Below, one piece after another: positions 1-64,000 of a stretch of 64,000 bases of DNA. The DNA comes from Gemmatimonadota bacterium (GTDB lineage: Bacteria; Latescibacterota; UBA2968; UBA8231), in the NCBI GenBank assembly GCA_009840005.1, contig VXOR01000042.1, positions 8,163-72,162 on the forward strand, in the 5' to 3' direction. Numbering within the stretch: the first letter of the stretch is position 1; the number at the start of each line of letters is the position of its first letter. A program made the translations under genes and the position numbers. A model generated the notes under the pieces. The model was not told where the DNA came from. It did not search any database and saw nothing but the letters and a program-made list of their open reading frames with translations.

Positions 1-785
1 GGGAGGATGCCGCTGGCGAAAGTCTGCTTAGTCTCTACGACTATGGCGACGGCCCCAATCCCACGGACATACCAACCATAGGCGTCTATCTCGGCGGTCA
101 CTTCACCCAGAGACGCGAGCTGAGCGTTGCCCGCGAAAGTAACGACGCCGGTGCCGGTCTGGTGGACGCGCAGACACTCAAAGGTGCCCGCCGGTAGCCG
201 AATCTCGCCCCACGAATCAACCGCGTACTGATAGTCGTACAGGCCGGAACTTGTCACCCCGGGTGCTAGAGTCTGGTCCAAGAAGAAATTTTCGACCGTC
301 CAGCTTTTGCCAAACTCGAGTGGCCAAGGAGTTCCTATATCGACAAGCGGGATGGGGACTTGTCCGGCTGGCCCTTCGGCTCCGACAGCGACATCACCTG
401 CGGCACTGCGCTGGAAATAGTTGTACGTCTCAATCTCGTCCGTTCCGCCAATGGCATTGGGCACAGTAGTAATGTTATGGACGGCGTAATCAGCGTTGGG
501 AAAGCTAGCGGCGTCGGGGGCCTGCTCCAGCGGGATGACTGAACTGCGGATGAAGGTAAGTATGCTGTTGGCAGGAGAGTTTGTGAGATCGAAGGACTGA
601 CCCGCACCGGCAGAGCCGATGTCGAAACCAGTGTCCTCTAGGCTGCTAGGGACTGTGGCGATTTCTTGTTCCCAAGTCATGCCTAATGATAGGCGTAAAT
701 CGTCGGGAGAAAGGGTGATCTGGGCTGTAGCAGACAGGGGGAGGAAGACGAGGGCGATTGATGCTAATGCACGGACAATGAACAT
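1..785 (-). CDS. Secreted protein of unknown function (3' end beyond window)
   Basis: An open frame runs leftward from an ATG at 785 to the window edge without a stop, about 261 codons. The first ~22 residues form a typical signal peptide: a positive start, a hydrophobic core LASIALVFLPLS, then ATAQ as a likely signal peptidase I site. The mature part has no family I can name. It contains a segment GEIRLPAGTFECLRV that resembles secreted proteins whose C-terminal half forms a beta-rich, lipocalin-like or DUF3108-like fold, but this is only an impression. The protein is probably exported to the periplasm or cell surface. The 3' end is missing from the window, so full length is unknown. Confidence 0.7.
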   Translation of the reverse strand, partial: MFIVRALASIALVFLPLSATAQITLSPDDLRLSLGMTWEQEIATVPSSLEDTGFDIGSAGAGQSFDLTNSPANSILTFIRSSVIPLEQAPDAASFPNADYAVHNITTVPNAIGGTDEIETYNYFQRSAAGDVAVGAEGPAGQVPIPLVDIGTPWPLEFGKSWTVENFFLDQTLAPGVTSSGLYDYQYAVDSWGEIRLPAGTFECLRVHQTGTGVVTFAGNAQLASLGEVTAEIDAYGWYVRGIGAVAIVVETKQTFASGIL

Positions 786-825
786 GGTGGTATTCCTTCG
801 GCGATAAGAGTATAGAACTGTGCAG

Positions 826-897
826 TTAAATCAGTGGCGATTGCCCCATGACGATCTCAGCGATTTCGCCAAACCGAACGCGAGTCCACTCTATCAC
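826..897 (-). pseudogene. hsdS N-terminal remnant (23 codons)
   Basis: Starting at a GTG that overlaps the HEPN stop codon (GTGA), 23 codons encode IEWTRVRFGEIAEIVMGQSP and then end in TAA. This matches the beginning of type I restriction specificity subunits (W-x-x-V-x-L-G-D/E-I-A-E-I-x-x-G-x-S-P) and resembles the intact HsdS at 15.2-16.4 kb, which begins MEWPRVRLGDVAQ. The rest of the gene is gone. HEPN/MNT pairs often sit beside hsdS in type I loci, so this looks like the stump of a deleted restriction system. The motif is short, hence moderate confidence. Confidence 0.6.
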
Positions 898-1135
898 GTC
901 CCTTCCACCTTTGCCAACTCCCGTCGAACCTGTCCAAGCAACGCTTCGACGAGTGCGAGCGCACCCTTGCGATCGATCGGCTCAGTACTCGAATCAACAC
1001 CCTCATAGCGAAATTCGACGGCGTACGGCGTGTACCCGGTCAGCTTGCCGAAAGGCTTCTTATCGATCCCCGGAGCGTGAGGAGGTCGCGCTCGGCCGCT
1101 TGCAACATGGCCCTCGCGCACTTAACGTCGCTCAT
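894..1135 (-). pseudogene. HEPN-domain protein, frameshifted and internally deleted
   Basis: From an ATG at 1135 (overlapping the MNT gene by 14 bases) the frame reads MSDVKCARAMLQAAERDLLT, a good HEPN N-terminus, but after LRG it leaves frame. A different frame then continues with LTGYTPYAVEFRYEG and GALALVEALLGQVRRELA, the typical C-terminal half of HEPN proteins. The central part, including the usual FHAQQAxEKALKA helix, is absent. Intact HEPN proteins are about 120-130 residues; only about 75 remain over the two frames. HEPN proteins are the RNase or toxin half of HEPN-MNT pairs, so this half appears dead. A sequencing error alone would not explain the missing middle. Confidence 0.65.
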
Positions 1136-1457
1136 AGAGCACCTTTCCTTCCCGTAGCGCCCGCGCCAAAACGTGGTTGAGAGAGTCGCGCCAGTAGGCG
1201 ACGTCTTCATGGGAATAGACCAAGACGTCGGCGGGGACGAGAAATCCCGCCAGTGCGTGGTAGAGGCGGACCATTTCTTTGTGGCGGCTTCGCTCCGGCC
1301 CGAAGGGCTCGCATTCTACGACGATCAGATCGATATCCGAATCTTCTCGTGCGTCGCCGCGAGCGCGGGAGCCGAAGAGGATTACTTGTTCGGGATCAAC
1401 TTCGGCGACGATGGCCTGAACCATCTGGTCGAGCAGTGCGTCGGTGACCGGGGTCAT
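1122..1457 (-). CDS. MNT-family nucleotidyltransferase (antitoxin-type)
   Basis: A 111-residue minimal nucleotidyltransferase. The signature GSRARGDAREDSDIDLIVV near residues 29-47 gives the G-S motif and the D-x-D metal-binding pair of the polymerase-beta fold. In HEPN-MNT toxin-antitoxin pairs the MNT protein modifies (AMPylates) and neutralises the HEPN RNase. Here the gene is intact and overlaps the start of the downstream HEPN gene by 14 bases, as expected for a coupled pair. However, the HEPN gene is broken, so the MNT protein is probably an orphan antitoxin left over from a decayed restriction locus. Confidence 0.85.
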   Translation of the reverse strand: MTPVTDALLDQMVQAIVAEVDPEQVILFGSRARGDAREDSDIDLIVVECEPFGPERSRHKEMVRLYHALAGFLVPADVLVYSHEDVAYWRDSLNHVLARALREGKVLYERR

Positions 1458-1492
1458 TGCCTCGCTGTGGTAGAAAAATCGCTCACAGCTTC

Positions 1493-2332
1493 TCAGGCCC
1501 GCTGCCAGCGGCTGGGATTCACTCCCGGTGCGTCGCTTGCCATATTATTGGGTTTGTTGGGCACGTCAAAGTCCCAGTGCCGCGTATTGGGATCGGCGAA
1601 AAAAGGACGCACCGACTCGGGCAGCCCGGCCAAGTCCTCCTCGGCCCAGTTCTCGACCTCATCAATAGGGCCGGCCCAGGACGGGCGATACGCAATGGCC
1701 AGCACCGAGCGCGTGTGCTCGCCCCTGTTGGGCCAAGTCCCGTGAAAAGCACGGTGGTTGAGAAAAACCGCCGAGCCGGCCTTGCACGGCACCACCACCT
1801 CCTCGGGATGGCGCTCGTAGCGCATGTACGGATTGGCGTCGGCGTGCATGCACAGATGAGAGCGCGGAATGACGCGGAAAGGCGACACCTCGGGCGTCAG
1901 GTCGTCGAGATAGTAGAGCACGCGGATGGTGAAGGGACAACTGCCGTTGTACCCGAAAATCTGCGAGCCGTAGGGCTGCCCGTCCGTGTGCAGGCTGATA
2001 CCGGGCGTGCCGGGCTCGGAGCGGTCGTACCCGTAGCTGAGAAAGACGATCTCGTCGCCGAAGACCTGGCGCAAAAAATCAACGGTCGGCGCATGGGCTA
2101 TGAGATCAGTCACAGCCCCTCCTTCAAACTGGATCTGGGACTTGCCGCGCTGGTGCGGACTGTAGTCGCGCGGCGTGGTCTCCCAAGTTTCAGATTGGGC
2201 CTTGAGACGGGCGATGTGCTCGGGGCTGAGCAGGTCGGGAATGACCAGATAGCCTTCGAGCTCAACGTGGCGGATGCGCTCGCCCAGCGTGAGGGCGGAC
2301 CAGTCGCGGTCGTCGATGGTGGCTTTTTGCAT
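1493..2332 (-). CDS. Phytanoyl-CoA dioxygenase family protein (PhyH)
   Basis: An Fe(II)/2-oxoglutarate oxygenase of about 279 residues. The iron ligands are visible as H-T-D (HTDGQPYGS, near residue 115) and the distal histidine in LNHRAFHGTWPN, with the following Arg (GEHTRSVLA) expected to hold 2-oxoglutarate. I chose the ATG at 2332 because GAGGAGAG lies 7-8 bases upstream. An earlier ATG at 2380 would overlap the upstream gene as ATGA and add 16 residues. It is the last gene of a four-gene operon with an Idh-type dehydrogenase, a 2-hydroxyacid dehydrogenase and a DMFase-like protein. The substrate cannot be told; such PhyH proteins act on many small molecules. Confidence 0.88.
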   Translation of the reverse strand: MQKATIDDRDWSALTLGERIRHVELEGYLVIPDLLSPEHIARLKAQSETWETTPRDYSPHQRGKSQIQFEGGAVTDLIAHAPTVDFLRQVFGDEIVFLSYGYDRSEPGTPGISLHTDGQPYGSQIFGYNGSCPFTIRVLYYLDDLTPEVSPFRVIPRSHLCMHADANPYMRYERHPEEVVVPCKAGSAVFLNHRAFHGTWPNRGEHTRSVLAIAYRPSWAGPIDEVENWAEEDLAGLPESVRPFFADPNTRHWDFDVPNKPNNMASDAPGVNPSRWQRA

Positions 2333-2376
2333 GGCAGACTCTCCTCGATTGAGATTTACCTCTTCTACACCTTTCG

Positions 2377-3456
2377 TCAATGGTCGATCAACACCCTTTC
2401 GCCAGTTTCCGCGCTCGCGTAAATCGCGTCCAGCAACTTCATGAAGGTCAGCGCCTCGGCAGGAGAGACATCAGGCGGCTGGGCACCGCGAATCGCGCTG
2501 GCAAAATCGCGGATCTCCGCGTTGAAGTCGCCGTCACCGTGTTCCACAAATTCACCAGCGGAATCGTCGCCTTCAGCGTAGATGGCACCCAACAACCGGC
2601 GCGTCCCCGCACGTCTCTTGCCTTCGGGCAGCGAAGTGGATTCCACCTCAATGGTGCCATTCGTACCCAAGACGCGCAAGCGCAAATCCCACGCCCGATC
2701 CGCCCAAGTGGAAATGACCGAGGAAGTATCCATCTGAATTGTCGTACCGCCGGCACAGCCCACCAGAAAACTCATGTAATCCTCGGCGTGACGCTCTACT
2801 TCTAGCGTTGTTGGAAACGCGCTATGGCTGACGGCAAAAGCCCACTCGGGTTGCGGACAACCCAGTAGAAACCAGGCCTGATCGAGGTAGTGCGAACCGT
2901 GTTGGCCCAATGCACCACCCTTAAAACCCCACCGATATAGCCAGCTCCTGCCCGGCGGCGGCTCGTAATGGACTCCGCGCTCGCGATAGTGGTAGTGGAC
3001 GCGCGCATGGTACGCGCGCCCAATCCTGCCATCGGCAATCATTTGCCGGCTCTCTTTGTTTTCCACCTGATGCCGCATGAAATAGGAGTACACGAGCGTT
3101 TTCCCCGTGCTTGCTGCAACGTCGTTGATCTCCTCGACGTCTGCGGCATTGCGACCGTGCGGCTTCTGCACCAACACGTGCTTTCCCGCCTCCAGCGCCT
3201 CAATAACCATCGGCTTCCGCACATCGGGGGCAGTGGCGACTCCAACGGCTTCAACCTCGTCATCGGCGAGCAACTCTCGATAGTCGCCATAGACTCTGGG
3301 GACCTCGTTGTCCTCGGCGACCTGTCGCGCCAAATCTCGATCCAGATCGGCGACTGCCCAGGCGATGGTATCTTCGCCGACGTGGGCACCTGCCACCCAA
3401 GTCCTGCCAACTCGGCAGCCGATTACGCCCATTTTAATTTTGTCCATCACAATCAC
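2377..3456 (-). CDS. Gfo/Idh/MocA family oxidoreductase
   Basis: A 359-residue NAD(P)-dependent dehydrogenase. The N-terminal Rossmann domain starts KMGVIGCRVGRTW. The family's E-K-P motif appears as VLVQKPHGRNAADVEE near residue 96, with Gln replacing Glu and the catalytic Lys kept. The C-terminal domain has GALGQHGSHYLDQAWFLLG with the usual conserved His. Members oxidise or reduce sugars, inositols and related polyols. The start overlaps the stop of the upstream dehydrogenase by four bases (ATGA), so the genes are translationally coupled. An internal Met (residue 4) is an alternative start. Confidence 0.9.
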   Translation of the reverse strand: MIVMDKIKMGVIGCRVGRTWVAGAHVGEDTIAWAVADLDRDLARQVAEDNEVPRVYGDYRELLADDEVEAVGVATAPDVRKPMVIEALEAGKHVLVQKPHGRNAADVEEINDVAASTGKTLVYSYFMRHQVENKESRQMIADGRIGRAYHARVHYHYRERGVHYEPPPGRSWLYRWGFKGGALGQHGSHYLDQAWFLLGCPQPEWAFAVSHSAFPTTLEVERHAEDYMSFLVGCAGGTTIQMDTSSVISTWADRAWDLRLRVLGTNGTIEVESTSLPEGKRRAGTRRLLGAIYAEGDDSAGEFVEHGDGDFNAEIRDFASAIRGAQPPDVSPAEALTFMKLLDAIYASAETGERVLIDH

Positions 3457-4496
3457 CGCCTTTGCAACCGTTCGAGCTTTGCCTGCAACTCGGGCTTTTC
3501 CAGCACCTCCCTGTTGACCACATGCTCGGGAATTTCGCCGCGCTCAATTCGCGCCACCTGCCGGAGTCTGCCCCTCCAAGTCTGCATGTAGTACTCGTCG
3601 GTGTGGCACAGGGAGTGCGGCGCGACCACGACGTTGTCCATTTTGAGGAGGGGATTGTCCGCATCGACGGGCTCCTGCTCAAACACATCCAGCCCAGCGC
3701 CGCGAATGCGCCCGCTCTGCAAGATTCGAATCAGAGCTTGCTCATCGACGACGGGGCCTCGCGAAGTATTAATCAGGTACGCCGTCGGCTTCATCAAGTT
3801 CAATTCCCGCTCGCCGATCAGGTGGCGCGTCTGCTCGCTGAGCGGGACGCTGATGCTGACGAAATCGGACTCGGCCAGCAGGGTATCCATATCGACCAGT
3901 TCCACATCTACATCGGCCACATCTTCCTCGCTCAGCCTAGGATCGCAGCCCAAATGCCGCATGCCAAAGGGCTTGGCCAGCAGGAACATCTCGTGCCCGA
4001 TATTGCCCACGCCAATGGAACCGAGCGTCTTGCCAGTCACCCCTTCGCCGCGGTAGAGGTGCTGGTCGGCCCACCGCCCCTCGCGGGTGATCCGATCCTT
4101 GTTGATCAGGCGCGTGGCCAAGGCCAGAATAAAGGTGATGATGGTGCAGGCCATGGGCCGGCGCACGGCGTCGGGGGCCAAACAGAGCATTGTATTGGCC
4201 CGAGTCAGAGCCTCGACATCGACGTGGTCGTACCCAACGCCGGTGAGAAGCACGGCCACGAGCTGATCGTTGCCAACTAGGGAGCGCTCGCTCCAGCGGG
4301 ACCCGCCTGAGATAACCGCGTCGCAGCCGCGCACTTGCTCAGAGGCGATTTCCGCGCTCCGCTCGGCCAATATCCGGTACTGGACCCCGGACATTTCATC
4401 GAACAGTTCTAGCCCAGGACCGGGCAAGTCGAAATTCCCCTCCGCGTCGAAGAAATCCCGGGTGATCCCAACCGTAATTTTAGTGGTCATCTGCAT
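3453..4496 (-). CDS. D-isomer-specific 2-hydroxyacid dehydrogenase
   Basis: About 347 residues. The NAD-binding glycine loop is GSIGVGNIGHEMF. The catalytic residues are all present: Arg in LINTSRGPVVDE, Glu in GLDVFEQEPVDADNP and His in VVVAPHSLCHTDEYY. It should interconvert a 2-keto acid and a D-2-hydroxy acid using NAD(P)H. The frame is open further upstream, but that part overlaps the DMFase-like gene and looks non-coding. I chose ATG 4496, directly after the upstream stop (TGATATG); ATG 4490 is nearly as good. It sits second in a four-gene operon, consistent with catabolism of a small hydroxylated compound. Confidence 0.9.
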   Translation of the reverse strand: MQMTTKITVGITRDFFDAEGNFDLPGPGLELFDEMSGVQYRILAERSAEIASEQVRGCDAVISGGSRWSERSLVGNDQLVAVLLTGVGYDHVDVEALTRANTMLCLAPDAVRRPMACTIITFILALATRLINKDRITREGRWADQHLYRGEGVTGKTLGSIGVGNIGHEMFLLAKPFGMRHLGCDPRLSEEDVADVDVELVDMDTLLAESDFVSISVPLSEQTRHLIGERELNLMKPTAYLINTSRGPVVDEQALIRILQSGRIRGAGLDVFEQEPVDADNPLLKMDNVVVAPHSLCHTDEYYMQTWRGRLRQVARIERGEIPEHVVNREVLEKPELQAKLERLQRR

Positions 4497-4497
4497 A

Positions 4498-6741
4498 TCA
4501 ATCCATTTCTGCAAATCGGCGCAACACGTTTTCGGTGATGCGGGAGACATTGTTGTCGCCGTGGTTGTGAGAAAGGCAACTGCACCAACTGATGGAACCC
4601 ACCGAGAATACCGCGCCGCCCTTGGGGCCTTCAAAATACACCATGTCGGACCGCACTAAGGGGTTCTGGCTGCCGCCGGTATTGGGGGCCGAGACCAACT
4701 GGTCCTCAATGGCCACCTGGTACAGATCGGTGAAGCCCTCGGCCGAAGCGAGCAAGAGGGCGTGGTCGGGCGTGCCCAAGTCGCGGTCCATTCGGTCGAT
4801 CTCAAAGCCGCCAGCGCCGTGTTCCAGGACCAGGGCAGGAAAGTCGCCGATCAATTCCTCGGGATCTAGGCCCTCAAAGATAAAGGCCGCCCTCGGGTCC
4901 AAACTGTCCGGCTGCCGTTTATAGGGGCGGTTGCGGCCTCCGCCTTGGGAGGTAAAACCAACGCCGACCATTTTTTGCGGTGCTCGGTTGCGAAAGCGCC
5001 AGAGGCCACCCATCTCGCCGGTGGTGCTGTGAAAGTGCTCGCCGGGGGCGGCCTCCCAAGCGCGCGAGCCCCGCCAGCGCCTGACTTCGACGATGTGCGG
5101 ACGCTTAGGGTCGAAGGAGGCGATCCAGTAGAAGCCATTGCCGCCTAGGTACATCAGGCGGCCGCCCTCTGCCTGGTATGATTCTAGCCCTTTGAGCATG
5201 GACGCCGTCCAGTACTCTGGATGCGTGCCGGTGAGGATCACCTGGTACGGCTCCAACAACTCGCTGCCTTCGCAGTGCAACTCGTCGTCGGTGATCACAT
5301 CGTAGGCAAAGCCCTTGGTGTCCAGCCAGTCGAGCAGATGGAGATCGGCGTTGAGCAGGCGGGGCCAGTGCGCGGCCAAGGAGCGGGAAGGCATGCGGTA
5401 CAGGGGACGAAAATTGACGATCGGCCGCCAGCGCGACGAGTAGCAGACCCCCGTGCCGTCGCTGTGCAGGTCGTAACAACTCAAGAGCTGCTGGTCCTGC
5501 ATGTACCGATCCTGCGGGACGGCGTCGCTGCTTTCGCGCAGGTCCAGCATGGCGCGGATCGGATCGTTAAAGCGCTGGTTGGCATAGACGAGGTACGTGA
5601 GCGTGGGTGCCAAGAAGGCAATGCGGGCTTGGGCCTTTTCGGGGACGACGATAAAGGGCAGATAATCCTCGGCATCGGCGCTGGACTTCGGCGAGGCTTC
5701 GACGGTGAGCTCAGCCGAACCGCTCAGACTTCGGCGAGCTCTGTCGAGTCGTCGAGTCGTCAAATGGGCCGCGTACACGCCGCTCGGCCAGTCTGAGGGC
5801 ACGGTCCACTCAAAGGCGGCATCCCACTGGGCGTCTTCGAGATCGTCGTCGTGGAAGTGAATGGCTCCGTACTGGCTGGGGGCGACTTTGAAATCCGCCT
5901 CGTCGCCGGTCCAGTTGTGCCCGGTCACAGCCCGGGTCGGCAGGTTGACCGTGCGGCCGTGGAGTTGGTGGGCCTCGGTATCGCGCACTATTTCCGCGCC
6001 GATATCTAGGGAAAAGTCCCAGTTGGCGATCGGGGTGTCGGCGTCGGCCTCCGCCACGGAGAGCGCACGGTCGTAAAGCCGCGGATTGTCGATCTTGCCA
6101 TTGAAGTGGTGGGTGGCCACCGGCCCCGATGCGGCGGCCATCAGCAAATCCTCCTCGTTTTCCCCCACAGCCAAGGGACGGATGGTTTTGCAAACCTGTG
6201 CTCGGGCACGAGGCACCGGCCAGTTGGACTGCAGCTCCTGATAGAGGCAGACTGCGCCCGTAGCCGCGTCGTAGCTGGCGGCGATACAGTGCCATTGCGC
6301 TGGGTGCAGGGCCACGCCAGTGCTCACTTTTTCCAGCCGCGTCCCATCGCCAATCCACAGGGCCAGCGACCCGTCCTCGGCGATAAAGAGACCATAGCCC
6401 GATTGGCCAGACAACTTGGTCAACAACCCTTGCAGGCCCTTTTGCGGCGTGGTGGGGTAAATCCACGCCCGCAGGGTAAACCCATTGGGGCAATTCAACA
6501 AAGGGTGGTGCGGCACGGCCGCGTACGAGCCGCTGTGGATGGCCTGGTACTGGCCCGGGTACTCACCGCTGATCGAGGATGCGAGCGCTTCGATTTTGCA
6601 GCCAGGCCCCTTGGGATTGGCGTCTGTGTGCCGCAGGCGCACGAGTTGGGCGCGGTATGTGGGCGCTTCGCTACTGACCATAAAGCGTATGGTCTGCCCG
6701 GGCCGCACGCTGAAACGGTCGCTGTACCCGACGATTTTCAT
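4498..6741 (-). CDS. N,N-dimethylformamidase large-subunit-like protein with LamG domain
   Basis: About 747 residues, first gene of the operon. The start at ATG 6741 is supported by AAGGAG six to seven bases upstream. After a beta-rich N-terminus, residues ~60-200 look like a concanavalin/laminin-G domain (FTLRAWIYPTT; GYGLFIAEDGSLALWIGDG; HPAQWHCIAASYD). The C-terminal half resembles the large subunit of N,N-dimethylformamidase: RIAFLAPTLTYLVYANQRF, ADLHLLDWLDTKGFAYDVITDDELH, VILTGTHPEYWT and GGRLMYLGGNGFYW. True DMFases are iron enzymes that hydrolyse amides; homologues in environmental genomes are mostly uncharacterised. No signal peptide is seen, so it is probably cytoplasmic. Confidence 0.8.
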   Translation of the reverse strand: MKIVGYSDRFSVRPGQTIRFMVSSEAPTYRAQLVRLRHTDANPKGPGCKIEALASSISGEYPGQYQAIHSGSYAAVPHHPLLNCPNGFTLRAWIYPTTPQKGLQGLLTKLSGQSGYGLFIAEDGSLALWIGDGTRLEKVSTGVALHPAQWHCIAASYDAATGAVCLYQELQSNWPVPRARAQVCKTIRPLAVGENEEDLLMAAASGPVATHHFNGKIDNPRLYDRALSVAEADADTPIANWDFSLDIGAEIVRDTEAHQLHGRTVNLPTRAVTGHNWTGDEADFKVAPSQYGAIHFHDDDLEDAQWDAAFEWTVPSDWPSGVYAAHLTTRRLDRARRSLSGSAELTVEASPKSSADAEDYLPFIVVPEKAQARIAFLAPTLTYLVYANQRFNDPIRAMLDLRESSDAVPQDRYMQDQQLLSCYDLHSDGTGVCYSSRWRPIVNFRPLYRMPSRSLAAHWPRLLNADLHLLDWLDTKGFAYDVITDDELHCEGSELLEPYQVILTGTHPEYWTASMLKGLESYQAEGGRLMYLGGNGFYWIASFDPKRPHIVEVRRWRGSRAWEAAPGEHFHSTTGEMGGLWRFRNRAPQKMVGVGFTSQGGGRNRPYKRQPDSLDPRAAFIFEGLDPEELIGDFPALVLEHGAGGFEIDRMDRDLGTPDHALLLASAEGFTDLYQVAIEDQLVSAPNTGGSQNPLVRSDMVYFEGPKGGAVFSVGSISWCSCLSHNHGDNNVSRITENVLRRFAEMD

Positions 6742-6804
6742 TGATTTCTCCTTGCCACTAGGGCCGTCAACACCCCTGCAACCAAGCTGGGGACCGTCCG
6801 CGCT

Positions 6805-6849
6805 GGTCTCTGGCGCGCAAGAATAGCGGAACGCGGAAAGTGTGTCAAT
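6805..6849. repeat. Dispersed repeat, copy 1
   Basis: A ~45-base unit beginning GGTCTCT and containing AGAATAGCGGAACGCGG and AAAGTGTGTCAAT. It recurs 92 bases downstream almost unchanged and again near 21.55 kb in degenerate form. It lies upstream of the catabolic operon start and overlaps no gene. Function unknown. Confidence 0.7.
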
Positions 6850-6896
6850 CGGTTCGTCGGTCAAAGGGCATCTCGACCGACATGAAGGCGAGTGAT

Positions 6897-6950
6897 GGTC
6901 TCTATCGTGCGAGAATAGGGGAACGCGGAAAGTGTGTCAATAAAGCGGAG
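6897..6950. repeat. Dispersed repeat, copy 2
   Basis: Second copy of the unit at 6805, reading GGTCTCTATCGTGCGAGAAT then GGGGAACGCGG and AAAGTGTGTCAAT, extended by AAAGCGGAG. It ends four bases before the -35 element of the Phd-VapC promoter. The extension AAGCGGAG is shared with the 21.55 kb copy, so copy 2 and copy 3 share the longer form. Confidence 0.7.
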
Positions 6951-6954
6951 ATTG

Positions 6955-6983
6955 TTGACAACAAGAGATGTGCGGTTTAATAT
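6955..6983 (+). promoter_or_regulatory. Sigma-70-type promoter of the phd-vapC operon
   Basis: A perfect TTGACA at 6955-6960 is separated by exactly 17 bases from TAATAT at 6978-6983 (4 of 6 to the -10 consensus). Transcription would begin about 6990, next to the palindromic operator, and run into the antitoxin gene at 7022. Confidence 0.65.
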
Positions 6984-6995
6984 GGTCATGTAAAA

Positions 6996-7009
6996 TGACT
7001 ATATAGTCA
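6996..7009. promoter_or_regulatory. Palindromic operator of the phd-vapC operon
   Basis: TGACTATATAGTCA is a perfect 14-base palindrome just downstream of the -10 element and overlapping the Shine-Dalgarno AGGAG (7009-7013). Phd/YefM antitoxins bind such palindromes to autorepress their operons, so this is the likely binding site. Confidence 0.65.
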
Positions 7010-7021
7010 GGAGTTGAGACC

Positions 7022-7261
7022 ATGCAGATGCCTATCAGCGAGTTCAAAGCCAAATGCACCCAAGTCGTGCGTGAAGTCGGCACCAAATACCAAACCGTGG
7101 AGTTGACTAATCGCGGCAAGGTCGTAGCACGCATCGTCCCTCCTGAGCCGGAGACCAAACCCGACCCCCAATCCTTCTTCGGCTCGCTCCGCGGTACGGT
7201 CGCGTACCAGCCCGGCTGGGATGAGCCGCTCGGCGAGGATGATTGGGAAGCCTGCCAGTGA
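7022..7261 (+). CDS. Phd/YefM-family antitoxin
   Basis: A 79-residue protein. The N-terminus MQMPISEFKAKCTQVVREV with TVELTNRGKVVARIVP is the Phd/YefM DNA-binding fold. The C-terminal tail, rich in acidic and aromatic residues (GWDEPLGEDDWEACQ), is the expected toxin-binding part. AGGAG sits eight bases before ATG 7022; ATG 7028 is a second possibility. It should neutralise the PIN toxin encoded next, whose GTG start overlaps this stop by four bases, and repress its own promoter through the adjacent palindrome. Confidence 0.9.
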   Translation: MQMPISEFKAKCTQVVREVGTKYQTVELTNRGKVVARIVPPEPETKPDPQSFFGSLRGTVAYQPGWDEPLGEDDWEACQ

Positions 7262-7656
7262 AGTACTTGCTCGACACCCATGCGTGGATCTGGGCTTTGG
7301 AGGCACCGGAAAAACTGCCCAACCCAATAAGAGCGATGCTGCTGGAGGCGGATAACCTGCCCTTTGGGTTAGCGGCGATCAGCCCTTGGGAAGTGGCGAA
7401 AAAAGAGTCCAAGGGGCTTTTGCATTTATCTATGCCCGTGCGCCAGTGGGTAGCGCACGCCACCCAAGCCCCGTTTATAGAGCTGCTGCCCCTTTCGGTG
7501 GATATAGCCCTCGAATCGGCGCATTTGCCTGCCCCCTTCCACAAAGACCCGGCCGACCAAATGATCGTCGCCACAGCGCGGCTGCACAGCCTGGTGCTAA
7601 TCAGTGCCGACCAACGGCTGCGCACCTATCCACACGTGCAAACAAAGTGGCGATAG
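7258..7656 (+). CDS. vapC: PIN-domain toxin (VapC-like)
   Basis: About 132 residues from a GTG that overlaps the antitoxin stop (GTGA); an in-frame ATG at 7243 would give five more residues but lies inside the antitoxin gene. The PIN-domain acidic residues are visible: Asp in KYLLDTHAWIW, Glu in ISPWEVAKK and Asp in HKDPADQMIVATAR. PIN toxins of this subtype are Mg-dependent RNases that cut tRNA or rRNA. All catalytic positions look intact, so the pair is probably functional. It marks the left edge of the defence island. Confidence 0.92.
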   Translation: MKYLLDTHAWIWALEAPEKLPNPIRAMLLEADNLPFGLAAISPWEVAKKESKGLLHLSMPVRQWVAHATQAPFIELLPLSVDIALESAHLPAPFHKDPADQMIVATARLHSLVLISADQRLRTYPHVQTKWR

Positions 7657-7719
7657 TAAATCAATCTATCCGGCAAACTTTTGCTTGATTAGTTGTACGC
7701 GCTGTTGGCCCCGGTGGGC

Positions 7720-8661
7720 CTATGGGATACTGAATCGCCCATGCAGTTTGTGCTGTCCGCTAGCCTCCTCGAACTCGCGTTGAATGTCGTCCCGTTCTCG
7801 TCGCCCTAAGCGTGTCCAAGTAGTGATGTCCTTGGGGTTGTGAGACGTATCAAAGCCGTTCGGTAACAAGATGCCGACCAGATTGCTGATCAGGTAGCGG
7901 TCGTGAAAATGGTCCCAGATGAAAACATCTGCTTGGATCTCAGCCGATTGCAATGCGCCGCCAAGCTCGCGGCGAAAGTCCTGCTCAAGCTCATTGACCT
8001 TGAGAATTGTGCGATTGGAGCCTGACCCCTTGTAGCACACGCGGTGAATTTCGATCAATGGTGCGGGTCTCCGCTTGCCAGCACACACGAGGAGGTCCCT
8101 GAACTCTTCGTAGTGGGCTTCTGTAGGATCCAAGTGAGGGTCGATGAAGTGTAAGGAGTTCGCGCAACGTAGAATGGGACCGAGCTGCCGTTGGTAATCT
8201 GCTAGGCTTCGCGTAAGACGAACCGACGGATTGCTAGGATCCCACCAAGACGCCCGATCGAGTTGGTCAATCTGCTCTACTAAGACCTCAGACTGATATG
8301 TATCCTTGACCGGGCCGGTCACAATGATTCCTCCCATGAGTGGCTGAGTTTGGTGTGTAGCGAGTGCTTCCGCACACCAATCCTCATCACTGACAGGATC
8401 GGTACCTAGGGCTGGTTGGGAACCGATGAGTCTGCCTTGCGCCACGAGCTTCCTCACCAACTCTTTGCCAGTACGGTGCCAAGGGCGCTTATCTTCCGCG
8501 AAGAGTTCCCGCCACTTCCCGGAACGGAGATCACGAACCAAACCCTCGCTCCTCACGACTCTGCTGATCTCACGCAGGTAGAGACGGCCTATCTCTTCAC
8601 TAGAATACGAGGTTACGTCGAAAACATCTGGTGTTATGGCATAGTCGGCTAGCAGCGGCAT
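7720..8661 (-). CDS. PLD-like (MIT-PLDc type) putative effector
   Basis: 313 residues, unknown as a named family. The C-terminal ~130 residues look like a phospholipase D-type half-domain: NSLHFIDPHLDPTEAHYEEF followed later by DHFHDRYLISNLVGILLPNG, where the HDRYL motif takes the place of H-x-K and is followed by a G-F-D. The N-terminal half has no recognisable fold. Its start overlaps the stop of the upstream AAA ATPase by one base (TGATG), so the two are almost certainly made together and probably form one system. In a defence island an ATPase plus PLD-like protein suggests nuclease action on invading nucleic acid; this is inference. Confidence 0.7.
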   Translation of the reverse strand: MPLLADYAITPDVFDVTSYSSEEIGRLYLREISRVVRSEGLVRDLRSGKWRELFAEDKRPWHRTGKELVRKLVAQGRLIGSQPALGTDPVSDEDWCAEALATHQTQPLMGGIIVTGPVKDTYQSEVLVEQIDQLDRASWWDPSNPSVRLTRSLADYQRQLGPILRCANSLHFIDPHLDPTEAHYEEFRDLLVCAGKRRPAPLIEIHRVCYKGSGSNRTILKVNELEQDFRRELGGALQSAEIQADVFIWDHFHDRYLISNLVGILLPNGFDTSHNPKDITTWTRLGRRERDDIQREFEEASGQHKLHGRFSIP

Positions 8662-10427
8662 CAGAAAATCTCGCGCAGTCCTTCCTCAAAAAAGCCGCCG
8701 GGCCACGCCTTGACCAGTTCACCGCGCTCATTGAGCGGCATCTCGCGGACGATGCTCTGCGGGCCATCGGGCTCGACGAAGAGCACCATCACGTCTTCGG
8801 GATGCACCTCCGGCACTCCATCCGGCAGTTCGCCGGTGCTGGTCTCCCTCATGCGTCGCATTATGCGCAGCAAGAGGTGCTCGCTGTGGGTCTCGATTAG
8901 GAAGGTATTGCCGGCACCGCCGAGGGCCGATTCGAGAAAGACATCACCCAACTCGGCCTGAAGTGCCGGGTGGAGGTGGATCTCAGGCTGCTCAATCGCC
9001 AGCAGTTCGTTCTCCAACGCATAGGCCGACACCAGCACCGGAAGCACTTGGCTGACGCCGATGCCTACATCGCGGTGGCTTACGGGCGTACCTGTGCGCT
9101 TGTCGATAAGAACGAGGTCTTGGAGATTTTCGGCCCGTTCCTCAACCATCTCCTCAGCCCATCTTTCGGCAAGTGCCTCGTCGTCGCTCGCCGCGGACAC
9201 GAGTTCCTCAATCTCGGGTATGAGGTCGTCCGGGTCGTTGGGGTCGAGTTCGGCGATTTGCTCGGCGACCTGACGAGCCAGCAACGACAAGTCGATCATT
9301 TTGTCCGCATCCATTCCTTCGAGAAGTGACGCCGCAAGATCGTGCAGCGTCTTGTGGAGCTTAGCAGGCAGTTCCCTAGACACTGCTGACGTGGGCAGCA
9401 GGTCGCGCACTATCAGTTCGTAAGGTGTCTTTAGACGGTTTGCGTCCCCGAGCCATGCGTTCACACGCTCTCGTACATACTCGTTGGTGCGCACCACGTC
9501 CCAAGCATAACCACCACCGGCAAACCAGTTAGGATCGTGATGCTGCGAGAAGGTCAAGTGCCGGGGAGGGTAGGACCGCAGTGGTCCAAGGTAGCGAAGC
9601 CTCCATATTTCGCCCTCTATCGCTGTGCCGAGACCTTCCATCAACTTACTCAACGCCCATAGCAGGGCTCTCCGGACGCGATCTTTTCGCCGGGCCCTAG
9701 GACTCACCGACACTGAATTTTCCCCATCTCCTTCCTCCCCTTCGCTATCTTCGGACTCCTCCTCGACTCGGGGAAAGAGGCCATAGCTCCTAGCGGTGAT
9801 GCCGGGGACCAACTCATCAATCATTTTGATGGAAGCAGTAAACTGCCTCTCTTGGATGTCATAAGCGGCCAGCGCCGACTTCAATAGCTCACGAAATACT
9901 CGATGGTTGTGGTCGAGCCAATCTAGACTCAGAAGTCCGCCTGCTCGTGCGCTCATAAAGAGTAGCAACTCGCCGTCCACTTCCACGGTAAAACGCTCCA
10001 CTCGTATCTCGCTCTCGCGGTTGGACTCAGTGGGCGGATATCCAAAGGGGGTTTGCTGGTCGCTCGTGGTTTCTTCTCCAATCGCTAGCCCCACTGCGAT
10101 CTCCCGTGCCGATCGCGGAAACTCCTCCAAGTGCCCGGAGAGGCGACTTGGATCAAGCTCAAAACCCAACTCGACTTGGCGGTCCCGTTTGCGTTGATGT
10201 ACATACTGGCGGAACCCCCCGAGATCAATGGATTCCCCGCTGATATGGGGTCGCTGTATGTCGAGCTCTCCTGTTGAGATGGCGTGATGTGCGAGTGCTA
10301 GGGCATGTATCACACTCGATTTGCCAGCACTATTCGCTCCGTATATCAGCGTGATTGGCCTCAACGGCACTCGTTGGGTGTCGGCGAATGCCTTGAAATT
10401 GGCGATGCTAAAAGCGGTGAGTGTCAT
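8661..10427 (-). CDS. AAA-family ATPase with DUF3696 C-terminus
   Basis: 588 residues. The N-terminus FSIANFKAFADTQ and Walker A GANSAGKS (residues 30-37) are those of RecF/OLD-like ATPases. Walker B is ELLAIEQPEIHLHP, followed by an H-loop LIETHSEHLLLR. The C-terminal stretch with REMPLNERGELVKAWPGGFF is the DUF3696 signature. An acidic low-complexity segment (SEDSEGEEGDGE) sits near the middle. Proteins of this class are common in phage defence, paired with an effector; here the partner is the coupled PLD-like gene. There is no TOPRIM domain, so it is not an OLD nuclease itself. Confidence 0.88.
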   Translation of the reverse strand: MTLTAFSIANFKAFADTQRVPLRPITLIYGANSAGKSSVIHALALAHHAISTGELDIQRPHISGESIDLGGFRQYVHQRKRDRQVELGFELDPSRLSGHLEEFPRSAREIAVGLAIGEETTSDQQTPFGYPPTESNRESEIRVERFTVEVDGELLLFMSARAGGLLSLDWLDHNHRVFRELLKSALAAYDIQERQFTASIKMIDELVPGITARSYGLFPRVEEESEDSEGEEGDGENSVSVSPRARRKDRVRRALLWALSKLMEGLGTAIEGEIWRLRYLGPLRSYPPRHLTFSQHHDPNWFAGGGYAWDVVRTNEYVRERVNAWLGDANRLKTPYELIVRDLLPTSAVSRELPAKLHKTLHDLAASLLEGMDADKMIDLSLLARQVAEQIAELDPNDPDDLIPEIEELVSAASDDEALAERWAEEMVEERAENLQDLVLIDKRTGTPVSHRDVGIGVSQVLPVLVSAYALENELLAIEQPEIHLHPALQAELGDVFLESALGGAGNTFLIETHSEHLLLRIMRRMRETSTGELPDGVPEVHPEDVMVLFVEPDGPQSIVREMPLNERGELVKAWPGGFFEEGLREIF

Positions 10428-10580
10428 TGCAGTAAGTACTCCTGCCGGGGCGTCGAGCAGCGCCCTAGCTGATAACCTGATTCACTTCAATACGTTGGCG
10501 GACGTTTCGACTTATGCGAACTCAGGTAATGAAACCGGCGTCGCGAAATCGTCCCTGCGAGATCATCTTGTTTTTCTTTA

Positions 10581-13500
10581 CTATCGCTCAAACTGCTCAA
10601 ATTCGTCTCCCGCGCCGGCAATTTCTTCTAGGCAAAGGCGATCAATCAGATCCAACGAAGGCGACGTCCATTCGTCATTCTGGTGCTGCTGGTACGTGCG
10701 GAAGATGAGCTTCGCGACGGCGTACGTATCCGCGGAACGACTAGTCCGAACGTCCCTTGCCTCGTCGGCGAAGCGATCGAGGAATCTCTTGCAGACCACA
10801 CACGTCATCCCCGGCAGCCTTCCCAGTGATTCCTCCAGCAGGTGAAGGATCGAGAAGGAATTCTCTTGGTACGCCTTGCTGTCGCAGAACACCGTGATCA
10901 GATCTTCGTATGTATCAAGGGGCTCGTCTCCCAAATGGCGGAAGCATGACGCTGCTTCACTCCGTACGTCAGCATCATCGTCGTTGAAGAGCGTGATAAG
11001 CTTAGCTTCGGACCAAGCCCGGTACTCTGGAATGGCGAGATTGGCGGAGGCGATCTGAGCAACTCCGAGACGGTGGTGGACGCTACCGCGTAAGGCTTCA
11101 TCGGCGAGATCGGCAGCACTATCGTGTTCTAGGAGAGTAGCGATGCTCGCCAAGCGCGCACCTGCCTCACAGACTTCCAGTTTAGGGGACCGGATCATGC
11201 GCTCGACGGTCAGCCTCAATTCGGCGAAGTTGTCGCGCAGGCCGCCAAGAATGAACTTGTAAACGTGGCGTGTCGCCAGCAGGCGGTCCTCGGACAGGTT
11301 CATGCGATGAAAAAGTGACATGCCGAGCACGGGATCCCGGTGGGCTACAGCCCGGAGCGTCCCGGCAACGCATGAAAGTACGGCTGCGCTCGAGTCCCGA
11401 ATCATCCGGTCGAGAGTCGGACGAAATCGGTCTATGTAGGCGTCGTCGGTGATGATGATATCCCGAATGGCTTCGGCAGCTCTCCCGCGCGTGGTGTTGA
11501 TGCCGTTCACATGGATATCGCCGTTGTAGCATTTTCGTCCGTCCCCAGCATCCTCCTGCCATGCCTCTCTAGCGGGATCTTCGTGTTCCGTTGCGAGCCA
11601 GTGGAGCATTTCGACGGCGATGTCCGAGAGCGGTTCCTCGATACCCCCGAGAACGTCGGCAATCGACTGACCGCAGGCTTCGTGCGACTCCGAAAAGGCC
11701 TTGCGGCAGACTTGTAGTTTGAGATCGCTTTCGACTGAGGCACTTTTCAACGCGGAGAGCGTTCGCTCTAGGTACACCGGGTTCGCGTCCGCGGGAAACC
11801 TCAGACTGAGATGTGCGAATCGCTCTGGCTCCTCCTTGGCCCGCGCTTCGAGGGCTCTCGCTAGCTCCAACGCGCCGCCCTTGACCTCATCATCGGAGAA
11901 ATCCCACTGATCTTCGGAGTGGTACTTCGCGATTGCACGCAGCCATTGGTCGTCAGTCATTTTGTCCGTGGCAGACTCCTCGATCGGCGACCTGACTAGA
12001 CCCCCGGCAATCCCACGTGGTTCGCCCTGCGGCTCACCGAACTTCCGCTCTAGTTCCTTGAAATGCGTGTTTGCACGGGTGCTGCGTAGCTCTACCGGAA
12101 TCGCCGAGAGTAGGGCGAATCGGGTCCGGCCATTCTCTCTGTATCCGTCTCTGGTGCGCTCATAAGGAGAGACGTAATCCAGAATCACGTGCTCAAGCCT
12201 CTCGCGATTCTCAATAGTGCAGTGTGGGATCACGGCCCGAATCGCTTCCATCGCGCACCAGTTCGGGCTGTCGACGAACCCACACTTGAATCGCCATGGT
12301 TCATCGCACAGCAACGAAACCGCCTCGTCTGCGTAGCGTGTAGTCCCGCCACCGTACAGAGCCAATAGAAGGTGGTTTGCGATATGAGTATCGCGGCGGC
12401 GCAAGTTGGTAATCACATCGCGTAGATCGGCAGTGTCCTCACGTGCGAGTGCGACGAGCGCCTCGGCCAACCCCGAGAGGCATGCATCCTTCCCACTCGG
12501 AGGTGCCGGAGGTGAGTCCTGCATAGGGATCTGCCATACGACGTCAAACTTCGGAGGGTTATCACCTCTCGCGGCGAGTTCCGAAATCTCGAGAACAACT
12601 GGCAATACATGCTCCACGAAGTCTGCGGGAGCGCGTGCTGAAGACTCGAAACACATCTTTACCAAGGAACCGTTGGAGCCAAGCAGTTGCCTTCCGTTTA
12701 GGTCTCCGCCCGCGTGGCGTATGACCGCGAGGCACCGCCGGAGCCGATGGGCCACGACTTCAGGGACCCACTCGGGACGGCGCTCACCTAGACCGTAGAG
12801 CATGCTCCAGAACGTGCTCGGCCCACGGGCTTCGTCGAGCGTACCGTTGTCCACGAGATGCAGAAAGAGGTCGAAGAAGCGGCGGCTTGTTTGGTGATCT
12901 GCCCACTCCATGAGGGATCGAAGCCGCAGTGCCCACTCACCGCCGCAGTCGGCGTATGGTTCCAGCAGAGCCGCAACGCGATCAGGCGCATGGCGTTGGT
13001 GGAAATTCAGGTATTTCACCGCCACATTGACGAGCCGGTCATTGTCCGAAGCGAGCCAGTCTTTAATCACGCCGCGCTGATCGGCAACCGCGAACCACGA
13101 CGGTGCTGTGAAGAATCGCCGCCACGCGATTTCCGATAGCTTGTCCCGATTCGGCGTCCCTTGCTCGATAGAATTAAGCTCCGGCGCAATCCACTTTTCT
13201 TGGATATCCCACTCTTCCTCGGTCGGATCCGTGACTTCGGCAAGGAGCGCGAATGCAAGAGCCTTGATATGCGCCCGAATTCCCTCGGCTGCAAGCAAGC
13301 CTCCAAGTTCCTGTGTGTACCGATCGGGATCAGCGTCACGGAGATAAGCCAGTACCTGCCGGACTTGGGCGCGGCGGAACAGATGCTGCTCCGACTTCTT
13401 GAGAAAAGAGACCAGCGATTCCGATTGATTGAAAAACACTCGAGCGAAGCAGTAGTCGAAGAAACTCTCGTGGCCGAATCCGTAGCGGTACCCGTCGAAG

Positions 13501-15104
13501 GCGAGCACGCCCTCCGACGCCATACTGTACAAGTAATCAGGCTGGATCGGGTCTAACCTTTCCTTGGGCACCGAGAGTTGTTGAGAGGAGGTCATCTCAT
13601 CGCAGAGGGTCTTCACGACCTCCATCCACTGATCCGGTGAGGCCGAGACTCGCTCCGCGACCGACCGCCGCTTCTCGTCCCAGTACCTGCCAAAAAGCTC
13701 AGTCGCCGTGCTGAACGCGGGTGTGAGCGACGTATCAAAGCCAGCTTCAATAAAAAGCGACAGATTCTGTGGAAGCCGCAGAACCTCCAACTGGCGCTCC
13801 CGGAACAACGCCGGATCGAAACCAGTCTCCGCTAGAATCGTCTTGACCTCGTCGACCGGGAATTCGGCGACATCAACCTGTGCGTGCGAATCGGGCATGA
13901 GTTGCCGTAGGCGCGAGTCATTTTTCCAGTCAAACGTCCGGCAGACGACGACCGTGTGAATCGTAGCCGTAGCCCTTGAGCGTGTTCCTCGCGCCTCGTG
14001 AAGCAGCCTCTCGACGAGATCGAACGCCTCAGAGCTCCTGCCGGACATGGTGCTCACCGCGTCTAACTGATCAACGATCAGAATGCCGGAACGCCCGGTA
14101 GCTTCTGCTGCCGCCGCGAGTACTAGGACTGGTGACTCTTCAAGATTAAGATAACGTCCAAGATCCGCGGTCGTTGACGCCGAAGGAACGCGATCGAGCC
14201 GAAACGCCAACACGGGCAGTCCTCTCTCGCGTAGGCCCTCTACGACCTCAACGACGCATGCCGTTTTCCCAGAGCCAGCCCTGCCGGTTACGACGCTGTC
14301 AGTCGCGGTCCCCTCTAGTCGTGAAAGCAACGTTTCCGCTGCCGACCTTCGGACGAGCTTTTTCCGAATAAGCCTGCTTCGTGCTCCGTCTATGTACCGA
14401 TTTGTCGCCGCTTCCACGGCGACACCCGCATGCTCGGGGCTGCGTAGTTGCCGCACAGAATAGCCGCGCCGATCGAGTTCTCCCACGAGTGCTTGGCGCG
14501 TCCACGTGCGGTGTACGGAGTCTTCAACAATCGTCTGAAGCTCCGTTAGCACTTTCTCTGGATTTGCGAGGAAGAGCGACCGCACTCCCAATCGCAGTTT
14601 CTCTTCGAGATCACGCTCACCAATCGTCCGGACTTTAATTCGCCGCAGCCGCTCGACCGCGGTCGTAAGGTTGCACTTCCAGTAATCAAGCAGCTTCTCA
14701 AATAGTTTCTTCCGTTCCCTGGCCGCGAGAAAGTCTCTCTCAAACTCCTCCGTTGACTCGGCGTGGCTCGCCGCCTCGCACAACTCGGACAACTCGCGGG
14801 CGTCGCTGCCCGAAACGAAAACGAACCGATCATCGTTGCCCGCCAACTGCTCACCGATAGCCTGAAGGAGTCCGTCGGCACCGAGTGTAGCAAGACTCCA
14901 CTTGCCGTTTGGATGGCTGCGTTTCGCTTGATGAAGCTCCTGTCGCGAGCCAACTGTCACGACGAACTCCACCTTCTTGACACCGGGAGGTTCAATGCGG
15001 ATCGCCTCCGTCTCGCCGTGGAGCATGCGAATGAACTCCGAGATCGTCCACCACTTTTCGTAGCGATTGCCGAGCTTGTCTGCGGGTCCACCTGGGAGCG
15101 TCAT
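10581..15104 (-). CDS. Avs-like STAND NTPase with N-terminal PD-(D/E)XK-type nuclease
   Basis: 1507 residues. Residues 1-70 look like a DUF4297/Cap4-type nuclease: GNRYEKWW (13-19), an acidic position E46 in KKVEFVV, and Q59-A-K61 in LHQAKRS as the Q-x-K motif. A P-loop GRAGSGKT lies at 274-281 and Walker B ILIVDQLD at 341-348, typical of STAND/NACHT-type NTPases. The remaining ~900 residues are helical repeats rich in Leu and Ala, the likely target sensor. This layout (effector, NTPase, repeat sensor) matches the Avs family of antiphage proteins. It follows hsdS by 45 bases on the same strand, so it may belong to the restriction operon. No Shine-Dalgarno is obvious. Confidence 0.78.
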   Translation of the reverse strand: MTLPGGPADKLGNRYEKWWTISEFIRMLHGETEAIRIEPPGVKKVEFVVTVGSRQELHQAKRSHPNGKWSLATLGADGLLQAIGEQLAGNDDRFVFVSGSDARELSELCEAASHAESTEEFERDFLAARERKKLFEKLLDYWKCNLTTAVERLRRIKVRTIGERDLEEKLRLGVRSLFLANPEKVLTELQTIVEDSVHRTWTRQALVGELDRRGYSVRQLRSPEHAGVAVEAATNRYIDGARSRLIRKKLVRRSAAETLLSRLEGTATDSVVTGRAGSGKTACVVEVVEGLRERGLPVLAFRLDRVPSASTTADLGRYLNLEESPVLVLAAAAEATGRSGILIVDQLDAVSTMSGRSSEAFDLVERLLHEARGTRSRATATIHTVVVCRTFDWKNDSRLRQLMPDSHAQVDVAEFPVDEVKTILAETGFDPALFRERQLEVLRLPQNLSLFIEAGFDTSLTPAFSTATELFGRYWDEKRRSVAERVSASPDQWMEVVKTLCDEMTSSQQLSVPKERLDPIQPDYLYSMASEGVLAFDGYRYGFGHESFFDYCFARVFFNQSESLVSFLKKSEQHLFRRAQVRQVLAYLRDADPDRYTQELGGLLAAEGIRAHIKALAFALLAEVTDPTEEEWDIQEKWIAPELNSIEQGTPNRDKLSEIAWRRFFTAPSWFAVADQRGVIKDWLASDNDRLVNVAVKYLNFHQRHAPDRVAALLEPYADCGGEWALRLRSLMEWADHQTSRRFFDLFLHLVDNGTLDEARGPSTFWSMLYGLGERRPEWVPEVVAHRLRRCLAVIRHAGGDLNGRQLLGSNGSLVKMCFESSARAPADFVEHVLPVVLEISELAARGDNPPKFDVVWQIPMQDSPPAPPSGKDACLSGLAEALVALAREDTADLRDVITNLRRRDTHIANHLLLALYGGGTTRYADEAVSLLCDEPWRFKCGFVDSPNWCAMEAIRAVIPHCTIENRERLEHVILDYVSPYERTRDGYRENGRTRFALLSAIPVELRSTRANTHFKELERKFGEPQGEPRGIAGGLVRSPIEESATDKMTDDQWLRAIAKYHSEDQWDFSDDEVKGGALELARALEARAKEEPERFAHLSLRFPADANPVYLERTLSALKSASVESDLKLQVCRKAFSESHEACGQSIADVLGGIEEPLSDIAVEMLHWLATEHEDPAREAWQEDAGDGRKCYNGDIHVNGINTTRGRAAEAIRDIIITDDAYIDRFRPTLDRMIRDSSAAVLSCVAGTLRAVAHRDPVLGMSLFHRMNLSEDRLLATRHVYKFILGGLRDNFAELRLTVERMIRSPKLEVCEAGARLASIATLLEHDSAADLADEALRGSVHHRLGVAQIASANLAIPEYRAWSEAKLITLFNDDDADVRSEAASCFRHLGDEPLDTYEDLITVFCDSKAYQENSFSILHLLEESLGRLPGMTCVVCKRFLDRFADEARDVRTSRSADTYAVAKLIFRTYQQHQNDEWTSPSLDLIDRLCLEEIAGAGDEFEQFER

Positions 15105-15149
15105 AATATGAGATCAGTTGTCGGAATGGTCACTATATCAATCAGCCAA

Positions 15150-16364
15150 TTAGCCGCTGAGATTCTGCGCCTCGCGCCAAGAGGCGGTGATATTACCAGA
15201 AAAAGCACGATGAATGAGGGCATCAAAGAGTATCTCCAGCTTCACCCGTTCACTCTCAGACCGGGATAGAAGTGTACGAACCTTACTGGATGCTATGACA
15301 AACCGCTCTTGGTCTGCTAATGGAGGCAGGAGTATAGTTAAACTCCTCACATCTTGCTGGTTGATGCTCGCCTGATTGATGGCACGTTTGGCTTTGCTGA
15401 GTATCTCTGTTTTCGTAAATGATGTTTGGAGATGGGCTACTACGAATCCGGGAAGTACCTGCGATGTGTCCACTGTAAACCGCATCATGTTCGACTCAAA
15501 AACTACCGGTTCTGAGAGGGCTGGAATAATTGCTGACTTCCCTAAGTATTCTTCGCTATTGACGCGATTGACGACGATATCCGACTCTTCCAGTCCGTAC
15601 TTTGCGATTTCCTCTGGTGAAACCTTGAGCCGCTTGAGGTTATCAAGGTTTGATACCTCTCCATTATAAAAACCGTCGATCCGTAAAATTTTCGTACCCT
15701 TGCCGTAACTTGACGCCGGTTTGTAGAGTCCGTTCTGAGGTCCTACGGAAATGACTTCGCTAAGTTCTATGATCGGTAGCCTCCGCGGATTCGTCCTAGG
15801 ATCACCGAACATCTTGATAAAGAGCGCCGGCAGGATGCGCTCGGCCTTGGCATCGGCTTCGGCGCGACGGCGACGGAGGAGGTCGGCTTGGTCGAGGATC
15901 TCTACGATGCGGCGTTGTTCGGAGAGCGGCGGGAGGGGGATTTCGAGTTTTTCAACGTCTTTGCGCAGGACCCCTTTGATTATAGCACCTTGTTGAACGT
16001 CTAAGAGATTCCTCGTCTTCTGCCGAATCGCAGCAGCTACGAAATCAGCATTCGTTCCCTCTTTCAATACGATACCCGTCAAATCTTGGCTTATGGCGAT
16101 GTCGGCACCTGCTATGGCAACTTTGCCAACCCCCGTGCGCGTTACAAGTAGAATCGCTCCTTTGGGCACTACATGAGTCGCGCTGTTGTCGATAGCCTCC
16201 CGCGTAATCCACTTACGTCCCGCCACGACAACATTGTCAGTGACGTCGGCTCCTGTAATCCAAGGAATATCACCTGTCCAGTAGTGTTCGATCTTGGTGC
16301 TGGGAGTCCCACCGCTGATGAACTCTTGAGCAACATCCCCAAGCCGAACACGAGGCCACTCCAT
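15150..16364 (-). CDS. hsdS: Type I restriction specificity subunit HsdS
   Basis: 404 residues with two target-recognition domains. The first starts MEWPRVRLGDVAQEFISGGT and ends with the conserved helix KLEIPLPPLSEQRRIVEILD. The second starts near RLPIIELSEVISVGPQ and ends LTILLPPLADQERFVIASS. The two halves should recognise the two parts of a bipartite DNA target. It forms the methyltransferase with HsdM, encoded 49 bases upstream. Both halves look full length, so the system seems intact. Confidence 0.93.
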   Translation of the reverse strand: MEWPRVRLGDVAQEFISGGTPSTKIEHYWTGDIPWITGADVTDNVVVAGRKWITREAIDNSATHVVPKGAILLVTRTGVGKVAIAGADIAISQDLTGIVLKEGTNADFVAAAIRQKTRNLLDVQQGAIIKGVLRKDVEKLEIPLPPLSEQRRIVEILDQADLLRRRRAEADAKAERILPALFIKMFGDPRTNPRRLPIIELSEVISVGPQNGLYKPASSYGKGTKILRIDGFYNGEVSNLDNLKRLKVSPEEIAKYGLEESDIVVNRVNSEEYLGKSAIIPALSEPVVFESNMMRFTVDTSQVLPGFVVAHLQTSFTKTEILSKAKRAINQASINQQDVRSLTILLPPLADQERFVIASSKVRTLLSRSESERVKLEILFDALIHRAFSGNITASWREAQNLSG

Positions 16365-16413
16365 TACGCCCCCTCCCCCGCCAACTGGTCGCGGTATGTG
16401 TCAGCGACGCGGT

Positions 16414-18060
16414 TCATTGCTCCACCTCACTCAGCAGCTTCTCCAGCCCCACCGTGATCTCGCGCTCAATCACCAAGACCTCGCGGATCAGTTCCGCTGG
16501 ATCTTCGTCGGGAACCGGCTCCGCCACACGCGGCTTGTACCGCGACGCAGCGAGATTGTAGTCGTTTTCGGCGATGGTCTCGAAGGCCGCCCACCAGCAG
16601 TGCGGTTCGTCGCTGCCCGGTTCAAGCACGGCCCCAACCTCAGCGCCCGGCGGCTTCTCAAAGCGCGAGGCTTTGTAGTCAGCCCACGCTGAGAGCAAGT
16701 CGGGGATGTCGTTCTCATCCGGCGTCTCGGGGCGACCACCCCCTTGTATCTTGTCGGGATCATAGCCGTCGTTGCGAATCTCGTAGAACCATACCTGTTC
16801 CGTCGCGGCCTCACCCTCCCCCAGCTCCGTTGCAGGACGACGCAAGACGAGGACAGAGGTCTTAACGCCAGCATAAGGTTTGAACACGCCCGCTGGTAGC
16901 GATACCACGGCCTGAAGCTCATACTCTCGGAGTAACTTTTCGCGCAGGTCTTTGTGCGCCCCCGTCGAGCCAAAAAGCGCCCCCTCGGGCACGACCACGG
17001 CGCAGCGCCCGCCCGGTGCTAACGAGCGCAGCATGAGGGCGAGGAACAGGAGTTCGCTCTTCTTGGACTTTGAAGGCAAGTCTTGGCGGATAGACTCCCT
17101 AGGGATCTGGCCGGCGAAAGGAGGGTTGGAGAGAATAACCCTATAGCGTCGATTCAGGTCGTCTTCTGTAAGGCCGCTCATCTCGGAGAGGACGTTGCCA
17201 AGTTTGAGACGGGCGCAGCGGATGCCGTGGAGGACGAGGTTCATCATGGAAATCCGCATCATCTGGCGCGATACATCCGTGCCGTAGATCGAGGCTTCGA
17301 GCAAGTTCCAGTCGGGAATCTTCTCGCCGGGCCCCTTCTTGTACGTCTGGAGCTTCGGGATCTCCTCCTTGGCCTTATCGAGTGTCTGCCCGCGCTTTTC
17401 GAGCCAGACCTCGCCGTAGATCGGCACCTCCTCGGGCTCCTCGCTATAGCGGGCGAGGATGTGATCGACCACGTCGATGAGAAACCCCGCCGTCCCACAA
17501 GCAGGGTCGTACACAGTGTCGCCGAGATCGGGATCGACCATTTCGACCATAAAGGCGCGAATCTGGCGCGGTGTCCGAAACTGGCCGTTCAACGCCGACT
17601 GGCCGAGGTGAGTGAGCAGATATTCAAAGATGTCGCCCTTGATGTCGGGGCCGAGTTGGCGAAAGTCGATTGAGTCGAGTTCGTCAACCACCTGCTTCAG
17701 CACGTTTGGATCGACGATCTCAAGCACGGCGTTGCGAAAGTAATCGGCTACCTGCGGCTCGTCCTTGACCAGCGACGCCATGTACGGGAAGACCTCGTCG
17801 CGAACGAAGTCGCGCAGTTCGTTGCCGCTTTTGAAACGCCACTTGGACCAGCGGAACCGCTCGGCTTGGGCGGGGAAGAGCCGCACACCGTCCCCAGCAC
17901 CGAGCCGACCTTGGAGCTCGCGGGTGGACTCCTCCTCGTCGAGGAGCTTCAAATAGATGAGATAGGATATCTGTTCGATATAGGTGATGGGGTTGGTGAC
18001 CCCTCCAGCCCAGAGGATATCAGTGATCCGGTCGAACTTACGGCGTAGTCCCTGGTCCAT
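16414..18060 (-). CDS. hsdM: Type I restriction methyltransferase subunit HsdM
   Basis: 548 residues. The N-terminal HsdM helical domain begins RRKFDRITDILWAGGVTNPI. The SAM-binding motif I is DPACGTAGFLIDVVDHIL and the adenine-methyltransferase motif IV is LSNPPFAGQIP, so it is an N6-adenine methylase. It protects host DNA and is needed for restriction. It lies 12 bases downstream of hsdR and upstream of hsdS in the order R-M-S. All key motifs are intact. Confidence 0.95.
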   Translation of the reverse strand: MDQGLRRKFDRITDILWAGGVTNPITYIEQISYLIYLKLLDEEESTRELQGRLGAGDGVRLFPAQAERFRWSKWRFKSGNELRDFVRDEVFPYMASLVKDEPQVADYFRNAVLEIVDPNVLKQVVDELDSIDFRQLGPDIKGDIFEYLLTHLGQSALNGQFRTPRQIRAFMVEMVDPDLGDTVYDPACGTAGFLIDVVDHILARYSEEPEEVPIYGEVWLEKRGQTLDKAKEEIPKLQTYKKGPGEKIPDWNLLEASIYGTDVSRQMMRISMMNLVLHGIRCARLKLGNVLSEMSGLTEDDLNRRYRVILSNPPFAGQIPRESIRQDLPSKSKKSELLFLALMLRSLAPGGRCAVVVPEGALFGSTGAHKDLREKLLREYELQAVVSLPAGVFKPYAGVKTSVLVLRRPATELGEGEAATEQVWFYEIRNDGYDPDKIQGGGRPETPDENDIPDLLSAWADYKASRFEKPPGAEVGAVLEPGSDEPHCWWAAFETIAENDYNLAASRYKPRVAEPVPDEDPAELIREVLVIEREITVGLEKLLSEVEQ

Positions 18061-18072
18061 CGCGTTCCTCCA

Positions 18073-20793
18073 TCAACTCACGGCGTTAAAAACATCTTCG
18101 TTGAGCCGTTCAACCACCTGCCTGAGTCCCTCTTCACCGAACAGTTCGACCCCCTTGCCAACGACGTCGAGAATCGAAAGCGGTGGCTCGAAGAGGTCCT
18201 CGATACGCACACGACCGGTAGCGACGCCGCGATTCTTAATCAGGGAGAGGTACTCGGCTTGCTGTGGGGTGAGCGAGCGCGACACGAGCCACGCCCGGAA
18301 GGACTCCTCAATTTTCTCCTCGCGGCTCTTGATACGCAGTCGCCCAAGCGCGGCGCGGATGAAATCGACGAGGTTGCCGCCGGGGTTGCGGTAGGCGCGG
18401 CGCAGGTTGTCCTCATTGAAGTAGTGGTCGGGCCGATTCAGGCGACGGGCAAGTTCCTCCTCCTCACCCGGTTTGAGTGGCTCATCGTCGCGTACCTTCC
18501 GCAGGAGCGGATCATCGACCGCTTGGGTGCGAATCGTTTCTTCCCAGTGGGTGACGTATTCCTCCTTGTCAATACGCTCACCCTCGGGGCCAACCTCGAC
18601 GTAGGAGACTGCTTCGAGCCATTCATCTTCGAGGCCCAACTCTACGAGCTCCCGCATCGGCGGAGTCGGGCCATCGCTTGGCGTTTGCTCGCCCGTCGTG
18701 CCGGTGAAGACGTCGCTGTCGCTGTCTTCAAAATACTGGTGGTTCCGGAAGAAGTCGTAGATAACAAATTTCTGCTTATGGATATGGGGTGCAGTGCGCG
18801 TACCACGACCCCGCATCTGCTGGTAGAGGATGGGGCTACGCACCCGCCGACAGATCACCAAATGCAGCACCTCTCGACAATCGAAGCCAGTGTCAAGCAT
18901 ACCAACGCTCACCGCGATCATGGGATAGGTTTCGGTCTTAAACTTCCGAATTAGGGCATCCGGATCGGCCACATCAGAAGTGATAACCTCGGCGTAGCGC
19001 CCCTTGTGTTCGGGGTGCAACTCGTTCAGATACTGCGTCAGTCGTGCCGCGTGGTGCTTAGTGATGGCAAAGACGATTGCCTTGCCGGGGCCTATAGTCT
19101 GGCCCGGAGCGAGTTCGTGATAGCTCTCCCAAGCGAGCCGGTCGAACTCTTCCATCATAAGCCGATTTGACTTCTCATTGGTCCAGCGGCGCTCAAACTC
19201 GACGGGATCGTAGTGCTCGTCTTCAACTTCGGCACCCTCGGCGAGGATCTCGGTGATACCCGTAGCAAAGCGATAAGGCACCAGATACTTGTCGCGGAAG
19301 GCATCCTTTATCGAATAGGAGACGTCAGGTTTGCCCGGCTCGCATTGGTAGAAGTCGTAGGTATTCCGCTCGATGTAACTAGCCGGGGTAGCGGTGAGGC
19401 CGATGTGAAGAGCGTCGAAGCGGGTGAGCGCACCCTGCCACGCACCGTAGATGGAACGGTGGCACTCGTCGGCGATGACGATGTCGAAGTATCCGGCGGT
19501 GTATTCGTCCACGCGGCCGATCATAGTCTGAAGTAGAGCCACTGTGATCTGCTGCTCCTGACGCGCCATACCGGGTCGCAGCCAGTAGCTCGAATACACA
19601 TTTAGAACATCTTGGATAGCTTCCAGCGCCTGCTTCGCGAGTTGCTCGCGGTCCACTAAGAAGAGCACGCGCTCAGCCCAGCCGGCTTGAAAGAGACGCT
19701 TGAGATATAAGCAGATAAGATCAGTCTTACCCGTTCCGGTCGGCAGCTCAATCAGAAAACATCGCTTACCCAATTCCAGCGCGTGATCGAGCGCCTGCAT
19801 CGCCTCGGTCTGATACTGCCGCACGGTGCGCGTCTCACCTTGGCGGATGTAATGCTCGGGAATTTCCACGGTTGCCAGCACTTGGCGGCTATCGCGCATC
19901 TGCACCATGCGTTCCAGATCGCGTCGAGAGAAGAAGCCTGCGATCGGTCGAGCGTCGTCGTTTTGGTAGTCCCAGAAGTAAGTCAGTTCACCGTTAGCCA
20001 GAAAAATGAACGGTGCGCCGAGCGCCTTGGCATAGGGCAGCGCCTGCTGCTTGGCGGTATAGGGGTTGATGGAGTTCCTCTTGGCCTCAATCACGGCGAG
20101 AGGCCGACCGCGTTGGTCGTAGAGGACATAGTCGGCACGACCGGATGTAGGCTCGTCTTCTTCGACTGATTCGAGTACGCAAACGAATTCGCCTACGACG
20201 CGCAGGTCACCTTCGGCGCTGGGATCAAAGACGAGATCGCTGTAAGCCGGATCGGGATTGAGCGGCTGTAGCCGGATCTCGCGATGAGTCCAACTGTCGT
20301 CGTTCGGCACCTCTGTCTTCGTACTGGTGTATTTTTTGACGGAGAATTCGCCGCCGAGCGCGGGGTCGGTGCAGCCTCGGTGCCAGACGAGAACCAGCTT
20401 ACCCTCCCTAGTCCCACCGCGTTCGGCCCGGAAGAGGCAGTAAGAGCCGTCGGGGATGGTGGGCTCCATTGAGCGTCCTTCGACGCGCGCCACGAAGCGG
20501 TCTCGGGTAAGCCGTACGTGGTCGGGTACCGGCATCCACCCGAGTTCTTCAGAGTCGAGTCCAACAGCACAGTCTGGGCCGAAGTTACCAGCAGCAGCCA
20601 GAAGGTCATAAACCGGAGCGTGTACCTGAAAAGCACGCGCCTGCGAGCGGTCAACGAGTCCGACGGCAGACTGCGAACTCGCGACCGGAACCTCGGTCCC
20701 AACCATCGACTTGTCGGCCGGGTCCCAACCCGACTGCCGCAGCAATTCGTCAATCGCGATGCGAGCGTCCGTCTCGCGCTCGTGCCGGTTCAT
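18073..20793 (-). CDS. hsdR: Type I restriction subunit HsdR with inserted LexA-like S24 protease domain
   Basis: 906 residues. The opening ARIAIDELLRQSGWDPADKS is the usual first helix of HsdR nuclease domains. The rest of that domain appears only at ~219-250: D221 in RADYVLYD and E236-A-K238 in AVIEAKRN. Between them, residues ~60-207 match LexA/UmuD: A68-G69 in LLAAAGNFG as a possible cleavage site, Ser108 in VEGRSMEPTIPDGSY and Lys153 in EFSVKKY. Then come the helicase motifs: Walker A PTGTGKT (351-357), DECH (442-445), TATP (467-470). The C-terminus (PPLSILDVVGKGVELFGEEG) is EcoEI-like. ATG 20793 overlaps the PIN-toxin stop by one base. See the finding on the protease insertion. Confidence 0.93.
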   Translation of the reverse strand: MNRHERETDARIAIDELLRQSGWDPADKSMVGTEVPVASSQSAVGLVDRSQARAFQVHAPVYDLLAAAGNFGPDCAVGLDSEELGWMPVPDHVRLTRDRFVARVEGRSMEPTIPDGSYCLFRAERGGTREGKLVLVWHRGCTDPALGGEFSVKKYTSTKTEVPNDDSWTHREIRLQPLNPDPAYSDLVFDPSAEGDLRVVGEFVCVLESVEEDEPTSGRADYVLYDQRGRPLAVIEAKRNSINPYTAKQQALPYAKALGAPFIFLANGELTYFWDYQNDDARPIAGFFSRRDLERMVQMRDSRQVLATVEIPEHYIRQGETRTVRQYQTEAMQALDHALELGKRCFLIELPTGTGKTDLICLYLKRLFQAGWAERVLFLVDREQLAKQALEAIQDVLNVYSSYWLRPGMARQEQQITVALLQTMIGRVDEYTAGYFDIVIADECHRSIYGAWQGALTRFDALHIGLTATPASYIERNTYDFYQCEPGKPDVSYSIKDAFRDKYLVPYRFATGITEILAEGAEVEDEHYDPVEFERRWTNEKSNRLMMEEFDRLAWESYHELAPGQTIGPGKAIVFAITKHHAARLTQYLNELHPEHKGRYAEVITSDVADPDALIRKFKTETYPMIAVSVGMLDTGFDCREVLHLVICRRVRSPILYQQMRGRGTRTAPHIHKQKFVIYDFFRNHQYFEDSDSDVFTGTTGEQTPSDGPTPPMRELVELGLEDEWLEAVSYVEVGPEGERIDKEEYVTHWEETIRTQAVDDPLLRKVRDDEPLKPGEEEELARRLNRPDHYFNEDNLRRAYRNPGGNLVDFIRAALGRLRIKSREEKIEESFRAWLVSRSLTPQQAEYLSLIKNRGVATGRVRIEDLFEPPLSILDVVGKGVELFGEEGLRQVVERLNEDVFNAVS

Positions 20794-21260
20794 CAGATTT
20801 CCTCACACACAGTGAGTATCTCTTCCGGCGTCCGGTCCGGCGTGGCAAACGGATTGACCACCTGAACCGTGCCGAACTCTTGGCCGTCTTGCAGGTCCTC
20901 GGTCAGCAGAACCTTGCACTCGCAGGTCTGCGCGGCGGCAATAATGAGCGCGTCCCACCAGGACAGGGAAAAGCGATCCTGCAAGACCCAAGCTCGGTTC
21001 AGCATCGCTAGGTCAACGGCTACTGGTTGCCACACTGCCACTTCCCGTACGATTATTCGGGCCTCTGCCACATCGACGTTCAGCCGACGTTTGCTTGTGA
21101 GGGTGGAGTAGAGTTCCTGCAGAACCTGAAAACTCACGCGACCAGAGCGGTCACGTACGAGGAGCGAGATCCACTCGTCCGCGCGAGTTTTCTTCTCGGG
21201 TTCCGAGTCGTCATGCAGATAGACGAATACGTTGGTGTCAACGAAGACCGGGCCGATCAT
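20793..21260 (-). CDS. PIN-domain toxin coupled to hsdR
   Basis: About 155 residues from ATG 21260, chosen because GGGAGGA stands seven bases upstream; a longer reading adds 11 residues inside the antitoxin gene. Conserved acidic positions are Asp in GPVFVDTNVFVYLHD, Glu in QVLQELYSTL and Asp in LSWWDALIIAAAQ. It starts 23 bases before the end of the upstream ribbon-helix-helix antitoxin and ends in a one-base overlap with hsdR (TGATG). It is therefore a type II toxin embedded at the head of the restriction operon. PIN RNases target RNA; this one's target is unknown. Confidence 0.9.
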   Translation of the reverse strand: MIGPVFVDTNVFVYLHDDSEPEKKTRADEWISLLVRDRSGRVSFQVLQELYSTLTSKRRLNVDVAEARIIVREVAVWQPVAVDLAMLNRAWVLQDRFSLSWWDALIIAAAQTCECKVLLTEDLQDGQEFGTVQVVNPFATPDRTPEEILTVCEEI

Positions 21261-21486
21261 ACAGTTCCTCCCGCGTCGGCTTGCGTCCGTCAATCCACTC
21301 GATTTTTCGGGGTTTTCGCGCCCGCGTCAAAAAGCGTTCCATTGCAATCTCGTACTCGTCTTCCTGACGCTGCATACTTTCCAGCAGTTCAGCCAGCCAT
21401 TTGGAAACGCTGCGCTCGTTTTCGGCGGCCTTGATCCGCAGCCACCGGGCGACATCCTCCGGTAGGGTGATGGTGATGTTCTTCAT
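21238..21486 (-). CDS. Ribbon-helix-helix antitoxin (CopG-like)
   Basis: An 82-residue protein. The N-terminus MKNITITLPEDVARWLRIKA followed by AENERSVSKWLAELLES is the ribbon-helix-helix DNA-binding fold. The C-terminal half, rich in Arg, Glu and Trp (RKIEWIDGRKPTREELYDR), should hold the PIN toxin encoded next. It is the first gene of the presumed operon antitoxin-PIN-hsdR-hsdM-hsdS. As an autorepressor it could set expression of the whole restriction operon, which is inference. Confidence 0.88.
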   Translation of the reverse strand: MKNITITLPEDVARWLRIKAAENERSVSKWLAELLESMQRQEDEYEIAMERFLTRARKPRKIEWIDGRKPTREELYDRPGLR

Positions 21487-21548
21487 GCTAAGCCTCCAGT
21501 ACTAGGTGCCAAAGGACCGGGGACGATCCGCGATGATTTTTATAACAC

Positions 21549-21590
21549 AAGAATAGTGGAACACGAAAATCGTGTCAATGAAGCGGAGAT
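21549..21590. repeat. Dispersed repeat, degenerate copy 3
   Basis: AAGAATAGTGGAACACGAAA then CGTGTCAATGAAGCGGAG, clearly related to the copies at 6805 and 6897. It lies just upstream of the antitoxin-PIN-hsdR operon. Thus copies of this repeat stand at both outer edges of the 7-21.5 kb defence island. Confidence 0.6.
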
Positions 21591-21604
21591 CGGAACGTGC
21601 TATA

Positions 21605-21667
21605 ATACTCGAATGATTCGAGAAGCGGATTGTCTTGTTTCTACTATTCTGCGTCTATCTGCGGATA
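21605..21667. repeat. Partial copy of a ~115-bp dispersed repeat
   Basis: Contains GATTCGAGAAGCGGATTGTC, TTGTTTCTACTATTCTGCGT and CTATCTGCGGAT, shared with the longer repeat at 63313 and its inverted copy at 55740. It fills the gap between the antitoxin operon and the ABC ATPase gene. Confidence 0.6.
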
Positions 21668-21677
21668 CAAAACTCAA

Positions 21678-22358
21678 CTACGCCAACTGCTCGTCAGAAG
21701 CAATCCGACCGTCGTGGATGCGGATCATCCGCTCGGCCTGTAGGGCAATAACCGGATCGTGGGTCACCAAAAGCACGGTGTTGCCCTCCGCGTGTAAGGT
21801 ATCGAAGAGAATCATGATCTCCTCACCAGTGCTGGAATCGAGGTTGCCAGTCGGCTCGTCGGCCAGCAGCAGCGAAGGCCCGTTAGCTAAGGCGCGGGCA
21901 ATAGCCACCCGCTGACATTGGCCGCCGGACAACTCGGTCGGGCGGTGCGTCATGCGGTCGGCCAAACCAACCCGCTCCAGCGCCTCAATCGCCCGGGCGC
22001 GGCGCACCTTGCGGCGCTGGCCATTGTAAATCAGCGGCAACTCGACATTTTGCAAAGCCGACGCGCGCGGCAGCAAGTTGAAGGTCTGGAAGATGAAGCC
22101 AACGCGGCTGTTGCGCACTTCGGCGAGCTCGTTGGCATTCATGCCCGACACATCCGTGCCGTCCAAGCGATACGTCCCATCCGTGGGCGAATCCAAGCAG
22201 CCTAAGATGTTCATCAGCGTGGATTTGCCCGAGCCAGAAGGCCCCATCAGCGCGACGTATTCATTGTCCTCAATCGCCAAATCCACCGAGCGCAAGGCGT
22301 GTACTTCCTCAGTGCCGCGCACATATACCTTGCTAATGTCATTCAGTTCGATCAGCAC
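21678..22358 (-). CDS. MacB/LolD-type ABC transporter ATPase
   Basis: About 226 residues. Walker [10 protein letters not shown], signature LSGGQCQR, Walker [13 protein letters not shown] and H-loop LLVTHDP are all present. I take a GTG at 22358, preceded by GGAG and four bases after the upstream permease stop; the frame is open further but overlaps that gene. It powers the two FtsX-type permeases encoded directly upstream, and with the MacA-like adaptor at 26.2 kb makes a tripartite-type exporter. In MacB the ATPase and permease are fused; here they are separate, as in LolCDE-like systems. Confidence 0.93.
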
Positions 22359-22362
22359 GAGA

Positions 22363-23586
22363 TCACTCCGAGCGCAACGCATCCACCGGATCGAGCCGGG
22401 CAGCGCGGGCCGCCGGATAGATGCCAAAGAAAAGACCTATCGCGATAGACAAGGCCAGCACGAACAGCGTGGCCTCCGGCGAGACAATGCTGGGAAAGTC
22501 CAATTCGCTGTAATGGGAAATGACGCGCGCAATGCCCTCGCCCAACCCATAGCCCGCAGCCACCCCGAGCGCGCCCCCCGTCAAGCTCAAGGCCATCGCC
22601 TCAATCACGAATTGCCACAGCAGCGTCACCGGCTTGGCGCCGAGGGCCTTGCGGATGCCAATCTCGCGGGTGCGCTCGGCCACCGACACCAGCAAAATGT
22701 TCATAATGCCAATACCCCCGACCAACAGCGAAATCCCCGCAATCCCACCCACGACCAACTTCAACAGCAAAATAGTCTGCTCAACCTGCTCTAGGATGCT
22801 GCGGCCACTGACGATCTGATAGCTAGCCTCTGGGCCGTGGCGCTTTTTGAGTGCCTTTTCAATAGCCTCGGTAATGTCGGGCACGTCTTCTTGCTCCTTG
22901 GCGTGGGCTACCATGGCTTGGATGTACTTGTTGCCGGCGAGACGTCGCTGGGCCGTCGTCACCGGTACCAGCACTTGATCTCCCCAGTCCTCGCCAAAGG
23001 TCTGGCGCTCCTCCATGAGACCCACTACCGTAAAGCGTTGACCGTTGAGCTTGAGCTCGCGGCCCAAGAAGGGAGCCAAGCCAAACACCTCCTCGCGCAC
23101 CTCTTGCCCAATCACGCAGACCCGGCGGAGCTTGTCCAAGTCGGCGTTGATTAGAAAGCGGCCCTCGGCCACCTCCCAGTTGTACACCTCGGCGAACTCG
23201 GGCAAGGTCCCAGCCGCCCGGCTCTGGTAGCTGGCCTTGCGATAGCGCAGATTGGCTCCACTGTTCATAGAAGGCAGAACCGCGGCCAAGCGGTCGGAGG
23301 ATTGCTCGACCACGCGCAGGTCGTCCATAGTCAAGGGCTTAGAGCGGGGGTTGGGCACCCAGCGGCCGTCCTTGAGCTGCATGTATTGCGGCGAGATCAT
23401 CACGAACTGCGCCCCGCCTAACTTGCCGAACTCGTCGATGACGAACTGCCGCATCCCCTCGCCAATGGACACGATGCCCACGACCGCGCCGACTCCAATC
23501 ATCATGCCCAACAAGGTCAGCGCCGTGCGCAGCTTGTTGACCCATATTTGCCCGAGGGCAATGCGGATGGATTCGAGGAAAATCAC
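22363..23586 (-). CDS. MacB-like FtsX-type permease (second)
   Basis: 407 residues with the MacB layout: one N-terminal membrane helix ([20 protein letters not shown]), a large periplasmic domain (~40-270) and three C-terminal helices. The family signature [20 protein letters not shown] is present. Its start overlaps the stop of the other permease by four bases (ATGA). The two permeases differ in the periplasmic part but share the signature exactly, so they likely form a heterodimer. Substrate unknown. Confidence 0.92.
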
Positions 23587-24812
23587 GTGCGACGCAGCGC
23601 TTCTACCGGGTCGAGCCGGGCAGCGCGAAAGGCGGGATAGACGCCGAAGAAGATGCCAACCACCGATGAAAAGCCGACGGCCCAGAGCACAGACTCAGCC
23701 GAGACAATGCTAGTAAAGGGCGCGCCGGGCGCGAGTTGCTGAATGACGAAGGCCGCCCCCAAGCCAAATCCGAAGCCAGTGAGGATGCCCAACAGGCCGC
23801 CGACCATGCTCAATACGACGGACTCGGCGAGGAATTGGCCGAGGATGTGGCGCGGCTTGGCGCCGAGGGCCTTGCGAATGCCAATCTCGCGGGTGCGCTC
23901 GGCCACCGACACCAGCAAGATGTTCATAATGCCAATGCCGCCGACCAACAGCGAAATTCCCGCAATCCCACCGCCCACCTGCTGCAGGACGCGGAAGAAC
24001 TCATTGGCATCGTCTATCTCTCCCTGGCTAGTCTCGATCCTGAACTCGTCGCCGTGCTCGTGATGTCGCCGCAGGACGCGACGCACTGCAGCAACGACCC
24101 GCTCGACAGCAGCCAAATCCTCGACGAAGAGCGTGAGTTCCGAGAAGTGATCCTCGCCGCGCAGCCGCTTTTGGGCCGTGGTGTACGGAACCAACACGAT
24201 GTTGCCGTCACTGCGGCCAAAGCGGACGCGCTCGTCGAGTACGCCAATCACCACGTAGCGGTCGCCGTTGAGCAGGATTTCCTCGCCCAGCGGGTTGGCC
24301 CCCTGAAAGAGGTCTTTATGCACATCGTCGCCGAGCAAGCAGACCTTGCGGGCGAAGCGCAAGTCGTCCGCACTCAGGGGCCGACCGCTGATCACAGGCC
24401 AGTTGAAGCCCTCGTTAAACGCCCCGGACGTGCCCGTATAGCGCGCATCCACAGTGGTCTTGCCGCGCTGGAGCGAAGCGCTGCCCTCGACGCTAGGCAC
24501 GAGCGCGTGTAGCCCGTCGATTTCCCGCAGCATGGCCGCCATGTCGGCCGCGGTCAAATGCTCCTCCCAAGGGCGGCGCACCCAGCGGCCATCCTTGCGC
24601 ACCCACTGACGCGGCGGCTCCACCTCGATCATACCCGCCCCGCCGCTGAAGACAAACTGCGAGATCACTTCGCGGCGCAATCCCTCCCCCAGCGACACCA
24701 CGGCAATGATAGCCGCCACGCCAATGACAATGCCCAACAGCGTCAGCAGCGAGCGCAGCTTGTGCGCCCGGAGCTGACCCAAGCCGGCAAAGAGGGGTTC
24801 GAGAACGGTCAT
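23583..24812 (-). CDS. MacB-like FtsX-type permease (first)
   Basis: About 409 residues from ATG 24812; a TTG further upstream would add 12 residues but is less likely. The same topology as the next permease: N-terminal helix (LLTLLGIVIGVAAIIAVVSL), periplasmic domain, three C-terminal helices and [20 protein letters not shown]. Coupled by ATGA to the second permease and then to the ATPase. The adaptor that should feed it is more than 1.4 kb upstream, separated by HicAB and a PH-domain gene. Confidence 0.92.
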   Translation of the reverse strand: MTVLEPLFAGLGQLRAHKLRSLLTLLGIVIGVAAIIAVVSLGEGLRREVISQFVFSGGAGMIEVEPPRQWVRKDGRWVRRPWEEHLTAADMAAMLREIDGLHALVPSVEGSASLQRGKTTVDARYTGTSGAFNEGFNWPVISGRPLSADDLRFARKVCLLGDDVHKDLFQGANPLGEEILLNGDRYVVIGVLDERVRFGRSDGNIVLVPYTTAQKRLRGEDHFSELTLFVEDLAAVERVVAAVRRVLRRHHEHGDEFRIETSQGEIDDANEFFRVLQQVGGGIAGISLLVGGIGIMNILLVSVAERTREIGIRKALGAKPRHILGQFLAESVVLSMVGGLLGILTGFGFGLGAAFVIQQLAPGAPFTSIVSAESVLWAVGFSSVVGIFFGVYPAFRAARLDPVEALRRT

Positions 24813-24854
24813 TGGCGTTTTTCGTCCTGCGGATTGAAAACGTAGCAATTAAAG

Positions 24855-24916
24855 CGTTGACTAAATTTATTCAGAATCCGTTGACTAAATTTATTCAGAG
24901 TCCATTGACTAAATTT
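24855..24916. repeat. Tandem 24-bp direct repeats (2.6 units)
   Basis: CGTTGACTAAATTTATTCAG followed by AATC (24855-24878), then CGTTGACTAAATTTATTCAG with AGTC (24879-24902), then CATTGACTAAATTT (24903-24916). The run is AT-rich against a GC-rich background and lies just upstream of the first permease gene, between it and hicB. It could be an operator array or a slippage product. Confidence 0.75.
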
Positions 24917-25038
24917 CAAAAATGAACACAACTATATGATATTCAATGAATTTAGAAGAATTCCGAATTCGCAATACTCACCTCAATGACTCCTTTTTCG
25001 GCCTTGACCCACACCTCAGACGCCTGCGCGATCAGCTC

Positions 25039-25254
25039 CTACTCCTCCTCATCTTCCAGCCAATCACTCACGATCTTGACTAGCTGGCGGAGTACATCTC
25101 TGCGGTCTGATCCGTGGCAACAAGGCCCTGCAATTCCCGGACACGAACCAATAAAGACTTGATCTTCTTCCGACCACTCGACGACGAGGGGATACGATAG
25201 GGCGGCCTTGTCGCCCGCGGGGCCGTCGTGCATCCTCGTTGCATTCAAGGTCAT
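25039..25254 (-). CDS. hicB: HicB-like antitoxin (short)
   Basis: 71 residues. YPLVVEWSEEDQVFIGSCPG is the HicB RNase-H-like core, and HGSDRRDVLRQLVKIVSDWL is the following helix. Full HicB proteins often add a DNA-binding domain; this one ends directly after the core, so it either represses poorly or works through HicA. Its ATG overlaps the hicA stop by four bases. After its TAG stop the frame stays open another 28 codons (to 24952), perhaps a lost C-terminal part. Confidence 0.82.
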   Translation of the reverse strand: MTLNATRMHDGPAGDKAALSYPLVVEWSEEDQVFIGSCPGIAGPCCHGSDRRDVLRQLVKIVSDWLEDEEE

Positions 25255-25451
25255 TCTAGAGCCTCCTCAATGGCTTCTTTTACTTCTTTTTCTTGATAAT
25301 GGTGGGCATCATCGCCTCGGTTCCCCGAAAGCGTTACCTGTGGACCTTTAGGGTGCTGGTATCGTCTATGGCTTCCGCCGCGTTTGTTCTTTCGGAGGCG
25401 GAAGCCCGCCCGTTCTAGATCTGCCATAAGTTCTCGTATCTTCCTAGGCAT
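25251..25451 (-). CDS. hicA: HicA-like mRNA interferase toxin
   Basis: About 66 residues from ATG 25451. MPRKIRELMADLERAGFRLR and GGSHRRYQHPKG, with the catalytic His, define the HicA double-stranded-RNA-binding-like fold. HicA cuts mRNA and is held by HicB, encoded next with a four-base overlap. The pair sits inside an exporter operon between the adaptor and the permeases, which suggests later insertion. Confidence 0.88.
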   Translation of the reverse strand: MPRKIRELMADLERAGFRLRKNKRGGSHRRYQHPKGPQVTLSGNRGDDAHHYQEKEVKEAIEEALE

Positions 25452-25508
25452 AGTAGTTAAGATTGTCGATCCTACCAATCCCCTAGCTTTTTGCGTCGAG
25501 AACGGGCA

Positions 25509-26081
25509 TCAGCGTTCCTCGTCCTCAAGATTATCGCTGAGAGCAGCGAGAAATTCGCGCGGCCTGTCTAGGGTCAACAGGACCGAATAATCTTTCTGAG
25601 TAGGCAGATATACGATCTGTGAAAGCTCGGTAACATCGGTAACAATTAACAGGGCTTTCTCCCCATCGTTTATTTTGAACCATCCCATCTTAGGCCCAGA
25701 CCCACTATTACCGTTTAAGCGGGCGCGGATGCGGATGTCCGACCATGCCAATATTTTTGCTTCAGAAGGATCCAGCGATTTCAGCGACACATCGTGACCG
25801 TACAGCAGACTGTGTATCTGTAGCCTGTCTTGGGAGATCTCGGCTCTGGTTCTAGGCGCGATGATTAATACCAAGGCAGTGGAGCCACCCACCAAGCAGA
25901 ATAAGAATACAGGATAGAGGGTCCATATAATATTTCTCCCGTTTTTTTGCGGCGGCTCCATACCGTACAAAACTAGTCCGAGAATACCCAAAGTGATAGC
26001 CACGATAAAAGCCGGAAATCCAATAGAGACCCAAAAAAGAGCATAGGGACTCGGTGAGATGTAAAATACTTCTGGTACCAT
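25509..26081 (-). CDS. Membrane protein with bacterial PH-like domain
   Basis: About 190 residues from ATG 26081, preceded by GAGAGG; the frame is open 39 codons further but that part looks non-coding. Two membrane helices are evident (ALFWVSIGFPAFIVAITLGI with its continuation, and YPVFLFCLVGGSTALVLII). The C-terminal ~110 residues (SLLYGHDVSLKSLDPSEAKI; MGWFKINDGEKALLIVTDV) resemble bacterial PH domains of the bPH_5 type. Function unknown. It lies between the MacA-like adaptor and HicAB. Confidence 0.65.
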   Translation of the reverse strand: MVPEVFYISPSPYALFWVSIGFPAFIVAITLGILGLVLYGMEPPQKNGRNIIWTLYPVFLFCLVGGSTALVLIIAPRTRAEISQDRLQIHSLLYGHDVSLKSLDPSEAKILAWSDIRIRARLNGNSGSGPKMGWFKINDGEKALLIVTDVTELSQIVYLPTQKDYSVLLTLDRPREFLAALSDNLEDEER

Positions 26082-26235
26082 GACCTGCCTCTCCCATTCA
26101 CGCCCTTCTTTCCGCAATTTCGTCCAGCTTATGCACGAGTGACTCGGGATCGTGGTGGCCAAAAATGGTAAGACCTGAAGAACGGTGGGGCTCCTCATAG
26201 AGGATGTTGCTCGATGTTGAGTTCAGGACGCAACC

Positions 26236-27534
26236 TCAGCGTTTCTCGTCCTCGTCCTCGTCCTTCTCCCCGTCCTCCTCCTCCAGTTTGCTGCGAAGGA
26301 CACTCGGTTCTTCGGCGACGCGGTCGCCTTCGGTGAGACCGGAGAGGATTTCGAGGCGGGTCGAGGTCTCAATGCCGATGGCCAATTCCACCTCGGCGAA
26401 AGCATTCAGCGGCAGTTGCAGCGCACTGTCTGGGCGCGTGCTGTCCGAGCGCGTGCTGTCTGGAGCGACGGTCAACGAATCCGGCGACTGGGCGATATAC
26501 GCGACAAAGCGGCCGCGCATTCCCTCGCGCTCGTCTTCTCCGTCCTCGTCGTCAAAGACCTCCAGCACCCGCTCGACCGGCAGGTACACCGCGCTGTCGC
26601 GCCGCGCAAACAGAATGTCGATGTCGCAAGACATGCCCTGGCGCAGGCGCGGCGCATTGTCGGTAATCTCGATCTCGGTGTCAAAGGTGACGATGGTGCT
26701 GCCCTGCTTCTGCTGGCCCACGGGCGCGATCCAGCGCACTCGGCCGCGATACGTGGTGTCGGGATACGCATCCACGATAATGTCCACGTCTTGACCGATC
26801 TCCACCCGGCCAATGTCGATTTCCGCAATGTCGCCGCGCACGATCATCCGGCTGGGATCGCCGATCTCAAACAGCATCGTCCCGCCGGAATACGACGAAA
26901 GCCCGGAGGAGACCACCTCGCCGATTTCCACGTTGCGGCGGATGACAATGCCATCAATCGGGGCGAGGACACGCACCTCGTCGAGCGCGACTTGGTCTTC
27001 TGAGAGCTGGGTGCGCTGCAAGTTGGCCTTGGTTTCGAGCATTTCGAGTTCGAGCTGGGCCAAGCGCAGGCCAGTGCGCGCCCGCGTCAGGCGCACCTCG
27101 GCTTCCTCAAACTGCTTGGCCGGTATCATCTTGCGGTCGAACAGGGCTTTCTGACGCTCAAAGTTCCGCTCCTGCTCGGCTAGGTCAATTTTGCCCTGCT
27201 CCACGCTCGAGCGCTTCTGATACAATTGCAGCGATTGATTGGGATCTGGCTCAATGACGGCCATCAGCTCGCCGGTCTCCACCCACGCGCCAGCCTCGAT
27301 GGGCAAATCGCGGATTTCGCCGGCAATCGTCGATTTGACCTCCACGGTCCGCACCAGCTCGATGCGGCCCGTTTCAGCCAGCTTATCGACGACCGCACCC
27401 CGCTCGACGAGCGCCGTGGGATATGTCTCTTCGGCCTTTTCCTGCCGCAAGTTGACATAGACCGCCGCCCCAACCGAGCCGGCCAAGAGCAAGAAGACGA
27501 GGACCTTCAGCAGGCGGCGCTTCTTGGCTGCCAC
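26236..27534 (-). CDS. MacA/HlyD-type periplasmic adaptor
   Basis: About 432 residues from GTG 27534, which follows the upstream stop in TGAGGTG with GGAGG before it. A membrane anchor lies at ~9-26 (LLKVLVFLLLAGSVGAAVYV). Lipoyl-like halves (STIAGEIRDLPIEAGAWVET; RVLAPIDGIVIRRNVEIGE) flank a long coiled-coil hairpin (~85-195). A beta-barrel domain follows, and the end is very acidic (EEEDGEKDEDEDEKR). It should link the ABC permeases at 22.4-24.8 kb to an outer-membrane channel. The channel gene is not in the window. A Ser/Asp/Thr-rich repeat (DSTRSDSTRPDS) interrupts the C-terminal domain. Confidence 0.9.
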   Translation of the reverse strand: MAAKKRRLLKVLVFLLLAGSVGAAVYVNLRQEKAEETYPTALVERGAVVDKLAETGRIELVRTVEVKSTIAGEIRDLPIEAGAWVETGELMAVIEPDPNQSLQLYQKRSSVEQGKIDLAEQERNFERQKALFDRKMIPAKQFEEAEVRLTRARTGLRLAQLELEMLETKANLQRTQLSEDQVALDEVRVLAPIDGIVIRRNVEIGEVVSSGLSSYSGGTMLFEIGDPSRMIVRGDIAEIDIGRVEIGQDVDIIVDAYPDTTYRGRVRWIAPVGQQKQGSTIVTFDTEIEITDNAPRLRQGMSCDIDILFARRDSAVYLPVERVLEVFDDEDGEDEREGMRGRFVAYIAQSPDSLTVAPDSTRSDSTRPDSALQLPLNAFAEVELAIGIETSTRLEILSGLTEGDRVAEEPSVLRSKLEEEDGEKDEDEDEKR

Positions 27535-27535
27535 C

Positions 27536-28225
27536 TCAGCCTCCAGGTCCGAGAGTGCTGAAGAATGCGCCGATGGAGAGGAAGAGCAGCGTGATAGCCG
27601 CAACGCCTGCATAGGCGCGGCTGCGCTCTATTTGCCCGACGATAGACAGACCGAGGCCGGCGATGACCACCATCCAGACGACAAAAGGATCAATGAGGGA
27701 CAATAAGTGGCCCCCGAAACTTTGCCGGGCCTCCTCGGAGAGGAACATTCCCAATCCTATTTGCACATTCATTGTCTCATTGGCCAAGACCAGCGGCGTC
27801 TTGACAATGTGCTGGATAATGGCAATCAGCGACGTGTACGCGACGAGGGCCAGGCAATGGCCATAGCCGAGCAAGCCGCCGAGCAATTTGCCCACCAAGA
27901 GGTAGATCGCAGCGCCAATAAAGAGCATGACAAACGCCATAACCGGCGCAGCAATCAGCCCGCTGATCCGGATGGCGTCTCCAGTGCCCTCTACATTGGG
28001 CTGTTCCGCGGGCGTCTGTTCCCGTATCTGCTCCATCGCCTCAGCCACGTAGATAGGCGAAGTTAAATACGTGGAAAAGAAGCCCACCGCCGCGACTATA
28101 AAAGTCGGCACCAGCCAGTCGGCCGCACTGCGCTGCTCGGCTACGGCCTCAAAGGTCTCGGATGGAGCGTAGAAGACGCGCAATATGCGGCCGACGACGC
28201 TCATTTCTGCTTGAGGAGCTTCCAT
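27536..28225 (-). CDS. Yip1-domain membrane protein
   Basis: 229 residues. The start MEAPQAEMSVVGRILRVFYA with PSETFEAVAE is typical of bacterial Yip1-family proteins, followed by about five membrane helices (LVPTFIVAAVGFFSTYL; VMAFVMLFIGAAIYLLVGKL; ALVAYTSLIAIIQHIV; FVVWMVVIAGLGLSIVG; AAITLLFLSIGAFF). AAAGGA sits six bases before the ATG. The family's role in bacteria is unknown. Its stop overlaps the translational start region of the adaptor gene, so it is first in the exporter operon. Confidence 0.85.
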   Translation of the reverse strand: MEAPQAEMSVVGRILRVFYAPSETFEAVAEQRSAADWLVPTFIVAAVGFFSTYLTSPIYVAEAMEQIREQTPAEQPNVEGTGDAIRISGLIAAPVMAFVMLFIGAAIYLLVGKLLGGLLGYGHCLALVAYTSLIAIIQHIVKTPLVLANETMNVQIGLGMFLSEEARQSFGGHLLSLIDPFVVWMVVIAGLGLSIVGQIERSRAYAGVAAITLLFLSIGAFFSTLGPGG

Positions 28226-28321
28226 GGCGGTTCCTTTGTTGGGGTAAAGGTTTTTGTTACGGCCCTAGAAGCAAACTAACGATTGCGTATCACAGTTCCA
28301 AGCAAAGTCCTAACGGACCTG

Positions 28322-29311
28322 CTACAACCGCCGCAATAGAAATCGAGCCTGCGCCTCCTCTAGGCTCAGCAGGCTCTGGACGTACTCGCGGATGCGCTTT
28401 AGCATGATCGCCGGGTCGTTGCACGCCCCTTTGAAGAATAATTGGCGCGTCACTTCCCAACGCCGGCCTATGTCCCCAAACGCATCGGCCGCAGCCGACA
28501 GCGCACCCGAGCCGGTTGCCGCCGCTAGCCGCCGCAAATTGTCGTCCAGTCGCTGGCGCTGTGGGCCGAGTAGGGCTATCTGGCTAAACACCTCCTGCAT
28601 CCAAACGCGCAGGCTCTCTTCGTCCTGTTCAGTATGACGCTCCATCTCCTCGACAAAGCGCTGCGCGGCCGGTAGGCCCATCTCTACCCGACCGACCTTG
28701 TTGCCCGCGAGCATTTCCCGCACATCATCCAAGAGAACCTGCTCCATTTTTTCAACTGGATAAGGGTCGAGACCCTTGGGCACTGCGTAGTCGTACACCA
28801 CCAGTTCGGGCAACATCTCAGGCAGACGAGAAAGCGGTACCTGCCCCACAAAGCCCTGCGGATTAACCAAAATCGTCAACCTATCCGCCGCTTGATCGAA
28901 CCCGTAGATGAGCATGGCTTCGCTGGCACCGGGTGTGCGATCATAGCGAAAGGCCGCATCGCTCACATCGCATGCATCTACCCAAGCGAGCAGCACTCGA
29001 TCTGCGGCAATCGACTCCTCAATCGCCTGCCACAAATCGGCAAAATTGTCGCGGCGCACCTCGCGGCGCTCTATTCCGTAGAGATAGTACAAGTTGCGGT
29101 GAAGCAACTCGTCGGCGGGTAGGCCGACCGGCATTTTCTCCTCGGCGTCAAAAAAGAACGACCAGCCCATCAAGGCCCCGTAGTACGCTCGCTCGTCGGC
29201 CAGTTGGGGGCTGTAGTATTGGAGCGCGGCCATAATAGTCTCCCCAGAGGCGAATAACGCGGGATGCCCTTCGACTCGGTATAGATCGACAGGGCGACGT
29301 ACCTTTTTCAC
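28322..29311 (-). CDS. BtrH N-terminal-like / DUF4872-like protein
   Basis: 329 residues. The first ~170 residues look like the BtrH N-terminal peptidase-C39-like fold: VEGHPALFASGETIMAALQY, RRDNFADLWQAIEESI, VLLAWVDACDV and EAMLIYGFDQAADRLTIL. In butirosin synthesis BtrH moves an acyl group from carrier protein to aminoglycoside. The C-terminal helical part resembles DUF4872. The usual catalytic Cys of C39 peptidases is not evident near the N-terminus. No biosynthetic genes are adjacent, so the role is unknown. It stands alone between two intergenic gaps. Confidence 0.55.
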   Translation of the reverse strand: MKKVRRPVDLYRVEGHPALFASGETIMAALQYYSPQLADERAYYGALMGWSFFFDAEEKMPVGLPADELLHRNLYYLYGIERREVRRDNFADLWQAIEESIAADRVLLAWVDACDVSDAAFRYDRTPGASEAMLIYGFDQAADRLTILVNPQGFVGQVPLSRLPEMLPELVVYDYAVPKGLDPYPVEKMEQVLLDDVREMLAGNKVGRVEMGLPAAQRFVEEMERHTEQDEESLRVWMQEVFSQIALLGPQRQRLDDNLRRLAAATGSGALSAAADAFGDIGRRWEVTRQLFFKGACNDPAIMLKRIREYVQSLLSLEEAQARFLLRRL

Positions 29312-29436
29312 GGTACCCTCAATCGGTTAGAAGGTGTGTTGCCAAAATCAGAGCAAGGCGCACATACAGAGCGGTCTAAAAAGAACTTCTGCTCTAGACA
29401 GCGGATGGGATGGTAATGAGCAAGTTGCCTTGGTTT

Positions 29437-29778
29437 GCACCGCGCCTTCAGGCGTGCTTCACCGCACCTTCAGGTGCGACATATGACCCATCTCCTTCGG
29501 AGAAGGGGAACAGGCGGCCCCCTCGGGGGCCGGGCCATGTTCAACATTCCCTGCAGAGTGCAGCGATGTCTCTACCTATTTGCCAAGGCAGAAGGGAGCG
29601 ACCCTTCGCCGGGTATCGGCTATTGTATTCAGCAGATGACCCGACTAAGCGGGATCTGCAAGGAATGCTGAACACTCTGAAGATAGGAGAAGATGGCCGC
29701 TGGCGACAAGGCCGGCTTGTTTTGTGCTGGGTAAGAAAAACCAACCCCTTGCGGGGCTGGTCGGCACGGCTGTAACAA
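29437..29778. ncRNA. Hairpin-rich segment, candidate structured RNA (class unknown)
   Basis: This fills the only gene-free stretch over 300 bases (29312-29788). It contains at least four compact hairpins with UUCR-type loops: GCGCCTTCAGGCG, GCACCTTCAGGTGC, CTCCTTCGGAG and GGCCCCCTCGGGGGCC, then CCCGACTAAGCGGG and ACCAACCCCTTGCGGGGCTGGT. A long helix is also possible between 29539-29557 and 29655-29673 (17 of 19 positions pair). Reading frames across it resemble no protein. It does not match the RNase P, tmRNA, SRP, 6S or group II intron domain V motifs I know. Strand cannot be decided. Confidence 0.45.
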
Positions 29779-29788
29779 CGAGCGCTAC

Positions 29789-30319
29789 TCAGACAACCTG
29801 TTCAACCGCTGCTAAACTTTTCTTATCTAGTTCGTCGAGGCGCGGAATTTCAAAACGGTTGCCATCGACATCGATAATCAGCAGCCGGTGGTCGCCGAGC
29901 CATTGGGCGTTTTCCGAGACGTTCTGGACGACGAACTCGCGCGGGCCGCGATCGGTCTGCACGTCCCAATAAGAGGTGCCGTATTCGTTGCGCACCGCAT
30001 TGACTCGCTGAATCGCCGCCGTCAAATAGCGACGATCCAATTCTTCCTCAATCAAGGTGCGCGCCTCTAAGTCGAGCTCGGTGAGATCGTCGATCATACA
30101 GATCTCCTCGTCTTTGGCGTCGAGGAGGCAGATGTAGCGGGTCGGATGCGACAGCGGCGCGGCGCGCACGACCTTCACCTTCAGGTACGAGCGGTCGCCG
30201 TCGATGGTCAAGCGCAAGATCCAAGCCGGCTCGCGGAAGAGGCGCAAATTGGCGATTTCCACGCGCTTGGGATGCGTCACGGTAATCGGGATGATCGCTA
30301 GTTTTTCGCTATCTGTCAT
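29789..30319 (-). CDS. DUF1854-family protein
   Basis: About 176 residues from ATG 30319, with GAGGAAAG upstream. LRLFREPAWILRLTIDGDRS, CLLDAKDEEICMIDDLTELD and RRYLTAAIQRVNAVRNEYGT are the DUF1854 pattern; the C-terminal part (WDVQTDRGPREFVVQNVSEN) is also conserved. This family is found next to ABC exporters like the two upstream and has been annotated in connection with cyanophycin metabolism, but no cyanophycin gene is visible here. It lies 15 bases after the ABC gene, so it belongs to the same operon. Its role is unknown, perhaps a regulator or accessory subunit of the exporter. Confidence 0.85.
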   Translation of the reverse strand: MTDSEKLAIIPITVTHPKRVEIANLRLFREPAWILRLTIDGDRSYLKVKVVRAAPLSHPTRYICLLDAKDEEICMIDDLTELDLEARTLIEEELDRRYLTAAIQRVNAVRNEYGTSYWDVQTDRGPREFVVQNVSENAQWLGDHRLLIIDVDGNRFEIPRLDELDKKSLAAVEQVV

Positions 30320-30333
30320 TGCGTCTTTCCTCA

Positions 30334-32544
30334 CTAGCCGCTAGTGGCCATGACCGCCGAAGTCTCGCGTTGGGTGTTCACCAGATTGTAGAAAATGCCC
30401 TCGCGCGCCATGAGTTCCTCGTGCGTGCCAATCTCAGCTATTTTGCCCCCGTCGAGGACCACAAGGCGATCGGCGCTGCGCAGCGTCGAAAGCCGATGGG
30501 CAATGGCGAAGGTCGTGCGACCTTTGACCAGCCGCTGAATCGCCTCTTGGATCTTTTTCTCAGTCGGCGTGTCGAGCGACGAAGTCGCCTCGTCCAAGAT
30601 CAGGATCCGCGGATCGTGGAGAATGGCCCGAGCAATGGAAATGCGCTGCTTCTCACCGCCGGCCAGCTTGTCGCCCTGCTCCCCTACTACCATGTCATAG
30701 CCGTCGGGCTTTTTGACGATGAACTCGTGGGCATTGGCCGCGCAGGCCGCGCGCAGAATCTCGTCAAACGTGGCACCGGGCTTGCCGTAGGCGATGTTTT
30801 CGGCAATCGTGCCGTTGAACAAAAACGACTGCTGGGCCACCATGCCGATCTGCGAGCGCAGGTCGCGCAGGCTGATTTTGCGGATATCGACCCCGTCGAT
30901 AGCGAGGCGGCCGTGCGAGACATCGTAAAAGCGCGTGATGAGGTTGATCAGCGTACTCTTACCCGTCCCAGACTTGCCCACCAAGCCGATCATCTCGCCC
31001 GGCTGCACCACCAAGTCGAGGTCGCGCAGGACGATCTTGCCCGGGTCGTAGCCAAAGGCCGCGCCTTCAAAGGCGACTTGGCCCTTGAGCGCGGGAATGC
31101 GCTCGGCACCGGGATGATCAAAAGGCTCGGAGGGCGCATCGACGATTTCAAAGATGCGCTCGGCCCCGGCAAAGGCCCGCACCATGAAGCTGTAGAAATC
31201 GCCAAACCACTTGAGCGGGTGGTAGAGCATCCACAGATAGGCGATAAAGGCCATCAGTTCCCCCAGCGACAGCTCGCCGCCAACGATCTGCTGACCACCG
31301 AAATACCACACAAAGAATCCGCCAAAGCTCATAAAGAAGTTGGTCACCATGAAGAAGACCAACCACGAGCGCTCGGCGCTGACGCTGATTTGGCGCAGGG
31401 CGTGGTTGCGCTGATCAAAGCGCTCGGACTCGCGGTGCTCTTGCGCGAAAGCCTTGACCACGCGGATGCCAGAGATCGACTCGTTGAGATGCGTAGTAAG
31501 CCGCGACCAGCGCGCCGACCAACGGCCCCAGAAGCGCTGCAGGCGATTCCAGATCAGGCTTGAGCCAATAATGATCGGCGGCACCGGGGCCAGCACGTAC
31601 AGGGTCAGCTCCCAGTTCATGTAAAACAGCAGCCCCAAGATGCCGACGATCATCGCGGCATTGGAGACGATGTAGGGCATGTCAAAGAGCAGATAGTCTT
31701 CGACCATCTCCGAGTCGTTGTTCATGCGCGAGATCAACGCGCCGACCTTGCGCTTGTCGTAGAAGCGCAGGGGCAGGTACTGGAGCGCCTTGAACAAGTC
31801 CGTGCGCAAATGCTCAATGGCGCGGAAGCCGACCCGGACGTTGAGCCAGCGACGCACCACACCGACGCACCACTCGACGACGCCGATGACAAAAAGGCCG
31901 CCGACCAGCCAGTAGAGCATGTCAGCGGCGGTACCGGGGACGAGTACATCGTCGATGAGATGCTTGACGATATAGGGCGGCGCCAACTCCAAAAGCGAGG
32001 ATGCCACAGTCAGGCTCAGCAACAAGGCTAGCTGGAGCCGATAGGGCAGCATGTAGCCGACGAGGCGCTTGAAGGTATCGAATTTGGCGATGCAGACCGG
32101 GCATATCCCGCCTATTTCGGGCAGGCGGCGCCCGCATTGCTCGCAGTGGGTACGGTCCAACTCGTGGGGCAGATTGAGGTCCTGGCCCTTTTTGAGCTGT
32201 TCGATGCCCTCGGCGACCTCGGCGAATTTGGCCGCCAGTGAATTGGAGTAATACAGATGAGCGGGTGCGCCCTCTTTGCGCTCCAATTCCAAGCGCCCGC
32301 CGCCGACGAGCGCCTCAATGCGGGCGGATTTGACCGCTTGCAGCGAAAATTCCACGTCGCCGCTCGCACCGTTGGGGTCGAGGACCATCAGGCGCTTCGC
32401 CGTTACGACCAACCAGCGCTGCTCAAAGCGATCCTCGCCAGCCATATCCGTGGCAACCTGGATTAGGACTTCTTCCTCGCGGCCCTTGCGCGATTCGACT
32501 TTGGCTTCGACGGCGTGCGGCAGATTTTCCAAAAAGGTGGACAT
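30334..32544 (-). CDS. ABC exporter with N-terminal PH-like domain and zinc ribbon (second subunit)
   Basis: 736 residues. Residues ~20-120 form a PH-like beta domain (RWLVVTAKRLMVLDPNG). A zinc ribbon follows with C134, C137, C148 and C151. Then six membrane helices (~165-460) and a nucleotide-binding domain: Walker A GKSGTGKST, signature LAGGEKQR (Ala for Ser), Walker B ILILDEATSSLD and H-loop AIAHRLSTL. It is a paralogue of the upstream gene, seven bases away; together they should form a heterodimeric exporter. Substrate unknown. DUF1854 follows in the operon. Confidence 0.92.
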   Translation of the reverse strand: MSTFLENLPHAVEAKVESRKGREEEVLIQVATDMAGEDRFEQRWLVVTAKRLMVLDPNGASGDVEFSLQAVKSARIEALVGGGRLELERKEGAPAHLYYSNSLAAKFAEVAEGIEQLKKGQDLNLPHELDRTHCEQCGRRLPEIGGICPVCIAKFDTFKRLVGYMLPYRLQLALLLSLTVASSLLELAPPYIVKHLIDDVLVPGTAADMLYWLVGGLFVIGVVEWCVGVVRRWLNVRVGFRAIEHLRTDLFKALQYLPLRFYDKRKVGALISRMNNDSEMVEDYLLFDMPYIVSNAAMIVGILGLLFYMNWELTLYVLAPVPPIIIGSSLIWNRLQRFWGRWSARWSRLTTHLNESISGIRVVKAFAQEHRESERFDQRNHALRQISVSAERSWLVFFMVTNFFMSFGGFFVWYFGGQQIVGGELSLGELMAFIAYLWMLYHPLKWFGDFYSFMVRAFAGAERIFEIVDAPSEPFDHPGAERIPALKGQVAFEGAAFGYDPGKIVLRDLDLVVQPGEMIGLVGKSGTGKSTLINLITRFYDVSHGRLAIDGVDIRKISLRDLRSQIGMVAQQSFLFNGTIAENIAYGKPGATFDEILRAACAANAHEFIVKKPDGYDMVVGEQGDKLAGGEKQRISIARAILHDPRILILDEATSSLDTPTEKKIQEAIQRLVKGRTTFAIAHRLSTLRSADRLVVLDGGKIAEIGTHEELMAREGIFYNLVNTQRETSAVMATSG

Positions 32545-32551
32545 GGATGGT

Positions 32552-34810
32552 CTATTCCTTAATGGCGATGATCTCCGCCACCTCTCTTTGCAAATTGACC
32601 AACTCGTAAAAGGTCCCCTGCTTGGCCATAAGCTCGGCGTGCGTTCCCGACTCGACGATGCGGCCGTCGTCGAGGACCATCAGCCGGTCGGCATTGCGCA
32701 GAGTCGAAAGCCGGTGGGCAATGGCCACGGTGGTGCGGCCCTCGACGAGCCGCTGAATCGCCTCCTGAATCTGCAACTCGGTCTCCACATCGACCGAGGC
32801 AGTGGCTTCGTCGAGGATCAGTACGCGGGGGTTGTGGAGGATGGCGCGGGCAATGGAGACGCGCTGGCGCTCCCCACCCGAAAGCCCGGCCCCCTTCTCC
32901 CCAACCTGGGTCTCATAGCCATCGGGCTTGGCCATGATGAAGTTGTGGGCGTTGGCCGCACGAGCGGCCGCCATGATGTCCGCAAAGGAGGAGCCGGGCC
33001 GGCCGTAGCCGATGTTCTCGGCAATGGTGCCGGAAAAGAGCACCGGCTCCTGCAGCACGATGCCGATCTGCGAGCGCAAATCGCGCAGGTGGATTTTGCG
33101 GATGTCGATTCCGTCGATCGCAATCGACCCATAGTCAACATCGTAGAAGCGGGCGATGAGGTTGACGGTCGTCGTCTTGCCGACCCCAGACTTGCCCACG
33201 AGGCCGATCATCTCGCCCGGCTGGATGTCCAAGTCAAAATCCTTCAGCACGGGCTTGCTCTTGTCGTAGCCAAACGTGACGCCTTCAAAGCGAATGCCCC
33301 CCTTCATCCGCGGTACCCGCTTGGCGGTCGGATCCTCGTATGCCTCGGGCGGAGTGTCGATGACCTCGAAGATGCGCTCGGCTCCGGCAAAGGCCCGCGA
33401 CATCCAGGAATTGACTTGGCCGAACCACTCCAAGGGACCGTAAAACAGCCACATATACGAGTAAAAAGCTAACAGCGTGCCCAAGGTCATTTTTCCGCCG
33501 AGGACTTGCAGCCCGCCGAGCAGCCATACTACCAAGACGCCCAAACCCGTCAAGAACGTGATGGTAGCGAAAAACACGCCGCGATTTACCGCGGTCTTTT
33601 CGGCGACTTCGCGCAGCCGGCCGTTGGGCTTGGCAAAGGCCGCTATTTCCCGGCCCTCTTGGGCAAACGCCTTGACCACGCGGATGCCGGAAAGCGTCTC
33701 TACCGTGCGCTCGGTCAGGCCAGACCAGACCTGACCCCACTTGACGAAAAACCCGCGCAGCCGTCGCCAAAAAATCACCCCCCACAGCATGATCAGCGGC
33801 ACGGGTATCAACACGTACAGGCTCAACGACCAACTCATCCAAAACAAAAACCCAAGGATGCCGAAGACCATCAGGCCGTTGATGACAATATAGGGCAGGC
33901 CATCGACGAGGAAGTCCTGCAACATGCCAGCGTCGCGGGTGGCTCGTGAGATGAGGGAGCCGACCTTGCGCTTGTCGTAAAACTGCAAGGACAGCATCTC
34001 CAGCCGACGATAGAGGTTCGAGCGAATATCCGCGGTGAGCTGCGCGCCGAGCCAAGTCGCAATCCAGCCGTGAGCCCATTCGGCCACCCACGCCGAGAAG
34101 CGGACGCCGACCAAGGCCAAGACGAACAGGCCCAAGAGATGGATGCGCTCGTCGAAGCCTTCGGCTGAGCTCAGGTCGAAGCCCGTGGCCTGACCCTCCA
34201 CCGGGACCAACACCTCATCGACGATGCGCTTGGTAATCAGCGGTGGGGCTAGCTCCGCAGCCGTAGTAGCAATGGAGGCAAAGGCCAAGATACTCGCCTT
34301 GAGCTTGTACGGACCGAGATAGCTAGCGATGCGCTTGAGGGTCGCCAGTTTTTTGATACACGCCGGACAGATGCCGTTTTTCTCCGGCAAGAGTCGCTGG
34401 CAACGCTCGCAGCGGGTCCGGTCCAAGTGCCCATTGACGACAAACGGCTGCCCCTGACGCAACTGCTCCAAACCCCGCGCCACCTCGGACATCTTTTCGG
34501 CCTCCGAGCTGGTGTAGCTCAGCGACAAGGTCGGCGCATCCACTCGCTCGATCTCCAACTGACCACCGCCAACAATCGCGTCGGTACGCACCTCGGCCAG
34601 CGCGGCGAGTGGGATATCGACGACCTCGCCCTGAGCGGGCACGACGAGGACGCGGCACGGGGTGGCCACCAGCCACTGGCGGCCAAAGCGCCCATCGGCG
34701 GCCAAATCCGTCGAGGCGCGGATGAGCACCTCCTCCTCAGCGGGCAGGACGGCGGCAATCCGCGCGGTCGCGGTTGCGTCGGCTGACTCTAGCAGTTTTT
34801 GCGCGTTCAT
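32552..34810 (-). CDS. ABC exporter with N-terminal PH-like domain and zinc ribbon (first subunit)
   Basis: 752 residues, same architecture as the next gene: PH-like domain (GRQWLVATPCRVLVVPAQGE), zinc ribbon (C-E-R-C and C-P-A-C around residues 133-151), six membrane helices, then an ATPase domain with Walker A GKSGVGKTT, canonical signature LSGGERQR, Walker B VLILDEATASVD and H-loop. It has an extra insertion of ~20 residues between the first helices (PVEGQATGFDLSSAEGFDER). First gene of a three-gene operon ending in DUF1854. No Shine-Dalgarno is obvious before ATG 34810. Confidence 0.92.
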   Translation of the reverse strand: MNAQKLLESADATATARIAAVLPAEEEVLIRASTDLAADGRFGRQWLVATPCRVLVVPAQGEVVDIPLAALAEVRTDAIVGGGQLEIERVDAPTLSLSYTSSEAEKMSEVARGLEQLRQGQPFVVNGHLDRTRCERCQRLLPEKNGICPACIKKLATLKRIASYLGPYKLKASILAFASIATTAAELAPPLITKRIVDEVLVPVEGQATGFDLSSAEGFDERIHLLGLFVLALVGVRFSAWVAEWAHGWIATWLGAQLTADIRSNLYRRLEMLSLQFYDKRKVGSLISRATRDAGMLQDFLVDGLPYIVINGLMVFGILGFLFWMSWSLSLYVLIPVPLIMLWGVIFWRRLRGFFVKWGQVWSGLTERTVETLSGIRVVKAFAQEGREIAAFAKPNGRLREVAEKTAVNRGVFFATITFLTGLGVLVVWLLGGLQVLGGKMTLGTLLAFYSYMWLFYGPLEWFGQVNSWMSRAFAGAERIFEVIDTPPEAYEDPTAKRVPRMKGGIRFEGVTFGYDKSKPVLKDFDLDIQPGEMIGLVGKSGVGKTTTVNLIARFYDVDYGSIAIDGIDIRKIHLRDLRSQIGIVLQEPVLFSGTIAENIGYGRPGSSFADIMAAARAANAHNFIMAKPDGYETQVGEKGAGLSGGERQRVSIARAILHNPRVLILDEATASVDVETELQIQEAIQRLVEGRTTVAIAHRLSTLRNADRLMVLDDGRIVESGTHAELMAKQGTFYELVNLQREVAEIIAIKE

Positions 34811-34824
34811 GTCTTACGTAAACA

Positions 34825-34879
34825 ATTAGGAATTACGAATTAGGAATTACGAATTGCCCCCCGCCCAATTCGTAATTCC
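34825..34879. repeat. ATTAGGAATTACGA repeat with hairpin
   Basis: Two direct copies of ATTAGGAATTACGA are followed by an inverted copy: stem GGAATTACGAATTG (34843-34856), nine-base loop, CAATTCGTAATTCC (34866-34879). It lies between divergent promoters of the ABC operon and cysH. A related ATTCCTAATTCCTAATT run is found at about 39207, upstream of the lectin gene. Confidence 0.7.
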
Positions 34880-35023
34880 CAAACTCGACCTTGAAAAAAC
34901 TCTCTTGGCATTGAAACAATGGCAAGGGCAAACTAGGCGCGGGCGTGCCATCCAGTCTTGCACGCGATGCGGACTTCGGCGATCTATTTTTCCAATCTGC
35001 TCTTATCCTTACATTAAAAGTCT

Positions 35024-35821
35024 ATGACCGCTACGACCGCAGACCAAAAGACCCTAGCGCCCTCGTCCAGCGAAGAGCGAGATCAGCAGCTAGTAGAATA
35101 CCTCCGAGACCTAGCATTGGAGCAGATGCCGGCCGAGGATCTTTTGCGCTGGGCCAGCGAGACCTTTCCCGGCCGGGCCGTACTCAACACCAGCTTCCAG
35201 TACACCGGCGTGGCGATGATCCACATGGCGACGGCGATGGGGCTGAACTTGCGCTTTGCCACCATCGACACCCTCCGGCTCCACCCCGAGACCTACGCCT
35301 TTATGGAGGAAGTCCGAGCGCGCTACGGCTGCCACTTTGAGGTCATCCAACCCAAGCGCGGCGATGTCGAGCGGATGGTCGTGCGCCACGGCGAGTACTT
35401 GTTTTTCGACTCCAAGGAAAAACAGGAGCACTGCTGCCAAGTGCGGAAGGAATGGCCCAACAACGCGCTGTTGCAGACCGCCGACTGCTGGATTTCGGGG
35501 CAGCGCTGGGACCAGTCCGTGCATCGCCAGCAGACGGCCAAGAAGGCGGTCTTAATCGACGAGTACAGCACCCGGCGCAAAATAGTCAAGCTCAATCCAT
35601 TGGTCGATTGGAGCGAAGAGGAGCTAATGGAGTTTACGCGGGCAAACGACTTGCCGGTGCATCCGCTCTACGGCCAAGGCTACCCGAGCTTTGGCTGCAT
35701 CATCTGCTCCACCCCGATCCGGCCCGACGAACCCAAGCGCAATGGTCGCTGGCGTTGGTTCAACGAACAAGCCGACGACGCAGACGACCACAAAGAGTGC
35801 GGGCTACACTACAACATCTGA
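35024..35821 (+). CDS. cysH: Adenylyl-sulfate (APS) reductase, CysH family
   Basis: 265 residues. The PP-loop fold carries NTSFQYTGVAMIH and FATIDTLRLHPETY. Cys137-Cys138 and C225-x-x-C228 form the four-cysteine iron-sulphur signature of the APS-reducing type. The catalytic Cys259 lies in KECGLHYNI (usual form ECGIH). It reduces APS to sulphite and AMP using thioredoxin-type electron donors, the entry to cysteine synthesis. Its TGA stop is 13 bases before the start of a thioredoxin-fold selenoprotein candidate, so the two are probably co-transcribed. Confidence 0.94.
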   Translation: MTATTADQKTLAPSSSEERDQQLVEYLRDLALEQMPAEDLLRWASETFPGRAVLNTSFQYTGVAMIHMATAMGLNLRFATIDTLRLHPETYAFMEEVRARYGCHFEVIQPKRGDVERMVVRHGEYLFFDSKEKQEHCCQVRKEWPNNALLQTADCWISGQRWDQSVHRQQTAKKAVLIDEYSTRRKIVKLNPLVDWSEEELMEFTRANDLPVHPLYGQGYPSFGCIICSTPIRPDEPKRNGRWRWFNEQADDADDHKECGLHYNI

Positions 35822-35834
35822 GGGAACCTGAACA

Positions 35835-36185
35835 ATGGTCCAAGCCTTGGAATGGCGCTACCACCGCCCCGGCTGAACGAGCTGCAAGCGCGCACAAGAG
35901 TTTCTTGTGCAGAACAACATTGCCGACGGCATCGTGCAGAGCGCGACCAAAGAACCGGTCGCAGGCACGGCCGCCCTCGCCCTGCTAGCGGACGCGACTG
36001 AGCTGTTCGTCGCCCAAGGGCAGCGCGTCCTCCGCTTCGACCTGACATCGCAACGGCCCACAGACGAGGAATTGCTTCAGCTTCTGTTGGGACGTTCCGG
36101 CAAGCTCCGGGCACCCGCGTTCCGCTGCGGCACGTGCCTAATCGTCGGCTACAATCAGGCGTTGCTGCCGATGGCGTTGGATTAG
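35835..36185 (+). CDS. ArsC/Spx-like thioredoxin-fold selenoprotein (in-frame TGA = Sec14)
   Basis: 116 residues if TGA 35874-35876 is read as selenocysteine; otherwise the gene breaks after 13 codons. The N-terminus reads LEWRYHRPG-U-T-S-C-KRAQEFL: family members have G-C-x-x-C-K-x-A-x-x-F/W-L, so the TGA replaces the first cysteine of the redox CxxC. The rest matches ArsC/Spx-like proteins: VLRFDLTSQRPTDEELLQLL, GRSGKLRAPAF (the Arg and cis-Pro loop), LIVGYNQ. A SECIS-like hairpin follows (35892-35910). GAGGGA precedes ATG 35835. No stop other than this TGA interrupts the frame. It sits after cysH, whose own TGA stop works normally. A pseudogene is the alternative but fits poorly. Confidence 0.82.
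35892..35910 (+). promoter_or_regulatory. Bacterial SECIS-like hairpin (ArsC-like gene)
   Basis: GCACAAGA-GTT-TCTTGTGC: a perfect eight-base-pair stem with a three-base loop beginning with G. There are 23 bases between the TGA and the loop. Bacterial SECIS elements have the loop about 16-37 bases after the UGA and a G among the first two loop bases, so this fits on both counts. It would bind SelB during translation. Confidence 0.78.
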
Positions 36186-36226
36186 ATGCGCCGTGGTTTC
36201 AGCGCGTGATGCCCATCTACGACTGC

Positions 36227-37702
36227 TTATTCCCCTCGAATTGAATTGTGCGGATAGACCCGCTCCCACCCCGTCGCACCAAACACCTTATCGGCCCACA
36301 GCGGACCACTTTCAGAGGCATCTACTAAATTGTAGGAATGCGAAGCCTGCACGGAGCGCATGACTTCGCGCCACAGCGCGGCGTCCAAGTGCCGGTATTC
36401 AGCCGCGTGCGCTGCGGATTCGGCGAGATTGTGCTGTTCTTGGGAATCTTCCTGCAAATCGAAAAGCCCGGTCGCGCCGTTGCCGTACTTCACTAGCTTG
36501 TGCCGCCCGTCATAAGCCATCCAACCGGATTGCAAGCCGCCGATGAGCATGTCGCGCGGAGAATCGCCAGCCAAGCCCAAACCGGGCAAGGGCCTAGCGT
36601 CCATGTACTCCGGCACGCCGTGACCAGACGCGGCTAACAGGGTGGCGGTGACGTCCGTGAGGCAAACCAAGTCGTCGCGCACCGCACCGGTAGCACCGCC
36701 CGGCTGACGCACCAGCATGGGCACGTGGCAGCTACCTTCGTAAAAGTTGCCCTTGGCATTTACACCGTGATCCCCAACCAAGTCGCCGTGGTCTGAGGAG
36801 AAGATGACGATGGTGTTGTCGAGACGACCGCTTTCCTCCAAGGCTGCGAGGATTTGGCCGACCTCGTGGTCTATCTGCAAGATGAGCGCCGAATAGTGGG
36901 CGCGCACCGTGCGCTTCTGCGCCTCGGTGTAGGGACCTTCGGTTTCTGGAGTCCAGATCGGCGCACCCGGCCGAGGACGGGGATGGATGCCCTCGCGGAC
37001 ATCGCGGTGGATCGGGTCGCCGGGGGCGGGATCGGGAATTTTATCGACATCTACTTTAGCCAAAAATTCCGGCGTGGGATCGTAGGGGTCGTGCGGGCCG
37101 GGAAATCCCACCATGCAGGCGAAGGGCCGCTCGTCGTCGTACTCGCGGATGAAGCGCGCCGCCTCCTCGCCGACGAAGTAATCCCAATAGCAATCCCAAG
37201 GTAAAAGCGACACGCAAGCACCGCGCTGCTCGTCGTATCCTTCGTGCTCCTTGCCCATGTACTTGCGGTGACCGCGCTGTTGCAGATAGTGCCAGTAGTC
37301 GTCTTGGATGTTGACCCACACCTTGTCCTCGCAGGCAATGCGATGTTGAAAGCCGAAAGAGGCTTCCCACGGGTAGAAGTGCATCTTGCCAATGGCCGAG
37401 GTGAGGTAGCCGTGATCGGTCAACATCTCCGCCCAAGTGCGGATGCCGCATGCAGCGTGGTCCGGTCGCAGGTGGTTGCCGTTGGTCAGCACGTGATTGC
37501 GCCAAGCGTTGAGGCCAGTCAGCAGCGAACAACGCGCCGGCACGCAGACCGGATGCAAGCTATAGGCCTGGTCGTAGCGAATGCCCTCAGCGGCAATCCG
37601 GTCGATGTTGGGCGTGGAAACATGGGGGGCACCGTAACAACTGAGAAAGTCGTGGCGCATCTGGTCGGGCATGATGAACAACAAATTGGGTCGGTCGCTC
37701 AT
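36227..37702 (-). CDS. Sulfatase (alkaline-phosphatase superfamily)
   Basis: About 491 residues from ATG 37702; an earlier in-frame ATG at 37753 adds 17 residues. C53-V-P-A-R57 in HPVCVPARCSLLTG is the C-x-P-x-R site where Cys becomes formylglycine. Metal ligands appear in FIMPDQMRHD and FSSDHGDLVGDHG. No signal peptide, so it is probably cytoplasmic. A separate formylglycine-generating enzyme would be needed; none is in the window. The substrate is unknown. Transcribed toward the selenoprotein gene, with convergent ends 41 bases apart. Confidence 0.92.
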   Translation of the reverse strand: MSDRPNLLFIMPDQMRHDFLSCYGAPHVSTPNIDRIAAEGIRYDQAYSLHPVCVPARCSLLTGLNAWRNHVLTNGNHLRPDHAACGIRTWAEMLTDHGYLTSAIGKMHFYPWEASFGFQHRIACEDKVWVNIQDDYWHYLQQRGHRKYMGKEHEGYDEQRGACVSLLPWDCYWDYFVGEEAARFIREYDDERPFACMVGFPGPHDPYDPTPEFLAKVDVDKIPDPAPGDPIHRDVREGIHPRPRPGAPIWTPETEGPYTEAQKRTVRAHYSALILQIDHEVGQILAALEESGRLDNTIVIFSSDHGDLVGDHGVNAKGNFYEGSCHVPMLVRQPGGATGAVRDDLVCLTDVTATLLAASGHGVPEYMDARPLPGLGLAGDSPRDMLIGGLQSGWMAYDGRHKLVKYGNGATGLFDLQEDSQEQHNLAESAAHAAEYRHLDAALWREVMRSVQASHSYNLVDASESGPLWADKVFGATGWERVYPHNSIRGE

Positions 37703-37777
37703 GGTTCTATTCCATTCTCGTCTCTTGGTGGACAGGTGAGGGGGCATTGACAAACAAAGTAAAAAAGATCGGGCGGC

Positions 37778-39166
37778 TCATACAACGCCGACGGTGCGGA
37801 CCAGCCGCTTGAACAGGTCGCCGCGCTCGGCGTAACTGGCAAACTGATCGAAGCTAGCGCAGGCCGGCGAAAGCAGCACAACATCGCCCGTTTGCGCCAG
37901 ATGGCGGGCAGTGTCCAAGGCTTGCGCTAGGTCGCGGCAGCAGTGGACGATCTCGCCAGCACCCGCCTGCTGTACAGCGGCGGCAATGCGCGGGGCCTCT
38001 TGGCCGATGAGCAGCACGGCGCGGACATTAGCCTCGGCAATAGCAGTGCCCAAGGCACTGAAATCGGCCCCTTTGGAAGCGCCGCCCACGATCAGCAGTA
38101 GGGGTGCGTCAAAGGCGCGGAGGGCAGCACAGGTGGCATCGACTGTTGTGGCCAATGAGTCGTTGTAATAGGTAACGCCATCGCGCTCGGCAACGCATTC
38201 GAGGCGATGGGGAAGGCCGGCAAAGGAGCGAATGGCCTCGGCGAAATGGGTAGCTGGCGCACCAAAGGCCAACGCACCAGCTACCGCAGCGGTGACATTG
38301 CTCCAATTGTGCCGTCCCCGCAGAGGAATGTCTTCTGTCGGACAAATGACGGTCGGCTGCGTCCCGGGGCAGCAGGCCCACAACTGGCCGTCGGCAAGCC
38401 ACGCGCCCGGAATGCTCGGAGCAGTTGTGCTAAAGGTCCAAAGGGCGGCAGGACTCTCGTCAACAAAGGCCCGAGCCGTAGGACAGTCCCGATTGACAAT
38501 GAGAATATCGTCGGGCGTTTGGTAGCAGCACACGGGTTTTTTAGCAGCGACGTATTCGGCGCGATCGGCGTGATAGTCGAGATGGTCTTCGGTGACGGAA
38601 AGAACCACGGCGATATGCGGGCTTTGGTCGAGGTCCTGCAATTGGAAACTGGACAGCTCTAGGACGACTCGGTCGGTTGGCTGCAACTCGTCGAGGAATT
38701 CGAGCGGCGGTCGGCCGATGTTACCGCCGCTAAACACCCTCGCTGTAGAGTCGGTAGCCAAGAGCGCATGTAGCAGCGCGGTCGTAGTGCCTTTGCCCTT
38801 AGTACCGGTGATTCCGATCACTGGCGCAGGGCATAGCTGCAAAAAGAGGCGCGTCTGACTCGACACTTCGACGCCGCAACGCCGCGCCGCACACAAGCGC
38901 GGGTCCAGCGTCGGCAGACCCGGGGTGCGGAACAGCAGATCGAAGTCAGTCAGGTCGTCGAGATAGCGGTCGCCGATGCGCCATTGTTGCACGCCCTCCA
39001 CTGGAATGGCTGGGTCGCGGGCGTCGCACACGGCAAAGGGAATCTGGCGCGCGTGAAGAAAGCGAGCCAGTGCGCGGTTTTCCACGCCGAGTCCGAGCAG
39101 GGCAATGCGCCGCTGCTGCAGAGCCGCGCTTGACTCTTTGGGGCCGGAGGATTTCTTTAGCGCCAT
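37778..39166 (-). CDS. murD: UDP-N-acetylmuramoyl-L-alanine:D-glutamate ligase MurD
   Basis: About 462 residues. The Mur-ligase ATP loop is ITGTKGKGTTTALLHALL. Further conserved parts are VLSVTEDHLDYH in the central domain, and LPHRLECVAERDGVTYYNDS and PLLLIVGGASKGADF in the C-terminal domain. It adds D-Glu to UDP-MurNAc-L-Ala in cytoplasmic peptidoglycan synthesis. It lies alone, not in a division/cell-wall cluster; the neighbours are a sulfatase and, divergently, a lectin-like gene. The start at 39166 skips six less likely residues. Confidence 0.92.
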   Translation of the reverse strand: MALKKSSGPKESSAALQQRRIALLGLGVENRALARFLHARQIPFAVCDARDPAIPVEGVQQWRIGDRYLDDLTDFDLLFRTPGLPTLDPRLCAARRCGVEVSSQTRLFLQLCPAPVIGITGTKGKGTTTALLHALLATDSTARVFSGGNIGRPPLEFLDELQPTDRVVLELSSFQLQDLDQSPHIAVVLSVTEDHLDYHADRAEYVAAKKPVCCYQTPDDILIVNRDCPTARAFVDESPAALWTFSTTAPSIPGAWLADGQLWACCPGTQPTVICPTEDIPLRGRHNWSNVTAAVAGALAFGAPATHFAEAIRSFAGLPHRLECVAERDGVTYYNDSLATTVDATCAALRAFDAPLLLIVGGASKGADFSALGTAIAEANVRAVLLIGQEAPRIAAAVQQAGAGEIVHCCRDLAQALDTARHLAQTGDVVLLSPACASFDQFASYAERGDLFKRLVRTVGVV

Positions 39167-39238
39167 TGAAATCGCAATACGCACTTTAAATTAAATTACT
39201 GATAATTCCTAATTCCTAATTGATAGCGAGAAGGTGCT

Positions 39239-39616
39239 GTGGCTGTAACAATTATGCGTACAGTGCGGCCTAGTCCGCAATGGCAAGACAGCTTGATCCG
39301 AATAGCGAGCGGCCAGCGGGTCGTCATCGACGCGGAGGAAACTTGGTCGCCGGACATGCGCAACCAAATCGCCTGGTGTGGTGCCGATGGCTTGTACAAC
39401 TTGCCGGCTGGCGAGGGGTATCTCCTGCCTGGGGCCAATGTCGGCGCACTCATAGCCCGCATCGGCGACGACGGGCCGACTTTTGCCGTGGGTAGCCGCT
39501 GCGACTTTATTGCCGATCACGCGGGCATTCTGCATCTGGCCATGAACGAAAATCCGAGCTTCAACAACCAAGCTGGCAAAATCGTCGCCCAAATCATCGT
39601 CTTTGGCCAACCATGA
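39239..39616 (+). CDS. LecA (PA-IL)-like carbohydrate-binding protein
   Basis: 125 residues starting at GTG 39239, with AGAAGG upstream. The core GLYNLPAGEGYLLPGANVGA and LIARIGDDGPTFAVGS, followed by LHLAMNENPSFNNQAGK, resembles the LecA (PA-IL) galactose-binding lectin fold, with the Asn/Asp cluster of the calcium site in NENPSFNN. No signal peptide is seen. Its stop overlaps the start of the kinase-like gene (ATGA), so it leads the operon that contains the DUF5069 selenoprotein candidate. It may bind sugars or serve as a domain of unknown role. Confidence 0.7.
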   Translation: MAVTIMRTVRPSPQWQDSLIRIASGQRVVIDAEETWSPDMRNQIAWCGADGLYNLPAGEGYLLPGANVGALIARIGDDGPTFAVGSRCDFIADHAGILHLAMNENPSFNNQAGKIVAQIIVFGQP

Positions 39617-40650
39617 GCCTCGCCGACGGCGCGGCGACCGCAGCCTATGTGCGTGCGGGACATCCGCCCGTTCGCGCGATCGCTCCGCTCGCCGAAGGGG
39701 TCTGGCGCATCGAAGACGCAGATGGTCGTAAGGTCGTGGTCAAACATCAGCTCTTCGGCAGGCTGACGCAGGGCACGGCTTACGACCTGTTGGAGGTCGA
39801 GCGCGACGTGCTCGGCTTCTTGCACAGAGCGAGTTGTCCGGTGCCGACCGTGCTGGGTATTGATCGGGAAGCGCACTACATTTTCTTGCAATGGGTCGGC
39901 GATCGCACCCTCGACGACGCCATTCAAGACGGGGACCGTGCGGCGACGATGCAGGCCATACGCGGGCTATGCGCCATTGAGCGTGCGTGCGCCCAACGCG
40001 CCGACCAGCTAGCACCGAGAGTCGTTCCAAGCGCCAACCGTGCGGCCTTAGCCGCCGCTTGGGACGAGGCGGGCGCGCAGGCGCGTGCTGGCATCGAACA
40101 GCTATGCCGCCGTCTCCAGCAGCCCTTAGACGCTGGGATACAGCCGCTACTCGAAACCATGCACGGCTGGCTAGCGACGCGGCCAGCCGCGCTGGGCAGC
40201 GTAGATTACAACGCGCGCAACGCAATCGTCGAGCCGGAGGGAACGCGCATCTACTTTCTCGAATTTGCCAAAATTGGTTGGGACTGGACGGAACGACGCT
40301 TGACGCAGTATACTTCAAGTATGGGTAGCGGTCGGCAGGATGGGCGCATGCGCTCGCTGCTGGACGCGTCCGCAGCGCGTTTATACGCCGAGAAATCCGG
40401 GCGCAGCGACGGGGCGCGGGCGCTCGATTATCACCGCATTTTTTTTCTTTTGAACAGCGCAGCCCTGTTGTGCGCAGCCCTCGACGGCGAGCCGCACGCT
40501 CAGGCCCTGCGCCAACACTGGAAAAGGCCCCATGCGCGGCTGCGGCAATGCGCGGCCATGCTGGCCCAGGGCCTGAGCACAGACTCAAGTGTAGCCGAGT
40601 TCAGAAGCCGGTTGCAATTTTGTATATCACCACGCGGAGGTACCCTATGA
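39613..40650 (+). CDS. Aminoglycoside-phosphotransferase-like kinase
   Basis: 345 residues with a degenerate protein-kinase-like fold. GVWRIEDADGRKVVVKHQLF holds the ATP-binding Lys, GSVDYNARNAIVEPEG corresponds to the catalytic D-x-x-x-x-N loop, and YFLEFAKIGWDWTERRL takes the place of the metal-binding D-F-G (Glu for Asp). The substrate is unknown. It is coupled by ATGA to both neighbours: the lectin upstream and the DUF5069 gene downstream. No resistance function should be assumed. Confidence 0.65.
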   Translation: MSLADGAATAAYVRAGHPPVRAIAPLAEGVWRIEDADGRKVVVKHQLFGRLTQGTAYDLLEVERDVLGFLHRASCPVPTVLGIDREAHYIFLQWVGDRTLDDAIQDGDRAATMQAIRGLCAIERACAQRADQLAPRVVPSANRAALAAAWDEAGAQARAGIEQLCRRLQQPLDAGIQPLLETMHGWLATRPAALGSVDYNARNAIVEPEGTRIYFLEFAKIGWDWTERRLTQYTSSMGSGRQDGRMRSLLDASAARLYAEKSGRSDGARALDYHRIFFLLNSAALLCAALDGEPHAQALRQHWKRPHARLRQCAAMLAQGLSTDSSVAEFRSRLQFCISPRGGTL

Positions 40651-40913
40651 GCGAGTGGAACACTCTCGACTTCAAGCCCCGGGCCCGGGGTATGATCATC
40701 GGCGATATTCCCTGGCTGGCGCGGATCGCCGACAAAGCGCGGGCGCACCAGCAGCAACGCATCGGCGACTACGTATTTCCCTGACCGGCTGACAAGCACT
40801 TCCTGGAGGAAGTGGAGCTAACAGCCGCAGCATTCGAGGAGATGGTAGCCTCGTCCGCAGACGACGATGCCCTGATCGAAAAGATGAAAGCGCACTTGGC
40901 CGGAAAGCACTAG
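40647..40913 (+). CDS. DUF5069-family selenoprotein (in-frame TGA = Sec46)
   Basis: 88 residues if TGA 40782-40784 is selenocysteine; as a stop it would leave a 45-residue stub. The first part, IPWLARIADKARAHQQQRIG-DYVFP, and the second, PADKHFLEEVELTAAAFEEM, together match DUF5069, whose conserved motif is Y-x-x-P/N-C-P-x-D: the TGA is exactly at that Cys (DYVFP-U-PADK). GGAGG is six bases before ATG 40647, which overlaps the kinase stop (ATGA). A SECIS-like hairpin follows at 40797-40814. The frame then runs clean to TAG, one base before the next ATG. Function of the family is unknown. Confidence 0.85.
40797..40814 (+). promoter_or_regulatory. Bacterial SECIS-like hairpin (DUF5069 gene)
   Basis: CACTTCC-TGGA-GGAAGTG: a perfect seven-base-pair stem with a four-base loop whose second base is G. 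There are 19 bases between the TGA and the loop, within the 16-37 range of bacterial SECIS elements. The hairpin is inside the coding frame, as in all bacterial selenoprotein mRNAs. Confidence 0.8.
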
Positions 40914-40914
40914 T

Positions 40915-41802
40915 ATGAGCACCTCAGCGCAAACCGTGCGCACGCCAAGGCGGAGAGTCAGGGAGATGGAGGTGGAGGTCGTCCACGTACGCCGCGACAC
41001 CCCAGACACCACTACGCTTTTTATGTCGGCTGGTGACGAGCCAATCGAATACGAGGCCGGCCACTTCTGCACCATTGATCCGCATCAGTTCGGCGAGTTG
41101 GAGCACTTCACCGCCTATTTAGAAGATCAAAAGGGACAGCGGGAAAAGCCGCGGGCCTATTCCATGGCTTCTGCGCCTCACGAGGAGCACCTCGCCATCA
41201 CGATCAAAGAGGAGCGCTACGAGAGCGGCGAGACGCCGTACCCGCCGCTGTTGTCGCCGCTGTTGACGTACTACATCCAAGAGGGTCGGCGGCTAGTCAT
41301 CAGCGGCTTTACCGGGGCGTACACCTTTCCCGCCGATGTCTGCGAGCGCGTCGAGCACATTGTCCACGTGTGCGCTGGCAGCGGCATCGTGCCCAACCGG
41401 AGCCTGATCGTGGAAAGCCTGCATCGCGCCGATCCGCTTAGGCACACCTTGCTATTTAGCAACAAGACGCGCGGCGACGTCATTTACTTCGAGGAATTCG
41501 ATGCACTGCGGGCGCAGTATCCCGACCAGCTCGAAGTCATCCACTGCATCACCCGCGAGGACCCAAGCGGCATTCGCGGTGCCCGCAGCGGACGCATCTC
41601 CGAGGAACTCTTGCGCGAAGTCGCGCCCGACCCCTCCAAAGTGATGGCCTATAGCTGCGGCCCGGGCATCACGCCTTACGAGCGTCGGGCGGCCCGGGCC
41701 AAAGGCGAGACTCCCGAGCCGCGCTTCGTCGAAAACATGGTCGCGCTCTTGCAGGAGCACGGGCTGGACAAAAAGCAGATCCGGCAGGAAAGCTGGGGAT
41801 GA
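40915..41802 (+). CDS. Ferredoxin-NADP reductase-like flavin oxidoreductase
   Basis: 295 residues. The FAD-binding motif is KPRAYSMASAPHEEH and the NAD(P)-binding part is VCAGSGIVPNRSLIVESL with MAYSCGPGI near the C-terminus. This is the FNR-like fold that passes electrons between NAD(P)H and a protein or small partner. No iron-sulphur domain is attached. It begins one base after the DUF5069 stop, so it is probably made together with that protein; a redox link between the two is inference. Confidence 0.85.
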   Translation: MSTSAQTVRTPRRRVREMEVEVVHVRRDTPDTTTLFMSAGDEPIEYEAGHFCTIDPHQFGELEHFTAYLEDQKGQREKPRAYSMASAPHEEHLAITIKEERYESGETPYPPLLSPLLTYYIQEGRRLVISGFTGAYTFPADVCERVEHIVHVCAGSGIVPNRSLIVESLHRADPLRHTLLFSNKTRGDVIYFEEFDALRAQYPDQLEVIHCITREDPSGIRGARSGRISEELLREVAPDPSKVMAYSCGPGITPYERRAARAKGETPEPRFVENMVALLQEHGLDKKQIRQESWG

Positions 41803-42759
41803 ATGAAGTTAATCGTGCAGATTCCCTGCTTTGACGAAGAGCAGACCCTGCCCGCTGTAATCCGCGACATCCCGCGCCAAGTGCCCGGCATCGATCAAGT
41901 CGAAATTTTGGTCATCGACGACGGCTCCAGCGACTTGACTAGCGAAGTGGCGCACGAGTGCGGCGCGGATCACGTAATCCGTTTCCCGCACAACCGAGGA
42001 CTGGGCCAAGCCTTTAAAGCCGGTTTTGACGAGTGCCTGCGGCTGGGGGCTGACATTATCGTCAACACCGATGGCGACAACCAGTACTACGGCGGCGACA
42101 TCGACAAGTTAGTCGCGCCCATCTTAGGCGGTCAGGCCGATATGGTCATCGGCGACCGGCAGACGCAGGCCATTGCCCACTTCTCCGCCCTCAAGCGCTA
42201 CCTACAAAACTTGGGCAGCCGGGTGATTAGCCGCCTCGCCGGCCTACAGGTGCCGGATGTGGCCAGCGGCTTTCGCGCCTTTAGCCGCGAGTGCGCGCTC
42301 CAGCTTTCGACCTTTGCCAATTTCGACCACACGGCCGAGCACGTAATCGAGGCCGGATACAAAAATTTGGCCGTGACTTCTGTCGCGGTCCGCACCAACC
42401 CCAAGACGCGCGAGTCGCGCCTCTTTTCCAACATCGGCAAGTTCGTCTTCAAATCCGGGGAGATCAGCTTGCGCACCTATGCGCGCTACGCCGCGCTCAA
42501 GATATTCTCCCTGTGCGGCATCTTGACCTTTGTCGCGGGTTTTGGCCTCGGCGTGCGCTTTCTCTATTTCTTATTTTTTACGGACGAAGGGATGCTGCAT
42601 GTGCAGTCGCTTATTTTGGCGGCGATTCTGCTGTTGGCTGGATTTCAGATGTTTCTCACCGGCGTCATAGCCGATCTGATCGCCACCAATAGGGACTTGC
42701 TCGAAGATGCGTTGCAGCGGGTCAAGAAGTTGGAATTGCGCGATACGAGCAAAAAATAA
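41803..42759 (+). CDS. Family 2 glycosyltransferase (DPM1-like) with C-terminal membrane helices
   Basis: 318 residues. LIVQIPCFDEEQTLPAVIRD and ILVIDDGSSDLTSEVA open a GT-A fold; NTDGDNQYYGGDIDKL contains the D-x-D-type metal site. Two membrane helices end the protein (SLCGILTFVAGFGLGVRFLY; LILAAILLLAGFQMFLTG). It likely moves a sugar from a nucleotide donor to a lipid carrier at the membrane. It begins immediately after the upstream TGA stop. It could serve the Wza/Wzz export pair at 44.7 kb. Confidence 0.9.
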   Translation: MKLIVQIPCFDEEQTLPAVIRDIPRQVPGIDQVEILVIDDGSSDLTSEVAHECGADHVIRFPHNRGLGQAFKAGFDECLRLGADIIVNTDGDNQYYGGDIDKLVAPILGGQADMVIGDRQTQAIAHFSALKRYLQNLGSRVISRLAGLQVPDVASGFRAFSRECALQLSTFANFDHTAEHVIEAGYKNLAVTSVAVRTNPKTRESRLFSNIGKFVFKSGEISLRTYARYAALKIFSLCGILTFVAGFGLGVRFLYFLFFTDEGMLHVQSLILAAILLLAGFQMFLTGVIADLIATNRDLLEDALQRVKKLELRDTSKK

Positions 42760-42765
42760 TTTCCC

Positions 42766-43713
42766 ATGAAAAAACCTGCGGTTTACATAGACGGCCAAGA
42801 GGGGACGACCGGGCTGCGCATTCGTCAGATGCTAGCCGGGCGCGAGGATGTGGAGGTGTTGCTCATTCCACCGGAGCATCGCCGGGACCGGCGTGCGCGA
42901 GCCGAGTTCCTCAACCGCGCAGACTTGTGCGTCCTCTGCCTGCCCGACGACGCGGCAGCCGAGGCCCTCGCTTTGCTCGAAAATCCGCAGACCAAGGTCA
43001 TCGACACGAGCACGGCGCACCGGGTCCATTCCGAGTGGGTCTATGGACTGCCCGAGATTTCGCCCGCGCACAAAGAGCAGATTCGTCGCGCGCAGCGAGT
43101 CGCCAATTGCGGTTGTTATCCCGTCGGCTTCATCCTCGCCGTGCGGCCCCTCATCTCGCAGGGGCTGCTCCTGCCAACCACGCCCCTAGCCATCAACGCG
43201 GTGTCTGGCTATTCCGGCGGGGGGAAAACGATGATCGCCGAATACGAGGGGGAAGGCGAGCACAAGCCTTTCTGCCTGTACGGCCTCGACGGTGCGCACA
43301 AGCACTTGCCCGAAATCTGGAAATTCAGCGGGTGCGAAAAGCAGCCGCTCTTTGTGCCGTCCGTCGATCATTCGTTCTGCGGCATGGTAGTAAGCACGCC
43401 CGTGCCCACAGAATTTTTCGCCCGTCCTTGCGTCAATCGCGAAGCCGTGTACGAAGTCTGGCGCGAGTACTACGCGGACTGTCCCTTTGTGAAGGTAGTC
43501 GCACCCCAAGCCGCTGTACTGCGCGACGACAAATTCCTCGACCTAACGGAATTGAGCCATACCAACTTCGTCGAGCTATCGGTCTGGGGTGCCCCCGAGC
43601 AGGGATTGATTCTGGTCGGGCGGCTCGACAACCTCGGCAAAGGAGCGTCGGGCAATGCCGTGCAGTGCCTCAACTTGATGCTCGGTTGCGGCGAGACCGC
43701 AGGGCTGGTCTAG
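42766..43713 (+). CDS. argC: N-acetyl-gamma-glutamyl-phosphate reductase, short type
   Basis: 315 residues. The NADP loop is DGQEGTTGLRIRQML, the catalytic Cys is in VANCGCYPVGFILAV, and SGYSGGGKTMI is the substrate loop. The length and the Q-E-G-T-T-G start identify the type-2 (short) ArgC. It reduces N-acetylglutamyl phosphate to the semialdehyde in arginine synthesis. It lies between a glycosyltransferase and tatD, without other arg genes. Confidence 0.92.
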   Translation: MKKPAVYIDGQEGTTGLRIRQMLAGREDVEVLLIPPEHRRDRRARAEFLNRADLCVLCLPDDAAAEALALLENPQTKVIDTSTAHRVHSEWVYGLPEISPAHKEQIRRAQRVANCGCYPVGFILAVRPLISQGLLLPTTPLAINAVSGYSGGGKTMIAEYEGEGEHKPFCLYGLDGAHKHLPEIWKFSGCEKQPLFVPSVDHSFCGMVVSTPVPTEFFARPCVNREAVYEVWREYYADCPFVKVVAPQAAVLRDDKFLDLTELSHTNFVELSVWGAPEQGLILVGRLDNLGKGASGNAVQCLNLMLGCGETAGLV

Positions 43714-44463
43714 ATGCTCGTCGATAGCCACTGTCATCTCGACCAATTCGCCGATGCCGACGCCGTGCTCGCGGCAGCCGCCCAAGCCGGAGTAGGGCAG
43801 GTCGTCGCCGTCAGCGAAAGCGCCGACTCCATGCGTGCAGTCCTCGCGCTCAAGCGGCGGTATCCAGATCAGGTGCTGGCCGGGCTGGGCTTGCATCCGG
43901 CGTGGATTACCCAAGCCACAGACGCCGAACTCGCCGAAGGACTCGCCTATCTGGCCGCGCATCTGCCCGAGGCCGATATCCTCGGCGAGGCCGGCCTCGA
44001 CTACAAATGGGCCGCCAGTCCAGAGCAGCAGGCCCTGCAACAGGACGTCCTCACGCAGCAATTCGACCTAGCGGCACAGTGCAGCAAGCCGATCAACCTG
44101 CACTCGCGCCGCGCCCAGCGGCAGACCTTGGAGCGGGCCGTGGAATTTCGCCGCCGCACCAAGCTCAACGCCCAGCTACACTGGTTCACTCAATCCAAAA
44201 AACTCGTGCGGATCTGCCGTGCGGAGCGGATCTACGTGTCCGTCGGCCCATCCGTCCTCTGCGACCCGCAGACCCAAGCCGTGGTCGCAGAAATCGACCG
44301 CGAGTTGCTGCTGTTGGAAACGGACGCACCCGTGCCCATTGGCGGGGTCGCGGGCCATCCAGCACGGGTGGCAGCAGTCGCCGCCAAACTAGCTGAACTC
44401 ATCGGGTTTACTGCCGAGGAGGCCGCGGCCAATTGGGTGCGCTATTTGGGCAGGCTATCGTGA
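43714..44463 (+). CDS. tatD: TatD-family metal-dependent hydrolase
   Basis: 249 residues, starting directly after the argC TAG. Metal ligands: H-x-H in MLVDSHCHLDQF, Glu in LGEAGLDYKW, His in NLHSRRAQ and Asp in LLETDAPVPIGG. TatD proteins are Mg-dependent DNases/phosphodiesterases. The histidine before the strand-five position is replaced in part (LNAQLHWFTQSKK keeps one His). Last gene before a MITE-like repeat. Confidence 0.88.
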   Translation: MLVDSHCHLDQFADADAVLAAAAQAGVGQVVAVSESADSMRAVLALKRRYPDQVLAGLGLHPAWITQATDAELAEGLAYLAAHLPEADILGEAGLDYKWAASPEQQALQQDVLTQQFDLAAQCSKPINLHSRRAQRQTLERAVEFRRRTKLNAQLHWFTQSKKLVRICRAERIYVSVGPSVLCDPQTQAVVAEIDRELLLLETDAPVPIGGVAGHPARVAAVAAKLAELIGFTAEEAAANWVRYLGRLS

Positions 44464-44507
44464 AAACACGGGTGGACACTAGGAGTTGCGGTTTTATCAG
44501 CATTATG

Positions 44508-44620
44508 GGGAAATACTCTAAGTACACGACAGTAGAAGTGGTCTGAGATGCTGAGCGGAGCGAAGCGGAGTCGAAGCATCTTATTCCTCAATGTCCCTGT
44601 CGTGTATTAAGGGAAATACT
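44508..44620. mobile_element. MITE-like element with 10-bp flanking repeats
   Basis: Flanked by direct repeats GGGAAATACT (44508-44517 and 44611-44620). The interior (44518-44610) ends in inverted repeats CTAAGTACACGACAG and CTGTCGTGTATTAA. The middle holds GAGATGCTGAGCGGAGCGAA ... TCGAAGCATC, itself an imperfect palindrome also seen at 53.3 kb. No coding capacity. Half-elements with AAGTACACGACAGTAGA occur upstream of both A-type genes near 60.72 and 63.22 kb. Confidence 0.65.
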
Positions 44621-44650
44621 ATCAGCGCAATTAGGTAAATAGGAGGAACT

Positions 44651-46387
44651 ATGCCAACGAGCATTTTTGCCCTTGCTTGCGCCCTCGTCTTTTGCGGGCT
44701 AGCAGGGCCAGCGAGTGCCCAGAGCTTGGAAAGCCTGATACGGGGCGAAGAAGTCAAACTACAGCCCCTTTCCGCGGCCGATCTGCCGGCCCTAAATCAG
44801 GATGTGACCGCCGATAAGGCGAGCCTGCCCGGCAGCTTGGGCGCGGATAAGTCGCGCATCAGTCAGGATCGCGATATAGACCCGGACACCTATATCGTCG
44901 GCCCCAACGACGTCTTGCAACTCTACATCTGGGGCGAATTCGACCAGCCCTATACCTTGCAGGTCAATCCAGAGGGCAATGTTCTCATCCCCACCGTCGG
45001 CTCGTTTCACATTTCGGGCCTGTCGCTAACCGCGGCCAAAGAGCGCCTCTCGACCGCAGTCCAAAACAAATATCCTAACGTGGGCATCAGCATCTCCCTC
45101 GTGAGTATGCGCTTCTTCACCGCGTATGTCACCGGCACGGTGCGGAACGAGGGCAGCTTCACCATCCATCCTACTACGCGGGTTTTAGATATAATCAAAC
45201 AGGCTGGCGGCTTTGAGGACCGATTGCAACGGGTCGCGTTGCAGGACCAAGATGCCGGTGAAGCCACTAACCGCAACACAGGCCGGCGCTCCATCCAACT
45301 GATCCACCGCGACGGCACCAGCGAGCGCGTGGATCTCGATATGTTCCTCGCCACCGGCGACCTCACGCACAATCCCTACGTGCGCATGGGCGACATGGTC
45401 CACGTCTCGTTTCGCAAGCATTCGGTGTCCATCTTCGGCGCGGTCAACCAAGAGGGCGAATACGAGTTTCTACCCGGGGACACCCTCGGCGACCTCGTGA
45501 CATTGGCCAAGGGCTTGAACCGCTCCAAACCGCTAATCAGCGCCGAACTCTGGCGCTTTCAGGAGGGCACCGAGCAGGCCGAAGTCATTGAGCTAGGCGG
45601 CACCAAAGAGACGCTGGAGGAACTGGACTACGAGACCATCCGCCACATTGAGCTGCGCCCCAACGACGCGATCTTTATCCGCACGCAATCGCTGTGGCAA
45701 TCCACGCACACGGTCGTGATCTCTGGCGAGGTCAAGTTCCAAGGCCGCTACCGCATCGAACCCGGCGTTACCCGCATCAAGGACGTGGTGGCCGCGGCCG
45801 GCGGCCTCACCGACGAGGCGTCTCTCATCGGTGCCCGGGTGATCCGCACCAAGGTACGGGCCGAGAAAGACCCGCAGCTAGAGCAGCTAAAGAGACAGAG
45901 CGAGGTGGCGGGCCTCACCGACATGAACATCGAGGATCGGGCTTATCTCAAGACCAAAACCCGCGAGGAAAAGGGGCGGGTCGCGGTCGATTTCGAGCGG
46001 TTGTTTGTCGATGGCGACGAGCAGCAGAACATCTTGCTCGCCAACGGCGATGTGATCTTTTTCCCCATGCAGCGGCACACCATCAACGTCAGTGGTCAAG
46101 TGCAGCGAGCCGGGCTGATCGACTACGAGCCAGGCCGCAAAGTGCGCTACTACATAACCAAGGCCGGCGGATACTTGTACGACGCCGACAAACGCAATGC
46201 CCGCCTAGTCCGAGCGCGCACGGGCGTCCGCGAGAAACTCAAAGACAACCTGTTAGTCGAGGTCGGCGACGAAATATGGGTGCCCCAGAAGGAGCGCATC
46301 GATTACTGGACACTCACCCGAGAAACTATTCCCACCATCTTCAATATTCTGACCCTCGCGGCCTTGTTGAGGGGGGCTTTTTTCTAG
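44651..46387 (+). CDS. Wza-like polysaccharide export protein with SLBB domains
   Basis: 578 residues, preceded by AGGAGG. A signal peptide is evident (IFALACALVFCGLAGPASAQ). A Poly_export domain follows (YIVGPNDVLQLYIWGEFDQP; NPEGNVLIPTVGSFHISG), then three SLBB-like beta-grasp domains (VTGTVRNEGSFTIHPTTRV; ISGEVKFQGRYRIEPGVTR; VSGQVQRAGLIDYEPGRK). It would form the outer-membrane polysaccharide channel. It lacks a lipobox Cys at the signal cleavage site, unlike E. coli Wza. Followed after 27 bases by a Wzz-like gene. Confidence 0.9.
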   Translation: MPTSIFALACALVFCGLAGPASAQSLESLIRGEEVKLQPLSAADLPALNQDVTADKASLPGSLGADKSRISQDRDIDPDTYIVGPNDVLQLYIWGEFDQPYTLQVNPEGNVLIPTVGSFHISGLSLTAAKERLSTAVQNKYPNVGISISLVSMRFFTAYVTGTVRNEGSFTIHPTTRVLDIIKQAGGFEDRLQRVALQDQDAGEATNRNTGRRSIQLIHRDGTSERVDLDMFLATGDLTHNPYVRMGDMVHVSFRKHSVSIFGAVNQEGEYEFLPGDTLGDLVTLAKGLNRSKPLISAELWRFQEGTEQAEVIELGGTKETLEELDYETIRHIELRPNDAIFIRTQSLWQSTHTVVISGEVKFQGRYRIEPGVTRIKDVVAAAGGLTDEASLIGARVIRTKVRAEKDPQLEQLKRQSEVAGLTDMNIEDRAYLKTKTREEKGRVAVDFERLFVDGDEQQNILLANGDVIFFPMQRHTINVSGQVQRAGLIDYEPGRKVRYYITKAGGYLYDADKRNARLVRARTGVREKLKDNLLVEVGDEIWVPQKERIDYWTLTRETIPTIFNILTLAALLRGAFF

Positions 46388-46414
46388 CATAAGAATCCCA
46401 AGGAGCACTACTGA

Positions 46415-47617
46415 ATGAATACTTCAAAAAAAGAAATCGACATCATCGATCTGCTAACAGCACTGCACGCGGGCCGATGGCTGATCATCGGCGGCACCTT
46501 GGCCATCTGCGTCTTGGCCGGTGGCCTCAGCTTCCTCTTGCCAAAGGAATACGAGGCCACTGTGCAAATTCTGCCCCCCCGCGAGAAGAAGGAGAGTTTT
46601 GGTTTTTCCAGCATGCTCTCGTCCTTACCCATACCCGCCTTGCGCCTCGGGGAGCGGGGCACGCCATCTGACATTTCTCTCGCCACCATCGGGAGCGTGA
46701 CGACGCGGCGGCGGATGATCGAGAAATTCGGTTTGATGCAGCGCTACGAGTCCAGTAATCTGACCGACGCGCTTGAGACCCTCGCCGACAATACCACGGC
46801 CGCCATGACCGAAGAGGGCATGCTTGCGGTATCAGTCCTAGACAAAGACCCGCAAATGGCCGCCGACATGGCCAATTACTACATCGCCCTGCTCGATAGC
46901 ACCAACAAGCGGTTCGCACATAAGACGGCCTCCGACCGCTTGGACTTTATCCGCGGGCTTTTGCTAGAAGAAGATAAAAAACTAGAGGACAAAATGAAGC
47001 TGCTGGAACAGTTCCAGTCCGAGCACAATGCCATCTCGATCGCGGATCAATCCCGCGCCGTGATCCTGACGGCCACCTCAATGCAGACCGCCGTAATGGA
47101 GCTCGGAATTGAGCGCCAACGGCTCATTCAATCGGGGCTAGGTCCCAACCACGACAAGGTCAAACAGCTCGAGCGCGAAATTGACCTGCGGCTGGGGACC
47201 CTCGCTTTCTTGCGCGATGGCCCCAGACCCACCGACAACGGCTTGCTGCCAAACAAAGCGCTGCGACTACCACTGGACGAAAACCTCTTCCTGCCGCTGA
47301 AGCAGATCCCGGGCGTGGCCCAAGAGTACGCAAACCTCGAAAAGGATGTACTCGTGCAGACGTCCCTTTTGCTGGTCCTGTTGCAACAGGAGGCCCAAGC
47401 CCTGATCGAGGCCAAGGACGCCACTTCCACCGTGCAGATACTCGACCCAGCCACACCACCCGAAATCAAGGCCAAGCCCCAGCGCGTGCTGATCGTATTT
47501 CTCGCCGGCTTACTCAGCCTCATCGCCTCAGTCTCCTATGTGATGGGGGCGGTGTACATGCGGGGCCTTCAACAGCGCTGGCGCGACCGACATGAGACGA
47601 CGCCTGAAGTTCTATGA
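46415..47617 (+). CDS. Wzz-type polysaccharide chain-length / copolymerase protein
   Basis: 400 residues. The N-terminus ([20 protein letters not shown] with [23 protein letters not shown]) and C-terminus ([20 protein letters not shown], then [19 protein letters not shown]) are the two membrane helices of Wzz proteins; the middle is a long periplasmic coiled coil. No tyrosine kinase domain is attached. It sets polymer length and works with the Wza-like channel upstream. Its stop overlaps the dut start (ATGA). Confidence 0.88.
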
Positions 47618-48054
47618 CTATTCAAGTAAAGGTCATCAACAAGGGGGGCCAACCACTGCCCACCTATGAGACGCCGCACAGCGCCGGCCTCGACTTGCGC
47701 GCCGCGTTATCAGAAGCAGTGGTGTTAGCGCCCGGTGAGCGCGGCCTCATTCCCACGGGCCTGTTTCTCGAAATCCCCCCGGGCTACGAGGCACAGGTCA
47801 GGCCGCGCAGTGGCTTGGCTCTCAAGCGCGGCCTGACGTTGCTCAACGCCCCGGGCACAATCGACGCCGACTACCGAGGCGAAGTCGGCGTCATCATGGT
47901 CAACCTTTCGACCGAAGAGCAGCCCATCGATCCGGGCGAGCGCATCGCCCAGCTCATTTTCGCGCCGGTTACGCACGGTGAGTGGATCGAGGTCGAGCAG
48001 CTCGCTGAAACGGAGCGCGGCAGCGGCGGCTTTGGCTCGACGGGGGCGCACTGA
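47614..48054 (+). CDS. dut: dUTP diphosphatase
   Basis: 146 residues with all five trimeric dUTPase motifs: [37 protein letters not shown] (catalytic Asp, Tyr), GERIAQLIF and [10 protein letters not shown] at the C-terminus. It hydrolyses dUTP to dUMP, keeping uracil out of DNA. Coupled to the Wzz-like gene by a four-base overlap, an unusual partner. Confidence 0.95.
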
Positions 48055-48080
48055 AATTATTCAAAAGCAGGTGAAAAAAT

Positions 48081-48117
48081 AAAGGGGCCGGTACTCTTGT
48101 TAGAGTACCGGCCCTTT
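48081..48117. terminator. Strong bidirectional terminator
   Basis: GGGCCGGTACTCT - TGTT - AGAGTACCGGCCC with AAA before and TTT after: a 13-base-pair GC-rich stem and a four-base loop. It lies between the convergent dut and MoaD-like genes and can stop transcription from both sides. Confidence 0.85.
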
Positions 48118-48138
48118 GTGTTGCATCCGTACGGCTGA

Positions 48139-48408
48139 CTAACTCGCGCCCCCCGATATGGCGGGCAAGAAGTGGACCTCGCTTTCAGGCCCCACCTTAG
48201 CCCTTAGCCCAGCCGCGACCACTTCGCCATCCACCGCGATGGCAATCTCGGTCTTGATGCGGTCGCCATCGAGAACCCGCTCCTTGAAGCCGGGGTAGCG
48301 GGCGTCGAGCGCGGCAACGACTTCGCGCACGGTTGCGCCCTCTACCTCTACTTGCTGCTGGCCAGCAGTCAGCTTCTGCATCAGCGAGGGAATCCAAGCT
48401 ACGGGCAT
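48139..48408 (-). CDS. MoaD/ThiS-family ubiquitin-like protein with GG-AS tail
   Basis: 89 residues. The beta-grasp fold is visible in VEVEGATVREVVAALDARYP and DGEVVAAGLRAKVGPESEVH, ending LPAISGGAS. MoaD ends in Gly-Gly, which becomes a thiocarboxylate for molybdopterin synthesis; here two residues (Ala-Ser) follow the Gly-Gly. Such tails would need trimming before activation. It lies six bases after the molybdopterin-binding subunit gene, so it probably supplies or serves the molybdenum hydroxylase. Confidence 0.85.
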   Translation of the reverse strand: MPVAWIPSLMQKLTAGQQQVEVEGATVREVVAALDARYPGFKERVLDGDRIKTEIAIAVDGEVVAAGLRAKVGPESEVHFLPAISGGAS

Positions 48409-48414
48409 GATGGG

Positions 48415-50697
48415 CTAACCGCCGGCAGCCTGCGCGGACCGATCCTCGTGCGCCTGCAACGCAGCGACAATGCGGTCGGGCTTCATGGGCAATTCCTGCG
48501 GCCGCACGCCAACGGCAGCCTCAATGGCCGCGGCGATGGCCGCAGGCGGCGGGGCGATGTTGGCCTCGCCAACGCCGCGCACGCCATAGGGATGGCCCGG
48601 GTTGGGGACCTCGACGATGATGGTCTCAATCATCGGCAGGTCGAGGCTGGTCGGGATCCGGTAGTCGAGAAAACTGGAGTTGTCGAGGTGGCCGTCTCCA
48701 CTGTAGAAGTACTCCTCGTTGAGCGCCCAACCAATACCTTGCACCGAGCCACCCTGCATCTGGCCCTCGACGTACGCCGGGTGAATGGCCCGGCCAGCGT
48801 CTTGGACGACCGTGAAGCGCACAATCTCGACCTTGCCGGTCTCGGGATCGACCTCGACATCGGCGATATTGGCTGCAAAGGAGCCGCCGACGCCCGAGTC
48901 CGGATCCACACTAGCGCGGCCAATGACCGGGCCGCCGGTCTCTTCGAGGCGGCCAGCCAGTTCCTTAAAGGTCAGCTCGTTATCGCCGGAACGGAAGACG
49001 CCATCTTCAAACTCGACTTGGCCTGCTTCGACCTCCCACAGTTGAGCCGCGCGGTCGCAGAGCTGGTCTCGCACGTCGAGGGCGGCCTTGTACGCGGCCC
49101 AGCCGGTGGCGTACGTCACGCGGCTGCCGCCGGTTACGTCCGTGTGGCCAATCGAATCCGTGTCGGCCACCTGCGGTTTGACGTCTTCGGCCCGCAGGCC
49201 CAAGGTCTCGGCAAACTGCATGGCGACCGATGTGCGCGTCCCGCCAATGTCGGTCGAACCCTCGACTAAGCTGACCGTGCCGTCTGCATTGACGCTGGCC
49301 GTGCAGGAGGACTTGAGCCCGACGTTGAACCAATAGCCAACCGAGATGCCGCGCCCTCCGTTGGGACCGGCGGGCGCTGGACTCTGATAGTGCTCCGAGT
49401 CGCGGATGGCTTCCAACACCTCCTTGCAGCCCATCTTCGGATACACCACCCCGTCAATGCGCCGAGTGCCAGTCGTCGCGCTGTTTTTGAGCCGGATCTC
49501 CAGCGGCTCCATCCCCAATTCGGCGGCCAGCAGATCGACCACATGTTCGGTGGCGAAGGCCACCTGCGTCGAACCTGGAGCGCGATAGGCAAAACTCCGC
49601 GGCTTGTTGACCACTACGTCATAGCAGTCGATCCGGCCATCGGGTATGTCGTAACACGAAAACACGCACATCGCGGCTGCGCCGACCAAGCCGCCGGGAT
49701 ACGCCCCAGACTCAAAGGCGATATAGGCATCGGCGACCACGATCTTGCCGCTCTTGTCAGCACCCATCTTGATCTTGATGTACGACCCAGGCGTCGGGCC
49801 AGTGCTCTCGAAGACGGCTGGCCGGGTCATAATCATCTTGACGGGTTGGCCGCTCGCCTTGGAGAGCAGGGCAGCAACCGGCTCCAAGTAGATCGGGATT
49901 TTGCCGCCAAAGCCGCCGCCAATTTCCTGGGGCACAACCTTGATCTTGGAAATGGGCATGTCCAAGACCGCGCCAACTTGGGCGCGCGCAGTGAACGAAC
50001 CTTGGGTGCTGGTCCAGATCGTCAGTTGGCCATCGGCGTTCCAGCTCGCCGTGGCGTTGTGCGGCTCAATGTATCCTTGATGCACCGTGGCGGTCTGAAA
50101 CTCGCGCTCCACGACCACGTCGGCCGCGGCAAAGGCTTTGTCGGCATCACCTAATCGGTGCTCAAAGTGAGTGGCGAGGTTGCTCGTGCGGCCGATGTCT
50201 TCCCCAAACTCTTGGGTGGTCATGTCGTCGTGAAGTTGGGGCGCACCCTCCTGCATGGCCTCGCGCACATCGAGCACGGCTTCTAGGACCTCGTACTCGA
50301 CTTCGATCAGATCGAGCGCCTCCTCGGCAATGTGGACGCTAGTGGCGGCGACCGCGGCGACTGGATGCCCGCTGTACAGGGCTTTATCCGTGGCCAGCAC
50401 ATTGTCGCGCAGGTATTTGAGCCGGGCCGGGCCTTCGCCGAGATCAACCATTTGGTCGCCGGCATCGGGCAGATCAGTGCCCGTGAGGACGGCCTTGACC
50501 CCAGGCAGGGCCGCGGCTTTAGACGTGTCTATGGACTTGATGCGCGCATGAGCGTGGGGCGAGCGCAAGACCTGTCCGTAGAGCAAGCCAGCCAACTGGG
50601 TGTCGGCGCCGTAAATGGCGCGCCCAGTGACCTTGTCAACGCCGTCGTGGCGGATGGGGCGGGTGCCGATGACTTTGTAGCCGTTGTTGGCAGGCAT
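48415..50697 (-). CDS. Molybdenum hydroxylase large (molybdopterin-binding) subunit
   Basis: 760 residues of the xanthine dehydrogenase/CO dehydrogenase family. It starts GTRPIRHDGVDKVTGRAIYG, holds the Moco-binding glycine loop EIGGGFGGKIPIYLEP, and contains FAYRAPGSTQVAFATEHVVD and VEGSTDIGGTRTSVAMQFAE. The CoxL-specific V-A-Y-R-C-S-F-R active loop is absent (here F-A-Y-R-A-P-G), so it is not a true CO dehydrogenase. The substrate is likely an aldehyde or N-heterocycle. Third gene of the operon. Confidence 0.92.
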   Translation of the reverse strand: MPANNGYKVIGTRPIRHDGVDKVTGRAIYGADTQLAGLLYGQVLRSPHAHARIKSIDTSKAAALPGVKAVLTGTDLPDAGDQMVDLGEGPARLKYLRDNVLATDKALYSGHPVAAVAATSVHIAEEALDLIEVEYEVLEAVLDVREAMQEGAPQLHDDMTTQEFGEDIGRTSNLATHFEHRLGDADKAFAAADVVVEREFQTATVHQGYIEPHNATASWNADGQLTIWTSTQGSFTARAQVGAVLDMPISKIKVVPQEIGGGFGGKIPIYLEPVAALLSKASGQPVKMIMTRPAVFESTGPTPGSYIKIKMGADKSGKIVVADAYIAFESGAYPGGLVGAAAMCVFSCYDIPDGRIDCYDVVVNKPRSFAYRAPGSTQVAFATEHVVDLLAAELGMEPLEIRLKNSATTGTRRIDGVVYPKMGCKEVLEAIRDSEHYQSPAPAGPNGGRGISVGYWFNVGLKSSCTASVNADGTVSLVEGSTDIGGTRTSVAMQFAETLGLRAEDVKPQVADTDSIGHTDVTGGSRVTYATGWAAYKAALDVRDQLCDRAAQLWEVEAGQVEFEDGVFRSGDNELTFKELAGRLEETGGPVIGRASVDPDSGVGGSFAANIADVEVDPETGKVEIVRFTVVQDAGRAIHPAYVEGQMQGGSVQGIGWALNEEYFYSGDGHLDNSSFLDYRIPTSLDLPMIETIIVEVPNPGHPYGVRGVGEANIAPPPAAIAAAIEAAVGVRPQELPMKPDRIVAALQAHEDRSAQAAGG

Positions 50698-50717
50698 GGC
50701 GTTCCTCCTCGTTGGGT

Positions 50718-51197
50718 TCAGGCGCTTTGGTGCACTTCCTCAGCGGCGTCGAGGACAGCGCGGACGATCTTGTCGTAGCCCGTGCAGCGGCACAAGTTGC
50801 CAGCCAGCCAGTGCCGCACTTCGTGCTCGGAAGGGTTGGGATTGTGGTCGAGCAGGGCTTTGGAGGCCACCAAAAAGCCCGGGGTGCAGATGCCGCATTG
50901 GAGTGCGGCGTGTTCGAGAAACTTCTGCTGCACCGGGTGCAGGCTATCCGGGCTGGCAAGGCCCTCGACCGTGCCGATCTGTTTGCCGTCGGCCTCGACG
51001 GCCAGCATTAGACAAGAATCGACGAGGACGCCGTCAACGGCGATGGAACACGCGCCGCAGTTGCCGTCGTTGCAGCCTTCCTTGGTACCGGTAAAGCCGA
51101 GCGTCTCGCGCAATACTTCGAGCAGGCTTTGGCGCGGCTCGCAGAGAAATTCGGTCGGCTCCCCATTGATCGTGGTTTGGACGTGTGTTTTGCTCAT
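50718..51197 (-). CDS. Molybdenum hydroxylase 2Fe-2S subunit
   Basis: 159 residues with both iron-sulphur clusters. The plant-ferredoxin-type site is KEGCNDGNCGACSIAV plus a downstream Cys (DSCLML). The helical-domain site is ALQCGICTPGFLVA with NLCRCTGYDKIV. It passes electrons from the molybdenum site to FAD. Placed between the FAD and large-subunit genes, as is usual for this enzyme class. Confidence 0.95.
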   Translation of the reverse strand: MSKTHVQTTINGEPTEFLCEPRQSLLEVLRETLGFTGTKEGCNDGNCGACSIAVDGVLVDSCLMLAVEADGKQIGTVEGLASPDSLHPVQQKFLEHAALQCGICTPGFLVASKALLDHNPNPSEHEVRHWLAGNLCRCTGYDKIVRAVLDAAEEVHQSA

Positions 51198-51281
51198 GTA
51201 CCTTAACTCCGAATTTGGGCCGCTTGTTGCGGCGAGTGAGAATCTTCTATCGCCGACCGCATGGTCGGTGCACTTCTAACT

Positions 51282-52190
51282 CTAGCCGGCCGCTTCCTGC
51301 ACGGCGTTGGCGACGAACTGGCCGCGGGCCCGAGCCACAGCACCCGCGAGAGTGCGCTTGACCAGCACTCCGACGAGATGGGTGCGGAACTCGGCCGGAC
51401 CGCGCATATCGGAAATCGGACTGGCCGCGCTCTGGGCCATTGCCGCGGCCGCTTCGATAGCCTCATCTGAAACGGCTTGGCCCGCTAGGCTATCGCCGGC
51501 CTCGCGGGCGAAAATCGGCGTGGGGCCGACCGCGGCGAGTGCAATGCGCGCGGCCTTAAACTCCTTGCCGCGATTGGCCAAGGTGACATGGGAGGACACG
51601 CCGACGATGGCGATGTCCATCTCATTGCGCGGAATGAAGCGCTGGTAGTGAGAGCCCGTGTTCTTCCTGGCAATCGGGATCTGGAGAGAAACCAAGATCT
51701 CGCCGGGCGCGAGCACGCTGCGGCCCGGGGCGGTGCAAAAATCCTCTACCGAGACTTGGCGCTTGCCGTCCGGCCCGGCAATGTGGCACACGGCCGAGTG
51801 GGTAATAAGGCTGGGGATCGTGTCCGCACTCGGAGAGGCATTGCACAAATTGCCACCAAAGGTGGCGCGGCCCTGTATTTGGATGCCGCCGATGATGGCA
51901 GCCGAATCGACGAGCCCAGGGTATCGCTCGACGATTTCGGGGTCGTTATAGATGCGCCAGCAGGACACGCCCGCGCCGATGACCAAACCCCGGCGGGGGC
52001 CGTAGGAAAGCTCGTTGGCCTCGGGGACATTCTTGATGTCGATGACGCAATCGGGCGCAAAACGCTTCCCGCGCAACTGGACGATCAAATCGGTGCCGCC
52101 AGCAAGGACGCGAGCGGCCTCGCCCTTCTCGACCTTGAGGGCCACGGCCTCGCGCAACGTGCTGGGGGCGCAGTATGCAAAATCTTTCAA
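51282..52190 (-). CDS. Molybdenum hydroxylase FAD-binding subunit
   Basis: 302 residues. FAD contacts are VLAGGTDLIVQLRGKRFAPD and GRATFGGNLCNASPSADTIP. The C-terminal CO-dehydrogenase-flavoprotein domain carries RFIPRNEMDIAIVGVS. First gene of the operon; AAGGAGG lies just before its ATG at 52190. The final residues (AVARARGQFVANAVQEAAG) look complete. Confidence 0.92.
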   Translation of the reverse strand: MKDFAYCAPSTLREAVALKVEKGEAARVLAGGTDLIVQLRGKRFAPDCVIDIKNVPEANELSYGPRRGLVIGAGVSCWRIYNDPEIVERYPGLVDSAAIIGGIQIQGRATFGGNLCNASPSADTIPSLITHSAVCHIAGPDGKRQVSVEDFCTAPGRSVLAPGEILVSLQIPIARKNTGSHYQRFIPRNEMDIAIVGVSSHVTLANRGKEFKAARIALAAVGPTPIFAREAGDSLAGQAVSDEAIEAAAAMAQSAASPISDMRGPAEFRTHLVGVLVKRTLAGAVARARGQFVANAVQEAAG

Positions 52191-52341
52191 GGAAAAACCT
52201 CCTTGCTTGTAAGTAGTGATCGCTGAGTTCGCGCCTAATTATGGAACGCCCCACCTCCGCTGTCAAGAGCGGTAAAAGAGGTCGGATAGCCGGATTTTTC
52301 TCGGAGAAACCCTCGGCGTAGAGCGCATCCACAGATTCGCA

Positions 52342-53217
52342 TCAATCGCTTCCTCCCCCCGCTTCCAAGCTCCAATAGACCGTTTCGATCCAGCGCTGCG
52401 CTGGCACGAAAGACCACGCCCACGACGCCCACTGCGGATCGAGACCCTCGGCGCTGATCTGGTCGAGCGACATGCCCGCACTCCGGCTCGTGCGCACGCT
52501 ATCCGTAGTTTCCACCAACATGCGGTGGTAAGCCTTTAAATCGTCGAGCGTGGCGACCGGCCCGTGGCCGGGGATGATTTTCGCGTCTGCGGGAAGCTGG
52601 TCGATGAGCGCGGCGATGTGTTGCGTCAGAGTCTCGACGTCGCCGCCGTACTCTAGATCGACAAAGGGGAAGATGCCGTTGAAGAACAGGTCGCCGAGAT
52701 GGGCGATCTGGGCGCTGACGAAGAATACGGCGATGTCCCCATCGGTATGGGCGCGGGGAAAGTGAACGGCGCGGATTTCCTCATCGTTGAAGAACACGGA
52801 CGCCGACTGCTCAAATGCAATCACGGGCAAGGCTACCGCCGGCTCAGGCTCAATGTGCCGCTTGCCAAATTCACCGCCTGTCGCCAAGCGTTTGCGGACA
52901 TTGACGTGGGCCAAAATCGTCGCGTGCTGACCAAAGACGCGGTTGCCGCCGGTGTGGTCGCCGTGGAAATGCGTGTTGAAGATGTACTGGGGCTGACCGT
53001 CAAAACGGGCTAGCGCGGCGCGCACCGCATCGGTCTGCGACGCCAATTTATCATCCACCAAGAGAATGCCGTCGTCGCCGACGCAAACCCCGACATTGCC
53101 GCCACCGCCTTGCAACACATACACCGCGTCGCTGAGCTGGTGAAGCGACAATTCGGCGGTTGTTGGGCCAGCCGCCAACAGTGCCGCGATTAATGAGTAA
53201 ACATTTAAGAAGCGCAT
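52342..53217 (-). CDS. Exported MBL-fold metallo-hydrolase
   Basis: 291 residues. A signal peptide is visible (FLNVYSLIAALLAAGPTTA). The H-x-H-x-D-H motif is in NTHFHGDHTGG, with further ligands in HFPRAHTDGDIAVFF and IPGHGPVATLDD. Such periplasmic proteins are called cyclase-like MBL hydrolases; substrates are usually unknown. It lies 152 bases upstream of the molybdenum hydroxylase operon on the same strand; a shared pathway is possible but unproven. Confidence 0.9.
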   Translation of the reverse strand: MRFLNVYSLIAALLAAGPTTAELSLHQLSDAVYVLQGGGGNVGVCVGDDGILLVDDKLASQTDAVRAALARFDGQPQYIFNTHFHGDHTGGNRVFGQHATILAHVNVRKRLATGGEFGKRHIEPEPAVALPVIAFEQSASVFFNDEEIRAVHFPRAHTDGDIAVFFVSAQIAHLGDLFFNGIFPFVDLEYGGDVETLTQHIAALIDQLPADAKIIPGHGPVATLDDLKAYHRMLVETTDSVRTSRSAGMSLDQISAEGLDPQWASWAWSFVPAQRWIETVYWSLEAGGGSD

Positions 53218-53228
53218 GGTTCTTTACC

Positions 53229-53399
53229 CCTGTGATTAACTGACGTTACACACGGGCTATTCCAGTATGAGATGCTTCGCTTCGCTCAGCATGACAGGTG
53301 CTGGCGCACTACTTCTCAATGTCATGCTGAGCGGAGCGCAGCGGAGTCGAAGCATCTCATACCCGGACCTGTGCGTAACATCAGTGATTAATAGAAACC
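53229..53399. repeat. Large imperfect palindromic intergenic repeat
   Basis: The outer ends (GATTAACTGACGTTACACAC ... GTGCGTAACATCAGTGATTA) are imperfect inverted repeats. The inner arms TGAGATGCTTCG ... CTCAGCATGAC and GTCATGCTGAGCGGAGCG ... TCGAAGCATCTCAT pair as well. The inner motif is shared with the 44.5 kb MITE-like element. No coding potential. Confidence 0.65.
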
Positions 53400-53404
53400 G
53401 GGCA

Positions 53405-55033
53405 CTAATCCCTATTTCTCTCTTCTATCGTCAAGTACCGATTGACCGGCAGGTCGGTAAAAATTTCGCGGTGCTGATCGGGCCAGCGCACTTCGAGCGT
53501 ATCGACCCGTCTGACGCGCCCTAGCCCAAAGTGCAGGCGGCGGTCCTCGCTGGAGAGAAAACTGCTGCCGCAGATGAGGTCGCGGATTTGCGTCCGCTCG
53601 CCAGCGACCAGTCGCACTCGAGCGCCAATGCCATCGCGGTTGCCGCGCGTGCCAACCAAACGCAGGCCCAGCCAATTCTGCCGGTTGCCCACATCGTTCC
53701 GCAACAGCGAGGGCCGATCGTCGAGATTGGCCACGAAAACGTCCAAGTCACCGTCGTTGTCAAAGTCGAACACGTTGGTTCCTCGGCTGACGCGGGGCAC
53801 CTCGGAGCCGAGCGCAACCTGCGTAAACGTTCCGTCGCCAACATTGGCAAAAAGGTGACTGGGCTGGGCGTACGCACTGCCGCTGCCGGCGCGGTCGATC
53901 TGCGGATACACGTGGCCATTGGCCACCAACAGATCGAGGTCGCCATCGTGGTCATAGTCGAAAAAATCCGCGCCAAAACCCACGTGCGCCCACCCCGTAC
54001 GCGCCAAGGCAGCTTCCGCGCTGACATCCGCAAAGGTGCCATCGCCTTCGTTGCGATAGAGGGTATTGTACTCGTCTTCAAAATGCGTGGCGAGCAAATC
54101 GGGGTGGCCGTCGTTGTCGTAGTCGCCCCAAGCTACCCCCATGCTCGCTTGGATTTGTCCGCTGCGGCCATAGGCCAAGCGGGCCGGAAGGGAGCGGTCG
54201 GTAAAGCGGCCATCGCCGCGATTGCGATAAAAAAAGTTCGGGCTGGAGTCGTTGGCCACGAATAAGTCGGGCCAGCCGTCGGCATCCGCGTCCGCAAACA
54301 GGACGCCCAATCCGTAGCCTGGGGAAGGGTGGTTGAGGCGCGCCCAAGCGGTGATGTCGGCAAACTCGTCACCATCGTTGCGATAAAACACATCCGCAGC
54401 CCCCATCAATCCCCTCGGGCCGACGAAGACCTCCACCCCCTTCCACTGCGCCCCCAAGCGTTCAACCTCCGTCGAATCGAATACCGCATAGCTCGCCACG
54501 TACAGGTCGAGGTCGCCGTCGAGGTCGTAGTCGGCCCAAGCCGCGCCTGTGCTCCAATGGGATGTGGCCACGCCAGCCGTTGCGGCCACATCGACAAAGC
54601 GACCGCCGTCGTTGCGGAAAAGCAGATTCTCCCGCAATTGCGTCGCGTACAGGTCTTGGTCGCCATCGTTGTCAAAGTCCGCGCTAGTCGCGCCCATGCC
54701 CCAACCGAGGCCCGCAGCCCCAAGCACCTCGCCCACATCGACAAAGCCGGCTGGGCCATCGTTGCGGAAAAGCGCGTGGCCGCCGCCTTTGCCGTTGACC
54801 CAGTACAGGTCTTGGTCGCCGTCGCGGTCAAAATCGAGCGCAGCCGTGCCACCGCCTTTGGCTTCGGGGATATAGCCCTTTGCCAAGCTGCCGCTCGTGT
54901 GGACGCGGGTCAGGCCGAGTTCAGCCGCCACATCGACAAAGGGCGCGAGCGGCTCGGCCGCGGCGCAGCACGTCCACAGAATGGTCGCACATAGGCCACC
55001 GGCTAATTTCCACTTGCCGCGATCCAAGCTCAT
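53405..55033 (-). CDS. Secreted CRTAC1-like protein (VCBS/FG-GAP repeats + ASPIC/UnbV domain)
   Basis: 542 residues. A signal peptide is present (KLAGGLCATILWTCCAAA). Six or more VCBS/FG-GAP blades follow, each with a calcium-type motif D-x-D-x-D-G-D (DFDRDGDQDLYWVNG; DFDNDGDQDLYATQL; DYDLDGDLDLYVASY; DFDNDGDLDVFVANL). The C-terminal ASPIC/UnbV domain shows WLGLRLVGTRGNRDGIGARV and RVDTLEVRWPDQHRE. It should fold as a beta-propeller at the cell surface or outside; partner unknown. Confidence 0.93.
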   Translation of the reverse strand: MSLDRGKWKLAGGLCATILWTCCAAAEPLAPFVDVAAELGLTRVHTSGSLAKGYIPEAKGGGTAALDFDRDGDQDLYWVNGKGGGHALFRNDGPAGFVDVGEVLGAAGLGWGMGATSADFDNDGDQDLYATQLRENLLFRNDGGRFVDVAATAGVATSHWSTGAAWADYDLDGDLDLYVASYAVFDSTEVERLGAQWKGVEVFVGPRGLMGAADVFYRNDGDEFADITAWARLNHPSPGYGLGVLFADADADGWPDLFVANDSSPNFFYRNRGDGRFTDRSLPARLAYGRSGQIQASMGVAWGDYDNDGHPDLLATHFEDEYNTLYRNEGDGTFADVSAEAALARTGWAHVGFGADFFDYDHDGDLDLLVANGHVYPQIDRAGSGSAYAQPSHLFANVGDGTFTQVALGSEVPRVSRGTNVFDFDNDGDLDVFVANLDDRPSLLRNDVGNRQNWLGLRLVGTRGNRDGIGARVRLVAGERTQIRDLICGSSFLSSEDRRLHFGLGRVRRVDTLEVRWPDQHREIFTDLPVNRYLTIEERNRD

Positions 55034-55049
55034 CCGTATATCCTAGTAC

Positions 55050-55742
55050 ATGACTACGACATTGACCCAGAACGACCCTGAATCCCTCGTGAGTCGCATC
55101 ATTGAAGAGTTGCGAGCCAACCCCGACGCTCAGACCCTATTGCTGCGGGCCTTGCTCACCGACGAATTTCTCGGTATGCCCATACGCCTCAAGCGCGTAG
55201 AAGCCGATGTCGCCCAACTCAAAGTTGACGTCTCAGTGCTCAAAACCGATGTCACCCAACTCAAAACCGATGTCACCCAACTCAAAACCGATGTCGCCCA
55301 ACTTAAGGGAGACAGTTTAGAAGTAAAACTCTATCGGCGGATTCGTCCGTTACTCAGTCAGCGGTTCAACCTGCGTCGGGCGCGAATAATGCAAGGCAGC
55401 TTGCAGGACCCCAGAGGGGATTTTTTTGATCCGGTAGAAAAGGCGTTTGACGCGGAGATTATCACGGACGCCCAAGAATCTCGGATCAGCGCTACAGACC
55501 TGATTATTCGCGCCCAACGCAAAAAGGACCTTGAGGCAGTGTGGGTGGCGGTGGAGGTGTCCAATCAAATCGGGCAGCGAGACATTGAGCGGGTGCGCGA
55601 GTCGGCCGATGCGCTGAGTGCGGTCTTCCAACAAGAGACCCTCGCTGTGGTGGTCGGCTATCGCATCCACGCACAAGACCAAGAGCGAGCTGAGCAAGCC
55701 GCTGTACATATCCTCCGCGTCGAGGAACGGGCCGACATATAG
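55050..55742 (+). CDS. Coiled-coil protein with PD-(D/E)XK-like C-terminus
   Basis: 230 residues. Residues ~53-88 are five seven-residue repeats of the form V-x-x-L-K-x-D (VTQLKTD repeated exactly twice), encoded by near-identical 21-base repeats; this is a trimeric or dimeric coiled coil. The C-terminal ~110 residues (ESRISATDLIIRAQRK; LEAVWVAVEVSNQIGQRDIE) resemble DUF3782-type nuclease-like domains, but the expected E-x-K is E-V-S, so catalysis is doubtful. Similar proteins are abundant in cyanobacteria and uncultured phyla. Function unknown. Confidence 0.7.
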   Translation: MTTTLTQNDPESLVSRIIEELRANPDAQTLLLRALLTDEFLGMPIRLKRVEADVAQLKVDVSVLKTDVTQLKTDVTQLKTDVAQLKGDSLEVKLYRRIRPLLSQRFNLRRARIMQGSLQDPRGDFFDPVEKAFDAEIITDAQESRISATDLIIRAQRKKDLEAVWVAVEVSNQIGQRDIERVRESADALSAVFQQETLAVVVGYRIHAQDQERAEQAAVHILRVEERADI

Positions 55743-55852
55743 CAATCCTATATCATTCACGAGATGATCCGCAGATGGACGCAGATAGACGCAGAATAGG
55801 ATGCACAAGACGACTTGCCGCTCGAATCGTTCAAATCATTTCGCATCGCTAT
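55740..55852 (-). repeat. ~115-bp dispersed repeat, inverted copy
   Basis: Reading leftward it contains AAATGATTTGAACGATTCGA, TATTCTGCGTCTATCTGCGT and CATCTGCGGATCATCTCGTG and ends AGGATTGCTA. It matches the copy at 63313-63432 over its whole length with scattered differences, and the partial copy at 21605. It fills the gap between two convergent genes. Confidence 0.7.
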
Positions 55853-55864
55853 ATAAGTCATCTG

Positions 55865-58345
55865 TCAGTACACGCTAGCCACGAGTTTGGTACTCGTAGT
55901 TTGCTCGCCCTCGGCGTCCACTTCCACGCCGACGCGACACACGTACAGTCCCGGCGGCAGCAACCAGCCCTGTCGGTCCCGTCCATCCCAAGTCAGCCGC
56001 TGGACCCCCGCAGCAGTCGCAACCGCCTGCTCAATGCGCTGCACCGACTGGCCGTCTAGGCCATACACTTCCAGAATCAACGCCTTGGCTCCCTGCACTT
56101 GGAACACCGGAAAGACCAATTCCACCACGTCGTTGATTCCATCCCCATTGGGCGTAAACGGATTCGACGACGCGGCCACCTCACCCAAAACGGCCTTGGT
56201 AAAGGGCGTAAACACGGTCAGGCCGCGGCCCGCATCCACGCGCTGCCACACTTGGTCGGCCCCTTGGCCGCGCCCGACTTGCACCGCAAAGGCATTGCTC
56301 ACCAAGTAGAGCGCGCCAGAAAAGCGCAGCGACACGACGTCCGGCCCCTGCGTGACCTCCGCAGGCAACCGCACCCACAGCGAATCCGGGCCGGTCGGCA
56401 CCCGCTCTAACTGATCGCGTCCGTACTGCTCTTCACCCACGGCTCCGTCGATCAGGTCCATCTCCGCGCCCGGCGGCAATTCTATCAGCACTTGGTCGAA
56501 TCCACTGTTGCCATCTTGGAACGCGGGTCGCAAGGTCAAGGTCAAGGTCTGCGGCTGTCCGCGCTGGGACGCTCTGTGGGGGGCGATTTCGCCTCGGATT
56601 TGGCTGGCGAGGGGCGCGTCCAGCGCGAGGTGCAGTGAGCTTAGTAGCACGGCCGCGTCTGGATCGTCCGAGCGCAAAGTAGCTTCGATCATCACGTAGC
56701 GGCGCGGACTCGGCGAGGTGATGGACGCGCCCGAGACCGAATAAGGCAGACTCCACGGGCTCCAATCCGCACCAGGGATGATGGTAACAGTCGAGTCGCC
56801 GCGCTGAAAGCTGAGCAATTTGCGGTACTTGGCCTCGGTCACTTCTTTCCCCGTGTTCGAGAAGTAGCGAATGTTCTGGTCGAGTTGGTTCCCACTGCGG
56901 GTGCGGACCCGCACTTGGGTGCCGGGCGGCGCGGTGGCCGTCCACTGCATGGACGACAGAATGCGGGCGGCGCGGCCCAATTCGATCGGCTCAGACGTGA
57001 GCGATACCTCGGGGAGGAAGCCGCGTCCGTATAGCTGTATCTCGCGGATCGCCGGGCGGGCCGACCCCTTGACCAAGGTGTAATTCATCCTGAAGTAACG
57101 CGCCTTGGTCAGCGGAAACACATTGTCCTGAAAGAGAACATCGCGATGCGCGGTTCCTTCCCCACCTTCCAAACCGCGCGCCGTCAATGCGACATAACTC
57201 AAGCTGCCGTCCGGTGCGCGGCTGCCGTCGGAAAGCGCGATCCCGTAATTGGGAAACGCTCGGCTATACCTATCGCCAAAGACAATGGCGGCGCGGTTGA
57301 CCCAGTACCAGGTTCCCAAGTCGAAATAGATATTGCGATGCGGATCCTGAAATACAACCGCCGGATCGTTACCGCTAAAGCCCACTTCCACGCTCCAGAA
57401 GGATCCCCACTCGCCATCTACGGTTAGCTTTTCCGCGCCCAAGTTGCCGTAGCCGATGATCTCCCCGCCGCGATCCAGGGCTCCAAGGCTAATGTTGTCG
57501 CCCACGGTCCACACCTCGACTTGGGTTAGCCGCGGCCGCTCCCGGCGATAGTATTCGACCGGGCCTTGCCATTCCGCCTCAATGGCCTCGTATGCCGCTT
57601 GGTCTATCGGCCGCAAAACGCCGTTCGACTCGCGGCGGAAGTAGAGCACATCGCCGCGCTCTTCCTCCGGCAGGCTGTTCCAGCGCGCGGCACTGATTTG
57701 CCCGGCTTGGCCCAAATCGCTGGCCGTCGCCACCACCTGGAGAAACTGAATCAGACGACCGGTAAGCCCCGGGTCCACTTCGCGGGTAGGCTGCAACTCG
57801 AACTCATAGACGCGCTGCGATTTATTCAACCCCTCGCTGTGGCCGGCTGGTAGGTAGCTAAAGGACTCGCTTTGCAGGAAGGCGGGATCGCCGTTGGCGG
57901 TGAGCACCTTGAACTGGAGGAATGGATCGCCCTGGCCCTCAACGGCGAACTTCACCACCACCTTCCGCGCCCACACCAGCCGCCCCAAGTCGATTTCGAC
58001 CCACCACTTATCGAGCGGGTCCGCCAAGTCCGGTTCCCAGAATGTATCCTCCCGGCCATCTAGGATATTGGCGGCCCCCACAAGGTCGGTTCCAGCACTG
58101 CGGATACCACCCTGCGCCCCATCCCCATAGGTGAACGCCCTAGCGTCCAAGACGGCGTTGACTTGCTCGCGGACAAAGGCGGGCCGGACCCCCTCGTCGC
58201 TGAAGTCCAAGCTGCCCAGCGGAAAGCCCCACTCCGGCCAGTGGTTCGGAGCGACGTTCAACCCGCTCTCGTCGAGTTGGTACGCTTGGCACCACGCCGG
58301 GGACGCCATCAACAGAGCCATGCCCACAATCGCAATGCTTTTCAC
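55865..58345 (-). CDS. Large secreted protein with discoidin-like and FlgD-like C-terminal domains
   Basis: 826 residues. The signal peptide is SIAIVGMALLMASPAWCQA. Two F5/8-type (discoidin-like) regions are likely: GAANILDGREDTFWEPDLAD with KWWVEIDLGRLVWARKVVV, and YFDLGTWYWVNRAAIVFGDR. The C-terminus SSNPFTPNGDGINDVVELVF with LEVYGLDGQSVQRI and LTWDGRDRQGWLLPPGLYV is the FlgD-Ig/CHU_C-like module used by secreted proteins of the FCB group, sometimes as a sorting tail. Function unknown, probably surface-attached. Confidence 0.8.
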   Translation of the reverse strand: MKSIAIVGMALLMASPAWCQAYQLDESGLNVAPNHWPEWGFPLGSLDFSDEGVRPAFVREQVNAVLDARAFTYGDGAQGGIRSAGTDLVGAANILDGREDTFWEPDLADPLDKWWVEIDLGRLVWARKVVVKFAVEGQGDPFLQFKVLTANGDPAFLQSESFSYLPAGHSEGLNKSQRVYEFELQPTREVDPGLTGRLIQFLQVVATASDLGQAGQISAARWNSLPEEERGDVLYFRRESNGVLRPIDQAAYEAIEAEWQGPVEYYRRERPRLTQVEVWTVGDNISLGALDRGGEIIGYGNLGAEKLTVDGEWGSFWSVEVGFSGNDPAVVFQDPHRNIYFDLGTWYWVNRAAIVFGDRYSRAFPNYGIALSDGSRAPDGSLSYVALTARGLEGGEGTAHRDVLFQDNVFPLTKARYFRMNYTLVKGSARPAIREIQLYGRGFLPEVSLTSEPIELGRAARILSSMQWTATAPPGTQVRVRTRSGNQLDQNIRYFSNTGKEVTEAKYRKLLSFQRGDSTVTIIPGADWSPWSLPYSVSGASITSPSPRRYVMIEATLRSDDPDAAVLLSSLHLALDAPLASQIRGEIAPHRASQRGQPQTLTLTLRPAFQDGNSGFDQVLIELPPGAEMDLIDGAVGEEQYGRDQLERVPTGPDSLWVRLPAEVTQGPDVVSLRFSGALYLVSNAFAVQVGRGQGADQVWQRVDAGRGLTVFTPFTKAVLGEVAASSNPFTPNGDGINDVVELVFPVFQVQGAKALILEVYGLDGQSVQRIEQAVATAAGVQRLTWDGRDRQGWLLPPGLYVCRVGVEVDAEGEQTTSTKLVASVY

Positions 58346-58394
58346 GGCAACGCCTCATTCCTAGCTACGCAGCCTTATGCACCTTCGCTACGGC

Positions 58395-58457
58395 CACTTC
58401 GACAAGCTCAGTGGCCAAGTACTGAGCTCAGCACCGGGCACTGAGCCTGTCGAAGTG
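58395..58457. repeat. Intergenic hairpin repeat
   Basis: CACTTCGACAAGCTCAGTG (58395-58413) and CACTGAGCCTGTCGAAGTG (58439-58457) pair at 18 of 19 positions around a 25-base loop. The CTTCGACARGCTCAG arm is a widely seen intergenic repeat in environmental bacteria. It lies upstream of the 826-residue secreted protein gene. Confidence 0.75.
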
Positions 58458-58479
58458 CCGCGTAACACCAGTTCCTAAT

Positions 58480-59601
58480 TCAGTGTGGATCGCCCACTTG
58501 CCAGCGGTGCTTTTCCACCCCATCCATATCCAACTCAATCCCAAAACCCGGGCCTTCCGGCAGCACAATGCAACTGTCCTCCACTCGCAGCGGCTCGGTG
58601 ATAATCTCATCCCGCCACGCAATGCCGGTGACGAACTCCATGGGGGCTACATTCGGTATGGAGGCCATCAAATGTGCAGCCGCTATGATGCCGACCGGGC
58701 CTTTGGTGTTGTGCGGCGATATGGGAACGTGAAAGGTGTCGGCAATGGCCGCGATTTTGCGCACTTCGGTGATCCCGCCAGCGTACATCAGGTCGGGTTG
58801 CGCCACGTCGATGCCGTCTAGATCCAACAATTGGCGATAGTGGCTCTTGGTATTGAGCCGCTCGCTGCCCATGACCGGAATGGAGATTTCCCGCCGCACT
58901 TTTGGATAAGCGTTCAGGTCGTCCGGCGGCACGGGATCTTCAAACACGTAGAGATCGGACGACTCTATGGCACGGGCCAAGCGGATGCACTGGGCCACTG
59001 TGAAGCGGCCGTGGCAATCGATCAACAGCTTGACATCCGGCCCCACCGCTTCCCGCACTGCGGCGAAGTGCTCTGCTGTCTCAGTCGGATGGCCGTCGTC
59101 CGCGTACTGACCAAAGTCAGCCCCACTCCGCGACCGCGCTCCCCCCTTGAGCGCAGTGTACCCCTCTGCTACCTTTTTCCGCGCCATGTGCGCCGAATCC
59201 TCGGGCTTAGCACCGCCAAAGTGCGTATAGACCTCGACCCGGTCGCGGAACTTGCCGCCCAACAGTTCGACCACTGGCAGGTTCGCCACCTTGCCCTTGA
59301 TGTCCCACAGCGCTTGGTCAATGCCGCTCATGGCGCTCATCCACACGGGACCTGCCATGCGCCAGATGCAGCTCAGCGAGGAGCGCAGATAGAGCTTGTG
59401 CCACAAGTACTCGATGCGCGCCGGGTCTTCGCCGATCAGTTCCTGTTTGAGATGCTCAACCGCAGCGACGACCACCGGCTCCTTGTTGGAATACGTGGCC
59501 TCGCCCAAGCCCACTAGGCCTTCATCCGTAAAGACCCGTACAATCGTCCATTTGCGGCCCGGCGAGTCGATCAGAATGGTATCAATATCGCGTATTTTCA
59601 T
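58480..59601 (-). CDS. Mandelate racemase/muconate lactonizing family enzyme (galactonate-dehydratase-like)
   Basis: 373 residues of the enolase superfamily. The metal ligands are D195 (IDCHGRF), E221 (VFEDPVPPDD) and E247 (GSERLNT); H297 (ISPHNTKG) with D270 forms the base pair. D195-x-H197 places it with acid-sugar dehydratases such as D-galactonate dehydratase. The exact substrate is unknown. Its first codons (MKIRD) and leader are copied upstream of both A-type genes, marking the duplication history of the next region. Confidence 0.92.
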   Translation of the reverse strand: MKIRDIDTILIDSPGRKWTIVRVFTDEGLVGLGEATYSNKEPVVVAAVEHLKQELIGEDPARIEYLWHKLYLRSSLSCIWRMAGPVWMSAMSGIDQALWDIKGKVANLPVVELLGGKFRDRVEVYTHFGGAKPEDSAHMARKKVAEGYTALKGGARSRSGADFGQYADDGHPTETAEHFAAVREAVGPDVKLLIDCHGRFTVAQCIRLARAIESSDLYVFEDPVPPDDLNAYPKVRREISIPVMGSERLNTKSHYRQLLDLDGIDVAQPDLMYAGGITEVRKIAAIADTFHVPISPHNTKGPVGIIAAAHLMASIPNVAPMEFVTGIAWRDEIITEPLRVEDSCIVLPEGPGFGIELDMDGVEKHRWQVGDPH

Positions 59602-59631
59602 CGCCCTAATTTTCCTTTTGAGTTGTGAGGA

Positions 59632-59658
59632 TCAGAGGGTGGGTTCGGCTGTTGAAAG
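59632..59658 (-). pseudogene. Remnant of a B-type gene (last nine codons)
   Basis: Just after the A stop (59663) the sequence CTTTCAACAGCCGAACCCAC then CCTCTGA encodes LSTAEPTL-stop, the same ending as gene B (LSTVEPTL-stop) and near that of B' (STAEPVR). The following leader up to the enolase-type gene also matches the sequence after B. A full B copy therefore once lay here and was deleted. Confidence 0.6.
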
Positions 59659-59662
59659 CGTT

Positions 59663-60706
59663 TCAGTCAAACAACGGCGACACTTCTTGCGCCACAGTGC
59701 GAGCGGCTTCTTGGTAAAAATCCTCGAGAATAGACTCGTCTTCCGGTACGAGCTCCGGCATAAAGTCCCTCCTGATGTTGAGTTCCTGCTCCAGCACCGT
59801 TTCGCCCTTCAGCATATCCTTCACTACTAACAGCACGTAGCTCTCTAGCGCATGTCGGTCGGTATTGCCGCCATAGATGCCAACCCAGTACGCATGTACA
59901 ATATAATCCAAGGTGTAGCGAATGTCCTTGGCCGAGGGATTCGTGGTGACGCGGACGCGGTCGAACCGTTTGATGAGCTCATCCAAAAGAGCTGGTCGCA
60001 CTGACTCATGCAGTGCGAGTATTTTTCTTTTAGCCTTCATTTTTGGGCGCGCAGAAACCTTAAATACCCTGAAAAAGCTGGCATTGGATGAAGATCCATT
60101 CTCAACTAGTCGATCAACCTGACCAGACAAGCCCTCACTGTTGCTCGTCCTCACCAACACCTTAAAGGGTCCAGTCGGAGCGTTTACCGCGCCCTCATCC
60201 TCAACCAGCTCTTCCGCCACCGGCAACCCGACGAATGAAACTAGCAGCGCCGCTGTATAATCCAACGCTTGAAACTTGAGCAGCTTGCTTTTGCTCGCCG
60301 CTTTGGCGATCAGCGGTTCCAGCCCAACGTTCTCTTCTTTCTTTAACAGGTCGCCGGCCATATCCACGACCCGCACCAAATACGCTTTAGCCTCGCGCTC
60401 AGAAAAATGCTCTCCGTGCAGCGCAAAAAGCTGTTCGCCGAGGGCCGTGGATTTCTTGCAATGCGTCTTTAAGTCCCTCAACAGTGAGACCAAAGAATCC
60501 CGGCTCACAGCAGCCGACAATCCAGACGCCGTACTAACATCCGCGACGAACTCGTCCAACGTTCCTTTGTCATCCTGCTCCATGCGGTCACGCAACTGCT
60601 CCAAAGCCGCGAGCGCAAAATCCGCCTCTTGTCCAGAAGCGGCGAAAGCACTCGATACCATGCAGAAAAAGACGCAAACCGCAATGCAGCACCATGTATT
60701 ATTCAC
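59663..60706 (-). CDS. Secreted protein A of a duplicated module (function unknown)
   Basis: 347 residues from GTG 60706, with AAGGAGG eight bases upstream. Signal peptide IAVCVFFCMVSSAFAASGQ. The mature part is helical and charged, with no family recognised. Its first ~185 residues are almost identical to A' at 62.1-63.2 kb, and the DNA is too, but after SNS the two differ strongly and realign only in short blocks (ALHESVRPALLDEL; RYTLDY; FYQEAARTVAQEV). This suggests gene conversion or recent recombination of the 5' half. It lies between B and the enolase-type gene. Confidence 0.75.
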   Translation of the reverse strand: MNNTWCCIAVCVFFCMVSSAFAASGQEADFALAALEQLRDRMEQDDKGTLDEFVADVSTASGLSAAVSRDSLVSLLRDLKTHCKKSTALGEQLFALHGEHFSEREAKAYLVRVVDMAGDLLKKEENVGLEPLIAKAASKSKLLKFQALDYTAALLVSFVGLPVAEELVEDEGAVNAPTGPFKVLVRTSNSEGLSGQVDRLVENGSSSNASFFRVFKVSARPKMKAKRKILALHESVRPALLDELIKRFDRVRVTTNPSAKDIRYTLDYIVHAYWVGIYGGNTDRHALESYVLLVVKDMLKGETVLEQELNIRRDFMPELVPEDESILEDFYQEAARTVAQEVSPLFD

Positions 60707-60721
60707 GCATCTACCTCCTTG

Positions 60722-60787
60722 CTAAGTACGCGACAGTAGATATACGATAATACCGGGGATGCCGCTCACATTATCGCGTATTTTCAT
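60722..60787 (-). other. Leader ORF carrying the MKIRD start of the enolase-type gene
   Basis: ATGAAAATACGCGAT, the first five codons of the gene at 59601, is repeated here and then runs into unrelated codons, ending at TAG just before the Shine-Dalgarno of gene A (21 codons). The leader before it matches too. It is best seen as a duplication junction; translation is possible but probably meaningless. Confidence 0.5.
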
Positions 60788-60817
60788 CGCCCTAATTTTT
60801 CTTTTGGGCTGTGAGGA

Positions 60818-62101
60818 TCAGAGGGTAGGTTCGACTGTTGACAACTCCGCGCCATTATACGCCCATTGCAAGTGTATATGGCTGGTCGAAAATTTTTGGC
60901 TAGTACGCCCCCCCGGCATATCCAGCGTCCGTTCCCAGCAATGGGGCGTCAACACGCCTTGCACTTCTTGGTAGCTATTGTAAGTAGTCGTCCAAGTCGG
61001 CGGCAGAAAGTTGGGATTGGCTTGCTTGAACCATTGCTTTTCTTGGGGCGTTAGCTTTTCTCTGGTCTCGGCCAAGAGCGCGGTGCGACAGTCAAAGAGC
61101 GCCTCAAAATAGTGTCCAAACTTCCGGTCATCGACCAGCAAGACATCATGGCAAGTCCCGTCCTTATGGCGCTCTTGTTCGAGATAATCCAAGGCCACGC
61201 CCTCGCCCATAAAGCGGTCGATAAAATGCCAGCGGACCTCTTCTCCCCGGTGGCGCTTTGCGGCCAAATCAGGAGGCAGGATGTCTCTATACCGACCCCA
61301 GCGATTTTCAAAGAGCGCCTCGAATGTACCCCGCTCCCGGATGGAGGGATTTTTGCTCACATAAGATGGGTTGGAGACCGCCGGGTCGAACGAAACCTCT
61401 ACCTTGTACTTTTCTTTTTTAGCGACCGCGTGATTCCCCCATCCCTCGTAGTGCCAAGTCGCCACCGGATACAGATAGGGGGTCACTGGAATTACCGATA
61501 GGCAAACACCACCTTGGCAAGAAGGCTTTTTCAAATCTCTTACATTGGACTCTAACCACACCATCGCACTCATCGCTCGTATTTCGAGCAGACGCTGCCT
61601 GCCGCCCATAGCTTCAATCGCCCGCTCTACCACCTCTAGGGCCTGGTCGCGGTCTGCCCCCATCTTGGCTAGGGGAAAGCGCACGTAGTCCTCGCGAAAG
61701 TTTCCTTCGGCGGCCACGAACGCCAAGAGCAGGGAGTCGATATTCACATCGCCAGACCGCTCTATCCGTATCCTCTTTTCGAGGTGAGCCATGGCGTCGC
61801 GTGCCTCGGGCGGCAATTGCTCCGCAATCTCGTCAAGAGGAGTGGATTCGGCGGGTTCCTGAGCAAGCTGCAATGGCGCAGCCTTGACGACTAACCGCTG
61901 CATTTGCCGCTCGTGCAAAGCGGGTTTCGTAGGATCAAAGACCCTCGTTTCCAGCGTGTGCGGCGGCGGACGAAAAACCACCTGAAGGGCCGGCTGCGAG
62001 TCAGGTATGGTAGGAGTCAACAAGACCACGGCCAAATGCAGAAGGACCGAGAGAAATAGGCAGACGGCCACCCTCTTGGTTTCGGTTGTGGACCACTGCA
62101 T
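60818..62101 (-). CDS. Membrane-anchored protein B of a duplicated module (function unknown)
   Basis: 427 residues. An N-terminal membrane segment (AVCLFLSVLLHLAVVLLTPT) resembles the anchor of TonB-like or energy-transducer proteins and is followed by a Pro-rich, charged stretch and a large extracytoplasmic domain. That domain has Cys pairs (PSCQGGVCLSV; FDCRTALL), HFIDRFMGEGVALDYLEQER and DRKFGHYFEALFD. No family recognised. It starts 18 bases after A' on the same strand, and B' at the window end is a truncated copy of its C-terminal part. Confidence 0.75.
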   Translation of the reverse strand: MQWSTTETKRVAVCLFLSVLLHLAVVLLTPTIPDSQPALQVVFRPPPHTLETRVFDPTKPALHERQMQRLVVKAAPLQLAQEPAESTPLDEIAEQLPPEARDAMAHLEKRIRIERSGDVNIDSLLLAFVAAEGNFREDYVRFPLAKMGADRDQALEVVERAIEAMGGRQRLLEIRAMSAMVWLESNVRDLKKPSCQGGVCLSVIPVTPYLYPVATWHYEGWGNHAVAKKEKYKVEVSFDPAVSNPSYVSKNPSIRERGTFEALFENRWGRYRDILPPDLAAKRHRGEEVRWHFIDRFMGEGVALDYLEQERHKDGTCHDVLLVDDRKFGHYFEALFDCRTALLAETREKLTPQEKQWFKQANPNFLPPTWTTTYNSYQEVQGVLTPHCWERTLDMPGGRTSQKFSTSHIHLQWAYNGAELSTVEPTL

Positions 62102-62119
62102 AGCAATCTCCTTTCGCGC

Positions 62120-63202
62120 TCAGCGACGCAGACGACCGTTTTCAAGCAAACAGTCGAACACTTCTTGCGCCACCGTGCTAGCTACTTCTTGGTAAAAATC
62201 ATCGATAATAGGGGCCTTGTCCATCTCGAAGGCCGCATTAACGACGAGCCACTTATTCAGTAACTCTTTGTCTTCAAGCACATCTTTCATTACCAACTGC
62301 ATGGAGGTCTGTAGCTTGAATTGTTGCTGGTCATTATCCTTGCGGAATGAGTACCAGTCTGCCAAGTAATCCAAAGTATAGCGGGCGTCCTTGACAGATG
62401 CGATATCCGTGGTCCAATAGACGCGGTCGAACTGTTTGAGTTCATCCAAGAGGACTGGTCGAATGGACTCATGCATTGCAAGGAGAATTTTCTTTTTTGT
62501 AGTCTGAGACGAAGCGGCCTTAAATATCTTAGAAAAGACCATATTGTTTATCACACTGTCTATATCTATTCGACGGTGGCCAGATCGGCCAGACAATATA
62601 AGACCTTGATCGAGAACGGCCTGCAAGTCCCCACTGTTGCTCGTCTTCACCAACACCTTAAAGGGTCCAGTCGGAGCGTTTACCGCGCCCTCATCCTCAA
62701 CCAGCTCTTCCGCCACCGGCAACCCGACGAATGGAACCAGCAAAGCCGCAGTATAATCCAACGCTTGAAACTTGAGCAATTTACTTTTGCTCGCCGCCCT
62801 CGCGATCAGCGGTTCCAGCCCAACATTCTCTTCTTTCTTTAACAGGTCTCCAGCCATATCCACGACCCGCACCAAATACGCCTTGGCCTCGCGCTCAGAG
62901 AAATGCTCCCCGTGCAGCGCAAAAAGCTGTTCGCCGAGGGCCGTGGATTTCTTGCAATGCGTCTTTAAGTCCCTCAACAGTGAGACCAAAGAATCCCGGC
63001 TCACAGCAGCCGACAATCCAGACGCCGTACTAACATCCGCGACGAACTCGTCCAACGTTCCTTTGTCATCCTGCTCCATGCGGTCACGCAACTGCTCCAA
63101 AGCCGCGAGCGCAAAATCCGCCTCTTGTCCAGAAGCGGCGAAAGCACTCGATACCATGCAGAAAAAGACGCAAACCGCAATGCAGCACCGTATGTTATTC
63201 AC
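62120..63202 (-). CDS. Secreted protein A' (paralogue of A)
   Basis: About 360 residues from GTG 63202, preceded by AAGGAGG. The N-terminal ~185 residues match A nearly exactly; the C-terminal half is diverged and longer (SGHRRIDIDSVINNMVFSKI; LAMHESIRPVLLDEL; IDDFYQEVASTVAQEV). Here the duplicated MKIRD leader frame is in frame with A' because the TAG found before A reads TCG, so an N-extended form starting at 63283 is possible; the extended form would bury the signal peptide, so I prefer 63202. Function unknown. Confidence 0.75.
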   Translation of the reverse strand: MNNIRCCIAVCVFFCMVSSAFAASGQEADFALAALEQLRDRMEQDDKGTLDEFVADVSTASGLSAAVSRDSLVSLLRDLKTHCKKSTALGEQLFALHGEHFSEREAKAYLVRVVDMAGDLLKKEENVGLEPLIARAASKSKLLKFQALDYTAALLVPFVGLPVAEELVEDEGAVNAPTGPFKVLVKTSNSGDLQAVLDQGLILSGRSGHRRIDIDSVINNMVFSKIFKAASSQTTKKKILLAMHESIRPVLLDELKQFDRVYWTTDIASVKDARYTLDYLADWYSFRKDNDQQQFKLQTSMQLVMKDVLEDKELLNKWLVVNAAFEMDKAPIIDDFYQEVASTVAQEVFDCLLENGRLRR

Positions 63203-63312
63203 GCATCTACCTCCTTGCGAAGTACACGACAGTAGATATACGATAATACCGGGGACGCCGCTCACATTATCGCGTATTTTCATCGCACTAACCTTTTGCA
63301 CTGTGAGGGACT

Positions 63313-63432
63313 CCTATAGCAATTCGGAATGATTTGAACGATTCGAGCCGTGGATCGTCTTGTTTCTACTATTCTGCGTCCATCTGCGTCCATCTGCGGA
63401 TTCTCTCGTGAATAATGATGTAGGATTGCTGT
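63313..63432 (+). repeat. ~115-bp dispersed repeat, direct copy
   Basis: Contains AATGATTTGAACGATTCGAG, TTGTTTCTACTATTCTGCGT, CATCTGCGTCCATCTGCGGA and ATGATGTAGGATTGCTGTA. Inverted full copy at 55740, partial copy at 21605. It is inserted between the B' remnant and the leader of A', replacing the leader sequence found after B. Confidence 0.7.
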
Positions 63433-63433
63433 A

Positions 63434-63988
63434 TCAGCGGACGGGTTCGGCTGTTGACGGCTCCGCGCCGTTATACGCCCATTGCAAATATACAGAGATG
63501 GTATTCCTCCCCTGTGCCCGTTCCCAGCGATGGGGCGTCAACACGCCCTGCACTTCTTGGTAGCGATCGTAAACCGTGATCCAAGTCGGCGGATTGACCT
63601 TGGGATTGGCTTGTCTAAACCATTGCTCTTCTTGGGACGTCAGCTTCTCTCTGGTAACGGATAGGAGCGCCGTGCGACAGTCAAAGAGCGCCTCAAAATA
63701 GTGCCCGAACTTCCGGTCATCTACTATCACGACCTCATAGCAAGTCCCGTCTCGGCTGCGCTCTTGCCCCAAGTAATCCAAGGCCACGCCCTCGCCTAAG
63801 AAGCGGTCGATAAAATGCCAACGGACCTCTTCACCCCGGTGGCGCATGGCGGCTAAATTAGGAGGCAGGTTGCTTCCATACTGACTCCAGCGATCGTTAA
63901 AGAGCGTCTCGAATATCCTCGGTTGTCGCTTGGGATCTTTGCTCACATATAGCGGTCCTAAATCATTCGAGAGCCAAAGTATATTGGC
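63434..63988 (-). pseudogene. Truncated paralogue B'
   Basis: From YVSKDP onward about 170 residues match the C-terminal ~40% of B (HRGEEVRWHFIDRF; GEGVALDYLGQERSRDGTC; DRKFGHYFEALFDCRTALL; YQEVQGVLTPHRWER). Upstream of that the similarity stops, the frame holds non-matching codons with a TAA at 63989-63991, and the DNA resembles a dispersed repeat (CGAATGATTTAGGACCGC). The N-terminal anchor is therefore missing. A GTG at 63946 could start a short product, but this is most likely a 5'-truncated gene; the window ends 12 bases further. Confidence 0.65.
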
Positions 63989-64000
63989 TTAACTTAGGGA

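Follow-up and report, generated by a model that had tools for sequence, protein, structure and literature searches.

A short DUF5069-family protein of Latescibacterota as a probable selenoprotein, with relatives in Poribacteria

The closest described systems are the selenoproteins with a bacterial SECIS hairpin (bSECIS) compiled in a 2026 catalogue (PMC13188914). These have an in-frame UGA at the position of a Cys in their homologues and a hairpin loop with G in the first two bases, 16-37 nt downstream, and Sec machinery is present; most characterised selenoproteins have a thioredoxin-like fold. The rules given there are a loop of 3-9 nt, a stem of 4-16 bp, a G in the first two loop positions, a spacing of 16-37 nt behind the UGA and an energy of -7.5 kcal/mol or lower. 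The DUF5069 gene analysed here resembles the catalogued genes in its UGA at a Cys position, its hairpin with the loop G and spacing just given, its Cys homologues and the Sec machinery in the genomes of relatives; its protein model consists of helices only, unlike the thioredoxin-like fold. Two further systems are close. Cys-type DUF5069 proteins, which include the crystal structure 3omd from Leptospirillum rubarum, differ in length (145 residues versus 88) and in carrying Cys instead of Sec. SelD of the relatives' genomes shares with the DUF5069 gene an in-frame TGA, but is a known selenoprotein, unrelated in sequence, and the fold downstream of its TGA is built in another way.

Neither DUF5069 nor its Pfam accession PF16798 is among the 119 families or subfamilies in Table 1 of the catalogue, and DUF5069 does not occur in its text. 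Several catalogue entries are hypothetical proteins known by NCBIfam number; because the protein studied here matches no NCBIfam model at E 0.1, an entry under another name is unlikely. Neither 'DUF5069' nor 'PF16798' is mentioned in any of 5.39 million open full-text papers, and a search for Latescibacteria or Poribacteria together with selenocysteine found no description of a DUF5069 selenoprotein in the passages retrieved. The original prediction, made from the sequence alone, knew of no published description, and within this scope that still holds. Within the reach of these searches the DUF5069 selenoprotein family counts as new; its mechanism is an already known one.

The DUF5069 frame and its hairpin

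The gene lies in a 64,000-nt stretch of DNA, here called the window, with the following features.

39613-40650, forward strand: upstream gene, 345 aa, no Pfam family; its stop overlaps the DUF5069 start (ATGA)
40636-40640, forward strand: Shine-Dalgarno GGAGG, 6 bases before the ATG, read from the window sequence
40647-40913, forward strand: probable selenoprotein gene of the DUF5069 family; 88 residues, of which number 46 is Sec; stop TAG 40911-40913
40782-40784, forward strand: proposed Sec codon UGA, where homologues have Cys, in the motif DYVFP-U-PADK
40797-40814, forward strand: putative bacterial SECIS hairpin, 7-bp stem 40797-40803/40808-40814, loop UGGA 40804-40807
40915-41802, forward strand: FNR-like NAD(P)H oxidoreductase (PF00175) gene, downstream of the DUF5069 gene after a gap of one base

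Translation of the window confirmed that the frame 40647-40913 is interrupted only by TGA 40782-40784 and yields 88 residues before the TAG. The good Shine-Dalgarno sequence and the frame end one base before the next ATG (40915), both part of the original prediction, were likewise found in place. Reading the TGA as Cys gave a product that scored 47.9 bits against PF16798 (gathering cut-off 27), residues 11-84 matching profile positions 4-77 of 133; it is thus a short form without the C-terminal part. The window protein itself contains no Cys. No tRNA was detected in the 64-kb window, nor any Rfam match over the gathering score, and its DNA is closest to eight loci (L001-L008) with 88-93% identity over 3.4-6.3 kb.

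The hairpin stem starts 12 bases behind the TGA and its loop 19 bases behind it; the predicted 7-bp stem with loop UGGA was therefore correct, as was the distance of 19 bases for the loop but not for the stem. The hairpin agrees with the bSECIS rules of PMC13188914 throughout, including the loop distance and the loop G that the prediction had named, with energies of -8.4 kcal/mol for the stem-loop alone and -16.7 kcal/mol for 45 nt. Its z-scores as a single sequence were -2.36 and -2.26 (two lengths). Our own script found that 82 of the 1648 TGA triplets on both window strands satisfy the published rules, and the single-sequence statistic was therefore rejected as proof. Judged on this one sequence, the hairpin is only modest evidence.

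The codon and the selenocysteine machinery across relatives

A first search of species genomes found a stop at the site in 19 of 19 loci, TGA in every case. Sequencing error was rejected on this recurrence in 19 of 19 public contigs, and a decayed gene on the open downstream frame under purifying selection. For a wider comparison every site scoring at least 90 bits was extracted from the window and the loci and weaker matches were dropped, giving 120 sites that include near-duplicates and loci overlapping the same gene. The aligned codon was TGA at 107, TGC at 10 and TGT at 3 sites. TAA and TAG were found at none of the 120, so that the other codons or stops named beforehand as speaking against Sec did not appear. 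Counted by genome, 36 of 64 Latescibacterota carry the short gene with TGA and 7 carry it with Cys, the short-form gene being absent from 21; the corresponding figures for 84 Poribacteria are 71, 6 and 7. Direct reading of the codon covered all 36 Latescibacterota and 53 of the 71 Poribacteria with TGA; the remaining 18 were counted on the single in-frame TGA reported by the genome search.

When the read-through protein was used as query, 43 of 46 protein matches had Cys at the site. The other three were P0045 with Trp, P0047, which ends at the site, and P0046, which loses the frame before it. The proposed alignment of TGA with Cys was thus borne out for the homologues reaching the site, P0045 excepted. 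This protein represents a 54-member cluster very close to the Poribacterial forms; its Trp is possibly a TGA translated under code 4 by the gene caller. A query with the 45 residues before the TGA gave 31 protein matches, 28 of which are 44-45 aa long and end at the proline preceding the site, implying a stop there; one of these short matches is deposited for a Latescibacterota under the name 'hypothetical protein'. In a pool of 22 selected pairs of TGA genes, some of which share a member, pN/pS was 0.136 before the TGA and 0.270 after it (codons +5 to +10 left out), which indicates that the frame behind the TGA is kept as protein, though under looser constraint. The gene hence has an in-frame UGA aligned with the Cys of homologues, homology on both sides of it, and a TGA retained in relatives across species. 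A quick tree of 129 short proteins requires four Sec/Cys changes, at least two of them forced by starred branches, and is silent on their direction.

These data bear on the reading of the UGA as a true stop, with a 45-residue peptide as product and the downstream frame as decay or chance. The 28 of 31 short database proteins are what such a stop would leave, and TGA is an ordinary stop in the window, where it terminates 20 of 34 large ORFs. Nevertheless, the codons downstream stay open and evolve under purifying selection, with a pooled pN/pS of 0.27, the downstream part continues the DUF5069 match, Cys forms are fused without a break, and neither of the other stop codons occurs at the extracted sites; the reading is very improbable. 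The view that the UGA yields Trp or Cys instead of Sec, by reassignment or by read-through, could draw on the Trp of P0045, which the gene caller could explain. It would have to account for the TGA-terminated window ORFs just mentioned, for Cys in all other homologues that reach the site, for a fixed and covarying hairpin (see below) of which a reassigned code has no need, and for relatives' genomes with selA, selB, tRNA-Sec and a selD with in-frame TGA, and we consider it scarcely credible.

The Sec machinery was searched for in 19 genomes, those holding the loci of the first search. A tRNA-Sec of 65-78 bits is present in 17; the 65-bit line was drawn after the gap had been seen, because all 14 control genomes score at the loose threshold and five pass the cut-off. 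The other two, G007 with 47.0 bits (just at the cut-off) and G017 with 43.6, lie in the range of other genomes' second-best matches. selA, selB and selD are each over the cut-off in 16 of the 19 genomes, the genomes below it being G007, G013 and G017 for selA, G002, G007 and G017 for selB, and G007, G014 and G016 for selD; several of these cases show fragments. The lack of sel genes that had been named as an argument against the prediction was therefore not what near relatives showed. In G007 none of the three genes is over the cut-off. Its locus, L007, sits on a 20-kb contig of an 'Alphaproteobacteria' bin and is 92.9% identical to the window over 3.4 kb, from which we conclude that the contig is probably misbinned. 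All 16 selD matches over the cut-off (L065-L080), from both Latescibacterota and Poribacteria, contain one in-frame TGA each, and the motif around it is CGG-U-ASK or CAG-U-ASK.

Across the two phyla, selA matches reaching E 1e-30 were found in 36 of 36 Latescibacterota with TGA (G060, with a fragment below the cut-off, is counted here), in 6 of 7 with Cys and in 4 of 21 gene-less genomes; the comparison of TGA genomes with all others (10/28) gives a Fisher p of 3.6e-9. Among Poribacteria, selA reaches this limit in 64 of 71 genomes with TGA (G017 being counted on its fragments), in 5 of 6 with Cys and in 3 of 7 gene-less ones, with p 0.018; both p-values are inflated by shared ancestry. Since selA is also found in 6 of 7 and 5 of 6 Cys-form genomes, it does not predict Sec over Cys. 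The seven TGA Poribacteria without a selA match are perhaps incomplete bins; one of them, G013, has selB, selD and tRNA-Sec. A Poribacterial selA with an in-frame TAA (G086, C45, 3723-5078) was also observed, possibly an assembly error.

Constraint on the hairpin

Across relatives the hairpin is conserved far beyond chance. A stem of 5-7 bp under UGGA is formed in 89 of 90 unique TGA genes; the remaining gene, L131, has six pairs and a wider loop, CUGGAU, with G third. Loss of the hairpin with the TGA kept, another sign against Sec named at the outset, was thus not encountered, L131 being a variant. The exact sequence TTCCTGGAGGAA is present in 86 of 89 TGA genes and in none of 13 Cys genes (102 unique 75-mers), and twelve nucleotides form a fixed SECIS core common to both phyla. 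Codon by codon (+6 to +9, in 89 TGA genes, L211 with its 3-nt insertion being left out), TTC and CTG are each used in 89 of 89, GAG in 88 of 88 with Glu at +8 and GAA in 86 of 86 with Glu at +9, while all other degenerate positions of the stretch show at least two codons for the commonest residue. The 13 Cys genes use two codons for Phe and five for Leu in +6 to +9. Pooled pS is 0.106 in codons +5 to +10 versus 0.577 in the remaining codons after the TGA.

Pairing in the outer stem was counted in 47 unique 24-mers. Pair P1 is formed in 47, with C-G, G-C and A-U variants, P2 in 41 and P3 in 24, each above all of 1000 shuffles (maxima 39, 32 and 22). With the partner slid by 1-3 bases, 14-49% of pairs form, as against 81% in register (68 unique 27-mers). 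Related sequences are included in these counts, which are inflated by shared ancestry and do not represent independent events. When the energy is calculated for the bare contiguous stem-loop, 12 of 90 TGA genes, the window included, pass the limit of -7.5 kcal/mol. Longer stretches of 58 nt, one from the window and 19 from other loci, all fold at -8.8 kcal/mol or lower, and in two of these 20 (L013 and L016) the minimum-energy fold lacks this hairpin. As the hairpin is weak in most relatives, recognition would rest on sequence, shape and position more than on stability.

Two loci deserve mention for themselves. In the Poribacterial L211 an extra codon stands between the TGA and the hairpin; the core is kept and the outer stem is wholly re-paired (A-U, U-A, G-C). 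The Cys gene L119 has a 7-bp stem where TGA genes have their SECIS element, with a loop UACA lacking the G, perhaps a relic of a Sec ancestor.

The claim that DUF5069 includes selenoproteins is supported by the exclusivity of TGA and Cys at the site in DNA, by purifying selection to either side of the UGA, by the constraint and covariation in the hairpin and by the relatives' Sec machinery, and we regard it as highly probable that 40647-40913 of the window encodes a DUF5069-family selenoprotein. A ribosome arriving at UGA 40782-40784 would meet the hairpin with its UGGA loop 19 bases downstream; SelB carrying Sec-tRNA-Sec would bind it, and the UGA would be decoded as Sec46, giving the 88-residue protein in place of a 45-residue fragment. 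In sister lineages a Cys occupies this position. That Sec is actually inserted at the UGA is our inference from comparative sequence data.

The residue, its neighbours and its possible role

In the predicted structure, which has helices only, helix 47-55 begins just after Sec46. When the model was searched with Foldseek, no match reached E 0.001; 3omd, which headed the results, was the only match standing clear in VIA, and it is without an assigned function. In 56 DUF5069 domains of longer proteins the aligned column holds Ser in 32, Cys in 19, Ala in 4 and Thr in 1. Judged from these alignments, the Sec/Cys residue is not universal in DUF5069 but is conserved in the short subfamily. The original prediction had called the conserved Cys probably catalytic: conservation stood for the short subfamily and failed for DUF5069 domains as a whole, and catalysis would be a further step. 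Latescibacterota also possess proteins in which three DUF5069 domains stand in tandem. Of a set of 13, seven (L093, L094, L096, L097, L099, L101 and L103, the others being L105, L106, L108, L110, L111 and L113) carry Cys at the site in the middle domain and Ser in both outer domains, as if one domain had kept an active residue.

The genes around the short forms were compared at 38 chosen loci. The window has two ORFs upstream in 39239-40650 (125 and 345 aa), neither with a Pfam family over the cut-off, and relatives of these stand beside Sec and Cys forms elsewhere. A relative of the upstream gene lies upstream of the Sec forms L001, L008-L010, L132 and L133 and the Cys forms L114, L115, L119 and L124; the FNR-like gene is also found beside Sec forms L001 and L008-L010 and Cys forms L114 and L124. 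Other Latescibacterota have neither the upstream gene of the window's clade nor the FNR-like gene, and in Poribacteria the downstream gene is a different one, which we take by eye to be a chorismate mutase/prephenate dehydratase. Since neighbours vary by lineage at these loci, the neighbourhood was set aside as a general guide to function.

Placed before helix 47-55 in the model, Sec46 could be a low-pKa selenolate acting as a one-Sec redox centre, a proposal that we see as about evenly balanced. Because the window protein has no Cys, such a centre would need an outside reductant, and the adjacent FNR-like flavoprotein is a candidate electron donor in the window's clade. Ser or Ala at the site in other DUF5069 domains and the lineage-dependent neighbours count against redox catalysis. 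Sec46 may instead be a ligand or binding residue (for metal, heme or a selenium carrier), the protein being a scaffold or a regulator, which we hold to be a serious minority possibility. It would suit the absence of a second Cys from 62 of 77 Sec proteins, the helices-only model with 3omd, itself of unknown function, as its single clear match, and the Ser in 32 of 56 other domains. On the other hand, a second Cys occurs in one motif in 26 of 55 Cys forms versus 11 of 77 Sec forms, a hint at redox partnership that is not decisive. Our best guess, guided by the model, remains a redox protein built of helices only, in which the selenolate caps a helix.

For the biology of these bacteria, the finding adds a family to the bacterial selenoproteome and singles out one residue to study in a family without known function, whose crystal structure 3omd is unexplained. 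It also reveals that the site is misannotated systematically, many 45-residue scraps in the databases ending there. The twelve-base SECIS core of two phyla offers a small, clean test system for the reading of hairpins by SelB. Many members of Latescibacterota and Poribacteria live in sponges. PMC5649159 reports an enrichment of SelA and SelB in sponge symbionts, and the DUF5069 protein would supply a concrete Sec target in such bacteria. Finally, we propose tentatively, at a little short of even chances, that DUF5069 is a new class of selenoenzyme on a small, all-helical, non-thioredoxin scaffold, in which the residues flanking the SECIS core covary with base pairing; being so widely kept in both phyla, the selenoprotein may help to maintain their Sec machinery.
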